From positions 13,640,001-13,704,000 of the forward strand of contig CM075101.1 in NCBI GenBank assembly GCA_037576195.1: 64,000 nucleotides of DNA. Direction: 5' to 3'. Source of the stretch: Phytoseiulus persimilis (lineage: Eukaryota > Arthropoda > Arachnida > Mesostigmata > Phytoseiidae). Below, one piece after another: positions 1 to 64,000 of this stretch. How positions within the stretch are numbered: the stretch's first letter is position 1; the number at the start of each line of letters is the position of its first letter. Position numbers and translations under genes: made by a program. Under the pieces are notes generated by a model. The model ran no database searches. It saw nothing but the letters and a program-made list of their open reading frames with translations, and was not told the origin of the DNA.

Positions 1-54
1 AAAACGGAGGTCCTCCCGAAGAGTGTCAAGAAGTGGGACTTCTCGACGACCTGG
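1..54 (+). CDS. Probable upstream exon of the Rel/Dorsal gene (cut by window edge)
   Basis: The window opens with a frame that stays open to a strong GT donor (gtaagg at 55). Read in frame 3 it ends in phase 1, exactly the phase needed to join the Rel exon that begins at 1264; the joined peptide is acidic (PPEECQEVGLLDDLG then DEVITAQ). Frame 1 is also open, so the piece could instead belong to another gene. The phase match and the donor are visible; membership of the Rel gene is inference. Confidence 0.4.
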
Positions 55-1263
55 GTAAGGGGTTAGCTTGGAGCGCCGCGATTCCAGTCACCTTCGAAGA
101 CAAGCTGCATGCTTCACTCAGATTTCAGCTGTTCTAAATTTTGTTTTCACGGCAGCGGTTTGATTGTGCTTGATTTATACTTGGTTACCTGGTGTCGAAA
201 CCCGTCGATCGTACGGATCGTACCGATGGAGATGCTCGGTGGAACCTCTACCTTTTTGGGGAGTTTGCTGTAAGAACCCAAAGATGTCCAGATATTTCCT
301 GAAACAGAGATTGCCACACACGGCAATTCGTATGTGAGGAAGAAATCAATGTGGTGCAGTTATCGGGTACCGTCTCATGACGTATCTTGCCCCTCTCTCA
401 AGTTTTTCCAAAGGGGCTGGCCCAACTGGACATCAATCCAGCTTCTGATATCAGTTATTCAGTTCGTGGCCTAACGCTCAATCGACGATCTTCATATTCT
501 ATGCCTTCAGAGCTTTCCATGCTCTGTTGATGAATCGGTTGGTGGTTTTCTGTTCCGTCGCCTATTACAATGCATTCCCCCGTGAGGTTCATGGTGTGAA
601 ACTTCAGTGCTGAGCATCATGTGAAGTGTGGTTCCGATTCCCTGGGGCCGCCGTGCACCCGAGAGACCGAGCCGCGGGTTTGCCGCTCCCGGAGCTCTGA
701 AGACTCGCCTTCGTGAATCGATTTTAGCTAAGAAAGCACGTTCATGCTGCGCTGTTCAAAATCAGCGGAGCGGATCTGTGTGGGTTTCTCAGATCGGTTT
801 CGAGAACATGGGCATGCGGAAGACGCTTGTGTAGAGCACACGATGCTTTCAGGGTTTCCTCGCGCCATGGTGCACTGTCTGGAGTGGACTTCTTTCGATA
901 GCCCTGCTTTCTGGTTCGAGGTTCCAACTCCGTACCGGTGACGCACTAACCAGTTTGACGTCACCGGTTCGCAACGGAAGTTCCGGCGCGCGCATGTGTC
1001 CTTATGCGTTCATTTATTGCGGGTCTACGGGATCTTTCGGAATCTTGAATCCACACCTTGCCTTGACGAACGCAACTTGTCGATCTTTCGCTTCTTCCAC
1101 ATGCTTGTAGATCTGAGATTTTACTAGAGATGCTACACGATGTCGATTTTGTGTGTATAGACTTGGCCTACGAGATCTCTTCAGGCGGCAGATACGCTCG
1201 TATCCGTACGCAGAGAATCTGGGAGAGAATTATCTCTAACGGTTGGGCTCCTCGCTTTTCCAG
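55..1263 (+). other. Probable long 5' intron of the Rel gene
   Basis: About 1.2 kb between the donor at 55 and the pyrimidine-rich acceptor ending at 1263. I see only short, serine- and arginine-rich open stretches and nothing recognisable as coding. A promoter or an alternative first exon could lie here, but no clear signal is visible. Confidence 0.35.
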
Positions 1264-3596
1264 ACGAAGTGATCACGGCGCAGCTGTTCACCAGAACCCC
1301 CGTGATGGACGGCTATAAACTAGCACAGCAGCCCCAACCATACGTCACGATCCTCACACAACCGCAGGGTAAAGCTCTGAGGTTTCGATACAAATGTGAA
1401 GGAAGATATCCAGGCGCCCTGACGGGCTTGGGCTCGACGACGGAGAACAAAACCTATCCGACTATCCGGGTTAGTAGTTTGCGAAGTGAGGAAACTGTGC
1501 ACCGTTACGATCAAAAAGATGTTCAGCACTTCGACGCTGAGGTTGGGCATATCTGAAGGAAGGAACTTCGGTCCACAGGTGGAGAACTACGTCGGGAAGT
1601 TTGTAGTGGCGGTATCCTGCGTCACCAAAGATCCCCCGTATCGTCCTCATCCTCATAATATCGTATCCAAGGAGGATTGCAAGAAAGGAGTCTACCGAAA
1701 CAAGTACGACCGCTCCAATATGACAGCTCAGTTTTCCACTCTGGGAATCCAGTGTGTAAAGAAGAGCGAAGTGAAAGAGAGTCTTGAACAACGTCAGGCT
1801 CTCAAAATCGATCCGTTCAACAGTAAGTATATTCAGGGCCCGTCTTTTCGTTCACTCTCGGCCGCGAAGAAGTTGTTTCGCACCACATAAAGAGAGCCTC
1901 CTCTGCACCGAATGGAGATCGAATCTCATTTTCAATTTCGCACTGAGAATAACCTCCAGAGGAGCGCCCAGAGGATCTGCTGATCAGACTCGTGGTTCGA
2001 ATGAGTCAGAACTGACTGGGTAGCTCCTAGAACTCATTCGTCAAAGATGAGCCCGGCTGAAAGTCTGATCATTGACTTCCGTTCCAGCACGCTTCGATCA
2101 CATGAACAAACTGACAGACATAGACTTGAACGCTGTGAGACTATGTTTCCAAGTGTTCATTGAAGAAGTTCCCGGCTCCGGGAAGTTCGACCGACCTCTG
2201 GAACCCGTTGTTTCGGACGTGATCTACGACCGAAAAGCGATGAGTGATCTTCTTATTACGAAATTGAGTCACCCGGTCGCCCCTATGGGAGGAGGATTGG
2301 AAATGATCGTGCTATGTGATAAAGTCAGCAAAGGTAGAGTGATTCTTGAGTTAACAACAGATTAGTAAATGATTCGAATCGGTCGCTTTCGTGATGAAAA
2401 ATACGGTGATACCAACGAGATTCAGGTTGCGCAGGCATCGCTGGAAATGACGTTTGACTAATCTTCTCTCTGAAGACCGCGCTGTTCCCATGGTCTGGAT
2501 AGCTACCGAAGATTTCATCTAAAGGAACCGTGCTTTGAACATTCACAGACGACGTCGAAATTTATTTTTATCAAGAGGACGATGGCGGGAGAATCATCTG
2601 GGAGGAGAAGGCCGATATTCAGACTGTCCACAAACAAGTTGCCGTGTGTTTCCGCAGCCCAGACTGCAGGAAACATTTCATGTCCGGGAACGAGCTCCAG
2701 TCGTGTGCGAGCGTCAAAGTCCACCTGAGAAGATCTCGAGGTGAGCCACTGGACTTTCGGCTGTTCGGAATCGAATCAAATCTGAGAGCACGCGAGGCGG
2801 TATCGTGAGTGCCCAGGAGGGGCGTTCGATTCATAGTACGAGAATCCTGGTTCGTTACAGTGAACGAGCTCGGTGACGGCCGTGATCTATTTTTGATGAA
2901 CGTCACTGGCGGTGGGTCGAATGACGCTACTGGGGGTGTCAAACGGAAACGTTCCGGTCAAGAGCCGAACATACAGATGCAGATCGAGCTCATGCAGTCT
3001 CAAGACCGTCATCCCATGGTGATCTCGGTTCCCCGCTACGAGAACGCACATGAACCTCGATACGGGAACCCGTCTCCGAAGAGCGATGAGAGCCCCGCCG
3101 CATCACCGCCATGGATGATGAACTCTCCCCGACCGATGGTCATGGTGGAGTCGAACCCCTACGGCAACGGCAACGAAATCAGTCACATTCTACCGGACGC
3201 CGGTCCGGGCCCCGCAAACCCTCAAGAAATCGCGACAGTCAATGAAACCGCGGAAAAGCTCGACCACATCCTTGACCTCGGGCTTCCATCGGTGAGTTTG
3301 CGCTCTATCCCTATCGAGAAAGGCGTCGGTGTGTGAAAGCGACACGAATCTAATCCCGTGTTCATTTCGTGCAGAATTTCAACAACAGTGACATTAACTT
3401 GAACAATTTCAACATGAACGAGCTGCAGATGGCCGGGCCCACTGCGACTCCTGTGGTGAACGTAAACGGGAACATCGACGAAAGCAATTACTCAGTTCCA
3501 AATCTGTCGACGTCAATGTTCGATAGCGAAACGAGTCTGGGTCAGCTCGATCTTCTGGATTCGGATCAGCTCAAGTTCAAGCAAGAGGAGAAATGA
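1264..3596 (+). CDS. dl: Rel/NF-kB transcription factor, Dorsal class (5' end incomplete)
   Basis: Exons 1264-1469, 1579-1822, 2088-2333, 2549-2740, 2861-3291 and 3375-3596 join in frame to 512 codons. The product carries the Rel homology DNA-binding signature RFRYKCEG, the run VSCVTKDPPYRPHPHN, then the IPT dimerisation domain (IDLNAVRLCFQVF, VHKQVAVCFRSPDC), a KRKR nuclear localisation signal and an Asn/Pro-rich tail ending in KFKQEEK. There are no ankyrin repeats, which favours the Dorsal/Dif/c-Rel class over Relish/p105. In the family these proteins wait in the cytoplasm bound to an I-kappa-B (Cactus) and enter the nucleus after Toll signalling to bind kB sites. The start codon is not in the first secure exon; ATG at 1302 is possible, but the phase-1 acceptor at 1263 suggests upstream coding sequence. 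The exon 4/5 junction just after the RRSR stretch is the least certain. Confidence 0.9.
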
Positions 3597-5802
3597 TCCC
3601 ATTGTTATAGAGGTGAGGATTCGAGATTCTGCTCCGTGATGTCTGCATAAGTCCGAGTAGGGGGTAGTTGAGTTTCCGGATTCCCAGGAGCTCGAGAGAG
3701 TGAACTTGGAGGGACTCGGGAATATCGATCCAACCAACTTGGAATGTATTTTCAGGAGAATGAAACGTGACCTCCGGGGGAGAATAATTTCTACTGGTTC
3801 GAAGTCTTTAGTTCTGGCCGAGCTGCATGGGCCGAACGTTTGAGCAAGCGCCTTCCATGCCAGCGAAGTACAACTTTATGGTGGCTCCACTTTCGGTCCG
3901 CTGCCGACCTTGAGTAAAGTCGTCTCTCGCCAATCAGTGTCCGTTTACAGACTGTTTTGAGTCGATCGAGGGACTGTGAAAGGATAAGTCGCGGCATTCG
4001 GTCTCGCGTTTTGTCATCTGATTATAGTCAAGAATTCGCAGAGCCCTCCGCAATATTTTTGACGTTGTTGTCGTTCATCACTGGTCGTCAGTATTCGTCA
4101 TCATTTGTCTGTTATATTATATCATCGGGCATGCTTCGAGCAACTCATGAGTGTAGTGACTCGGCCAGTCGACTACACAATTTGTAAGCAATATTTAATT
4201 TAGTCGAACGTTCGGCGTGCCTTACGTTGCTAGTGAGATAGCTCTCACTGCTGCGGCCAGACGTCGAAAGAAGATAGGTCACAGCTCCTTGTTACTAACA
4301 GTTGTGTGATTCAGGTGTATCCGTCAACCGGGCCACGGCGTCAAATGCGCTACAGGGGCCCTAACATAACCTCACCGAAATCCTCCCCCCCCCCCCCTCC
4401 CCCGCACAACTCCGAATGCGCTGGGTGTGGGTCTGCTGGCTTTAGCCCCGACCCAACCTCACCGAATCTCCCGACCTGTTGACGGCCCGGCTGCGTGACG
4501 CCACGGCCCGGTTGACGCGCTCCCGTGTTTCAGGGAGCCGCAAGCTTTGTGCTAGGCCCTGTTTGACTCCGAACGGCTCTTGTTGATCCCGCCTTGGTGG
4601 GAACTCGGCCGTTGCGCCAACTCGTCTTGTGGGTCCCCGTTTTTAGTACCATCTCGTTGATCTTGAGCCAGTCTCTGAGACCTGTATCAAAGTCAGGCAG
4701 ACCGCAAGCTACGGGAGCGTACCGGCAGGAATAAAAATACTCAAGTATGCTCAGCGCGATCAAGAGTAGAACTGTTGTCCATAGCCACCGGCTTCGGAGG
4801 TTTCGGTTGTCCATCCTTCGAAAGCGAATGTCAAGCGCTTGTTTTCGGCGATGAATTCATACACACGTTATACACTATTAAAACTGAAATGTCTCTTGCA
4901 AAATCTGATCCTGATCGGTCAGTGCTCTCAACTTTTGCAGATAAAGAATCCACCAATGCTGCAGCATAGCAAGTTATCGACGGCTGGTCTCGATACCTTC
5001 TTTTGTAACATAGTAAATCTGTAAATTGGACGAGTCACATAAAAATGTGCGATTCGAAGCTGCGCGGATTATCCTATCATTTTAGGCAAATCTGACAGTT
5101 GATCAATAAATGCATCATACAACAATTTTTGATACCTTTACCGAAGTCAACGGCATATGGACGTTCACCGCATCACAAGACAGTATGCATCCTCTCTGGT
5201 ATCCGAACGGATTCTCACACCGACTCTATGAAACACCAAAAAAACGGCAGTATGCAACTTTTCGTTCGGCCCTTGCTGCATTTCCCTCGTTCCCGGAGTG
5301 CGCTGCAGACCTCCGTCAGTGCTTGAATGAGGCTGGAAACTTTCTCGTTGTCAAACAAAACGAACGGTTTGTCTCACTACGCTCCTGTGTGAGGAATCGG
5401 ATTACTCCGAGAACGTTTTTTCACGTTGCCCTTGAGTATAGTTGCTACCAAGACATCCGTGTGATGTCTCGAGCATCACAGTGCACTCGAGGCTTGGGAA
5501 TAGTTGTAAAGATCACGTTAAGATGGCTTCGAGGTCATTGTTTACGATATCAGTCGGTAAACTGCATCGTTGCGCTCAAGAACCGAAAGAAATTGATGCT
5601 TGAAATTCTTTGAGAGCGTTTCTGCGCTCACTGCTTGGGGCGACCGTCAGGTCAGCCTCGACAGCTTACTGAGATCTTCATTGTCGACGGGAGGGGACTC
5701 TCTCCACTGCTACCGCGCTTTGAGTGATCGTTACGGGCGTTATAATCATTTCACTTTCGTTGGCGGAGGTTGATCTCAATCCGTCAAGTTGTTCGGCTGA
5801 TC
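3597..5802. other. Intergenic, with a poly-C tract
   Basis: No recognisable gene. It holds the Rel 3' UTR, a C13 run at 4385-4397 inside a longer C-rich patch, and an open stretch of 167 codons at 5110-5613 whose translation resembles nothing I know. Part is presumably the PM20D2 promoter. Confidence 0.5.
4385..4397. repeat. Poly-C homopolymer (C13)
   Basis: Thirteen consecutive C within a C-rich patch. One of several C or G runs in this window. Confidence 0.9.
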
Positions 5803-7682
5803 ATGGTTGTCACGTCTGACGAATCTGAGGACTTCATCCATAATCAATACGATCTTCTCGAAGATCGCCTCCAAGATGTTTCGCGTTTCTTGTGGAATAA
5901 CCCTGAGCTGTCTGGAGAGGAATACCAAGCCCACGAGTTCCTTTCCAATCTTCTTGAGAACGAAGGGTTCACTGTCAAACGCCAGTACTTGGATTTATTG
6001 ACATCCTTCAAAGCCAGTTATGGAACCGGATCGGGTAAGTTGATCACGCGCAGAGACATCAGAGGCTTCGAGGTAGGTATACGAAGCGGAGCGCTCCAGG
6101 AACTCACGTCTCTATCGTGGTTAGGAGGACCCAGGATCTGCATCGTGTGCGAATACGATGCTCTACCCGAGGTCGGTCACGCATGTGGTCATAACCTGAT
6201 CGCGCAAGCCGGAATCGGGGCGGGTCTAGTCGTCAAGAAGTACCTGGAGAACAATCTCTTACCGGGAGAGGCAAGTTCCATACTTCCCTGTCACCCCAAC
6301 TGGCATATGCACATTAAGGAAGCTGATCAATATGAACGGGTTCGGTGTTCGTCGTTGGAGGAATCTCGCGGCTGCGGGTCCTCCTCAATTCTACGAGTTC
6401 CGCTTCACACAGGTCGTGGTGCTCGGCTGCCCCGCAGAAGAGAAGGGAAGCTACAAAGTCCTCATGATCGAGAGAGGTGGATTCAAAGATGTGGACCTCG
6501 TCATGATGGTTCATCCCCACTCCGCTTCAGATGGTAAAGTAGCGAGAAGCTCGTCTAGGGCTCTGAAATATCGTCAGAGGAAAATGAAGAATGATATTAA
6601 TGAATGAATCTTTGACATTCTTCAACGCGGCAGAACTCCACGCTAGTTTGATCGGGAAGGTGAATTTCCGAGCCAAGTTCTGCGGGCAGGCGGCTCATTC
6701 TGCTGGGGCGCCGTGGGAAGGCAAGAACGCCCTGGATGCGGCTGTTGCGACCTACCAGGCTCTTGCGATGCTCCGGCAGCAAATGCACCCAACTTGCAAA
6801 GTAAGGCTGGACTAGCGACGTGAAGACCTTTTTCAGCCAGATTTTCAGCTTATTCGAGCCTGGATTCTCTGCAGATACATGCCATAATCCCCGATGGCGG
6901 GACTTCTATCAACGTGATCCCAGAATTCGCTTCAATCGAAGTCACGGTACGATCACCGAGCTTATCCCACCTGAAAGCCATCTCGGAAAAGGTTGGACCT
7001 ATATTTCCTCGTGTGGAAACGAATTCTTGCCTCGAAAATGTCTGCATGTTCCCGGTATCTGAACCAGCTCTCCTGGATGTAGGCTGAAAACTGCGCCAGA
7101 GCCGCGGCTCTGTCAAGCGATACGACTCTGGAAATCTTGAAACCCTTTCCCCCGCTGCTGCCGCTCAAGTCCAACCGAGTTCTAGCTGGGATCTACCAAC
7201 ACTATGCTGAACGGATGGGTGAGGATGCATTTGACTTGACAGCAGTTGAATTTCTCATCCGAGATGCTAGACGGGAGGAACGAGTTCCCCATTTCCGCGA
7301 AGAAGCTTTCGCCAACCAATCTAAATGTATTCGTCAGGCTCCGAGTTCGTGGATATCACCGGACGCGGTACCCGTTTTGAGGCCTCTTCTGACATCGGAT
7401 CTGTTTCGTGGGAAGTGCCAACGATACAGCCTGGTTTCCACATCGATTCCAAGGGCCCCAATCATTCGCGAGTGCGTATCATCTGCGGAACTATACGGTG
7501 GAATTTTCCAGCGAGGCCTTCCTTTAACACTCTCTTTTCCAAAGGAATTCACTAGTGCTGCCTGTCAGGAAGGAGCTCAACCTCTAACCGTCAGAGCATC
7601 CAAGGCGATGGCGATGACTGCTATCAACATCCTCAACAATCGCCAGCTGGTTGATCTCATGTGGGAGGAACTGAAGCAATAA
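5803..7682 (+). CDS. PM20D2: M20 family peptidase, PM20D2-like
   Basis: Eight exons (5803-6034, 6125-6270, 6413-6533, 6634-6800, 6875-6991, 7083-7218, 7338-7471, 7545-7682) give a complete 396-residue protein. M20 metal and catalytic motifs are present in order: [16 protein letters not shown] with the Cys and His ligands, LGCPAEEKG with the Glu pair, VHPHSASD, and a late GPNHSRE histidine. The dimerisation domain lies between, including [17 protein letters not shown]. Vertebrate PM20D2 cleaves side reactions of carnosine synthesis such as beta-alanyl-lysine; that substrate is assumed from the family and not shown here. ATG 5803 was chosen because it begins the conserved reading and no earlier in-frame ATG was found. 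Intron 2 starts with GC (GAG|gcaagt), because no GT donor keeps the frame. The intron 5 donor (gttgga) is weak. Confidence 0.92.
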
Positions 7683-7809
7683 ACATCCGCTCGAGATGGA
7701 TCAGTAATGCAGGCGATAGGAATCGGTCATAAGCATGCAGCACCCCTATATATTGGATGATCCCACACAAACATCACAAAAAGTAGCATGAGATGGAAGT
7801 TTCGAGTAA

Positions 7810-7815
7810 AATAAA
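7810..7815 (+). promoter_or_regulatory. Polyadenylation signal AATAAA of PM20D2
   Basis: A perfect AATAAA 128 bp after the PM20D2 stop codon. It sits about 50 bp from the opposing signal of the convergent DIPK1 gene. Confidence 0.7.
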
Positions 7816-7864
7816 GAACATCATATTCTCACACTTCAAAACGGAGAAAACCATCCGCAAGAAT

Positions 7865-7870
7865 TTTATT
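7865..7870 (-). promoter_or_regulatory. Polyadenylation signal AATAAA of DIPK1 (minus strand)
   Basis: TTTATT on the plus strand reads AATAAA on the minus strand, about 136 bp past the DIPK1 stop. This is the expected location for its 3' end. Confidence 0.6.
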
Positions 7871-8005
7871 ACTATTGTGCTTCGAAATGTGTCATGCTCG
7901 AAAATGACCAGGTTTCTCACAGAAATCTTCCGTGAACATTTGAGGTTCAAAGTTCAGGTTATCATATTCACTACTCGATCTGAATTCGACTTGAGCAGTT
8001 TATCG

Positions 8006-9654
8006 TTAGCTTGGATCGAGTCTTGCGATCGCCTCTTCCAATCGCTCACGGAGCTGTCTCAAGTCGCAGTCCGAGACCGAGCAATGCTCCACGTATTCCA
8101 ATAGAGCCTTGTCGACTACACCCAAGAATAAACTTCTCTGGGGCGGGAAAACTGATGCGGAAACCATCTTCAAAAAACGTTTGATATTGGAGTCCGTCGA
8201 CGACGAGACACAGGTTGGTTTTCGGAGGTCGTCTCCCTGAAATCGGAAAGCGTTCCTCTGAGCGGGCTTCAATGCCTGGGAAGCTGGGCTCGATGGACGA
8301 CGAACGGGATTGAACGATCGCACAGCTAGGAATGGCAAATCAGAGAGAAGGAGTCCCCAACTTCGCTTCGAGGTTGCGAGGAACGAGGACAACATTGAGG
8401 AATGCGGCGGAGACTTCGACCGTGCGATCTCACCTCAACACAGCGTCCTTTACAGTCGAAAAAATCACAGTCTTCGTCCGTCTTGCAGTCGTAGTTCTCC
8501 AACGTCATCTTCAATGACTGTTCACTGAAGACAGCATCGAGGTCGAGAAGTTTGATCACAAAGTCCATGGAGTCGCGAGCCGGACTGGTGCTTTGGTTGT
8601 AAAAGAGACCGAAATGCTCCCATTTCAAGTCGCAGACTTCGACGTTTTGCTCTTCTAAAACCTACAAGTGTCACCAAACAATGAGAAATTCTCCGAGAAA
8701 CGCACCGGAGGTTTATCGATTTGGGCCGCTTCGTTGACGGCAGAATGAGCCTGATAGAACAGCTAATCTCGATTCATTTCGATGGGAGCGAGTTTCACAT
8801 TGACACGTTTTGAGCGACTCACAGTTATCAAGTCGATGACTTTGATGATTGCCGCTAGCTTTTTTCGTATAGGCCAATGACCGACATTCTTGAATTGCTC
8901 GTCGGACTCCTCAACAATGAAGAGATGCCCACAGGTACCGCGCAACCGAGGAAACGGAGAAGCTTCTTGTGTTTGGCCATAGAGGAAAGACCAGGCAAAC
9001 TCTCTTTGGTGCATGAGCTGGAGGAACTGATGCTTTTGTAGGTCCGACGTGGCGGAAGACACGATCCTGGAAGAGATAGCCGGATGCCAACATTAGTAGA
9101 TCATTCCTGAACTCCGACAGCATGATGATCGCTCGACTTGTTGGGAACATATACTCTCAGAGGAGCTACCTCTCATTCAAAGCCGGATCGATTTGATGAG
9201 GCTTCAAGAAGTCTGAGATACGCGCAGCAACTCGGTGTTCGAAGTCTCTTCCAGGATTGGTTGGATCCAGCCCCAGTTCTGAGTTAGCGGAGTCACGCCC
9301 TCGGGAGTAACGTCCCTTCACGACGGCTTTCCCGAAGGGACCTTTCAGACGCACAACCAACTCCTTCCCGAAATGTGTCACTCCGTGACAGCTGAAATGC
9401 GGTATTCGAATGAGGAAGCTCAGCGAATTCCCAAGACGACTCGATTTCCCCATTCAGCTCCGCGTAACTTACCTTTTCTTCGCCGCACACAAATGGAAAC
9501 ACCAATCTCCTTCAACTTCTCCATTCTGCCACGAGTCACACAAATCGTTGATCGCAGCCTTCTGACAAGAGACGGTTGCCCCTAAATAGATAACCAGCTG
9601 CCATAAAATGAATGAAGCCAGCGTCAGAATGACAGCGCGCTTTCGTCTCATCAC
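8006..9654 (-). CDS. DIPK1: Divergent protein kinase domain 1 (FAM69) family protein
   Basis: Minus-strand exons 9654-9473, 9391-9170, 9066-8823, 8750-8706, 8661-8434 and 8236-8006 join to 383 residues. The N-terminus is a short basic stretch then one hydrophobic segment (about residues 6-26), a type II signal anchor as in FAM69 proteins of the ER. A Cys-rich lumenal stem follows (DLCDSWQNGEVEGDWCFHLC), then the kinase-like region: GKELVVRLK, the buried helix HQREFAWSFL, LRGTCGHLFIVE, a divergent catalytic loop VCDLKWEHFGL, a DLD in place of DFG, and the family's Cys-rich C-terminal signature DEDCDFFDCKGRC. The protein is a little shorter than vertebrate members (about 420-430). Family activity is poorly defined. 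The 102-bp intron 2 looks partly coding; it was called because only its removal restores frame and family alignment. Confidence 0.88.
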
Positions 9655-12600
9655 ATACTAAGTCATGATAACCCAGACTTCGGCTCTCTTCACTCTCAGA
9701 CCACTCGAATACACCGGGGCGACGTATCAGAACGGAGTACGAGTCAGTTCCCTTGAGTCAGCTTCCCGCATACGTCCGGAGCATCTGACTGAGTGCTCCC
9801 GCATTCGAACAACACAGGTCGTCGCCATCTTGTGAGCGGTCCTCTCGACAGCTCGGCCGATGCCAGCTCGAACAACAAGTGTATGCGAGGGAAGCACGGT
9901 CTGAGGGAAGAGACCCTCGGGAGGAATGTTCGCGCGGTTTTCCCCCAGAAAAATCGGCCCGCCGCAAGCGACTTGAAAGTCCGTGAAAATGATCACAGCA
10001 GAGAAATATGTCCTTCTGCTTGATCCGTGGGGTTCCTCGTCCCACGGGAGAGCGCGGGCCTTTATTGTTCGCACGCGTTCGTCGGGGAACGGTAAAGACC
10101 GCCTGCTAGTTGGCACGCAAGGGCCCGGTTGATTTTGCTTCAGATCAGCACGCCGTTGTTGTTGATGTTTGCGCTGCTTTATTCGGTAACTCCCTCTCTA
10201 CAGGTCGCGCGAATCGCTGCTCGATTCATCGTCGATGTCGTCGTCTCCGTGCCGCTGCTACAGCGGCGGCGGCTGAAACGGCGGTCGTGGCTGCTTGGTT
10301 GGTTCGTTCGTTCGGCTCTTCCTCTTTGGTTGGTTGCCTACGGGGCTGGCTGCTACTACCGATGCCGCAGCTGCAGCTGAGGATGGCGACAGGGCGGCAC
10401 TAGGGAGCCAACAGGCAGGAAGGCAAGCACCAGGCAGACCGACAGCCAGGCGGACAGTGAAGCAAGCGAGGGTAAACCGCTGAAAGAATACGCCTCGATC
10501 TGTGCTCGGTGCCCCTGCCCCTGATTGTTACGAGAGAAACGAGAAAGGAGAAAACGCGCGCTGCATTCCGAATCTCGAGGAGAATCCCGTCCAACAGAGA
10601 GAACATACAACAGACGGTTGGACCGCAAAAAGACCAACTGTCAGAGTGCCGAGGCCTCCGAAACCACGTTTCTGCTAAGGCCTCGACGGCCGGATTCGCT
10701 TTCATTTTCGGAACAAGCGTCGCCGATCCACCGCTCTGATCGTCACTCATCGGTGAGTTCCTCTTCAGGGGAAATTCTCCCTCAGCCGAGCAACGTGGCG
10801 ATTTCACTCTGTTTCGGGGCTGCCTTCCCATCAGCTCCGACCCGTCGTGTGCCGATCGGAAACTCAGACACGTGAGAGCGCAGAGCGCACCGCGTGCTGC
10901 TCGACCGATGGCTCTGAGGTTACAAACAACGCGTGCAGCTTGCCACAGTGATGGCATTTAATTCTAAGCCGAAGACTGTCTCAAATCATGGGGGCTATGC
11001 GGTGACAGGTTTCGGCGAAGTCTGTTGCCGCGATACTTTTGGATTCCACGAAATTTCTTCTCATAAGCTTGGTCATTATTCGTACTCCTGATTCCGTTCG
11101 TCTCTCAAGATGGTGACATCTCCTCGGGTGGTTCTGAAGCTGCGTGGAGTTTGTTGAATCGCGAATTTTCGTAGCTGGAATCAGCTGCTCTTCGCTTCTC
11201 TACCTCAGCTGATGATGCTTTCAGCATCACGAAGAAGATCAGGTCCCGTTTCCCGTGGGAGTTGCACGGAGCCTTGTGCCAGCACCATCGTCGACAGCGT
11301 TGGCTGTCTCCTGAGCAATACAGTTCCAACCCGAGAAAACTAAAGAATGCAGTCATGATTGTGAACCGTGACAGTTTCCACCGAGCTGATTCAATACTGA
11401 GCCGGTTCCCCGAAATCATCGATCCAGCCACAAGCATTCGTTGAGCTGTTGCTTCTCTGTGATGCCCGCCCATCCATTTCACCATGTCGCCCCTGTGCCG
11501 TCGACGCTTTACAAACTGGTTGGCTGGTTGGTCATTCATCCGTGCACGAACACTCCAACGATCTTGACCCAGTACCGAGTTCGCTGTGATCGATTCCGAG
11601 GGCTCGTCCCGGGATTCGGAGCTTCTCTCGATTCCCAAAAGATCACTGCAGTACTGATTCGAATCTGAACCATGGACATATCCAATATCTCCTCATGCCG
11701 CAGCTGCTGCTCAGGTCAAGCTGATCCAGGTCCTCCAGCGCGTCAACGGTCTTGACGATGTCCGAGAATGGATCGGTGAATTCCAGCCCTCCTCCCGAAA
11801 TCCGATGTATCCTCGTATCCTGATATCATGTCATATCAAAAGACCGCAGTCCGACGGCGCCGTTCTCGAAATAACCCAGTCGAGCGAGTTCAATCGTGCC
11901 TCTTGGGAAGCGTTATTGATAATCTGTTCTTGAGCACAGATCTTCGAACATTGTGTCCGGAGCGGTCACTCGCGTTTACCCAACTAGGATGGCAAACATT
12001 GCTCTTTCGGGTGACCCTAGGCGGACCCTTCACGATCGCAGCGTACTGTATCATCGCTCGAGTGTCGACCTCTTGGATGAATAGTTAGATTCCCGACGCG
12101 ATAGCCGGAGCTTGGGAATCTTTGGTATTTCTTCGAAATCCACCTGAGACGACTCTAATCAACGGAGAGGGAGATCGTCTCCACAGGATAAAGGCTCTGA
12201 GTGAGGGGATACGATGGTTGATAGTCGATTGATTCGAACCGACACCGCGACTTTGTTCCACCTCGATAAATGGCTTATCTTCCCGTCGTTCAAATCTCGT
12301 CGTGGATTTGATGTCACTGAGAAGGTGCGACGCGGCAAGGAACGTTCACTCTCCCCCAAGCGAGCCATTTCTACGTAATCTTGCTGAGGAGCGAGGGGAC
12401 CTAGTTGAGAACTAGCGATGTTTTTTTTCCTGAATACTCCTTGTTGGGATTGATTCTGGATGAGGCTCTGAATGAACGCTCGTTAAAATGGGGTAAGCTG
12501 TTCTCTGACTCCCTCAAGGGACTAACGAGCAGCTTTAGAGATTCTGAACCTCCGATCGCGGGTGTTGTTCGCATAGATAACTCATCGGTCCCACGAATAA

Positions 12601-14170
12601 TCGATTTTTTTCATGAGACCGAGACTCGAGACAAACTGCGTCTTGTGACTCGGAGACCAAGAATCCCGGAAAGACTTCGATTCAGGCGTCGCTCAGGCCT
12701 TTCCCCCTCAAAACCATCGTTGGCTCCGTTGTAGTACGTCCGGTGTTCTCCAAAAACCGAGTTGGAGTATGAATGCATGATGGAGTAGTTACGATCACTG
12801 TAGGTCGTTGAAGAATCATTGTTCCGTTTAGCTTCTGGCCTTTTCGGCGTGACAAACTGCTCGACGGACGCCAACTGGAATGGAATATTCGTCCTCTGAT
12901 CGCGGATGCTGAATCACGATGCACAAGTTCTCAATGCGCCCTGGTTCCGTCTAGAGCAGCGAGTAGTTTCTAGAGTGCGGATGGGGAGGCTCGATAGTAT
13001 CTGAATGGTGTCTCAATACTTATGTCGCCTGGTAGCCTCGAAAGAGCTGATTCGAAGATGGAGCCTGAAGGCGGCTCGGCGTCTTACCACGGAATGGTTA
13101 AGAGAACTCATTACCCCACGGGTTGAGAAACTTGCAAAGGTTCCCCCGTAGAAACCCCGAGAAATGAGTGCTCCGAAGCGTCTGTGTTCCGAGGAGACTC
13201 CTGCGTTTTCTAGCTCTCTCGGAGAGAAAGGTAACTGACAACGCAGCCTCTCGATTGAGAGACGCCCTCTTTGAGAAACGGTCGATCGTTTTATCCTGAC
13301 AAGCAGATCAGAACACGATTGCAATCCGAGATTCCAGTCACCTCTCAGAAAGGGTTTGCCTTGGATTTTGCACTACTTTTGACAAAATTTGGTCAACTTC
13401 ATATGCTCATATCTCGGCTCCCGGATGGGTCACAGCGACCATCGAGTTATTTTTGGAAAGCTCGAGAAGAGAGCTATCGAATGGCATACTGATTCGAATT
13501 CATCAATTTTGGAGGTGTGCGCCCACTTTCGATCCAACGACATGTAGGCAACGACATGCATTTGAAGTTGACCTTTTTTTCGTCAAAAGTAGTGCTGAGT
13601 CCAAGGGGCCAATGGCCCAGCCTCAATGGCCAAGACCCTCAATTCGTTGATTCCGAGAGATGTCTCATGGGAAGCCCCGATTCCTACCTGGTGCCTGCAC
13701 ACGCTTCATGCCTGAATTGAGAACCTTATTCGAGCGGTGTTCGATGAGTGTATCCTGGGCTAGATGAATCGGAAGGTCTAGTATCGAACTCGCAGATTCC
13801 ACCTTTGATTTCGTTCCCTGGCTCCTTTGCGACTCATTTTCGCCGATAGCTGCGAGGGTAGCCGCAGACCTCTCCTGCCGAGGAATGTTCATGAAGATCC
13901 TCAACCGATTGAACCGCTTTCCATGAATGTTCTGGTCGACTTGCGGCTTAGAGCGACCTGTGGCCAGGCGACAGGCACACGTCGGTCAAGGTTGGCCCGT
14001 TCCCGCTGAGCGGTCGATGTCTTCCGATACTCGAAAGCTGTGTTCAATATGATCGGACGTCCTCTTCGAATCTGGGACCTGATCCCGTTTCGAATATTGG
14101 ATTCCGTTTGACTGTCCACCCTAGGTATGCTGTACCTCGAGAATAACTGTAATGGCTGATATCGTTCGGA
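9655..14170. other. 4.5-kb interval without a supported coding gene
   Basis: Upstream of two divergent genes, DIPK1 on the minus strand and ENT on the plus strand. A GC-rich, simple-sequence patch (about 10140-10480) gives long but low-complexity open frames. A splice-donor-like site (cg|gtgagtt) near 10752 could end a non-coding first exon of the ENT gene. The rest shows only short open stretches with no family resemblance. Promoters of both genes are expected here but no motif can be assigned. Confidence 0.45.
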
Positions 14171-15676
14171 ATGCCCTCGACACGAACCGGGTACCCCGCA
14201 TTCGATAACAAATTATTCCCGATTCCAGGCTCATCCGACCCTCCGACAGAAATAGCCGCGATGACGCTCGACAGGGACGCGACGGTCACGTACCAGAGGC
14301 CAGAGTCCGAGAGTCTGTTAGGCGACTCGAAAAGAGCTCCAGTCACCCTCGGTCCCGGTTGGGAATCTCGTCACTCAAACTCAGACCTGGTACACAGCTC
14401 CAAAATGGACATGGAGGGAAAAGCGCCGCCCGACCGATGCAATCTCCTGTTCATCATCCTTTTGTTGCATGGAGTTGGGACGCTGATGCCGTGGAACATG
14501 TTCATCACAGCGAAGGAATATTTCATGGAGGTGAAACTGAACGTCAGTCTGATTGAGGATCGGAATTCAACCGACTTCGAAAACCTGTATAGGTACAGCT
14601 CGAGGTACACCGGCTACGTCATCATTGCCAATCAGCTGCCGAATCTCCTGTTCAACTTCGTGAACTTATTCGTCCAGTTCGGTTCGGATAGTCTAGGACC
14701 GCGAATCGCTGGCTCTCTAATTTTCGAAAACGTGCTCTTCGTCTTGACCTCAGTCTTGATCATGATGGACACAAGTACCTGGCCCATCGTGTTTTTCTTC
14801 CTCATCATCTCCATCCTTGTGCTTCTGGGCGCGGCGGGAGGCATTTATCAGAACAGTATCTTCGGTTTGTCCGCGAATCTGCCGGGAAAGTACACGGGGG
14901 CGATCGTTCTCGGAACGAACATCAGCGGCACGTTGGTATCTCTCATTGACGTACTCACAACGTACGCCGCACCGAGTCAGAAGACGGCGGCGATTTATTA
15001 TTTCATCTCAGCCTTGTTCATACTCTTGTTATGTTTGGATACGTACTTCGCGCTTCCTTTGTTGAAACTCTATCGGTACCATCAGAAGAGGAACAGGCAA
15101 ATCAGCAATGCTGCGGGGCGGAAACCGAGTGTTCTTGCGGTGTTCAAAGAATCCTGGTTCAACTGCTTGAACGTGTTCCTGTGCTTCTTCGCCACTCTGG
15201 CATGCTTTCCCGGGATAACCGGCGAAATTGTGGCTCTCGATGCGAACTTCCCCGTGAGCAGCACGTACTACAACAAAATCTTCTGCTTTCTGTTTTTCAA
15301 CTTTTTCGCGATGGTCGGAAACATGCTGCCTGCCTACATCAAATTCCCGAAGACGCCGCGGCAAACATTCTTCCTGGTGCTGATCCGGCTACTCTTCGTT
15401 CCTTTCTTCATATTCTGCAACTTCGAATCAAAGAGGAGACTTATCGACGTGCTGATCGGCGATAACTATTTCATTGGAGGCATGGTTTTATTTGCGCTGT
15501 CGCATGGTCATTTATCATCACTCTCAATGATGCAGTCCACGTATGGGGTGGCCGATAAGCACGCCAACATCGCTGGAATGATGGCCGCCTTCTTCCTGGT
15601 CTTCGGCATCTTCTTGGGCGGAAATTCTATTTTCCTAATTTCGCATTTTGTTCTGGAGAACGAGCCGATCCCTTAG
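14171..15676 (+). CDS. Equilibrative nucleoside transporter (SLC29/ENT family), single exon
   Basis: One uninterrupted frame of 501 residues starting at ATG 14171; an in-frame ATG at residue 31 is an alternative start. After an approximately 85-residue hydrophilic N-terminus come eleven hydrophobic segments, as expected for ENTs. TM1 carries the family mark HGVGTLMPWNMF (PWN at 107-109), TM4-TM5 the small-residue stretch GAAGGIYQNSIFG, and the last helices SHGHLSSLSMM and IAGMMAAFF. A large cytoplasmic loop separates TM6 and TM7. ENTs carry nucleosides and nucleobases down their gradients across the plasma membrane or inner membranes; the substrate cannot be read here. There is no intron in the coding region, unlike most neighbours, so intron loss or retroposition is possible. 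I see no poly-A relic or flanking duplication, so simple intron loss is as likely. Confidence 0.93.
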   Translation: MPSTRTGYPAFDNKLFPIPGSSDPPTEIAAMTLDRDATVTYQRPESESLLGDSKRAPVTLGPGWESRHSNSDLVHSSKMDMEGKAPPDRCNLLFIILLLHGVGTLMPWNMFITAKEYFMEVKLNVSLIEDRNSTDFENLYRYSSRYTGYVIIANQLPNLLFNFVNLFVQFGSDSLGPRIAGSLIFENVLFVLTSVLIMMDTSTWPIVFFFLIISILVLLGAAGGIYQNSIFGLSANLPGKYTGAIVLGTNISGTLVSLIDVLTTYAAPSQKTAAIYYFISALFILLLCLDTYFALPLLKLYRYHQKRNRQISNAAGRKPSVLAVFKESWFNCLNVFLCFFATLACFPGITGEIVALDANFPVSSTYYNKIFCFLFFNFFAMVGNMLPAYIKFPKTPRQTFFLVLIRLLFVPFFIFCNFESKRRLIDVLIGDNYFIGGMVLFALSHGHLSSLSMMQSTYGVADKHANIAGMMAAFFLVFGIFLGGNSIFLISHFVLENEPIP

Positions 15677-18600
15677 TTTTCTCATAAATTGAAGAAAATC
15701 ACTGATCCCGTCCGTTTTGTCCGTTCCGTACAAACCGGAGAGATTACAAGGAACTGGACTGTGGCGGATTCTCGATTACTTAATGCCGTCGTGTTGTCGG
15801 CAGTGAAGTTGGAAGTGAGCGTGTGAATTGATGTGAATTGATATGAAAGCTTGATTGAGTTTGGGTGGGAACAACAAGTTGAAAGCTTTAAGTATGGTGA
15901 ACACGCTGTTTTATACTTACCATGGTCTTTTACTGTAAAGAAGTACACAACGCGAGAATTATTGCCATGCAACTTGCCCTTGAGCTTGCCGGGGAACATT
16001 TATGTTGGAATTTCGCTCGTGTCCGAATCAGGATTTCGTTTCATGGTGGAGCGTGGATAGAAGAAGGGCAACCAATTGAAGCATGACTGAAGGAAAATGG
16101 GAGGTTTGATGTGTCACATCCTAATCGACGAAGATCCGCGGCTTCCGCGGAGCTGGATAAAGATTGAAAGATTTCAAGAGATATCGTTAACCTTCTCCTC
16201 TTCTTTGTGGCTCAGATATCAAACTGATCGAACTCTGAACTATCATGCGTAGTTTTGAGCGCAGTTTTGGTTGCAAGAACAGTTCTTCAACACGAGCCAA
16301 TCCAAGCCACTGTTCGTGGGGATTAGTCTGCCGCATTGAAGCACTCAAAATGTGAGCAAGGGACGGGCGCCGATCTAAACGCTGGGAGCACCCGGGAGGG
16401 AAGACGGAGAAACAACGAGGTTTGAGGTAGCTAGATCATTTCAGATCCTCGTCTTCTGAAGCGCCGGACATGGCGCTTGATTGTTAAACACGGGCTCCTT
16501 TCGGAGGAAGTTCTTTCGAAGAGCAAGTTCTGCCCACAGGAAGCAGTTCAGTAAGTGGTCGACCTCGTTGAGGATCCCGGCTCGGGCAGCCACTCAAGCT
16601 CAGTTGTCTCCCTGCAGTTCGAACTTCTTCTGGCTTGAAACTTGACCACAGCCACTGCGAGTCGGAAGTTGAGCGAAAAGCCACTTTTGAAACTTTTTCC
16701 GACGATAGAACAAGCCCGGACCCGTAGAAGGCTGTCAGCAGAGAGCGAAGGGCGTGTTCCGGGAACGAAGCGACACCTTGGGGTGCTCAAGTAGCCATAC
16801 AGTTTCGGAATTCCCGGTCTGAGCTGGTTGTAAACGATGCTGGGAAAACAGTCGAGAGCGGCGTCAATCTCTTCTGGCCAGTGGCTGCGAACGTTTCTCG
16901 ATCGACCCCGGCGTCCTGTCGGATGTTTTGCGCTTCAAAAATCAATAGTCTCATCAATCCAATCAATAGACTATACGAGCAGAAGAAACCCGGTCGATCC
17001 GACTGCGCCAGACTCGGGCGGCATGTCGAGGCAAGCTGAAGATCAGAACGCCTCCGAGCAATCGCCGATCCTCCCAGTGACTCAGAAAATAGGTTTCGCT
17101 CGCCCATTCAAGAGACGACCCGTGGCCGTGGCAGTGGCCGAACATGGGATCCAGGAGGACAAAATTATTTGAGACCCGTGTCCGGCTATTTTTAGCTCTC
17201 GGCCTCATATAACGACCATCAAATTTGAGTTCGAGTGTTATTTCAGCGCTTTTGGGGCCGTTTCGGCTTTTGTCCGACCTAGGAAGCTTCATCTCGCTGA
17301 AAAATGGATGCGAGAACCGGAAACACGGGAAACGGGATGCTAGGTTTTCTTTCTATGCTTTAACCAGCAGAACAGCACCGCAAATTTTGAACGGTTGAAG
17401 ATGGAGCAGCTGCACAACTATTCTGCCTCCGGATCTGTTTCTTCTCCTCCTTCTGAACTTGACACGTACGCCTTCATCATCTGAGACTTCGGAGTCAATT
17501 CCATCTGTTGCAACTCATGCATCCAGTTCGCTATCACTATCCAACTGTATAGTTTACGACGAATTCCGGGCATCCTCAACTTGAGGTTTCAGCAGATAGT
17601 CCATCACAGGATCAAAGATTTCCTTGTGACGCGGTCTCTCATGGTCTCGATGAATACCTCCGAGAGGATCAGATGTCACTATAAGCATTACTATGAGTTC
17701 AAATGGTGATTTGAGTCTCGTCGTTTTTCTCGTCTTGAGCTATCGAAGCCGACGACTTTCCTTGTGTCGAGCTCCCTGAGCCTCCTCCGTCAGAAAACCA
17801 ATGGGTACCTCGAGGAACAGGATGACTTGGGCGCCACGATCCAGAACTTCATGGACAGATCTCAATAGAAGTATAAAATCCATACACCATCGGCACACAT
17901 TCGTTTTCTATCCTAATTTCCGCTGAACAGTCAAACAACGGATAAAGTGGGCGCTAGGGGTGCCGATTTTTCTAATTCCGTGGGCCGAAGGGGAAGCGGG
18001 GAAACGATCTCGGGTTCAAAATAAAAGTGGTCTCTTGCTTCTCACAATTTTAGGTATATGATACAATTCTCAGAATACCAAACTTCCGATTTGACTTTTG
18101 TCAACGCATCCGGCCACTGTGCGTCGCTTCGCTGTTTCCCAGAGGAACTCTCGGAATATCTGGAGAGTGTAGGGCATTTCCAGCGCCGTTCCCGATCGAA
18201 ACACGCAACAAGACAATCCTGCCTGGAAGTTCATTCTCAAGCCCCTCGTGGAAAGGAACCATGTGGAAAGATTGCGTCGATAGTCGCTAACGTGACTGAT
18301 CTGCTGCTCAGGAAGCATCGCAGAGGTCTTGTGTTCTCCGGGTTCGCGGAATACTAGTCTTCATTCACTTCTAGCCCTCCTAACATGTGTTCCGCCATTC
18401 CGCATGAGTGCCTACCAGGATCGCAGATCCGTCGGAGAGGCTTGAATCACTCGTTTGGGGTAGTGGTGAGATGAATCTGAGATGAGGAGTACTTCAGAAA
18501 ATTATGAGCTCATGGAGAGTCAAACCTCTCGAAGCGGATTCGTCGCCATTCCCCGCCGTTGGGCACGCATAACGAGGTTGAAGCTCGGCCCTTCTTCTTC

Positions 18601-21600
18601 TCCTCAGACAGTATTTCAGAGCGCGATTCATTCGCAAGTTCATCGAACCAATCGAACAAAGAATGAAATGCCTGCAGGATTCTCGGTCCAAACGTGGTGT
18701 GGAAAGCTGCGGAGGAATATCAATCGCGAGCGGGGAGGAATGGGAATTCCAGTTGGAACAATGAACTTGAGCAGCCATGTTCATGCTGTGCATGCAGGGG
18801 CTGAGCGACTCCGGCAGAGTGGGCAAATGAGCTTTTCTGAAGCCTTGAAGAGCGTCCGTCCAATTTTGAGCCGCTGCGCCCTATCAATGGGATGTCAGCT
18901 GGGCTGAGCTGGACATCTAGAACGCGTCGATTGTTCGATTTCAAAAGCTCTCTGCTTTTATTGGTTTATCAATGATATAGCTTCCCAGCAGCTGGTATGA
19001 CACATGGCCGAGCAAATAAAAGATTTCACAACTTCGTTGGAATCCAACAATCCGACCTCCCGAATAGTCTAATCAAACTGCGACCCATGTCTCAACTGCT
19101 TTCCGAATATCTTGAAATCCTATCGTCTCGCCATCTCCTTCCGTTTTTCGGAGAGTGTTGCACTCCAACGTTTTCTAAACCGATGCCGGAAATTGCTGCG
19201 CATGTCTCCGCACTCCGTCTCCCAACTCGTGTGAAACAGACATCAGGTCCGGAAGGAACTGCGCGAGCTCAGAATTTGGCGATATCCGACAGAAGCTCAC
19301 TCAGGCATCGTCCGTCAGTCCTGGAATTGGTTCGTCAGTTCAGGGAGTCGAGGTGAAACTCAGGGCGTTTATCTTTAGGAAGTCGATAGAAGTTTCCGAT
19401 AAATCAATTCGACGAGGAACCAATGGAACGAACAGTCGAATAACCACACCCGACAGAAGACGTGTGTGGTTTTAGGCGCCGCAACCTTGCAACAGAAAGT
19501 GATGGTCGTACACTTATTGTGTACGCTGAGGGACGACGCGCAGTGCAGCTCGTCGACTGATAGGGCTTTGTGCCGAATCCGAAAGAAAGATCATCTACGG
19601 AAACATTGTGATGAAACTTTTGGAAACCCGACAAGTGCACCATGACACGAAGATGCTTCTAAAGATTCTTCTGACATGCAAGGACTCACCGCGGCCATAA
19701 TACCTGAGAGCCAACCTGCTCAGCATCTGAGCAAAAGAAGACCGCAAATCGATACTCCACTCCAACGAATAAAGAAGCCTTCCTTGTCATTGGAAAACGA
19801 AAAATTGACACATCCCGTTTTTGTTTTCAAGCTGGACGATCATGCCGAAACAGATCCCAGAAGAACCAGAAAGACTCGAATCTTCGCTGTCACACGCCAC
19901 GAACTGTGTGGTCCAGTGATCCAGTCAAGGGGCTGAATAAACCGTCTTTCTGGGGGTTTTATCCTCAATGTAGCCATGGATCCCTTCGGTTGCTATTTTC
20001 CATGTATATTCGGTCGCGGACCAACAGCACTAGGGAGGCTAAATACTGAAGGACTTCCTCTCTTCATACGATCGGTTTCCCGTGTACACTCCCACTGCCC
20101 TGAAAACGAGTGATGGAACTTTCACGAGAAGCTCAGAAATCCGCAAGCTTGAAATTTCCCGCGATCCGACTTCTCCGGTTAAACTCGGTTACTACGAATA
20201 AATAATAAGTCTCAACGCGTTGTTTTCATACGTGCGATGAATCCGAAGCTCAGTCCGGCGTTACTTGTCACGAGCTATTTCGAAAGTCGGTCTCGGTTGT
20301 CTGAGGGTCGTGCACTTACCATCCGCTCACTCGCCGTCGCAATGAGACGTGTATTTCCTTCGAAAATTTTTTCGGTGCCGGTGACTTCATTTTCTTGGTC
20401 GCATTGTGCACTCAAGTGCAAGGTCGCTCAGAACTTGAACAGTTTCCTGCCTTTTCCAGACTTTGATTCCAGCCGGTTCATTGTTGTTCATTGTCGTCGT
20501 GAGAGTCTGCGGATGGTAACACAAAAGTTTCGTCAAATCATTAAAACATCTCTCCCGACACTCCGCATTCCATTCAAACAGCATTTGCTGAATTCCGGAT
20601 GATGCTCAACAAAATGTCTCAAATCGCTCGGTGGTGATTACGGCGGCTTGCTTACAAGTAGGCATCTATTCTTATTCTCAGTTCACGAGTATAAGTTGAA
20701 TAATTCCACAGCTATAGCAATTCTTCAAGGGGACTCAGGCTCGGATCCCGACTCTCCTCTGACAGCAGTTGGCCCTCATACGCGGAAAGTATTTTAGTGC
20801 TACGTAACAGACGATCAGCTCGGGTTCAAGATGTCTCCAACAGGACTCGAGTGCGAACGTTCTCCCACCGTGAACGAGAATTTCGGAATTGAGTTTTTAG
20901 AATCAGAACGCTCGCGAATACGACCAGCTAGTTCTGATAGATAGCCAGATACATTATCCGAACTGGATGAGCGAAGAAACCAGGTTAAGTCAAACCCCAA
21001 CAGTGTTTTTCCGCTTCGTACCTTGGTACAGCCGGCTTGGACCACAGCCACCTGGTGAAGGCTGATCTTGTCCAGGAGCAAGTTTTCAGAAAAGTCCATG
21101 TTTCCGAGCGATCGCAGAGTTTCAGCTTCCCGGAGGCTCTCACCATGAATGTCACACCTTGTTGATCGCCTAACACGTTTGTGCGGAGAGCCGAGAATCT
21201 CGTTGCTTCGAAGATCAGTTTGAAATATTCATGGAGTCGCGTTTGGCGCGGATCGGCTGACTCACAGATTGGCCTCAAGTACCAACTAACGAGCGAATTT
21301 CCAACAACCTTTGATCGCTAAGTCGGCGCCAACGGCAAACGGGCGAACACTGCGACAACTTTGAGCAATCGGCAGCTCTCTGGAATCGGTATTGCGTAAA
21401 GTATGCAAATCAGGAGAGGTCTCGTCAAAAGATTGTACAAAGCGGGGCGGATGTCTGAACTGTCCAAACCGCTGCTGTTGTCCATTCCGCAGCTCGGCCG
21501 CCCAACCGGGCGAAGTTGACCGGTCGATCACCAACTGTGGATGCCAAGGACCTTCACGAGATGCGAATCTGGAAGCCTAGTTCAAGTCCGTTTCATACGT

Positions 21601-24600
21601 GTGTATTCGAATATTTTTGACTTCCAGACACTGTCATTCTCACAAGATTCATCTGGCCATGTACAGTTCCGCGCATTGTTCTTGAGCGTCCTTCCGCCTG
21701 GCAGAAGTCAAGTGTTAAATCCACAAACTGATCTGGTTCCAGCTTTTCCGTATGAGATAGCTTCTTTGATCTAGCCCCATATCTGCAGAAAGCCTTTCCG
21801 GCGTAGAATTTCCGAAACTCACGCATCCGCTCGGAGCGGAGCTCAACCGATAAAACTATCAACTAGTTTTTAGAGGCGATGTAGCTGAGCACGGGCACAC
21901 AAACGAGGGGCGCGATGAGAGTACGCGATCCAGCTTTCCACGAGGCCTCTTATGGATGACTCTTTCGAGATGTGGATAAGGAGAATGTGGCTTGGCTTCA
22001 TCAACTTAATTTTGAGCCTTTCGGGAGAGCCGATTCAGAGCTAGCTTACGAAAAGCTTAGCTTAAGAAAACAGATCTCGCCTCCTCGGAAGCAATTTCGC
22101 AGAGTTCCAGTACCCATCCGATGATAGAAGACATTGATCCCGAGCTGACGCCTTGCCACTTGGAGCAGTTTCAGACCCGGACGCTGCATGGACAGGCATG
22201 TCCTCGCGCTTCCATGGCCGAGAACTCTCTTTTGGTGAAATACCTCAGAGAACGCTCCGTGTGAGCGATCGAAAATCCGTCTCATCGGTGCCGAGGGTAT
22301 GGTTGATGCCGGAAAACGGGAGTTCCCGAAGCGCCCCGAAATGGCTCTGACCGCGACAGGAGACACTTCCGTTTCTGGTGCGGCGGGAAATTTATCAGAC
22401 TTTTCAGTTTCATTCATGACGCGTGTGACAATGCTTCACTCCTTGTGCTTGAGGTCGTGGGACTTCAAGCAGTCTGGCGGACATAGCTCCGCTTTTGTCC
22501 AACTGATAATCGGCGATCCAACGAGTGGTTTTTCTCGGCGGCGCCTCACTGGACGGTCTTAAAGTGAATCGTCGCTGCCGAATCCGGGATCCCGTGCTGC
22601 AGGAATTGTCGAGACGCTTCTTTCTCAAGGAATAGTTGGGGATTATACGCATCCAAACTGTGATATTTGCATCCGACCGACGCTATCGAAAAGCTGGGAA
22701 CGTCGCATGGATGTGAGGTAGCAGTTCTTCCCAAGCGACTCCACAGGCTTCAGTTTACCCATGCACCTCTGGAAACAGTGCGTCCGTAGATAAGGAGCAT
22801 CGAGCATACTTCACTGACCTCCGCCAAGACGTCACAATAGCCTCTCGGCACCTGAGGAGCGATCAACATGATCCTCGCCAGTCATAGCTCGTTTCCAAAT
22901 TCTCTGATTGAGCTTGACAACGGACTTCCGATATGGAACTGTTCTGGCCCCACGCAAGAAAATTCAAGATAGGGAAATCCTCACTGCTCCGCTCGTCGAC
23001 GCAAACCAGATACGCATCTGAGCGAGGGGTTTTTGGAAGACCGAAAGTTTCACGAGTCCGGCTGAATGACATCGGGGATATGGACCGAGTGGGGGATAAA
23101 CGCCGTGAGCGTTATCATTCGTTCGCACTATGAAGGAACGTGAAACCCAGAATCGGAACATGTCTCGTGCCATGAATTAGATGTCAATTATTTCCTTCCA
23201 TCATTCACTGGTGGTACACATATGCCGAGCGTGACCGTACCTGCGGTGGTACTCGGCAAAACAGAAAATTTTTCCGAGATTTTAGCATTTGTCGTGCGTA
23301 AATTGATGTTCGACACATGTAATGGCGAGCGAAGCCCCGCTTGCGGTATCCGTGGCGGAGACAGGGCAATTGTCTTCTTTTTAGCGTTTCCTTGACGGTC
23401 GTGGCTCTTCTGTTCAACGCTACCCTCTCTCTTCTATGGATACCGTTGAGACCCTGGAAGAAGAGAGTTAGAAACTGACCGCGCGCATTACATTGCTAGT
23501 GAAGCCAACCGTTGTGGATGTGACCGTACCGTCGCGCCTTCGGATACAACTGAGGTCTACTGAGAATAACTCGAGTCTGGTGAGCTTCTTCCCGTTTCAT
23601 ATTCTGCTTTTTGGCATCGAATCTCCTGGAGCTGAGAAGCCTCGAGGTGCAAACAATTGCCATCATCTTTAATATTGGTGAGAGATACTTTCACACGCTT
23701 TGTGGTGAATCTCGAGCTACCTCTTTTATCAAGAGCGGGCTCTTCCGAATGAGTTCTCAACTGCGAAAATTGGTCAGCGTATAACCTGCGGGTCCCCGAA
23801 AGTGATCATCGGAAACGAATCTCACAACGGGCGGGAAAAAGTAGCGGGTCGCTCAGCCGATTCCGTAATCGACGCAAGAGGATAACGACGATTCGCCCCA
23901 GTGTCGGAGTTGGTATCGGTATCGCAGTCGAGAGCCCAAATCAAGCTGGTAGCTGTGTGGTCCGAGTTCGGAACGTGTTCCAAATTATTGCACGATTTTC
24001 GAACGTTCGCGAGCTCCGAGATGTGGCCGAACACACATGTTGGAGAACCGGAACAAACCATTCTGTCGCTGGCGCAGCGAAGAAAAACAATCCCAATCAC
24101 TCGACGAAAACAAAATCGTTGACGCATAGTGGAGGAGAAGTGAGGTTGGGTTGCGATCGCTCTTCTGTCCATAGTGGCTGGGAAAATTGCGGATGAAAAA
24201 GCGAAAAGTGCGAAAGTAAGTTCTCTCTCGTCTTCCTACAAACTTGGTTGTAAGCTGCACGTGAGTGGTGATCTCATTGGAATCATGCTGTTATGAGAGA
24301 AGTATTGCACCAGGCTCAGAGAACTCGACTTGAGAAAACTCAATAATCAGCTACGGATAGTATACGACTGGCAGTTTTCGCATCGGCACAAGCTGAGCGC
24401 TCCGTCTCCGGATTTTCAAACTCTGGCATTCGTTGTGAAAATTGCCTAGTGTGGCAATGGGTCACAAGTACAAACGGATTGATCAGATCGGAAGAGACCA
24501 ATGTGGCTCAAAATGGTGTTAACGCTTGTCCAAATGCCGTCTGCGACTGCTCCGTTGCGATCAGCCCGAGACGATAACTTCGAACGGGGGGCGCTAAACC

Positions 24601-26439
24601 ACTAGATCAACAAAGTCGCATTTGGAAGTTACGTCTGACTTCGAGTTACAATGCTGTTGAGAAATAGAAACAAATGCTCCACTTCCCTTGGGAAACTCAT
24701 TGTCCTCCCTAGGCCATTCGTTTTGTCTTCAGTGGGTTTTCTCCTCCGTTTCCCCCGGCGAGAAAACGTATTTTACTGTTCCACTTCTTGAACTACGAAC
24801 CGCACCCGCCAGACTACCCTTGGTCTCCGCGACAATACGTCGCGACGACGTCTGCAGTCGAGCACGGTGTTTCAACTGTATAAATCCCTTAAGTAAATCG
24901 AAAACGCTCGAGTCTGATCGATTCCCCGGAATCGGGCTCCGGCACGCATCATTCCACAAGAATAATCCGTTTTGAATCCATGCCGAGAATTTCTGACCCG
25001 TGACGACCCATGCGACGGGTTCTTCTGTGTCCCAACGTTGATGTTGGAGTCAGTGAAGCTCTGTTGTTTGCTCGTGGGATGTGAAATTCTTCAGAGAGCA
25101 GCAAACAGTCTCGCTTCACGCACCGGACGTTTTCTCCGGAGTTCGATTTGACCAGCGTTGATGTGTCGCAAACCAGAGTTTCTCGGTTGAGTCCTTGACT
25201 GAAATGAGTCCGAATGAGTTCGGGTCTCACGAATTCAGTATGAGACTCACTTCGGAATGAACCGTATGGATCGGGTGAGCCGGGAAAATCGCCTGAGAAG
25301 GTATTTATTGTTTGAGTGAGTGGCCGTAACGACCCTGAAAAACGCGACCGCGCCTCTGGGCAGAGTCCAGGAATTTGTTCTGGTACAATTTACAGTGACG
25401 CGTTTCTGGCTCGCCGGGTGAGAAGGCACGGTACAGACGCAAACTCGTCACGCTCTCTCTTCTAGTCAGAACCGAATACATTTCCAGTGCTAGCACCGGT
25501 AGCTCAGAGACAAATGGCGCACGAAGTTTCCGCTCTAGAATTCGAATCTGAGGGGCTCTGGGGCGGTGAATCGGCAATCGAGTCAGAACTCGCGGAATGG
25601 ATTCATTTTGTTCGAGTTCTCTCAATTCCTGAAGCTCACCCCTCAGCCAGCACTCCTGAGTCTATTTCCCGGAAATCACCGAGGGGTGCCCCTCGGTGAT
25701 GAGCACTTCGGCACTGTTATTAGCTGAAATTTGACGATTTGACCGACTTGTACCCAACGTTTGCACTTCGTCTCCGAGAAAGGATTCCAGTATCCCCATT
25801 CTCTCCGGGCAAACGTCAACGTGGATGTTCCAGGCTGCTGGCTACGCAGGCTGAGGAGGAGATTGCAACGAAAGCAGTTTCAGCCCTGTCTGTGGTTCTC
25901 CTCGAGGAGTCCTCAAATGCCACAGGAGAGAGACGCTCTCCAAAGCCTGTCCCCCTCCCCCCTCCCGGGCTGGAAAACACTATCGTCGTCGAAATCATCT
26001 CAGGCCTCATGGCGAGTTCATAGGCGAGAAGCTGGGTCCTTGGACTAATTCCCAGATGGAGAAATAATCACGAGCGAAGTTTTGGGTAGATTTCGAGTCA
26101 TACTTCACAAAGCACTTTAGGGTACTTTGGGGGGCATGTTTGTGTACGGAATCTTCCGCGGCAGTGTTTCGGGTAATGAGTTTAATTAGGTTTCCCTACT
26201 CGTGGAATACTTTTCGCAACTTTCCGTTTAGGAAACAGCGACGAACGCTTCCAAATGTAAAAAATAGCTGATGTAATTTAAGAGGAGACAATGAAGCACT
26301 CAGCGTTTTCTGATCTGAATCGCGTTTTTGAGAATCTTCTCGCTTGCGTGATGGAGTCACGTCTCGTGATACCCGAAATGGGGATTTGAATTCAGAGGAG
26401 GATTTTTTTGTTCCAGGTGACCAGACCTTAAATGAGAAA
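15677..26439. other. 10.8-kb gene-poor interval
   Basis: I find no exon chain with family resemblance on either strand. Open stretches of 100-140 codons occur (for example 18482-18907 plus, 22046-22417 minus), but their translations are rich in Ser, Arg and Leu without recognisable motifs, and their density is near chance. A plus-strand AATAAA lies near 20199. The interval could hold non-coding RNA genes, enhancers, fast-evolving genes or decayed transposons; nothing decides between these. Confidence 0.4.
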
Positions 26440-29400
26440 ATGCGCGGATCTTTCCTGGTTGTCACCTGTTATCTGGTGATGCTGGCAACTGCCCAGCAGA
26501 CGCCACCTGAAGGGAAAGTTTTTCCCAATTACAGGATCGAAGAAGGTATGGTTTTTGACGATTCCGTTATCCTAAGCGCGAGCTTCATGGCGATCCAAAC
26601 ACGAGTTGGTGGCGGTCCTTGTGTGTCGATGGGAGCAATCCTCTTGCGGGTGTATCCGATCGCAACGCCGATTGAGATAAGAGATGCTGCTGAACCTCTC
26701 AATCAGTAAGCTTCAATCATCGGAACGTTTAGGAACCATTACGTCCGTTGCTGATCGGAGAAAGGTGAAGGGAGCATCTAGTCCTCCACGTCGAAGAGAA
26801 CCCACAGCACGTCGCCTTGGAATTCTCGCTATTGTGCAGGTCATCAAATGATGGACACGCACCACTCGCGTGCTCGTTGGAGCCTTCGGCTCTGTCGTTG
26901 GACCAAGAGGCACTCGTTGCTCGATGAATGAATTTTATACAAATGTGTCCCTTTCTTTCGTTGCGTCACACCGGAGCGTTGTCTCAACGGAGCCGAATGA
27001 AGACCGAGTGCTCTTATCTTATTGCGTTCGCCATGATCAAACAATGCTCGGGCTATCTGCGGAAAGCTCGTTCGCGAAGAATTGATGTTACGGCTCGTGT
27101 GAGTTCTGTCATCTCTATTCTCGCCGAACGAGGAGACTGTGTGTGTGGGAGGGAAGACCTTCTTTCGCCGGGCTGCTCGTTTCCTCAGTATACGTCAGCC
27201 CGGATTGGACTTTGCCACTTCTGGAGGTTTTGTTCATACGAAAGCACGGCGGGAGTGTGACATCGGTACAGCGACTAGAAGCTGGCCCGACAGTTTGTAC
27301 TCATTTGATGAGGGAAAAAATTAGGAAACCCGAGGAATGTTTCGACACCCAGCCTTGATAGCAGTAAAGAAAACACAGGCAAAACGTAATAATGTGTCAT
27401 TGACTCAGAAAGACAGGACCTCGTGAATAGCTCCTCAGCCAGCGAGCTAGCTCCCAGACTCACATCGCTTCATATTCGCAGATGAAGAGCTATTCTGGTT
27501 GGAAGATGCAACGAAAACCCTCAATGACAAGCTGGCTCAGATAACGAATTCGGGAGTCGCGAATAACATCGTTTTCTTCCTGGGAGATGGTATGGGGGTT
27601 TCGACCGTAACGGCGGGGAGAATCTACAAGGGTCAACGTCGCGGTGCCAGTGGTGAAGAGGCCGTTCTGGACTTCGAGAAGTTCCCCTTCACCGCTCTAT
27701 CAAAGGTTCGTGGAATGGTTTCTGGTCGCGTTTCCTTCATCATTGCTTTCCCCAGGCTCTCATCGGAGGAACGGTGCCCTGTGCGAAGCGCGAGCCGATG
27801 TCGGAACACTAGCAAGCCATCACTCGGAACAGCGCTTTTCGGATAGGAGGGTGGTAACTTCAGCAGACTGTCTTCATGTGGCGCATTCAACATTCATGCC
27901 GGGGAACTACTTCTTCAGATCTTTGTGGCTACGGATGTAATTTTGCGACTCTACGGTGACTCGTTCAAGACAAAACACAAGGCCATCCCGTCGAGTTCCG
28001 CCTTGGTGGTAAAATTGTAGCGGCCACAATCACTGAAGAGTAATTCCCCGGATCCGAAAATCAGACAAAGGCTTTCGGGATCGCTCCCCGTGTGCCTCCC
28101 GGGTCGTCGGGCGTTCTATGTGTCTGGCTGGTCCGCCGTCTGAGAGAAGTGACATTACACCGAATGACGAAGCGCAGCTGTAACAAAAATGGTCCAGTTT
28201 TTCTTAGCTATTAGATGATGTCTCAAGTGCGGCTTCGCGCTTCTCAGCTGTTGTTTGGGGTCAGAGTTCACTGAGATGATCATACCCCAAGAGTTTTCGT
28301 TTCCGATCCGCTCGTTGTAACCGCCTTCCCTGCGGAAGGCATCGGCGCTGCGGAGGGAACGGGGCATGCCTGCGACGCCGTCCGACCTTTGATGATTCGA
28401 TGGCGCTTTTCCCAGGAGCGGCAAAGCTTTGACTTCTTTCTTGGAGCTTAGTACGCAGTGCGTAATTATTTTCCAGACTTACTCCGTCGACAAACAGACG
28501 CCGGATTCAGCGGCCACTGGAACCGCGTATCTGTGTGGAGTGAAAACCAACAACGGCGTGCTGGGAGTCACGGCTAAGGTCCAGCGAGGAGATTGTGCAG
28601 CGGCCAACCGTCGAGAGAATCAGGTCGAGAGTCTCCTCGCCTGGGCACAGGCTAACGGGAAATGGACAGGTTCGTCGACTCAACTGATATATTGCAAAGT
28701 GGAACTATCGTGAACGCCGGCAGAAAGGATCGCGCCGGAGCCGAAAAGCTGAAATCATTTTCGCCCGGAACCGCCTTGCAGGTTTGGTGACTACGGACAG
28801 CATCACTGGGGCCTCGGCTGCAGCGACCTATGCGCATTCGGCAGATCGAACCTACACGTCTTCTGTCCCCGAGGGTTGTCATTCTAAGGACATCGCGGAA
28901 CAGTTGATCCACGGTGATACGGGTTCGCGTTTAAAAGTCATTTTTGGCGGTGGCTTGTCCGAATTTTTACCCGAGAAGTCCAAGCCCAAGGAGCAAAGAA
29001 TGATCGAAGGTGACGGATTGCCGATAAATGCACGCGGGAACCGGTTTGTGAACATTCAGAATGTTAAAGCGCACTTTGAGAATCGAATTCAGCGACATTC
29101 GTCGTCGACGTATAATCGCCCCATCGGTGACGACATTTTCTGGCTCTTCCAGAAAAGATGGTCGTAATTTGATCGAAGAGTACCTTCAGAGGCACACGGA
29201 AGAGGATACTCGAGCAGCTTTCGTCTGGACTAAGGATCATCTGGAGCAGTTGGAGGATCCTCGATATGCTGCTGATTACCTCTTGGGTCTCTTCGCTCCG
29301 CAGAGGCTTCCGTTCGCTCTCGACTCTCTGTACAGCGAAAACGCCACCCTGTCGTCGGATGAGCCGTCCCTGGCGGAAATGACTCTTGCAGCAATCAAAG

Positions 29401-30222
29401 CTCTGTCGAGAGCGCCACGTGGTAGGCATGAGCGGGTTCAAGCAGACATCTGAAAGGATCTGGATCGGTCGGCACCCGATCTCGGTTCGATTTCATTGTT
29501 GTTTCAGGATTCGTGCTTTTCATCGAAGCGGGGAACATCGATCAAGCGCATCACGACAACATGGCTGCTCATGCTCTGGAAGAAGTTTACCAGTTGGACA
29601 AAGCTGTCCGAGTGTCAACAAAACTTTTGTCCCCAAAGAACACATTGTTCCTTGTGACGGCGGATCATTCTCATCCGTTCAACGTGAACGGCTACGCACC
29701 GCGAGGAAGGAATATTTTGGGCGAGTACTCAGCGAGCCACCAGAGAGATGGTGCCCTCGGAGAACGAATTCTCTGAGGGCCTCTGAACTCGGAGGAGCCG
29801 ATCCTGGACTCGCTCTCGATGACCTGAACTAAATTGCTCATCTCTGCATACATTCGTCGATCCTCTCTAATGAACGAGCTTCTGCAGGCAAAACTGAGAA
29901 AGACGAGCATCACATACTGAGCTACACCTCGGGCCCTGGGGGGAGCGCGATAGCGCGAAAGAAGGATAAGAGCCTCTATCCGTCATTGGTGAATCTCACC
30001 CTCGGAGTCCACAGTGCAGAAGATGTGCCCGTATTCGCCGCAGGCCCTTGGGCGCACTTATTCACGGGCACGGTCGAGCAGTCCTACTTACCGCACGCGT
30101 TGAGTTATGCGGCGTGCATCGGCCCCTACAGCCATCGGTGTGCAAAGACCGAGACTCCTCAGAAAACTTCGGTCAACGTTAACTACATCAAGAACAGGTG
30201 CTCACAGAGAACGTTGTTCTAG
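26440..30222 (+). CDS. Alp: Secreted or membrane alkaline phosphatase
   Basis: Exons 26440-26545, 27482-27705, 28477-28669, 28782-29009, 29158-29421, 29508-29720 and 29888-30222 give 520 residues, typical for animal alkaline phosphatases. A signal peptide (about 1-18) is followed by GDGMG with metal ligand Asp71, the nucleophile motif DSAATGTAYLCG (Ser121), Arg197 in the phosphate-binding position, Glu345/Asp350/His354 in IEAGNIDQAHH, Asp391-His392 in TADHSH, and His451 in VHSAEDV. The enzyme hydrolyses phosphomonoesters outside the cell using two zinc ions and one magnesium. The usual Thr/Gln-His-Ala-Ser/Thr is TGAS here, so the conserved active-site His (position 184) is Gly while the neighbouring Ser is kept. 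No hydrophobic GPI-anchor tail is seen at this stop; the last exon may instead splice from 30197 into 30400-31006. Intron 6 begins with GC (TTGG|gcgagt). Confidence 0.9.
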
Positions 30223-30399
30223 AGTAAGGTGGTGGTTATCGGTCAGAAGTGATTGAAAAGGTAGCGCGTGAAGAGGGTCGACATGAGGCGGTGCAAGAAT
30301 GGCTGCGCGGTTTGTACATAATGGTTTTTCAATTACCGGTGTGATTCTCACGATCACGTACGCCGGAAAACGGGCATTCATGATGAACCTCGGTTCCAG

Positions 30400-31006
30400 G
30401 ATGGATCGACCCACGGAGGAGCCGTTCCTAGCTGAGGTTCCGGTACCACACAAGGTCAATATTTTGGCGCCAAACCAAATTGAGTTCACCAAAGTGCAAA
30501 CTCCTGTGACAACAGTGAAACCCGCGATGAAAACGGCTTTCGGAGCGACACGTTCTTCGTCACCGGTCACACCCTCCCAGCGGTATATCCAAGTGCCTCA
30601 TGTTAAGCCGGAGGAGCTGCGGAAAACTGCGCCCAACGACGCCGCAACAAATCATCAATCGCCGCATAAGCCGCTATCGCAGGACAGATCGACCGCAAAA
30701 GATTTCCGGAAACAAATCAGTCAGAGACGCAAAAAGGGAGCGAACGCCGTGGCCGCCTCTGAAATCGATGCTGAGATCATGCCGTCGAGTTTCATCAATG
30801 CCAAGCCTGAATCAAGGATGGATGATGAGCCCGTAGAAGTGGTTGCGAACGTCGGACTTGGTATGACAGAGCATTCTCTGCGGAAACAGCGCAAGGTCGT
30901 CAAACTGTACGTCCCAAGAAACGGGAAGTTTTCTAATGGATTCGAGAAAAGATCAGGCATGATGACCAACTACGAAATACAGGTTCCACAAGATCGACAG
31001 AGCTGA
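30400..31006 (+). CDS. Possible C-terminal exon of the alkaline phosphatase, or a separate small gene
   Basis: A 235-codon frame is open from ATG 30299 to a stop at 31006, too long to be comfortable chance. An acceptor (cggttccag) ends at 30399 and is in the right phase to receive a donor at 30198 in the last phosphatase exon (AACAG|gtgctc, a weak donor). Spliced, it would lengthen the phosphatase to 714 residues. The encoded segment is hydrophilic, basic and Pro/Ser-rich, with no domain or membrane segment I recognise. No polyadenylation signal occurs between the phosphatase stop and this frame, but one follows it, which favours a shared transcript. A separate gene starting at 30299 is the alternative. 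Confidence 0.5.
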
Positions 31007-31176
31007 TCCGTCGTACAAAGGGGCATGTGCTGTTACTGTATTTTAATTCCTAAGCTGCTCACGCAGCGAGTGCTGCCAATTAATTATTGTTCGTTGAAAA
31101 TTCTGCCGACCGTCTCGAAATCGGAACCGAAAAGACGACCTGAGTCTCGTGTACAAACAAATTGCGAACTGAGAAC

Positions 31177-31182
31177 AATAAA
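31177..31182 (+). promoter_or_regulatory. Polyadenylation signal AATAAA
   Basis: AATAAA 171 bp beyond the stop at 31006. It is the first good signal downstream of the phosphatase gene and suggests the transcript runs through 30223-31006. Confidence 0.6.
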
Positions 31183-32897
31183 ACTCGCGTGTATGGGTGG
31201 AATAATTTTGAGAAAGGACAACCCATCGTTATTCTTAGCCATCTAGCGAAGTGAGAAGTTCACCTTCATAGTGCGGCGCAGGGACTTGTTTTGAGTGGCT
31301 CAGGCGTCCGGTCGTGTTTAATGATGACTTCCTCACAAATAGTCATGTGACGGAGCCGTTCGCCATGTGAGGCATTATTCTGGTGACGCGCGAGTTAGTT
31401 TTTCGGAAATAATTGTCACGCCAGGGTTGAGGCTTTCCTCGAGGTCCCAGTTCCAGCAGAGGCGATAAATTGATGTCTGTGTCCTGGATGAGTAACTGAT
31501 GGTGCAAAGACCGGCAGCGGCAGTGCTTTCCAGAAAGTTTGGCCACTCGAAACCATGACCTGGACGACTCCTGAGTTCCAGATCAAAGTAACCTTCACAC
31601 ATCTTTCATCAGAAAGAACTCCTCTATCTTCTATGACCGCGATGTCGTTAGATTCGTACTATGAGAGACAGAGCGCCCTCCCGCAAACGTGTTCCTTCTG
31701 AGATTACTGGACTCCGTGTAAAACTACTCAGTCCAAATTTGAGGCCATTCCAACGCCTGGTGTGCCTGAAATCATGGGGAAATAATGATGATGTGCAGCA
31801 GCCCCTTTGACTAGGTATGGTAGTCCGATTTTCGTTGAGAAATTCATCGATGTCACGCGCTGTGCCTTCTCGCGACTTCCTCCTTCTTCTGGCCAGGATC
31901 GATCGGATACGCGGGGTCTCTGCTGTCAGCTCCAGATATCTTCACGACTTTCTCGTTTGTTACCAATTGCAGAGCCGGTAATTCACTGATCGAGAGTCAT
32001 TTCGTCCGCCGTGAGAGGAGTGATTGTTCAGATGAGGAACGAAGATGTGAGCGAAGATCTGCAACATGTGCCGAAAAAGGCTCACCGTAGCTTCATCGTT
32101 TCGAGGCTCCACGCGGACGCGGACACCTCCTTCTTGACTGTGATTTTCACTCATTCATCTGTGGAGAAACTTGTCCAACACGTCCGTAAATGATGAGAAG
32201 TTTTATAAGAAGTCGAATCACACCCATCAATGCGTAAGCCCGATGAATGAGTGGGAACTCGGCGACACAAGCCAGCGTTGCATCGACCAGTTTTTCGCAC
32301 GTCCAGCTTCCCGTTTCACTGTGTCACAAGGTTCACCACGCCGTCGCACGTACCGTGCTTCCCTGAAAAAAAAAACCCATTTGTGATTCGATCGTAAGGT
32401 CGGGCGCGGAGTTGCCTTGAACGCCGAAGAGGAAGCCTACCACAGGCCCAGCCGTACCGGACCAGCTCCTACGGCATTAGTAGCGGCGCCCGTGAAAATC
32501 GTCCTTCCCACAGCTGCAATCAGCGACAGTGCTCCCTCTGCGCGAGGAATCGGCCTGCTCCAAATATGAGCGGGTCTCCGAAGCCTCCTAATATGCGTAT
32601 TCCAATGGGCTCGGAATGATTATGCCGCTAACTTAGCTCTTCTTTCGACTTCAAGCGTTGCGTTCTCTGAAATCACCGGCACCCGTTCACCCTCCGTTGC
32701 TAGCAGCTCTAAGATCCGAACGAGGGAGGAATCATGGGATGGAGCGACCACTCCGGGCATGAAGTTCTAATTCAATGAGGTATTCAACGGTTTTGCAGCT
32801 GTGACTCTCAGTGGTTTCGAAACCGGGGTCGGAGCCTCGGGGACCGCGAGGATTTCTCCGGGGGTTTTTAAGGGCCGCTTCGAATTAGGCTAAAAGT

Positions 32898-33000
32898 ACC
32901 AGTTTTGGGCCACCTACTGACCAGTTATGGGCCACCTACTGACCAGTTATGGGCCACCTACTGATCAGTTATGGGCCACATACTGACCAGTTATGGGCCT
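32898..33000 (+). repeat. Subterminal tandem repeat of about 22 bp
   Basis: Four to five near-identical units with core CCAGTTATGGGCCACCTACTGA follow each other without spacer; single-base variants distinguish them (tgatcag, cacatac). They sit just inside the left terminus of the transposon. Subterminal arrays often serve as transposase-binding sites; that role is inferred. Confidence 0.85.
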
Positions 33001-33476
33001 CAAGGGCGGTGAGCTTTTCCACAAGGGGACCAACTCTTGGGGACGTGTGGGGACTTAAAAGGAGAGCTCCGGTCCTCATCACCAAAGCGCCTATGACTTC
33101 GAATTCGTCCGCACTACATATAATCCGCTTCGTCTGTCAGTTTGGCCGCACTCATTATAGAATATTTGGGGGTGATTCCAGGACCAATCTGACCATACTT
33201 TTCTAAACCCGGAGGGGTGATTCCGGGATCTATCTGACCATATTCCTTGGAGTCTCCGGAGGTTATTCCCGGAACCTAAAGAGGTGATTACGGCGTCGAC
33301 CTGACCACTTTTTTTCAAAATGGAGGTAATCACTCTGATTGAGGAAGATGGGAGGGAGGAAATCATCAGATCGTTCCACGATTCACCTCGTCACGAAGGA
33401 GAGGCGCTTCCTCCCCACGAAAAGCCTCCGGTTGGAGCAGTACTTCGATATCCGTCCATAATTAGTTGTAGTAGTC

Positions 33477-33547
33477 CATAACGATTTGACCCATAACTAG
33501 TGGGTGGCCCAAAACTGGTAAGTGGCCCATAACTGGTACTTTTACCC
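33477..33547 (-). repeat. Inverted right-end copies of the subterminal repeat
   Basis: Reverse-complement copies of the left-end unit (ccataac, gtggcccaaaactggt, gtggcccataactggt), spaced more loosely and more diverged than on the left. Confidence 0.75.
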
Positions 33548-34076
33548 TATAGAACTGCCGCGGACGTGAAACAGATCGCTTCATCTTTCCCACGGGTGTC
33601 CGCAGTGAAACTTTCTACGAAGTCCCGCATTCTCGTCGACGAAGCCACGCAGTACAACCATTGCGAGGCGGCGAGACGCTGCAAGAAACACTCTCTCGGA
33701 ATCCCTCCCAGGTGTCAAGCGCGAGTCGAATTCCTGATGGCCTCGATTACACAGCCTTCTTTGTTGTTATCGCCTCCATCCATCCCTCCAGTTTTTTTTC
33801 TGTCAGAACATCCGGAGGCAAGTAGCTATACTGAGATGCACGGGATGAACGCCGGCTCTGTCGCACCATTGCGAACGCCACTGGCCAAACTTCCATGCGC
33901 TAAGCCTAAACGGCGGAACCTTTCAGAACATTAGCACGTGCGTTCGCCGCTTACTTTTGTTCGATGAGCGGATACGGGTGATCCTCGGAGTCGATCGGCG
34001 GGGAGAATGCTCACACTCACAGAGCGCCTTTGATGTCAGACGTGTATGAGCGGAGCAGTTCGACAGTTACCGCACG

Positions 34077-35610
34077 ATGAGAGCGGCGAGCGCCGCATTG
34101 AACTTTTCGCGCAGGGTCTACTCTGGAATCCAGCCGACTGGAGTCCCCCATCTAGGGAACTATTTTGGCGCAATCGCGCAATGGACGCACTTACAGGTGA
34201 GGGCCGAGAGAAGATCCGGAAAAGGCTTCGTGCCTGGAGAGAGCGATCCCCGTTCTAGTCATGTTCAATCTAACAAGAGACAACAAGAAAAAGCGAAACC
34301 ATTCGCAGTGCTAACAGTGAGATAATTGGATCACCCGCAGGAATCCTCGGATACACTTATTTGTATCGTCGATTTACACTCGATCACGATCCCAGGCTTT
34401 GATCCCTCTGGTCTTCGGTCGAACATCGAGCTCATGGCGGCCTCTCTCCTGGCGTCTGGAGTCAGACCGGAGAGTATTTACCTCCAGAGTTTAGTCCCTG
34501 AACATGGCCAACTGGCGTGGATCTTCAACTGCATATCCACAATGAACAGAATGTATCATTTCCCCCAATTCAAAGAGAAGTCTACTGGGATGAAGGAAAC
34601 GCCGCTGGGGCTTTACCTCTACCCATTGCTTCAGGCTGCTGATGTGCTTCTTTTCAAGGTCAGTAGAATATCGTTTAGCTCGAGATCCCCTACGAAAACA
34701 TGCAAACTGAGGGGACCGAGGACATATTTTCGGAATGCGTCGTTCAACTCGATGACGTAAAGCGTCTTGCAGGGTACCCACGTTCCGGTGGGCGATGATC
34801 AACTACCGCACATCCATCTGATACAAGATATCGCCCAATCTTTCAATAAGCGCTTCGGCAAGGAAGTTTTCCCCTATTGTGAGCCTCTAGTCGACAAAAG
34901 CAGTGCTAGAGTTCGTGATCTCAAACATCCAGAGAAGAAGATGTCGAAGAGCAATATGCCGCAGGGTCGAATCGATATCGTCGATACCCCGGAAGATATA
35001 CGGAGCAAAGTGCAGAAAGTGAGCGTTCCGTCGCGAGATCATCAGTTCACAGATTCAGATTATTGTCCTTCCCCATGATTGGTAGAACCAACATTCGCAA
35101 CCAGGGTACGAGTGCAGAATCGCTTTCCACAGGCCAAGACGGATTGCACTTCTGCAGTGACCTTCGATCCTACGGAGAGACCCGGCGTTTCCAATCTGAT
35201 ACGTCTCCATTCCCTCTGTTCTGGTCAAAGTGTTGAAGATATAGTGAACGAAGTCAGGGATCTGAACACCGGGCAATACAAGGTTTGTTGGTTTGCGCAC
35301 TCCATCAGCAGGAATCATGATTTGCGCCCCATAATTTCCGCTGATCGAACGACATCCGGTTTTGCATGTACCTAATCTCAATCATCATTTTCAGCCTGTT
35401 GTTGCGAACTCGATTGTAGAATTCCTGCGGCCGATCCGAGAGCGCACCGAAGATTTCAAGAGGAATAAACCGATGCTGTGGGATCTCTTGAGAAAGAATT
35501 CGCAGCGGGTCCGAGTCGAGGCCAAGCGAACTTTGCACGAAGTTCGAACCGTAATGGGAATGGAATACGTGTCTGATGTCGGGTCGAATCCCGCTCGGAT
35601 AGCGCAGTGA
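34077..35610 (+). CDS. WARS2: Tryptophanyl-tRNA synthetase, mitochondrial
   Basis: Exons 34077-34196, 34341-34658, 34773-35018, 35133-35282 and 35395-35610, all split in phase 0, encode 349 residues. The class I synthetase signatures are present: a HIGH-type motif PHLGNY at residues 24-29 and KMSKS at 202-206. Between them are family blocks [21 protein letters not shown] and [13 protein letters not shown], and after them [11 protein letters not shown] and PGVSNLI. Its length and bacterial-type layout fit the mitochondrial enzyme (human 360), not the cytosolic WARS1. The short basic N-terminus ([16 protein letters not shown]) is a plausible mitochondrial presequence. It charges mitochondrial tRNA-Trp. 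ATG 34077 was chosen because the HIGH region follows within 24 residues. Confidence 0.95.
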
Positions 35611-35659
35611 TCCGTGCATCTAGGCTTATCCAATGGAAGTGTTGTCATCATCGTAATGG

Positions 35660-35665
35660 AATAAA
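35660..35665 (+). promoter_or_regulatory. Polyadenylation signal AATAAA of WARS2
   Basis: AATAAA 50 bp after the WARS2 stop codon. Confidence 0.7.
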
Positions 35666-36813
35666 TTCCCACGCGATTCTAGGAATATGCTAGAGTTGTT
35701 TTGGTGGTGCTAGGGAATCGAGGAGCGGGAACCACGGGTGATGCTCTATCCATCACTCGAAGAAAAAGAGGATCGCGATGAATGAGCTCCGATTGTTCAA
35801 ACTTAACGGAAGAAAACTCATTTATTTCGATATCCACATTCTAGAATAATCGAATCCAACAACTGAACAACTGAGTATAACGACGCCATTAACTCTTATC
35901 TTATCCCGGTGACTTTCCGTTATGTTTGCCCCACCTGAATCTTCCGTTGAAAACTAGTATGCGTTCTTCGGCTAACTAAATCACATAAACTTATCATTAT
36001 TTCCAACGTCCTCGTCCTAGTCGTCAAGATCATTACAGACCATCGTTTCGATCAGCAGAGGTTCCCTCTGATATAAAGTATCATGATATCCTATTCGTCG
36101 TTCCCTTCATGTGAATCAAGGGACGAAATTGAAAGAACGAGCTTCCTTCGGTTGCTAATATTTGAATTGATAGATCGCTTGATTTCAAAGAGGATTTACC
36201 TCGTATTAGATCGTTTTGCGGTAGTCAATCATTGAACACTGTTGGTCCCCAGGAAGAATACCGGAGACCCAGCTTAACTCTGGAAGGAATGGTTGAGATA
36301 TCAATCGCACTCAAAAATCGACTCTGTTGGCGCCAACGTGCTCAAGCCTTCAAGCGAATTCCAGGCAGAATGATGAAGATATGATGTTCGCGGTGACCAC
36401 GTTTTCATCAAGATAGATAGATCGTTATTGGATAGAAACTCGAGCGATCGATCAAGCGGCCGTCTGGCACTCTCATGATCAGACAGACACCTTATGAACA
36501 GAGTTTTGCACGTGGAAGTGCCCGCCAGAACACCGGTTGGCGGGTCACCTAGGTAGCTATAGAACGGTAGCGCAAACTTGCGATACAGCCGATGCCGCGT
36601 TGACGGGAGAGTTCGTGGATTCCCCCCCCCCCCCCCCCCCAGCTTCTGAAGTCGCAATAGAAAGAAGAACCATGCGATAATGCCGAAAAGCTGTCCCAGG
36701 ACAACGTGCCCGGACAGTCGTGCAGCAATGCTGCACATCCGCAGCGGAGCAGAGGCGGCGAGCGCGGCAGCAGCAGCAACAAGAGCAGTTGCTTTCACTG
36801 CGGAGCTGCCTGC
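35666..36813. other. Spacer between the convergent WARS2 and WDR7 genes
   Basis: No gene seen. It holds the WDR7 3' UTR on the minus strand, a possible minus-strand AATAAA at 35826-35821, and a C19 run at 36622-36640. Confidence 0.5.
36622..36640. repeat. Poly-C homopolymer (C19)
   Basis: Nineteen consecutive C, the longest homopolymer in the window, about 175 bp beyond the WDR7 stop and therefore probably G19 in its 3' UTR. Confidence 0.9.
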
Positions 36814-39800
36814 TTACAGTGGAAAGCGATGTTGAGTTCCGTCGTCGAGTATCAAAGTGACAGACTTGTTTGTTGGCCATACCAGTCTACCCATCCTGAG
36901 TGGATTGTTGCGTGCCGTTTCGGGAAGCGCCGGAGTGGTGCATGTTCTCAAACATTTGGTCTGAGAATTGCCTAGACCGAACAGACCTGATGCTGTCTGC
37001 CAGAATGACAGTTTGTTATCGCCGGCTGCGTACGAAGCGAGATACTTGCCCTCGGGCGAGAAGGCCACCGCCGTGACCGGAGTTCCATGCGCCAGAATGT
37101 TCTGACACTTGGCAGCCTTGAGTTCGTAAAGCGCAATCGTGCCCGACTTGGCGCCGACGGCGATGCGTCGGGTGGCGCTGCAGTGGGTCACGTTGTGGAA
37201 GCGGCAAACAGCTGGGAAGAGTTCCTGCAGACCTTTAAGCTTAAGTTGCGATGCGTCCAGACAGTGGAGTACGATGTCCATCACTTCGACTAGCAGATCA
37301 TGCACGTCGTTCTGGACACGCTCGATGAGCAGCTCCACGATGCGAAGGATTTCGGGTTTCGCTCGGTGGAGAACCGTCTGGGACAGCGTCGTTGGCAGTG
37401 TTTGAGCGTTCTGCGCCAACGCGTTGTAACGATGCACCTCTTTTGCCAACGTAGTGATAAAGGCGGGCGGTCGTGCCGTTGCGATCAGCGAAAGGGAATG
37501 TCGTGCAGATCGACACGAATCGGCTGACGGCGTCAGAGGGAGCCCGTACGTCATGGTCGGAACGAGCTTGTCTGAATTGCAGCATAATTCCAGAAGTCCG
37601 ATGAGGACCCGGGTCACGTCGAGATGACTCTCCCAGACGGTGAATCCCCTCCCGATAAGATCTATGGACGCCCGCCGAAGGGAGGTGTGAGCTGGGAGTT
37701 GGTTACTGGCCGGGCTTAGTAGCAGGTAGCTGAGGGCTTGGGCCGTGTGTCTGGTGAGGGACACGTCCTTGTTGGAGACGGTTTTCTTCTCCAACTCCGC
37801 GCTACCGTAAGTCGCTCCGATGACGGCCAACAGCACAACGGCTGTGGATTGTTTCCGTTTGGCCTCGGTGACGGCGGAGAGCAGTTTGATTTTGTCGTCG
37901 TCGTCGTCTTCGGATTCCTCGCCGTCCTCGTGCGCGGGGTTGTGTGCTCCCGCGCCCGTTGGAGCCCCGCCCGGATGCCCGGGTTGGCCGGGCAGCGGTG
38001 GCAGTTGGTGTTCACTGTAATTGGGCAGGAAGAGCGACCATGAGTCGATGACTTTGCGCCGACCTTCGGGTCCGATGCTTCGGAGTTCAGCCAGCAGCAG
38101 AGCTTGAGCCGCCTCCCGAACCTCGAGGCATCGATCTTGCCATCTCCTCGCCAACATCTCCAACTGAGGCCTCTTGTATTTTTCGCTCTTGACCAGTTCG
38201 GGCAGCTGGACGCAATGGTGGGTAGCCAGACGGCTCCAGCCGGCCTTGATCATGTGTTGATTGTTTTGAGCGTCTTGTGCCTCTTTCGCCGATTCGGAGC
38301 CGATACGGCTGTCGGCCCTGCTGAGTTTTCGGTTGAGCTTGCGTCGTCGCTCCTGCTCATCTATGAACGTCGCGCTGTTCATAGACATGAGCGTGTTTGC
38401 TAACGCAACGAGACTGAGCAGGTGGTTGGTGGTGAGAGCCTTCGCCAGTTCCCAGTGGCCTTGGCTGGCGAAGCGTCGAGCTCGCTCCTCCTCTTGAAGT
38501 ACCTCCTTGGCGACGTCGATGGTGACCGAGCGCCCGGTCTCGGAAGCACTCTGGCTGGACAGTTGATTAGCCGGATAGAGTTTATACATGTGGGTGGGCA
38601 GAAACAACGCCATGTGTCCGCTGCGTGACAATAGACCAAAGTGCGCTGGTCTGATCGGTAGGAGCAAACCGAGCTTTGCTTGGCAAACTTGATCCAGGCC
38701 CGTATCGAGGCCCCAAGCGTGCAATTGAGAGAGTAATAGCTGCGCGATCTGCATTGTTTGATTCGTCTCTGCGAACATGAAGCCTCCCGGTTTGGCAGTT
38801 GGACTGTCTTTCGATTTCGCTTCTGGCACAGCAGCTGACTTGATGCCGACGCTCTCTGCAGTGGCTTGAGCGGTAGCTTGTATCTTGGACGCAGCGGACT
38901 CGGCGGTGTCCTTGACCTTGGCGATGAATCCAGCCAGTTTCTTGTTGGCATCCGGCGACGATGCCAGGTTGTAGTACTTGTCGTACTCTGTCTGATTCGT
39001 GAAGCCATGCGATTCCAGTGTTCCGGGAGTCATTTGAGAATACTCCTCAGATAGCAATTGAACGATGAGTGCTTCGATATCGAAAAAGAAAACGTGGCTG
39101 TCCTGTTGACAGCCGTCCATGGTCTGTTGCTGGGTTCTGAGGCCCTGAATGACTAGCGGATGGGCCCGATAACGCAAAGTAGGATCGTTCAAACGTTGAT
39201 TATGCGCCTCGAGCGTGTTGTGCAGCTGCACTAGACCTCGCTGCGCAGCGTGTTTGATGGCGGCTATGTTTCGATGTCGTAGTCCACGCAGCAGGTGGAG
39301 CGCGGGATTCGAAATTTTCTCCCCCGCCATGTTGACGTTCTCGTCGCAAGCGTTCAAAATGTCCTCGGCCATCATTCCTTGGATGACTCGATCCAGGTGG
39401 CAGGTCTCCATCTGCCACACGTACACAGATCCATCGGCGCAGCCGACGATCATGAAGTCATCCAGCGGTCTCCATTTTATGTTGGTCACCGGGAAAAGAT
39501 GCCGAGATGCCAACAAAATGCATTTGCGGTCTTTGAGGTGCAGCAGTGAGACTGCGTGGTCAGCTCCGATACTGCAGATGCATTGAAGCACGCGCTGGCT
39601 GCACGTTTCCGGCGGAACTTGAAGCAACTGAATCTCTCCCGAGTGAACCGAGAAACGGTGCAGCAGTGATCCGCTGTAGAGATCCCACAGACAGACGGAG
39701 AAATCGACCCCACCAGAGACTAGATGAGCGACATCGTACCGCGTGTTCACGTTGTGCGGATATAACAACGCCGTCACCTTGCCTTGGTGGCCTCCGAGTG

Positions 39801-41610
39801 TCAGAAGCTGTCGGTTCGCGAGATGTTTCGCGCCCCAGAGAATCTGCGCCATCACGCAATGTATGACCGACATGATAACGATCGAACCGTCGGAGCGACC
39901 GCACGCGAGCTGTCCCTGGATGGGGAGGTAGGCGCTCGCGGTGATGTAGGCGCCCGGAATGTCGATTCCGTCCAGTATACCGACGGGCGGCGGGTTCAGC
40001 TGATCCCAACTCGCCTGCAACGATGTACTGTAAACCGCTGGCAGAAGGACCGGCTGTGCGAGGGAAACCAACTCGAGCTCGTGGAGTTTCCAACGGTACA
40101 CAGCGCCGTTCGCATCCCCCTGGATGAAGTGTTTCTGCAGTGTATCTCTCGTAAGCAGGAAATAGTTGCTGGTAGGCGGATGAACCAGATTCGGTTCGGC
40201 GGTCGCTTGCAGCACAGCTATGCAGTTGGGCTTCTCCAAGTCAACCGTATGAAACTGTGCCGTCCCCGGCACCGCCTTCTGAGGAATCTTGTAGATGTAT
40301 CCCTTCCCGGTGTTCGTCCACGACAGGATCTGGTCGGTGGACAGGAAGCGGCCGCCGGCCCACCGTTCGCCGTTATACGCCTCCTGCGAGCACAAGTGCG
40401 AGAAGTCGCCGGCGTCGTAGACGTGCCACGCGAGTGGACATATGATCAGAACCGTGCGCTGATTGTACATGCAGCACGACAGACCGACGGCGTGATAGCA
40501 GTCAATCGGTCTCGATTCACCTTCGAACAGCACCTTCCCGTTTTGCAAGGCTTCTTGCTCGTCGACCCTCCAAACCTGGGAACGAATTAGTGTTCAGTCA
40601 AATAGAGCGACAGCATGGCGTTCGCTGGACTCCCAACGCATCGCTCCAGAGAAGATGATTTCACTTATGTAGGTTTACCTTCATGTAGCCCGTAGAACTC
40701 AAAGCAACTAGAATGTCATCGTTTCGTTTGACAGGATGAATAATGTCCATTGCAGCGATCCAATCCGAGTCGACTCTTGAACTCAGCGTAAACAGAACCG
40801 TCAAACTGGAATTCGGATCTTCACTTCAATGCTCCCGTCATGTCACGGTGGCGAACTCGTCGAGGATCAGCCTCGGCGGATTCTTCCGGCAGCCATGCGG
40901 TGCAAAGGCGAACCAGAGTTTATCTGACTAGGCATATTTTCAAGTCAAGTATGTGATCATCACGGATCTGAGACTGAGAGGAGTCTTCACCGAACCTCAC
41001 CTGACCATATCCATCACGATAATTTCCGCGTAATAGCCGCAGCAGAAGAGCCGAGGAATTTCAGCTCCAGTCAGTGTGTAAGCTCGAATGTCAGTGTGTA
41101 CTTGTTGGAGCTTGACAGCTTCTACGCAGCGACAATCATTCATGTCCCAGAGTGACATCTCACCGCTCTCGGAAGCAGAAACAAGCAACTGCTGATTCGT
41201 TAAATGATTTCTTTCCGTAGCGAGGCACACAACCTGCAATTGAGCCAGAAATTAGGTTCCCTAGTCGGCCCAATACCTCAACGCGCGGAACGATCATGGA
41301 AAACTTCCCTGCCCGCAAACATCGAGTCTACGGTGGAGTCGACTCCGTTAGGGGCGTCCCGGAGCGGCAGTCATTCCGGGGAAGCTTCGAATGTACGATA
41401 TTGTCCACTGACCTTTGACGTGTGTCCGTGCAGCATGACCCGAGGAATCAGCTGACCCCCGCAGTCATCCCAAATGCAGAGATGGCCCTCATGACTTCCC
41501 GTTACGAGGGTGGTGTTATCTTTGGAGAGAACAAGGCAGCTGACAGAATGTGCGGGAGCTTTTTTCCCCCAGATCGTCATGGGCACAACGAGCTGACTGG
41601 AGAGAGCCAT
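36814..41610 (-). CDS. WDR7: WD repeat protein 7 / rabconnectin-3 beta
   Basis: Minus-strand exons 41610-41413, 41233-41001, 40805-40679 and 40575-36814 encode 1439 residues (human about 1490). The N-terminal WD40 propeller begins PMTIWGKKAPAHSVSCL and continues through SASESGEMSLWD, GYYAEIIVMD, SDWIAAMDII and HVYDAGDFSHLCS. A second WD region (GHQGKVTALLYP, SGGVDFSVCLWDLYSG, VGCADGSVYVWQME) is followed by the family block NPALHLLRGLRHRNIAAIKHAAQRGL, a long helical middle, and C-terminal WD repeats near VTAVAFSPEGKYLASY. WDR7 pairs with DMXL1/2 (rabconnectin-3 alpha) in a complex that controls V-ATPase assembly and vesicle acidification. The last coding exon is 3762 bp without an intron, whereas vertebrate WDR7 has many exons. 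An acidic linker occurs around EDGEESEDDDDD. Confidence 0.95.
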
Positions 41611-43344
41611 TTCTTCCGATCTCTTCTGAACTGATTCGAGTACACACACTCGCACAATGCTGGCAACGTTCGAATCACGCCACAATCACGCAAATAAAGA
41701 TTCAGCAACGTCGGAGCAAGTCGTCTTTCACAACCGCCTCCGTCTTGAAGCTCTTGAACACTGTCGGAGCTCCGGTGGTGGGCATCGTGAGAGGGTACAC
41801 GAAATAACAGAGCAGAGCTTCAAGGAACCAAAATTCAGCTTCTATATCCTGAGAAATTTCGAAGTCGTTTCCTAATCGTCGTCGCGGAGCTCTTCTTAAC
41901 TGCACGTAGTGGAATGGTACTCTGCGGCTGCTGCGGCTGACATCATTGCCGATGCTGGTCACCTGACAAGTAGAGAGGGCGCCACAAGCGCATAACACGG
42001 GCGAGATCGCGAAGGCGCCTTCCCCAAACGATGAGCTTCATCGGCAACCAGCCCGCGGGAAAGCTGCGGACCACCAGATCAGACGGTCCCCCAATTCCGG
42101 ACATCTCGATCTGAGATGCAAGTCCGCTCTAGTCGACATTCTTGGAACTTGATATGTTTGTTTTTGTAACCGAGCTCCTTCGATCGGCGAACTCGGGGAA
42201 GATTTCAAAATGCGTTTATGATTCAGCCATTTGGACCGGTTCTACCCGCAAACCAATTAGGCGCATGTGCATGGCCGAGGGTCGATTTCCGCTTCTGGTT
42301 GATGCTCCGAATCGATGTGAGAAGCACATACCGATTCCGAGAGGGCATTTGATACGGCAGATATCGTCCAGAAGGCATTCCAACTCCCCCTATTCTCGAT
42401 ATCGATGAACGAGATGGAAATAGCTGCCGGGGCGGCTTCAGTAGCCTTCCGCGAGCCCCTTGGAGGGTCATCAGAGTCGTCGAGCGTCCGCAGCTGCGAC
42501 TGCGAACAGCCCGGCGGCGGAGAGGCGATGAAAGTTCTGACATTCTCCAATATGGTAGTCGCGGAACCGGGTTCAGTCTCGTCATTCTCCAATCTTGCTA
42601 TCTCAACGATGAGAAGGAATCCGGATTTCGCTATCTACCGGAAGGAGTAACCACAACGTTGCTGACTCAGGGAGTTTTATTTTCCGGTCAAACTCTCTTC
42701 CGTTCAACTTGTCAGAAATAACGAACAATCATGAGATCTGGCTTCAACGACCGGAACGAGTGCGGCCATCGATGTGCGTTGACCGGGGAATCCCTGAAGA
42801 GATTCACAAGCGACTTCGATGGAGAGGGTCTTCATACTTTCCATGATGTTCGATATCGATCTCGAGCGCGGGCGTTTGCGGCGTCGGCCGTGGTGGTGTT
42901 TTCGATCATGCGCTCCGATTTCAGATTTTTCATCTGTGCCACTGTTCTGGACCCTGGTGCCGTTTGTCGAGGCATTGGAGCTCCAACATTCGCCCAACTT
43001 CTGACTTTCAGCTCCAGGCTTCAATGAGGAGCAGCATTCGAGTCAAGCTCATCATCATCATCGCTGTTCACTATTTTCCGTGCCTCAGAAGTCTCAGCTT
43101 CACTATCGTAACAGGGTTTCCTTCGACAGTTTTGAGGTTACAATTGGCTCATACGAACTGGAAGCAGAGAGTTCTCGGATCGTGGTTCATTTTTCATGTA
43201 TTTACGAAAGGAAGAGATGGACTCGTCACGAGCGATGCCGTGATTATAGTACAGAAGAAGAAGAAGGATGCTCCGTCTGCTTCCTATTCAATAAAATAGT
43301 CCAGAAGATAAAGTCGAGCTCCGAACAGTTTCACAACATCTTCA
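41611..43344. other. Upstream region of WDR7 and 3' flank of the zinc-finger gene; possible small minus-strand ORFs
   Basis: Two minus-strand open stretches, about 43024-42704 (basic run GRRRKRPRSRS) and about 42640-42257 (ENDETEPGSATTILENV), could be exons of a small unknown gene or part of the zinc-finger 3' UTR. A minus-strand AATAAA lies at 42681-42676. I do not recognise either peptide. Confidence 0.3.
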
Positions 43345-46300
43345 TCACTCCAATACGCTGAACGTATCAGAACCTTCCTGTATCAGGACTGCTTCATCCA
43401 ACGGTAGCTCCTTGTATTCGAGAATCTTGTACTGTGTTGTTCGCCCGTTGTCCTCAACTTGCAAGTGAGTGACATCATCTCCCCCAGCAGCTCGGAGCAG
43501 TTGAATGGCGATATTCTCGTCAATCTCGTTGATCCCTGGAAAATGGAGCGTCGGAATCTTAGGAGGTGCCTCTGAAGATCGACTCGAAGAGTTCCTCTGC
43601 CCGAGTTCTGCTTTGACACGAATGTGCATCTTGCGATTAGCATCCGCTCGATTCGAGAGGAGCTAGCCCCGAATGGAAATGAATCGTCGGAACCTTACCG
43701 TCTTTCCCGCCTTCGACTTCGAGACTGAAATGTGTGTTACCACCGCGCATGGAGATGACAGCCACGCCGCGAGTGAGATCTCTCTTGATAGATACAACGC
43801 CTTCTTGGCCGAGTACGACGGGGCCCTGATCTGTCATGTAAATGGTTTCGTCCTCTCTGAAATCGATCCCGCCCTTGTTAGAGTTTTCGCTCCTTGGCTC
43901 TGGCCGCTCGAACTCCTTCGCAGCTTTTCTACTCACGCGACTTGGTCTCCTGACTGCAGGTGCTGGATGGCCTGGTTACTGTTATCTACAATCAGCTGGT
44001 CTGCAGTCATACACTCATGCGTTTCGAAATCAGCTTCGTTCTCGAAACCCTTCAAACAGCCGGAACAGTAGAGTCTCACTTCCTGGGTGCCACTCTGGTG
44101 TTTGATATAATTTCTCGGTGCGGCCATCGTCGTCGGGCTAGGTTCGATCGGGGCATGCGTTTTTATGTGGGCGTCCAGCGACTTCTCTTTGAAGAATCCT
44201 TTTTCACAAGTTGGACACTTCAAAATCTTATACTGCGTCGTGCGACCATTATCTTCGACTTGCAAATGAGTGACGTCGTCTCCACCGGCGGCCCTGACCA
44301 GTTGCAGTGCGATGTTCTCGTCGATCTCATTGATTCCTGGAAACAGGATTTGATATAACTGTCGAGCGGAACAGATGAACTCGATGTGTCCTCGAGAACA
44401 CCGCCAGTTGCCGGCGGAAACCGGCGCTGACTCACCATCTCTTCCGCCTTCAACCTCTAAACTGAGTTGACCCGAGCCTTCGCGCACAGAAATGGTTGCC
44501 ACACCCTGATCCAAGTCTTTTCTGATAGAAACTAGACTTTCGGGGTTCATGAGAGCCGATCCGGGTTCGGTGATGTAAACTGCGTCCTCATCTCTGGAAG
44601 GGGTGTCAAGGAATATTGTCCGTGTCCTTTTCGAGAGAACTCGATCTCGATCGATGGAGGAGCGAAACCTTACCCGGCTTGTCCGGACTGGATTTGTTGG
44701 ACTGGTTGTCCGTTAGCATCGACGACCACTTGATCCGACGAATTACATTCGTGGGTTTCGAAATCGGCTTCGTGATCGAACCCTTTCAAGCAGCCAGAAC
44801 AGATCAAACGGACCTCCAGAGGCCCTCCGCCAGCTCCCTGTCGATGCTTCAGGAAACTTCGTGAACTCAGGAAGGAAGCTCCACCCGGATTCTGGCTGTT
44901 GCCGGGTTCGTGACTCTTCATGTGGATGTCGAGAGATTTTTTCTTGAAGAATCCACGTTCACAAATCGGGCACTTGTAGTCGCAATCCCCACGATGAAGT
45001 CGCAAGTGGTTATACAGACCGACCTGCGTGAAAAGCCACGGCGTTAGGCATCCAACAATCTAGAAGTCCGTTTTTGTTTCGTTTATTGGCGCATGAATCG
45101 GAGCTGAAACTTGGGCGCGGAGGGTCTTGCCTTGGTGCTGAGACGCCGGTTGCAGTTCGTCCATGGACACGGTGTCGGTGGTGCGTGCAGTTCCATATGA
45201 GCCACAAGTTGTTCATTCTGCAGGAATCTTCGGTGGCACTTGTTGCACTCATGAACCACACTGTGCTGAGACAAGTGAGACCAAAGAGCTTGTGCGGACG
45301 ATGCTTTTGCTCCGCAGATCTGAAATGAGCGAAAAAAGCGTCGAACATACTCAGAATGCAGCGTTCATGATTGTGACGCGGAAATTCCCTCTGGTATGCG
45401 CGGGAAGAATGTGATCCCAAGGAGCAGATAATCACCTCACAAATGTTGGCCATTTCGGGGTGCGCATTTTGGATATGATTTCTCCTTGGACCAGGCTGTA
45501 CAAAAAGTTGACCACAGTGCTGACACTGATACTGATGACTTTCGGTTTCCATATGCCGGACGAACGTAGATAACAAACCGTGCCAGGTGTGGCAAACACG
45601 ACAACGGTAATTTCGGGGCTCGGTTCGATTGTGTTTGTCCTGTATCTTCATGTGTTGTGTAGCGTGTTGGGCGCTCACGAAATGCTCCTGGAGATCCTCG
45701 GCGGAGTCGAAGACCATGTCGCACATGGCACAAAAGTGTTCCCCTCTGCAAATGAGTGAATTCCGGCATCCCATCGGTTGATTCAAAATCCGAGTCATCG
45801 AGCGAGAACCCCGGAAATTCAAATTAGTCTCACCTTTGGTTGTGGATTTTGCAATGAGCTTGGAATGCGGCTACGTCCTCGAAGGTATTCGAGCAGGAAG
45901 TGACGATGCAGATGAATCGCTTCTGCATACCGTGGAGATTGTGCATGTGAAGATAGAAGAGAGTGTAGTTTTTAATCACCACGTCGCAGAGGTGACAGTA
46001 GTGACCCACTTTGTTGGGGAAACCCAACGCATTGAGACGACTGTCTGATGGCACTTCGTTGCGCTCCAGCATAGCGCTCGGGTCCATGATAATCTCTGTA
46101 GTGTCGTTGAGCGGACAGATCTGGAAGAAGAACCGCCGTGAGCGGATCGGATACAATTTGAGATTTGGAACGAGGACTCGTCGGGAGAGCGGGAAAGTTG
46201 AGAAGCGGAACGTTGACTTGTCCTCGCTTGGGGGAAGATGAGGGGGGGGGGGGGGTCAGTCTTACCTGGGTTGTGACTTCGGGGACTTCATCAGCCGATC

Positions 46301-49300
46301 GAACGGTCCGTTTCACCCACTTCATATGAACGTGATGGAGATGTTGATTCGCAAGGTCGGAATTTTTGAGCGTCATGTTGCAGAGGAAACAAGAAGTCGC
46401 GCATTCGTCCAGACCCTCATCGTCATTATCTGCGTACTCTTGGAGGCCTTGAGGAAGAGAGAAGATCAGCTCTCAGGTATCATCTGAGACTAAGATATGA
46501 CTCGGTCAAGGTATGCGGTCTTCCAGCACTTGTGTTTCGTTTTCTCAAACTCACATTTGCCGTCAATCATGTGCTTTTCAACCTCTTCCTTCTCGGAGAA
46601 CACTTGCTCGCAATGGAAGCATTTGAACATGAGATTGGTTGGGGTCTTCTTGCCATCTTTGCGTTGAAGATCGGGGCATTTTGCTATGTGCACGAGGAGA
46701 TCGTCGTGGCTGACCGTTGGCTCCAAGCATTTGGCACAAGACCACAACGACGGTCCGGTTTGAACAGCGTGCGATAACAAGACGTGTTTCATGAGGCGCT
46801 CTTTGCCATGAACGTACACTGAGCAAACTGTGCACTGCAAATGTGGACCCGGTTGCCCGTCCAAATGTCGTTGTTTCACGTGGGCCTTCAGGCGACCCGG
46901 CCTCGGAGTACAATAGTTGCAGTACTTGCAAACAAACGTCATCCGATGATGCACAGATTTCATGTGCTCATGATGCTGCTCGAAACAGCCGGAGGGGAAG
47001 TTACACATGGAGCAGTAGAATACTTGAGACAAATTCGAAAGCTGTCCTTCAAAAACATGACGGATGGTACGCTCGTGCATCGTTGTGTAGTGTTCGCGAA
47101 CTTCGGACAAAGTCCGCAGCGTCGCACTGCAGAACCTGCAAAAGGGAGAATCGGTTTGAGATGGGCTTCGGCACCTAATCCCTTCTTCTCTCTCTCTCTC
47201 TCTCTCTCGCTTGAGAGCTTCCTTCCCAGAAAATCAAGGCTCGGTCGGGACCTTGCTCGGAGAAGTGCTTACTGGCATGCCGATTTGAGTAACGTTTCTT
47301 CAGTCACATCATCGGGTAAACAGATGAACACGGCGTTATCGGAAAATTCTGCTTTCGCGGGAACAGCCTGTATTTCATGGATAACGTGATAGTGTTTCTC
47401 CAAGTCGATCAGAAACTTGAAAGTGAATTTCTCTCTGCAGAAGAGACAACGCATCGGCTCCTGAGAGGAATGGATTTGTCTGGAACGAATAGATTGGACA
47501 TCAGACTAGATTTGTGATTCACCACGGCGAATGGATAAGCTCGTCTCACATGAAGATTCTCGTTCTATGCTCGGATCTCAAGCTATGCTATCCTTTTTCA
47601 CCTCGCCCAGCCAGTTAGGGCGCTACGCGACATACCTGAAGAGATAGTTGCCCTGAAGCCCCTCGAGATTCTCCGCCTCTCGAAGAGGCAAGTCGCTCTC
47701 TATGAGCTGAACCTGGTTTGGGAGTTTCTGCATCGAGTTCATATCAACGAAGTCCGCTGTGCAGTCCTCCAATGTGATGACTGTGGCTGGCGACGTTGGG
47801 ATGACGGCTGGAAAGTTTAGAAGATAGTTCCAACAATCAGAAAGGGACGAGCTTCAATGAGGAGGAGCAGCCGGCGACCCAAGTGCATGCTGCACTGACG
47901 TAACTCTGAGAACCGTATCGTTGCACCTACGTTTCTTTTTCAAGGCGTCGAATCTGGTCAAGTCCTTTTTGACCGAAGAGAGTCCGGCATTGTTCTTTTC
48001 CGGTGATTGCTCTTCGTCAACATTTTGGTCCTGCGGAAAATCGGGACGGAACGAACGGAACATTAGCGACAGAGGCATAACCTCGTCGGGATATAAAATC
48101 CATGAAATCGTCTGGCTCACCTGAGCCTGGTTCTGAGAGTTGTACATGAGAGCCATTTTTTCTCTCACGTAGGGCATTTTCTCATCAGCTTTCTCCACAG
48201 CTTTAGCTCTGTCGTTTGACGCGTTTCCGACGATTTCTATGGTGACTCCGTCTTCGGCAACGACGAAAATTCGATTCTTTCGCGGCTTGGGGTTGTTGAA
48301 TAGCTTACTACGACCTTTCTTGCGAGCCATGATCCTCCTTTGCTCGGCGGTTAATCCCTCGTGCAATCTAGGAGCGTTCGCACTTTTCTGGGAAGATGAC
48401 TGATCTGCAGAAGAGCTGTTCCTGGCTGTTTGGAGGGAAAAATGAAATCAGATGAGTTGTCGGCGAGTCGTCTCCGTCCAAGTTCTCCGCTGATTCCTTA
48501 TCAAGCGGAGGATATCAGTTCTCGGAACCACTTGAATTTCACGGCACGTAGAGTTCGATAAAATCAATGAAACTATGAAATCAGCTCACTGATAGGTTTC
48601 CCGGAGTGAGATTTTATAGGCTGATCTGGCTCGTATTCTTCGTCACCGTCATCGTCAACGTCCTCTTCTTCGTCAACCATCTCCTGGAATACCATTGACG
48701 TTTAACCTGCTGCCTCGAAACTTCTCGTGCTCCACGGAAGCGACCCAAATCATGGAATCGAGAACTGATCGTTGAGAATTATGACTCTAGGGCCACATTC
48801 GAAAGGGTGGGGAAACGAACCGTTTGTTTCTCGGAGAGTCCGCTATCCGAAGCTTGAGTGATGTCGTTCTCATCGTTGAGTCTGACGACTTCGACCTGTG
48901 GATTTCGAGTTTTCAAGGCACAACAACAACAATAGCATAACGGAGTGCTCAATCGTTGCCAATCACTGCAGATGGCAAGAAGCAATACACGAAAAGCCGG
49001 CTACCTGGAGGGTCTTCGGGTCACTCTGCATCACAACTATTCCTTGGGAGTTCTGGAGCAACGACAGCTGATCACTGTTGACGATCAGCACCTGAAAACG
49101 TTCTGGCAATTGGAACATTCATTGGAGACAAGACAAAGTCAGAAGCTTGAACTGAGAATTCCACAGCGTCATGTCCAGGGCCATGGATTTCAGGCGCTGT
49201 GGAGCTTGGAGGAAAGCGGGCGACAGTTCTCCGAGAAACCTGATCAGGAAGCGATCAAGACAATGGGCGTCAGCCATCGAGAGGCGAACCTTGAAATTCT

Positions 49301-51224
49301 TTGTTTCAAGAGAGAAAAGGAAGGAAAGATTTGCGAAACAGTCTCCCTCGTCCCCAGCGCGCGGTTTAAATGGAGAGATCTCACAGCGGGTCCCTCAGCG
49401 TCTGCGCCCGAGTGGCTCTGCTGACACATCGGAGACCCCAGAAAGAGGCTCTCTGTCGGGGTAAGGCTTATTGCGATACATTTGTCGCGAAAATCGGGAT
49501 TGAAACGATCCCCTCTCGTCATTCTCGTTTCATATCTCGGAATCAACCTCCAGGCAGAATGCCAAAAGAGGACCGGGAAGAACACCGAGATAGTACTCGG
49601 AGTGAGCCCGGCTGGCATCTGGAGTATAACGATCGGAACTCTCGGCTCTCAGTCATGAAGCAAGATCATCATACGAACCTGCTGTCCACTTTCCACGACA
49701 GCTGCGATCGTGGATTGATTCAGGGGAGTTGCCAGTGTCTGCGTCGGAGTCACTGTCGCGGAGGGCTGAATCGGCTTCCTCTGCAAGATGAGCGCCTTGT
49801 TACTTGTTCAAAGCTAATCCGCAGTTCCGACGACACTTAATATCCGCGTCTGGGGAAAATTCCGTCACTGAGATCCGAACCCTAGTCGGTACCTTCCGCT
49901 GCAGGATGCTCGGTATGCTCCTTCTATTAGACTCGTCGTCCCGGTTGAGGACAGGCATGGTAACGCCGCTCCGCATCGACGTGGACAGTCTTTTCAGGAA
50001 ATCAGTGCAAGCTGGAAATCCGAATCGAGAGGGGTAGTCCGACGATCAACCAAACTATTTATCTGCTAAGCATAGGGCTAAGATAAATACTTACAGTTGA
50101 GCTCACCGATCGCTACATGAATGCGGAATTAGTGCAAAGTAAGGCACACGCAATGAAAACAGGGGTAATATGGTGAAAATGAAACTGCATAAAAGCCACA
50201 CTTGACAGGAGCCTGTCGTTACCTGCTTTGCTCTGTCGCTGCTTTCGCGGTCTGCTTCCGGAGGAAGGTCCCGGCTCGGTTTTTTCCTCAAGGTTTGGAT
50301 CTCCGATGGCCTAGCAGGAATCAGGGAGTCTCTGATGAATATTTCCGTCTCCGAACAATAACACAAGATACTCTAAAAGGTAGGAGATTCGAAAAGATTC
50401 AGTGCTAACAACAGTTACCTTGAAAACGTCTGAGTCATCGGTGAGCATTTCACACTTCCTCATGATGCAAATCTCTTCCAGAGCTCCTCCTCCTGTCTTG
50501 CGTTGGCAAGGAACACATCGACGACAATCTGCAAGCACTCATGATGTAGATGTTGTTTGATGAATAATATACGTAGAAGTTCAATGAAACACCAGGTCCC
50601 GGATACCTTCAGTTCGGGAACAACCATCGCACTTCCTGCAGCCTCCCTGAGCTTCCGCGACTTTACGCTCTTCTTCGCGACGGCGCTCCCTCTCAGCAAG
50701 GTCTGCCTTGGAAGGACGTCCGCGTTTCTTTGGCGGCTCTGCAGCGAAAAACTTCTTCACGGACACGAACCTTCGATGTAGGAACTCCAAATCCATCGAA
50801 CAACAATTCGTGACAGTAGGTCTCAAGTACAGTGGGTCATTAACCTCGGTCTAAGACTCACCTGGAGCGCTTGACTGAGCTTGTTCCTCCTCATCGGGCT
50901 CTTCGGCTTCAGCGTTGTCCTTGCACTGCTTTTTGTGTTGAATAAAGCTATCCAGATCGAAGAAACTGCGTTCGCAACCGCCGCACTTGAACTCATCTGC
51001 AAAAGATAACAGAATTCGATTACCTCGGGACGGCTGTCGACGCAAACAGCACCCTGACGTTTTTAGAGATTCCAAGTCGCTGATGGATCACATCGAAGGC
51101 GCATGAGAATCTCTCGGCTTCCGAGGCACTAGAGCAATTCCCTCTAGAACCCTCGACGTCTGCATACGGCATTGGGATGCATCAGCCACTCACCTCCGAC
51201 TGTTTTACGTTTTTTTGGGGGCAT
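43345..51224 (-). CDS. Large zinc-finger protein with C2HC finger, AT-hook, CXXC domain and C2H2 array
   Basis: Twenty-four minus-strand exons join in phase to 1520 residues: 51224-51194, 50996-50862, 50738-50607, 50528-50419, 50310-50223, 50011-49893, 49780-49679, 49091-49005, 48895-48821, 48683-48590, 48425-48121, 48030-47931, 47807-47636, 47479-47273, 47135-46555, 46447-46266, 46120-45834, 45745-45436, 45319-45131, 45023-44674, 44593-44436, 44336-43937, 43856-43699, 43535-43345. In order: basic start PPKKRKTV; finger with C15, C18, H31, C35; AT-hook KKRGRP (59-64); CXXC zinc finger (89-125) with eight Cys in the canonical order; acidic and Gln-rich linkers; a basic KKGRSKLFNNPKPRKN block; about 19 C2H2-type fingers; then a duplicated module ending VLE. 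The layout suggests a nuclear chromatin or DNA-binding protein. The N-terminal finger and some array fingers recall ZNF341, but I know no family with this whole order. Intron 19 uses GC. Exons 5-8 are the least secure. Confidence 0.8.
46242..46255. repeat. Poly-G homopolymer (C14 on the transcribed strand)
   Basis: Fourteen consecutive G within intron 16 of the zinc-finger gene, just downstream of its donor. Confidence 0.9.
47186..47208. repeat. CT dinucleotide microsatellite
   Basis: About eleven CT units in intron 14 of the zinc-finger gene (AG repeat on the transcribed strand). Confidence 0.85.
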
Positions 51225-53576
51225 CGCGACTGAAAATCGAGAATGAAATCGTTAGATTGATTGAAGCCGTCTACTAAGGCGAAGCTCGCGGTAGGATGGA
51301 ACTCTGGAGCCTGATTCCATCACCTGTCTCTAGCCTGTCCCAAGGAAGATCCTTCTGTCTGTGCCTATGATAAGGTGCATAAAACTTTCCGTTCCAACAA
51401 GTGTTCGGAGGCGGAATACGTTAGACTATTCGGATCAATGGCGGAATCATCCTGGGAGTTTGAGAGCTACCGACGGCGCCCGGAATTTTCAGACGCTATT
51501 ACTCCGTTCTCAGGTTTTAGCGGTATGACACTATGGTCATCGAGGTTTCCAATCATACTAACGGGACAGTGCTTCCCCATGCATCATATTCCGGTCATAT
51601 TCTTTCATACTGGGTCGAGGAATGTCCCAACAGTCAGAGAGGACATCGAACCGCATTCGAATTCTACATGGAGAGCTGCTCAAGCAGTGCTATGGGTGCA
51701 CGGAAGCCCCATTCGATTCATCCTGAACACTGCGGAATTTCATCGCTTCGCGATCCAGTACAGGAGTCGATATCCAAAGAGCACTCAAGAATAGGACCCA
51801 TTCGGACACCTGCTCCGCGGTCTCAACCGGGGCGGTCAATGGACGAGACGTTATTCTATCTGTCGTTAAGGCCACATGCTGATTGATCATTCCTCGGCTG
51901 TCGAAGGTTGTATTCATATATATGAGAAGGTCCGAGACTCATTCTACACATCGGAGCTGGATGCCAAACGAATGTCATGGGCGTCGAATTGTATTTTAGC
52001 GCCGGCTGACATTTCATCTTCAGCTGCAGGCCTTTAAAACACTTTTGCCGGAGACTACCTCACAACGGCGCCCTAGTCGGCCATTGCGAAAAGAGGCTCT
52101 TTGGCAAAATATTCCTCGACCACGGACGAACGCGGTAACCGTGCTCAGGAAAATCACAATTCCAGTGTCAACCTACCCGATGGAGGCTCGATGAACGTTA
52201 CACACTGGACGTCAGCAAAAACTGAGTTGATAAAGAGCGAAAAAAATTTCTACAATATTACTCGGCTTGTTTACAAAGCGACACAGGGGGCGCCAGGATC
52301 TCGAAGGTGCTGCCCTCATAGTTTGAACATTAGGTTTTCTCGCATGCTGGGGTAATAATTTATGTCCGCTCATCGCTCACCCTTCTTAATCATCTTAATA
52401 AGTGTTCGGAACTTGACTTTCGAGCCTCCAGAACCAACCGGAAACTGATTCGTTGAGTCTCAGTCGTCTGCTAGGGAATATGATATGGCGCCAAGGCCTA
52501 ACGGTCGCGATTAACAACACCCGGCGCCGATGTCGTTTTGTGCTTGACGAAGCTCTATTTTCGCTGAACTCCGTCGAAATGGGCGACCTGAAACCCCACT
52601 CGTGTTTCGAATCTCGGGATCGGGCTCGTGTACAAGTGAGCGTGCAAAACATTTGAGAGCAATCTCTGTCGTTCGCGGTTAGAGAACCGGGGTGCCTGAA
52701 ATGCAACATTTCCTCCTATCAGGGGCCCCCGCCCGAAGGAAGCCACCCGTTTTCATGTTATACTCGGTTACGGCTGGTATGGGTCACTTCTCACTTTCCA
52801 AGAAGACGCTGGTCTAAAATGTCAAGCAAACTCCACTGTTTTCGAAGAATCAGCTGATTGGGATTAATAGTGGAATCATCTGACAGTGGGGGCTCGAGGG
52901 TCTGGCAGGCTCAATAGATGTTTGGAGAAAACTCTGGTCCCATTACAAAGTCTGGTGAACTTTATCAACATGTCATGAACTCTCAATTCGATCAAAGGCC
53001 CGCTCGCTGTTCTGGTCCTGCTGTGTGAGCTTAACGATTTTTGAAGCAACCTGCATCACGTCTCCAGGATCACAAACTTGCTATGGCATGAGGTTCTAAT
53101 TCAGACACTTGTAAGATGAGTTGATCCATGGGTGAGTTCGCGGGAAGCCAATCGCCGAAACCACCGAGACTTCAGAGATCTGTTCCCAGTATCTACTCCA
53201 GTGGTTATAAAATCGAGGGTCGATATCCCAGGTTGACATGATTGAAATTATACTGTGTGTATCAGAGAGTCCGCCTGAGATTCAAGGACATAGTAGCACG
53301 GCTCCCCCAAATGAGAGTTCGGAGATTGAGTTCTGTCGGGTTGGAATATAGATTCGGGTTATCTAGGAGATGTAAACGATAATTCCACTTGGTAAAAAAG
53401 AGAAACATTGCTCCTTTATTCCGCGAATCGGTTCATCGTAGCTGTTCAACCTTGACGGCCCCTGTGGTAACGGTCGGAAGATCGCATGTTCACGAGCAAG
53501 TGTCCATAAAAACACTACATGAGAGTCTCTATGAAAACGCTAATTTGGCACGAGGGTTGATCTAAACCTCTCAGGA
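51225..53576. other. Intergenic: promoter side of the zinc-finger gene, 3' side of the glycosyltransferase
   Basis: No gene supported. The longest open stretch is 139 codons at 51375-51794 on the plus strand, unrecognised. The glycosyltransferase polyadenylation signal lies at its right-hand end. Confidence 0.5.
53415..53420 (-). promoter_or_regulatory. Polyadenylation signal AATAAA of the glycosyltransferase (minus strand)
   Basis: TTTATT on the plus strand, about 157 bp beyond the stop codon at 53577. Confidence 0.6.
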
Positions 53577-55801
53577 TCAGTCAAGGTTCGGCATGGCTTT
53601 GGCGACCCTCCAGGCCTCTCCTCGATGCTCATCATCACACCAGTGTGGCAGTGACGTCGGGTTCAACTTGGCAACATTCTGAATCGGCGAAATGCGGCGC
53701 TCATCGAGGATGGTGCGTGTCTCCCCATAGAGAGCATACCTGAGGGGGGGGGGGATGATCCGCTGAGCAGGACGAGAACCACACGAATTGAATATTGTCT
53801 CATACCGAGTTCGAAGAAGTTACCGAGCCATTTCTCCGAAGCTTTTGTTGTAAGTTTTGATGTTCGACTCTGTGAAGTCTGCCGGGGCTGATGTGTCATT
53901 GACGAGGTAATGTCGATGCCGTGACAAAAGATGAACAGTATGGAAGTCACGCCAGTGGGCTGAGCACACCCCGAAAATTTGAACGACCAGCATGTGAACC
54001 CCGAAATCCCAGGGAACGCTGGAATCGACAGGGAATTTCACCGAAAGAATCAAAAGTCCCAGGGGCTTCTCCTGATAGGGATCGGGATCGAGCTCATCTG
54101 ACAGAATCGGACGTTCCAGGATCGCGACGCATCCCAAGGATTGATCGTAAGACTCACACATGGACCAGGGCTGGGTTTTTCATCAGAATAGAAGTTGTTG
54201 GAAGTTCGCCGGCGTTGTAATACCACCTGTCTGCCCGATAGAAACGATACGAGTCGAGCCAGAGTTTCAAGAATCGAGCCCGTTTATGCGCGACTATGAC
54301 TTGCGTCCCGAGGTACTGCTTCGGAGGAACTCCTGGAACGGAGACGTGGTACTTCTGTAGTGACCAAAGAAGTTCGAGTTCCCTCGATGATTCTCCTGGA
54401 AAAACCTTCGTATTTCGGATGAGCGCCAACCTATGGATATTTCGAAGCGTCGATAATGATCTAGGCTCTTGATGACGAAGACGTCCAGATCCAGGAATAT
54501 CCCTCCCGTCGTGGATAGAATCTGCAATCGCAGAACATCGGCCGAATGGTAGATTGAGCTCAGTTTGCGCCCGAAAACATGAGTTGGCAGTTTTGCGGTA
54601 ACGAGTCGAAGACCCGGAATCATCGTGATTTCCGGCCAATAAAGGCCTGTCTGCAACCGATAAGACTTCGGTGAGATTTCCATCGGCCGCGCTATGAACT
54701 CCTTCTTGATATGCATTCATCGGATTCGCGGTCGCGCCGGCCAGCATCGCCCCACCTGTATAGCACTGCATTCGTTACAGTGAACCAAAATGGAATCCGG
54801 CCTCTGGTTCAGCCATGCGGCTCTGACGCAGACAAGATCTGTGAAAGAGAAAGATCCGTTCCCCAACTTGATGAAATGGACAATATTCGGAACAATCGCC
54901 GTGGGGGCTCCTTTCGTGTTGTCGAAGTTGCTGAAGTCATCCGTCAGATACTGCAACCCCGTTCTCTGAAAGATATCCGTTCGTATTTCGTTGCCTCAGA
55001 TTGCTGATGCATCGGATCCCGCATAATCCACACTTCTGGGTGTCTTTTATTCGGGAAATCTTGGAACCCCAATTTATCAGAAGATTCGATGAGCTTGAAG
55101 TTACGGCCAAATTGGACTCCAACGATTCAAAAACCGAAAAAGCAGCATTCGATGGCGCTGTTGGTTCCGGGCCAGCGCGTAGTATAGACGGAATGTCCCG
55201 ATGCGTCTGATGATTGTAAATCATACATGTCCCTCATGTCGGTAGTTCGCGAGGCACGCGTTTGGCCCTGGTGCCTGGAAACTATTTCTATGGTTGTGGT
55301 GTCGCAGGAGAACAAGGATCCCCTTGACTCCAGAGTCGGGACCGTCAGGAATGAGTTCCCACCTCTTTCCTTCGAGCTGAAGACCGGCAAGAGTGACGGC
55401 CGTTACCGTCTGCTGAGTTCTAGCTGAAATCACCACCGTTTCGGGTCCTCAAAGATCAGAATGAAGAAGACAGAGCACAACGTCCGCGAATCATAGCCGA
55501 GCTGCACTCCCGAGCCACGAATACTTTGATTTCCCGATCGATCGCTTCCGAGCGGAGCGATGGGAAATGACCTCGAGTTGGCTCAAATATAGCATCAACA
55601 GATACGCGAGTCTTACTGTAGGGTTCCCCGGGGCGAAAAAGCGCAACTTGCGGAATTCACTTCAGATTAGAGTCATAGATATGGCGCAGCTCTCACCTTC
55701 AGGGTGAGGTTTCTGAGGTTCAAGACTATGAAGGTGATAGCTAAGGTTACAACTATGACCACGGCTCTCGGGAAGAACCTGTGCACACGCATCATACTCA
55801 T
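53577..55801 (-). CDS. Type II membrane glycosyltransferase with DXD sugar-binding motif (Gly_transf_sug type)
   Basis: Minus-strand exons 55801-55697, 54965-54756, 54650-54431, 54332-54158, 54018-53824 and 53739-53577 give a complete 355-residue protein. The first exon is a signal anchor: short basic start, then about 20 hydrophobic residues (VVIVVTLAITFIVL). The lumenal part has IVPNIVHFIKLG, VCVRAAWLNQRPD, the sugar-donor site SADVLRLQIL with GGIFLDLDVF (DXD at 159-161), QVIVAHKRARFLKLWLDSYR, WYYNAGELPTTSIL, and CSAHWRDFHTVHLL near the end. This pattern fits Golgi transferases related to alpha-1,4-galactosyl- and N-acetylglucosaminyltransferases, a group I recall as expanded in ticks and mites. 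Acceptor and sugar are unknown. The exon 3 donor (ATAG|gttggc) was chosen by phase. An extra exon between 55697 and 54965 cannot be excluded. Confidence 0.85.
53744..53754. repeat. Poly-G run acting as the polypyrimidine tract of a splice acceptor
   Basis: Eleven G on the plus strand read as C11 followed by TCAG on the minus strand, immediately before the last exon of the glycosyltransferase. Confidence 0.85.
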
Positions 55802-56900
55802 GAAGCTACATTTTCACACGAGTTTCTTCCCCTTAGAACATCCTCAGTGGAACAGCTGAAGGGTCTTCTGCTGTTGTTTTCAGCAAGCTCCTCCTTGTGG
55901 AAAGGAGGATTTCGTCGGAACCCGGTGCTCAACAGGCCGATGCATGTCGGATTCGGGCCCCAATGGAGGTCGAATTCTTCGAGCGCGCTCGATTTACCGC
56001 TAAACGAAATCGCAACGCTCTTTTCTAAGAATCCAACCGTATTGGAAGAGATTGTGCACCTGGAGCCTTTTTGTGAGTATACCCAAAGAACTGCGGGAGA
56101 TTTTTCTGCGGTAGACACCAGCGAGAACTCCCGGGATTATTCCTCAAGGAACGCTGGAGTTCGGAAGAATCATTGAGATAGTTTGAATCTCCGGTCTTCC
56201 TTGCTGCGAGCAGCCAGAACCGCACGGCGTCTGGCTGGAGAGTCCGGCGTTCGGTGACCTCGGGAAAGCCTCGTCGAGTCTTCCTCAGATACTCTTTCAG
56301 ATACTTGTCGATCCTTGATTGCTTCCTGCAGCTGTGTTGACGGGGCAATCCAAGCCTGTTAAGCGACTCCCTTGATCCGAAGCCGAGAGTACAACTGCAC
56401 TCATGCCTGCGTCAGACTGATCCTACACGCACGGTGCGGGAGTGACATTCGCGTGCTTTCGTGGGCAACCCAATCCGCAAGCATCATGGTAATATCCAGC
56501 TTCCCCGTACGCGAAGCATCTCGTGTTCCTCTTCCCGAATGCGCTCCACAAGTATTGTGTGTGGTGAACTGTTTCTGCCGCCGAGCGGAATAAGACCTTT
56601 TTTATTGTGAGCTCGCGGCAAGGCAACAAGCGTGGTGACATGAGACGAACGGCGTCATCTTGTGCTTTAGTGCAACGGATTCAGGCGTTGCTATCCGAAT
56701 CCCTGGGAATCTCATAGCCCCACATCTCTAGCAGCGAGTCGGCTGTCCTCTGTAGTTTGATATCTATGCAGGATAACTTTTAGCAAGGGCTCCACCATCC
56801 CGAGCTGCGAAGATCACAAGATCGTCGGAGAATCAGAGTCAATCAGGTTACCGGCCGTGTCAGTCACAAAGACATTTTATTCAGGCATCCGGGCGGAATA
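55802..56900. other. Spacer between the glycosyltransferase promoter and RpS11 3' end
   Basis: Holds the RpS11 polyadenylation signal at its right end and presumably the glycosyltransferase promoter at its left. The open stretches of about 100-130 codons are not recognisable. Confidence 0.5.
56876..56881 (-). promoter_or_regulatory. Polyadenylation signal AATAAA of RpS11 (minus strand)
   Basis: Only 20 bp past the RpS11 stop codon, as is usual for the very short 3' UTRs of ribosomal-protein genes. Confidence 0.8.
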
Positions 56901-57657
56901 TTACATCTTCTGGAACTGTTTCTTGCTTCCCGGAGCCTTGGTGACCTTGAGAACGTTAAACCTCACTGTTTTCGATAGAGGTCGGCATTCCCCAACGGTC
57001 ACGGTATCTCCGAGGGTGACGTCTCGGAAGCAGGGTGAAAGGTGTACCGACATGTTGCGGTGACGACGCTCGAACCTGTAGAGGAGAATTTTTCACTGAC
57101 GCGAGGCTGACCGAGAGAGCGATTCGGATGTTCCCAACACACCTGGATCGGAGCACAATGGTGACATATCATATGAATCGACACGAACCTGTTGTATTTC
57201 TTGACGAAATGAAGGTAGTCCCTGCGAATAACGATTGTCCTTTGCATCTTCATCTTGATGACGATCCCCTTGAGGATTCGGCCACGGATATTCACGTTGC
57301 CAGTGAAAGGACATTTCTTGTCGATGTAGTGTCCCTTGATGGCTTCAGTTGGGGTCTTGAATCCCAGACCAACATTTTTGTGGAACCTTCAAGGAAGACA
57401 AGGGAGGCGTCAAGTAAGTCTCAACCCACCTAACATAGTGTTCGAAGTCCCATCAAGATCCGGTGAGAAGAAATATTCGAGAATGAAGCGCAAGACAGCC
57501 GGGGTCTGAGGAACTTCTGAGACTCGACATCAGTGCGCTGCTGAATTAAGTACCTGACGTGTCGGGTCGGGATTATTTTCCTCGTCGAGGTGGCTTTTCG
57601 GTTCAGGAACACAGTCTCCTGCTTTTGGAAAGCTCTCTCATTCTGGAAATCCGCCAT
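56901..57657 (-). CDS. RpS11: 40S ribosomal protein S11 (uS17)
   Basis: Minus-strand exons 57657-57554, 57386-57189 and 57075-56901 encode 158 residues, the usual length for RpS11. The family sequence is nearly continuous: ERAFQKQ at the start, [71 protein letters not shown] and the tail KKQFQKM. It is a primary rRNA-binding protein of the small subunit. The stretch after FLNRK ([14 protein letters not shown]) differs from the usual insect or vertebrate sequence but keeps the overall length, so it looks like divergence and not a wrong splice. A non-coding first exon may exist upstream but is not visible. Confidence 0.96.
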
Positions 57658-58823
57658 GTCGGGTCACTATGCTGAAAATCCATCAACAGTTAATTCAGTT
57701 TGTGTGATCTTCAGTTCGGGTAAACTCAGTGAAACTTGACAGGCTGACCGGGGGAATAGCCCAATGGTCGGTTCTAAGCCGAGATGGCGCCCCTACTGCA
57801 GAACGGACGAATGCTGACCGCAGTGGTGCTCATTAATCGAGGAACGGCCAACAGCAGGAGCGTACTCGGGTCCACCTTCATGAATTCCATCCCGAATCGC
57901 ATTCTTATCGCGATCATGTCAGAGCGATTTCGAAAGTTTCAAGCGTGGGGAGCTGCTCGTTCGGATGGACGGCATCAAGTGCTTATTCTAAGGGAACTTC
58001 CCGCCCTTCGGTCAGAACTCCACATGGAATCCAGAGTCTGCAACCTCTTCAACCGTTCGACATCCGACTCGAGCACAATACATAGGAAACTACCACGAAA
58101 ACTATGATTTGAAGAATTCCACGTGTGAAACATACCAACACCGAGTTGTGTGCACACGAGAAAAGACCGGAAACCAGTCAGACGCCGAATACTTGGCGGA
58201 GCTTCGAAATTGTCGGCAACAACATCGGGTCGCTGAGTATGAGCTGGATGGCAGCCAGGGAGAGAGGCTCACCGGATTTTGTCTTCGGACGCCGGGATGA
58301 CATTCTGTAGCATTCACAGAAATCGGATTTCCCACCAGTTCACAAGTTCAGGCCACACGGGAAAACCATGATACTTGTCCACGGGAAAGCGATGCCGGCA
58401 GAATTTCGAACCGAGCCAAGATGGCGTGGGAGCGGTCTTTTTTGAATCTACACTTCTAAGCACACACTGACGTCTCATCCATACAGCGAATCGACGAAGA
58501 TCATGTAAGGTATAGCTTACGATGCCGACAAAATCGAGTTCTAATTCTTCAGCTCTCTCAGAGTTCCTTGATCTGTTCCAGAACTGATTATCGGTGGAAC
58601 ACCTGCTAAATTCTTCCACAGAGACTCGCGTTCCCGACTGCAGTTCACCTCAAAGAACAAACTATGGAAATGTCGATGACAGGTGATCATTTTCAGCAGA
58701 ATGAGGATAATCATAAAAGATGAAGACTAGTTGCTCGATACATGCGCAAGTGGCTCAACAATTTCATTCAACGTTCTCAAAATTGCATACTCTGATGGGT
58801 GTACTGGATGGACATCCTGAGCT
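57658..58823. other. Spacer between KAP3 3' end and the RpS11 promoter
   Basis: About 1.2 kb with no recognisable gene. I looked for a tRNA near 57750-57800 because of a tRNA-like word but no cloverleaf follows. Confidence 0.5.
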
Positions 58824-61769
58824 CTAATCGTCATCAAGCGTCAGGTTCATTCCTTCATATAGATTCGTTGTCTCGGGAGCATCCCGTGTCACTTTGAAAC
58901 TCGCTTCGGCGTGTTCCACCATGTCCATCCATTGGGCGTTGAAATGACCAAACTTGGCCAAGCGAACTTGAGCCGCCCAATCCTGACCGTGTTCTGCCAA
59001 AAGGTCGAGTGCGGCGTCACACATTAGCTGCACTCCCTTGTTCGCGTCATTGAGAAGATCCAGGAAATAGCCGGCGACGGGGGTTTTCGCCAAAGCCGCT
59101 TCCCGCGAGCCTTTGTGCCTCAGGATGCAATAGAAGACCCAAAGCACGTGGACAACCATCGTATCATTTTCCTGGAGAATGTCATTCACAGGTGAATTAC
59201 CGTCTACTCCTCTTCCAATACATTTATGTGCTGTCTGAGAAGGAGGACCGCTGATTGGCGAGCTGAATGTCTCACCTGGCACGCGTTGAGGATGCCTAGG
59301 AGGCAACCGTATAAACCTTTTCCGATGAAATCGAGGGCTATGTCAGAATCGTTTTCCGCAAAAGTCGCGCAGAGGAGTAGAAGGTCCAGAACGAATTCTT
59401 CTTCCGTTGTGCATCGCTCCAGTTGAGAAGAAACTGCTTGGAGCTGGTCGTTTATCCACATCAGCATCCCACTCTTTGTGACGTTATTCAATACCTGCAA
59501 ATGGAGGAGCGGAGATCCAGCGCGAGTTTGTAAGGAGAACCCCGTTTCCCAGGAAAAAAAGAACGATAAACAGTGGAATCAGGCCAAGGCTTTAGTGGCT
59601 CGATGTGATTCTATACCTGCAGAAATTCCACTTGATCCAAATTGGCGAGAATCCTCATACACTCCGAGGCGACCCCATTATTCGTGGGAGTGCTGAGTCT
59701 GTGTTGCTGCTCCAAACGATCAGCGATTTTCTCGACGTGTTCCAAGAACAACTGTTTACTCGGCCCGTCGTGCATTGAAATGTTGCGAACGACTGGAAAC
59801 AAAAACTTTCTCACTCAGAACGCTCGAACCCAGCAAATCGCACTCGAACAAACCGAGAATATGAAATCAGGTCCCTCCAGCACACGGCACCGCACCTTTC
59901 AATAATCCGACGTCATTGTACTTTAGGGCCCGTTTGATCAAAAATTTCAAGCCATTCCTCTCGCAGATTATCTGTGCGCAGGAAAGACTCGAAGCTAACG
60001 ACTGAGCCACTGAGGACAACTCCGATGAGCACGGTCCCTCACTCTCGAGGATCAAGCCTAGGACCTGGAAGAAACAAAAATTCAGGTACGACGTGAAGCG
60101 GATCCAATTCGCCTCGATCGAATCCAGCCAAGTCTACAGTGCTCCAGGGAGTGCCATGGTTACTGACCACATGAGCGGCGTCCGTGTACGCGAAGTGCGA
60201 GATGAAACGATTGTCTTCCGCTATGAGTATCAAAATTTTGAGGACTTGAGAACGCATCGACGGTCTATTCGTCGCCCCGAGATGTGACACAAGCTTTGGC
60301 AAAAGGCCACAGCTGACCAGCCTGCACCGAGTCTCCGCATTGAAGCTTAGATTGTGGATCAGTTTGAGCGTCTGAAGGAGATTGAAACCTTAGATTCTTC
60401 GATGATGGAGATTTCCGGCTACGGCTGAGAGCTTTCAACCCGAAATGGAGGGTCCATGATGCCCTGCAGCAGTTCTCAATATATCTCTCAATGCGACAAC
60501 GAAAAGGTCACAAACCATGGTAGCGATGTCCGCTTCTTCCGATGGTATGATTTGACATATTTTGTCCAAGGCGGCAGTTTGTGCGATATCATCGATATTT
60601 TCTTTATAGGAACTGAGCTTCACCAGGAACGTTAGCACGACTAGCAAGAGAGGCCGACTTTTCCGATCCAGGCAAGTCGTCAGCAGGGGCACGATTCCCT
60701 TGTTAACGATTCTCATTTCGTTCTTTGGATCACTTGACATATTCAACAGAAGGCTGAACGCGGCCGTCAGCATTGTGTCTTGTTTCCGAAGAACGGCCGT
60801 ATAGCTTTTCGTGAGATTCTCAAACGCCTCGATATCGTTGCTGAGCTGTGATTCCTCCAGCTCGTCGAGGACTTGTTGAGTTTTCTGCATTTCGCCTTGA
60901 AGGAGCTCCATGGTGAGAGATCCGACTTTGTGATCGGATATGACGCTCGCGAATGTCACAAATCTCGACAAGCAGTGGAAAAAGTTCAGAATGTTGCTCG
61001 CTAACGAGTAATTCCGATGACCCTCCTCCCGGAGTGTCCTCGTTAGAGCGCCTAGAAGCACTTCGTGCCTGGTGAGCACCTCGAGATTCTCTGTGTTCTG
61101 GGCTAGGAACAAGATCATGGAGGACGCTCCAACTTTCGAGTCGTCCTCGTAGAGATCTTCAATGTATTTGTCAAGCTGAACCATACTGATGGACCGCGTT
61201 TCCTCTTCCCGGAGGCTCGAAACGCCGCTCTTCTCCCGCCGTTTCCGAATGTAGTTCAGGAGCTGTTCGACTTCGCGGAGGTTTTGTGCTTTCGATAGGA
61301 GCTGGGAGTTTTTGTCGCAGATTTCCTCCGCTAACGTCACGATATCGCTGTCCTGGAATCCGCCAGAATGCAGTCGTTAGAGTTCCAAGGAAGCAAGACG
61401 GCATTCCAGAACGTCACCGGCAGCAATGGCAGCTGACGTGCAGGCATGGAATCAGATGCTACTCACCGCGGCTAGATTCTTGATTCGAACCGTCCTTTGG
61501 AGGAACGCGGTATCGTTCGCTACGTCGTTCTTATCGCTGATAACGCAGTCGAGTTCATAGCTTATGACCAAAGCTCGCTCAATCGGATGAACGTCTAACT
61601 GGACGTTGGTGACTCGGCGCTGTACATTCAAATCCGTCGACATCGCTGCGAACAGAATGCTGTCTCCGGCGCGGGGGTCAGTTTCCTGGGGCTCGTTGGG
61701 AACAGAGTCGAGCATCTGTACGAGGGACTCCGAGTCAGCTGGGAGGTCGGCGAGTCTGATCGTCGTCAT
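58824..61769 (-). CDS. Kap3: Kinesin-associated protein 3 (KAP3), non-motor subunit of kinesin-2
   Basis: Seven minus-strand exons (61769-61467, 61352-60516, 60371-60168, 60064-59896, 59792-59617, 59494-59276, 59171-58824) encode 751 residues (vertebrate KIFAP3 about 790). Recognised blocks: RRVTNVQLDVHPIERALVISYELD at the N-terminus, VEQLLNYIRKRR, the armadillo-type repeats through LLTAAFSLLLNMS-like helices, LLPKLVSHLG, FISHFAYTDAA, ICERNGLKFLIKRALKYNDV, RNISMHDGPSKQLFLEHV, and the C-terminal VLWVFYCILRHKGSRE and WMDMVEHAE. KAP3 binds the tails of the KIF3A/KIF3B heterodimer and links it to cargo, including intraflagellar transport. It ends in LTLDDD and lacks most of the Tyr/Gly-rich tail of the vertebrate protein. 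All junctions agree in phase. Confidence 0.95.
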
Positions 61770-64000
61770 GGAGACGAGCTCCGTTGTGTTTTACCCCTGC
61801 AACGCCGAGTAATGCTCAGACCGGCGCCCCAGGGAACGACGGATAATCCGAGAAAGCAGAGCTGCATGGCGCGAAAGATCCGTTCCGCTCATCCGAGATT
61901 TCCTCGAAGAAACATCACTCGCTCTAAGCGTGGCAGGATATCAGGAGGAGGACCCGACGGGCCGGATCGAGCCCAAATTGCCCGGATGAGATGAGGAAAC
62001 AATAGAGAGAAACAATGAAGTGTTTCAACCGGTGGGAGCAACAGACAAGGTTGTTGTTAACAGATCCCGCTGGTAGGAAACCAAAGGGCGAGCGTCGACA
62101 ATGAATCACCAACAGCGGCCTGCTTCATTCGTCCGCGGATGCTCAAAGAACGTCTATTTTTAAAATTCATTTGCGTTCAAGACAGAAGATGGATCTGTCC
62201 ACCCCTGAGGTAATCTAGTCTCGTGTTCATCAGAGGAGAGCAAAGAGTTCTTTCGTCATTCGCTCCAACCTTTATTGACGTCTGGGCTGTTTGTGCGTTG
62301 AGGTCCTCGCGCTTAGAAATAGCCGACTATGAAAGGGGAAGAAACCTCTCGAGCAGATGGGTCGCGAGGCACTTGCGCTGGGAACTTTTTTCTCTTTGCA
62401 ACATAACATCGGCGTTGGAGTATAAAAACGCGGAGCAAGAAGAGATTTATGAGGGCATATTCCTCGCACGGATTTCCCCTTGGGTTCGAACGGTCGTTCA
62501 TCCTTCCCTGGAAAAGAAGGAAGTGCAGTCGCTCAACGAGCCTGAAAACATTCGGAAAGTTTCAAACGACACTTTTCCGACGGGCTTCCTAGAACGTCCC
62601 TCCGATCGAGGAGCTCCTAGGAACAATGACCCAGGAGTGCTACGCACCGGGTCAGCGGCCAGAAAAGATGACCCCGTTTCCAGCAGGGCGGTCCGATTTC
62701 CAAGATTCCCGAGTTTCGCGCGAAGCCCATGGCTGTGTCGGCGGTCTCCACCGATGGAGCTATTAAGTTTGACCCGCGAAACGCTGGAGGCCACGAAGCC
62801 TTACTCTACGGGAGCCAGAAATCTAGGAGTTAATGCTGGAACACATTTAACATCGCGTCCACTTTTCACGTCGAGGAGTTTCAGCCTCAACAACCGCCGA
62901 CCCAGTTTTGGCTCGGCTAGACCAGGGGTCACCGTACCCGACGATCTTGAGTCGGCGAATTAGACACTCGCCAGAACTAAGCTGATTACCTCTGTCTATA
63001 TTCTGCGAATTCAATTACGATGGCGCTGTTTTTCTCTGAGAGGATATGAAATCAGCGTCGAATCTGTGGAGACGTCTTGCCTCTTGTTTCCGCTAAGCTC
63101 ACTGTTCTCACGTCCACGTTGCGTTCAATCGTTCCTCTCGTTTGCGATTCCTTCGAATGCGTTAGTCGCAGCGGAGAAGGCTCCAAAGGTGACGCGATTC
63201 CTTCCGGCGAGATAGCTGGCTCTTTTTGTGGCGGCAGAAAAAAGGCTGACGGGAATGGAGGCACGGAGCTCAACATGGCATACAATACAGAGTTGACTAA
63301 CGATCTTCCTCCTGTTTTTTTCTCCCTCGCTCGGAATGCTCTCTCTCTGTCACCGCCGTTTTCACGCTTCGCCTCACTCCGGGTCGGGAGCAGGCATTTA
63401 CACCTGGTCGCTACTCGCTACCCACCTGGTATGCTCGCGCGGGAGTCTAGAGATGCGGGTTCCGTTCACTCGATTGCTGGCTCGGGACCTCCATTCTCTA
63501 CAACTGTCCCGTTATCAGAACACGGAGCCGCGATGCTCAGAAGGACAATCGGAGCACGAAATTCGTTATGTGCATCCGCATATCAGCGGAACCATTCCAT
63601 GAGTTCGAAGGTCGAGAACGCGAGCCACGCGAAAAGTCAAGACGACTCCGGATGAATCCTCCGCGATGCTTTTGTAGAAATCATGAAAGACGAGACGTCG
63701 TCGTTTCCGAATAGTGGTTTCAATGAGACCTGGAGGGGGGACACAGGAAACCTGATAGAGGAACAATAGCGGAACGGGTACAGATGCTTGTCGTCGGTGT
63801 TTTGGAGCGGCGATGCAAAGCATTCTGAGAACATTCCCCAGGACAGCAGCAGCTGCAAGACTTCCTCTCGATATCTCACAAAACAATATCATTGCTTTCC
63901 ACTCACGTATATTCTCTCCGATATGATGGATTCTCAGCTCGCTTGCGACGGTAACGAATACCCGAGAGAACGCGGAGGGAGAGAAGACCGTTTGCTCCTC
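61770..64000. other. Right-hand flank upstream of KAP3; unassigned open frame
   Basis: Contains the KAP3 promoter side. A plus-strand frame is open over about 246 codons (62223-62963), but its only in-frame ATG comes late (62752) and the peptide, rich in Ser, Arg and Pro, matches nothing I know. A second frame (63077-63655) is also unrecognised. These could be exons of a gene running past the window. Confidence 0.3.

Follow-up and report, generated by a model that had tools for sequence, protein, structure and literature searches.

Organization of the gene and its surroundings

The window, the whole stretch of 64,000 nucleotides analysed here (Phytoseiulus persimilis, contig CM075101.1, positions 13,640,001 to 13,704,000), carries on its minus strand a gene that was rebuilt at 51224-43345; its 26 exons supply 1537 codons ahead of the stop. 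The reading phase is consistent across all 25 introns, 24 of which are GT-AG and one GC-AG. The initial annotation had counted 24 exons and 1520 residues, and these figures give way to those of the rebuilt model; the phase agreement that it reported stands, and the segment 50419..51224 that it had assigned to exons 1-4 coincides exactly with these exons in the rebuilt gene. The GC donor belongs to intron 21 (45130-45024), with AAG before and GCAAGA after the splice point, and the acceptor of intron 17 (46554-46448) is AAG.

One uninterrupted open frame of 1259 amino acids, with WD40 repeats, lies downstream of this gene on the minus strand (36814-40593); its WDR72-type match is weak (19.8 bits against a cut-off of 20). 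Elsewhere in the window, Pfam matches mark a nucleoside transporter encoded by a single long frame (14153-15676), a Rel homology exon (1423-1890), and the exons of a kinesin-associated protein (58824-61376).

In exons 1-4, an NLS-like start leads into a C2HC finger and an acidic stretch, after which come an AT-hook, a charged stretch, and a CXXC domain. Exon 1 (51194..51224, minus strand, as are all the exons) contains the start codon and the NLS-like MPPKKRKTVG. Exon 2 (50862..50996) contains the C2HC finger (aa 15-35, 50985-50923) and then the acidic stretch. The N-terminal C2HC fingers of E4F1, ZFP64, and ZNF341 are probably similar. The finger agrees with the strict finger pattern and, as a 43-aa piece, scores 18.8 bits for zf-C2H2, below the cut-off of 25.2. 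Exon 3 (50738-50607) carries the AT-hook core KKRGRP (aa 59-64, 50713..50730) and the first three cysteines of the CXXC. In a 35-aa piece the AT-hook (PF02178) reaches 17.5 bits and thereby passes the cut-off of 17.4 by 0.1 bit, and it is absent from the whole-protein Pfam matches at E ≤ 1. Both the C2HC finger and the AT-hook had already been called in the initial annotation. Exon 4 (50528-50419) carries the remaining five cysteines.

Beyond these exons, a linker with weak support and uncertain boundaries (exons 5-9, 49586..50310) is followed by an acidic linker (exons 10-15, 47636..49091), of which a 279-aa piece has no Pfam match at E ≤ 10. Two pieces of the protein scanned against NCBIfam match no family.

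The C2H2 array and the C-terminal duplication

The main C2H2/C2HC array is encoded by exons 16-22 (44910..47448, aa 545-1157). The strict finger pattern matches 19 times in the protein, including the N-terminal C2HC finger, or 18 times past it; 17 of these 18 lie in the main array and one more in exon 24, where the initial annotation had given the array about 19 fingers. In the whole protein, zf-C2H2 reaches 41.9 bits against a cut-off of 25.2, with seven stretches above it. Against the PDB, the best 60 of the 163 matches of the array are solely widely shared C2H2 matches.

Exons 23-26 (43345..44593) form a C-terminal tandem duplication, in which exons 23-24 repeat exons 25-26 within the protein. 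The introns of the two exon pairs have no clear similarity, and the duplication is the older of the two described here. Exon 24 consists of an exon-26-like 5' half joined in frame to an exon-22-like 3' half, the latter carrying the finger, as unequal crossing-over within two exons might produce.

A further copy of exon 23 is located on the same contig approximately 17.5 Mb away, with an 87% protein match at C1:31.186 Mb. In DNA, the copy extends over 176 bases at 94% identity (window 44444-44619 against C1:31186500-31186675) and comprises 150 of the 158 bases of exon 23 together with the last 26 bases of intron 22, including the splice acceptor. It is probably a recent duplication of the single exon. 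The paralogue search from which it emerged used 888 aa from exons 16-24 and gave 106 matches. Among the 51 of 221 candidates scored, the other matches beyond the gene are 23-36% identical across the finger part, a level expected of unrelated C2H2 genes. As far as searched, the gene appears otherwise single-copy at the sensitivity of the search. A 204-aa piece of the array has no match in viral_contigs and, in genome_contigs, 12 pattern matches with no confirmed relative; arthropods are outside the intended scope of both collections, so these results have no bearing on novelty.

A genuine but degenerate CXXC domain

A phase-1 intron splits the CXXC domain between its third and fourth cysteines, so that Cys 1-3 are situated at the end of exon 3 (50607..50640) and Cys 4-8, with the loop QRKTGGGALEEI, in exon 4 (50452..50528). 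All eight cysteines are present at aa 89-125 with spacings of 2, 2, 5, 2, 2, 12, and 4, corresponding to the order CXXCXXCX4/5CXXCXXC followed by CX4C. This eight-cysteine pattern does not occur in 2000 shuffles of the protein model. The first half of the domain is near-canonical, with R-T-E-D-C common to CFP1. In a profile search, the zf-CXXC match (PF02008) spans profile positions 6-48 of 48; within the full 1537 aa it scores 21.1 bits (E = 3.3e-4), below the curated cut-off of 26.5, and on the isolated 58-aa piece 29.0 bits (E = 1.1e-6), above it.

The low whole-protein score would suit a chance cysteine-rich stretch, and so would a shuffle of the 58-aa piece with its cysteines held fixed that reached 18.6 bits; cysteine spacing supplies much of the PF02008 score. 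However, all eight such shuffles scanned fall between 9.1 and 18.6 bits against 29.0 for the real piece, so the match reflects more than cysteine spacing. A PDB search with aa 1-164 (E ≤ 10) further argues against chance, as 10 of its 11 matches align at the CXXC and belong to CFP1, KMT2A/B, KDM2B, and TET-type entries, the best being CFP1 (E = 0.0011); the remaining match is a C2H2 finger of Xfin. An incorrect splice of exon 3 to exon 4 in the model would likewise mimic a domain, but the exon 3 donor ranks in the best 7% of the GT sites of the gene region and the exon 4 acceptor in the best 4% of its AG sites. We consider an accidental stretch or a false joint scarcely credible, and the CXXC call of the initial annotation stands: judged from its sequence, the domain is genuine but degenerate.

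The reading loop of the CXXC domain

The usual reader of unmethylated CpG is the CXXC domain. Here, cysteines 6 and 7 enclose a loop of 12 residues with a net charge of 0, whereas five canonical loops, that of the KDM2 of this genome included, contain 15 residues with KFGG and K/R-Q and carry a net charge of +3 to +5. The net charge of the whole domain is +3, against +5 to +7 in five canonical CXXC domains. At best a KTGG stands in place of KFGG, and E-E takes the place of the K/R-Q reading dipeptide, with L-E-E-I aligned opposite the I-R-Q-K of CFP1. The loop had been described earlier as lacking KFGG and about three residues short, and the accompanying guess of altered CpG recognition gains strength from the E-E. 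As far as the sequence tells, the domain retains its zinc ligands but not the residues that read CpG.

Excerpts of PMC4642587 and PMC3685328 distinguish type-1 domains, with KFGG and KQ/RQ, which bind CpG; type-2 domains, with neither motif, which do not bind; and type-3 domains, with a short loop and HQ, which bind. The present domain lacks both type-1 motifs, and its shortened loop carries E-E where a type-3 loop has HQ. Having neither KFGG nor KQ/RQ, it fits type 2 by its motifs, but its loop is shorter than described for that class, which in an excerpt of PMC3685328 keeps the type-1 length (12 against 15 residues). Like the type-2 CXXC1 and CXXC2 of MBD1, compared here by description, it retains eight cysteines, has lost KFGG and K/R-Q, and has a loop that is not positive; these two MBD1 domains do not bind CpG according to excerpts of PMC4642587, PMC3685328, and PMC3032784. 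The same excerpts state that replacing K1178 or F1179 of the MLL CXXC with alanine lowers binding, and an excerpt of PMC12361114 that changes in the KFGG of KDM2B weaken it. By analogy, the CXXC of the present protein has presumably lost CpG binding.

Alternatively, the domain might still bind DNA with an altered specificity, through E-E and its remaining basic residues. The complete set of zinc ligands and the domain charge of +3 would permit this, and the type-3 CXXC of TET3, without KFGG and with HQ retained, still binds, recognizing unmethylated C whether within CpG or in another context (excerpt of PMC3685328). However, both side-chain contact positions are acidic here and the loop has no net charge; MBD1 CXXC1, with a net-negative loop region, is described as a non-binder in an excerpt of PMC4642587; and the isolated type-3 CXXC of Tet1 has no specific DNA binding in an excerpt of PMC3032784, so that loss of KFGG alone can matter. 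Continued DNA binding is therefore considered improbable, and loss of CpG reading is preferred.

One transcript or two genes

It is plausible and, in our judgement, fairly likely that the exons of the CXXC and those of the C2H2 array belong to a single transcript. The weak point of this view is the joint, as the least-supported exons, 5-9, lie exactly there. With a codon preference trained on exons 13-26 of the model, the modelled frame scores 0.208 in exons 1-4 (0.003 and -0.176 in the other frames) and 0.372 in exons 10-12 (-0.139 and -0.123); within the CXXC itself the modelled frame leads by little (0.135 against 0.044), and in exons 5-9 the modelled frame scores 0.021 against 0.113 in another. 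Four splice sites score poorly, namely the exon 9 donor (-0.4 bits) and the intron 6, intron 10, and intron 12 acceptors (0.9, -3.0, and -1.0 bits, respectively). In a rough exon-path test, a small dynamic programme forced to connect exons 4 and 13, exons 4, 5, 6, 9, and 12 were retained and exons 7, 8, 10, 11, and 13 were changed or dropped, with a score of 82.9 for the preferred path against 49.1 for the model and 47.2 without exon 9. Since the clean exon 13 was also split, the weights of this test are poor. Splicing exon 4 directly to exon 10 keeps the frame open at a path score of 48.8, about that of the model, and the proposed joint between CXXC and C2H2 exons would therefore not hinge on exons 5-9.

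The locus could instead hold two genes, one spanning exons 1-4 or 1-5 for a small N-terminal protein with the C2HC finger, AT-hook, and CXXC, and the other a C2H2 gene of its own that starts somewhere in exons 9-13. The weak coding and splice support in exons 5-9 is compatible with such a boundary; furthermore, exon 9 starts with ATG and is followed by the longest intron (494 bases), and exon 5 can be read through into its intron until a stop at 50113. Against this division stands the phase agreement of all the introns, although some in-frame path is expected given the many candidate sites; all exons also lie on one strand, and the introns are short. AATAAA and ATTAAA are absent from this strand between 51300 and 45976, but they are equally absent past the modelled stop (43345-42901), so the lack of polyadenylation hexamers says little. 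Two genes thus remain an unlikely alternative, though a weightier one than continued DNA binding by the CXXC, and the single transcript is retained as the working model.

CXXC genes and DNA methylases of the genome

A genome search with the 49-aa CXXC domain (E ≤ 10) gives four matches, of which two are the gene's own exons and one is KDM2. The fourth was considered as a second CXXC-C2H2 gene and rejected, as it has 34% identity, contains a stop, and looks like chance. A genome family search for PF02008 reports KDM2 only; the present gene, with its intron-split domain, is missed, so other CXXC genes may escape the search as well. The locus at C3:19.715 Mb appears to be KDM2, on the basis of its CXXC and the PHD-like stretch that comes after it, and it retains a normal loop; therefore, loss of methylation alone does not explain the altered loop of the present protein.

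The DNA methylase family search returns three matches, all pieces of one place at C2:36.505 Mb (36505190-36506688). A 97-aa piece from this place has four PDB matches (E ≤ 0.01), all of them DNMT2 or tRNA C38 methyltransferase, and by its sequence this DNMT2-like gene is the only DNA methylase reported for the genome. The exon-by-exon family search reports no piece of DNMT1 or DNMT3, and in an excerpt of PMC8821070 both are undetected in the four Mesostigmata examined, with which the present genome would agree. For TET, the search gives no match in this genome and equally none in the control genomes. With an observed/expected ratio of 1.09 for the window and 1.03 for the coding sequence of the model, CpG shows no sign of decay.

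Discussion

The combination of a CXXC, an AT-hook, and a C2H2 array looks unusual. MBD1, whose type-2 domains the CXXC resembles in motifs, is an MBD protein, unlike the present one. The type-1 domains of CFP1, KDM2, and KMT2A/B share the nearly canonical first half, and CFP1 is the best PDB match, but these domains possess the KFGG and K/R-Q that are missing here. In MLL (KMT2A) the AT-hook precedes the CXXC, and the N-terminal region of the present protein has the same layout. It differs from KMT2A in its degenerate reading loop and in having no SET or PHD match; SET, JmjC, PHD, and BAH are not among the six Pfam families matched by the whole protein at E ≤ 1. With poly-C2H2 nuclear factors it shares the long array of fingers, and it differs from them in its N-terminal AT-hook and CXXC. 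In the open-licence PMC literature, a CXXC-C2H2 protein is not described in the titles or abstract starts among the matches listed, a phrase naming both domains together was not found, and a lead to the fly ROW/ZNF592 yielded nothing; an excerpt of PMC12460157 names the CXXC in DNMT1 and TET only.

The best explanation, to which we assign a probability of roughly 0.6, is a C2H2 factor of the nucleus in which the CXXC has ceased to read CpG. In such a factor, the C2H2 array would find the DNA target, and the AT-hook would add a minor-groove grip on AT-rich DNA. The N-terminal CXXC would be a true zinc-binding scaffold of type-2-like character from which CpG reading has been lost, and it would now act as a protein-docking or structural module.

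A wider reading is offered only tentatively, as it is possible but less probable than not. The gene would then encode a chromatin factor specific to its lineage, a C2H2 protein whose CXXC once read CpG and has since turned into a docking module without reading function; target choice would have passed from CpG to the fingers, and this in an animal for which the only methylase detected is DNMT2-like. A zinc-scaffold CXXC with acidic reading positions in a poly-C2H2 protein would provide a natural test of the roles of CXXC domains other than CpG reading, and it would also test how CXXC modules change in an animal with only a DNMT2-like gene found.
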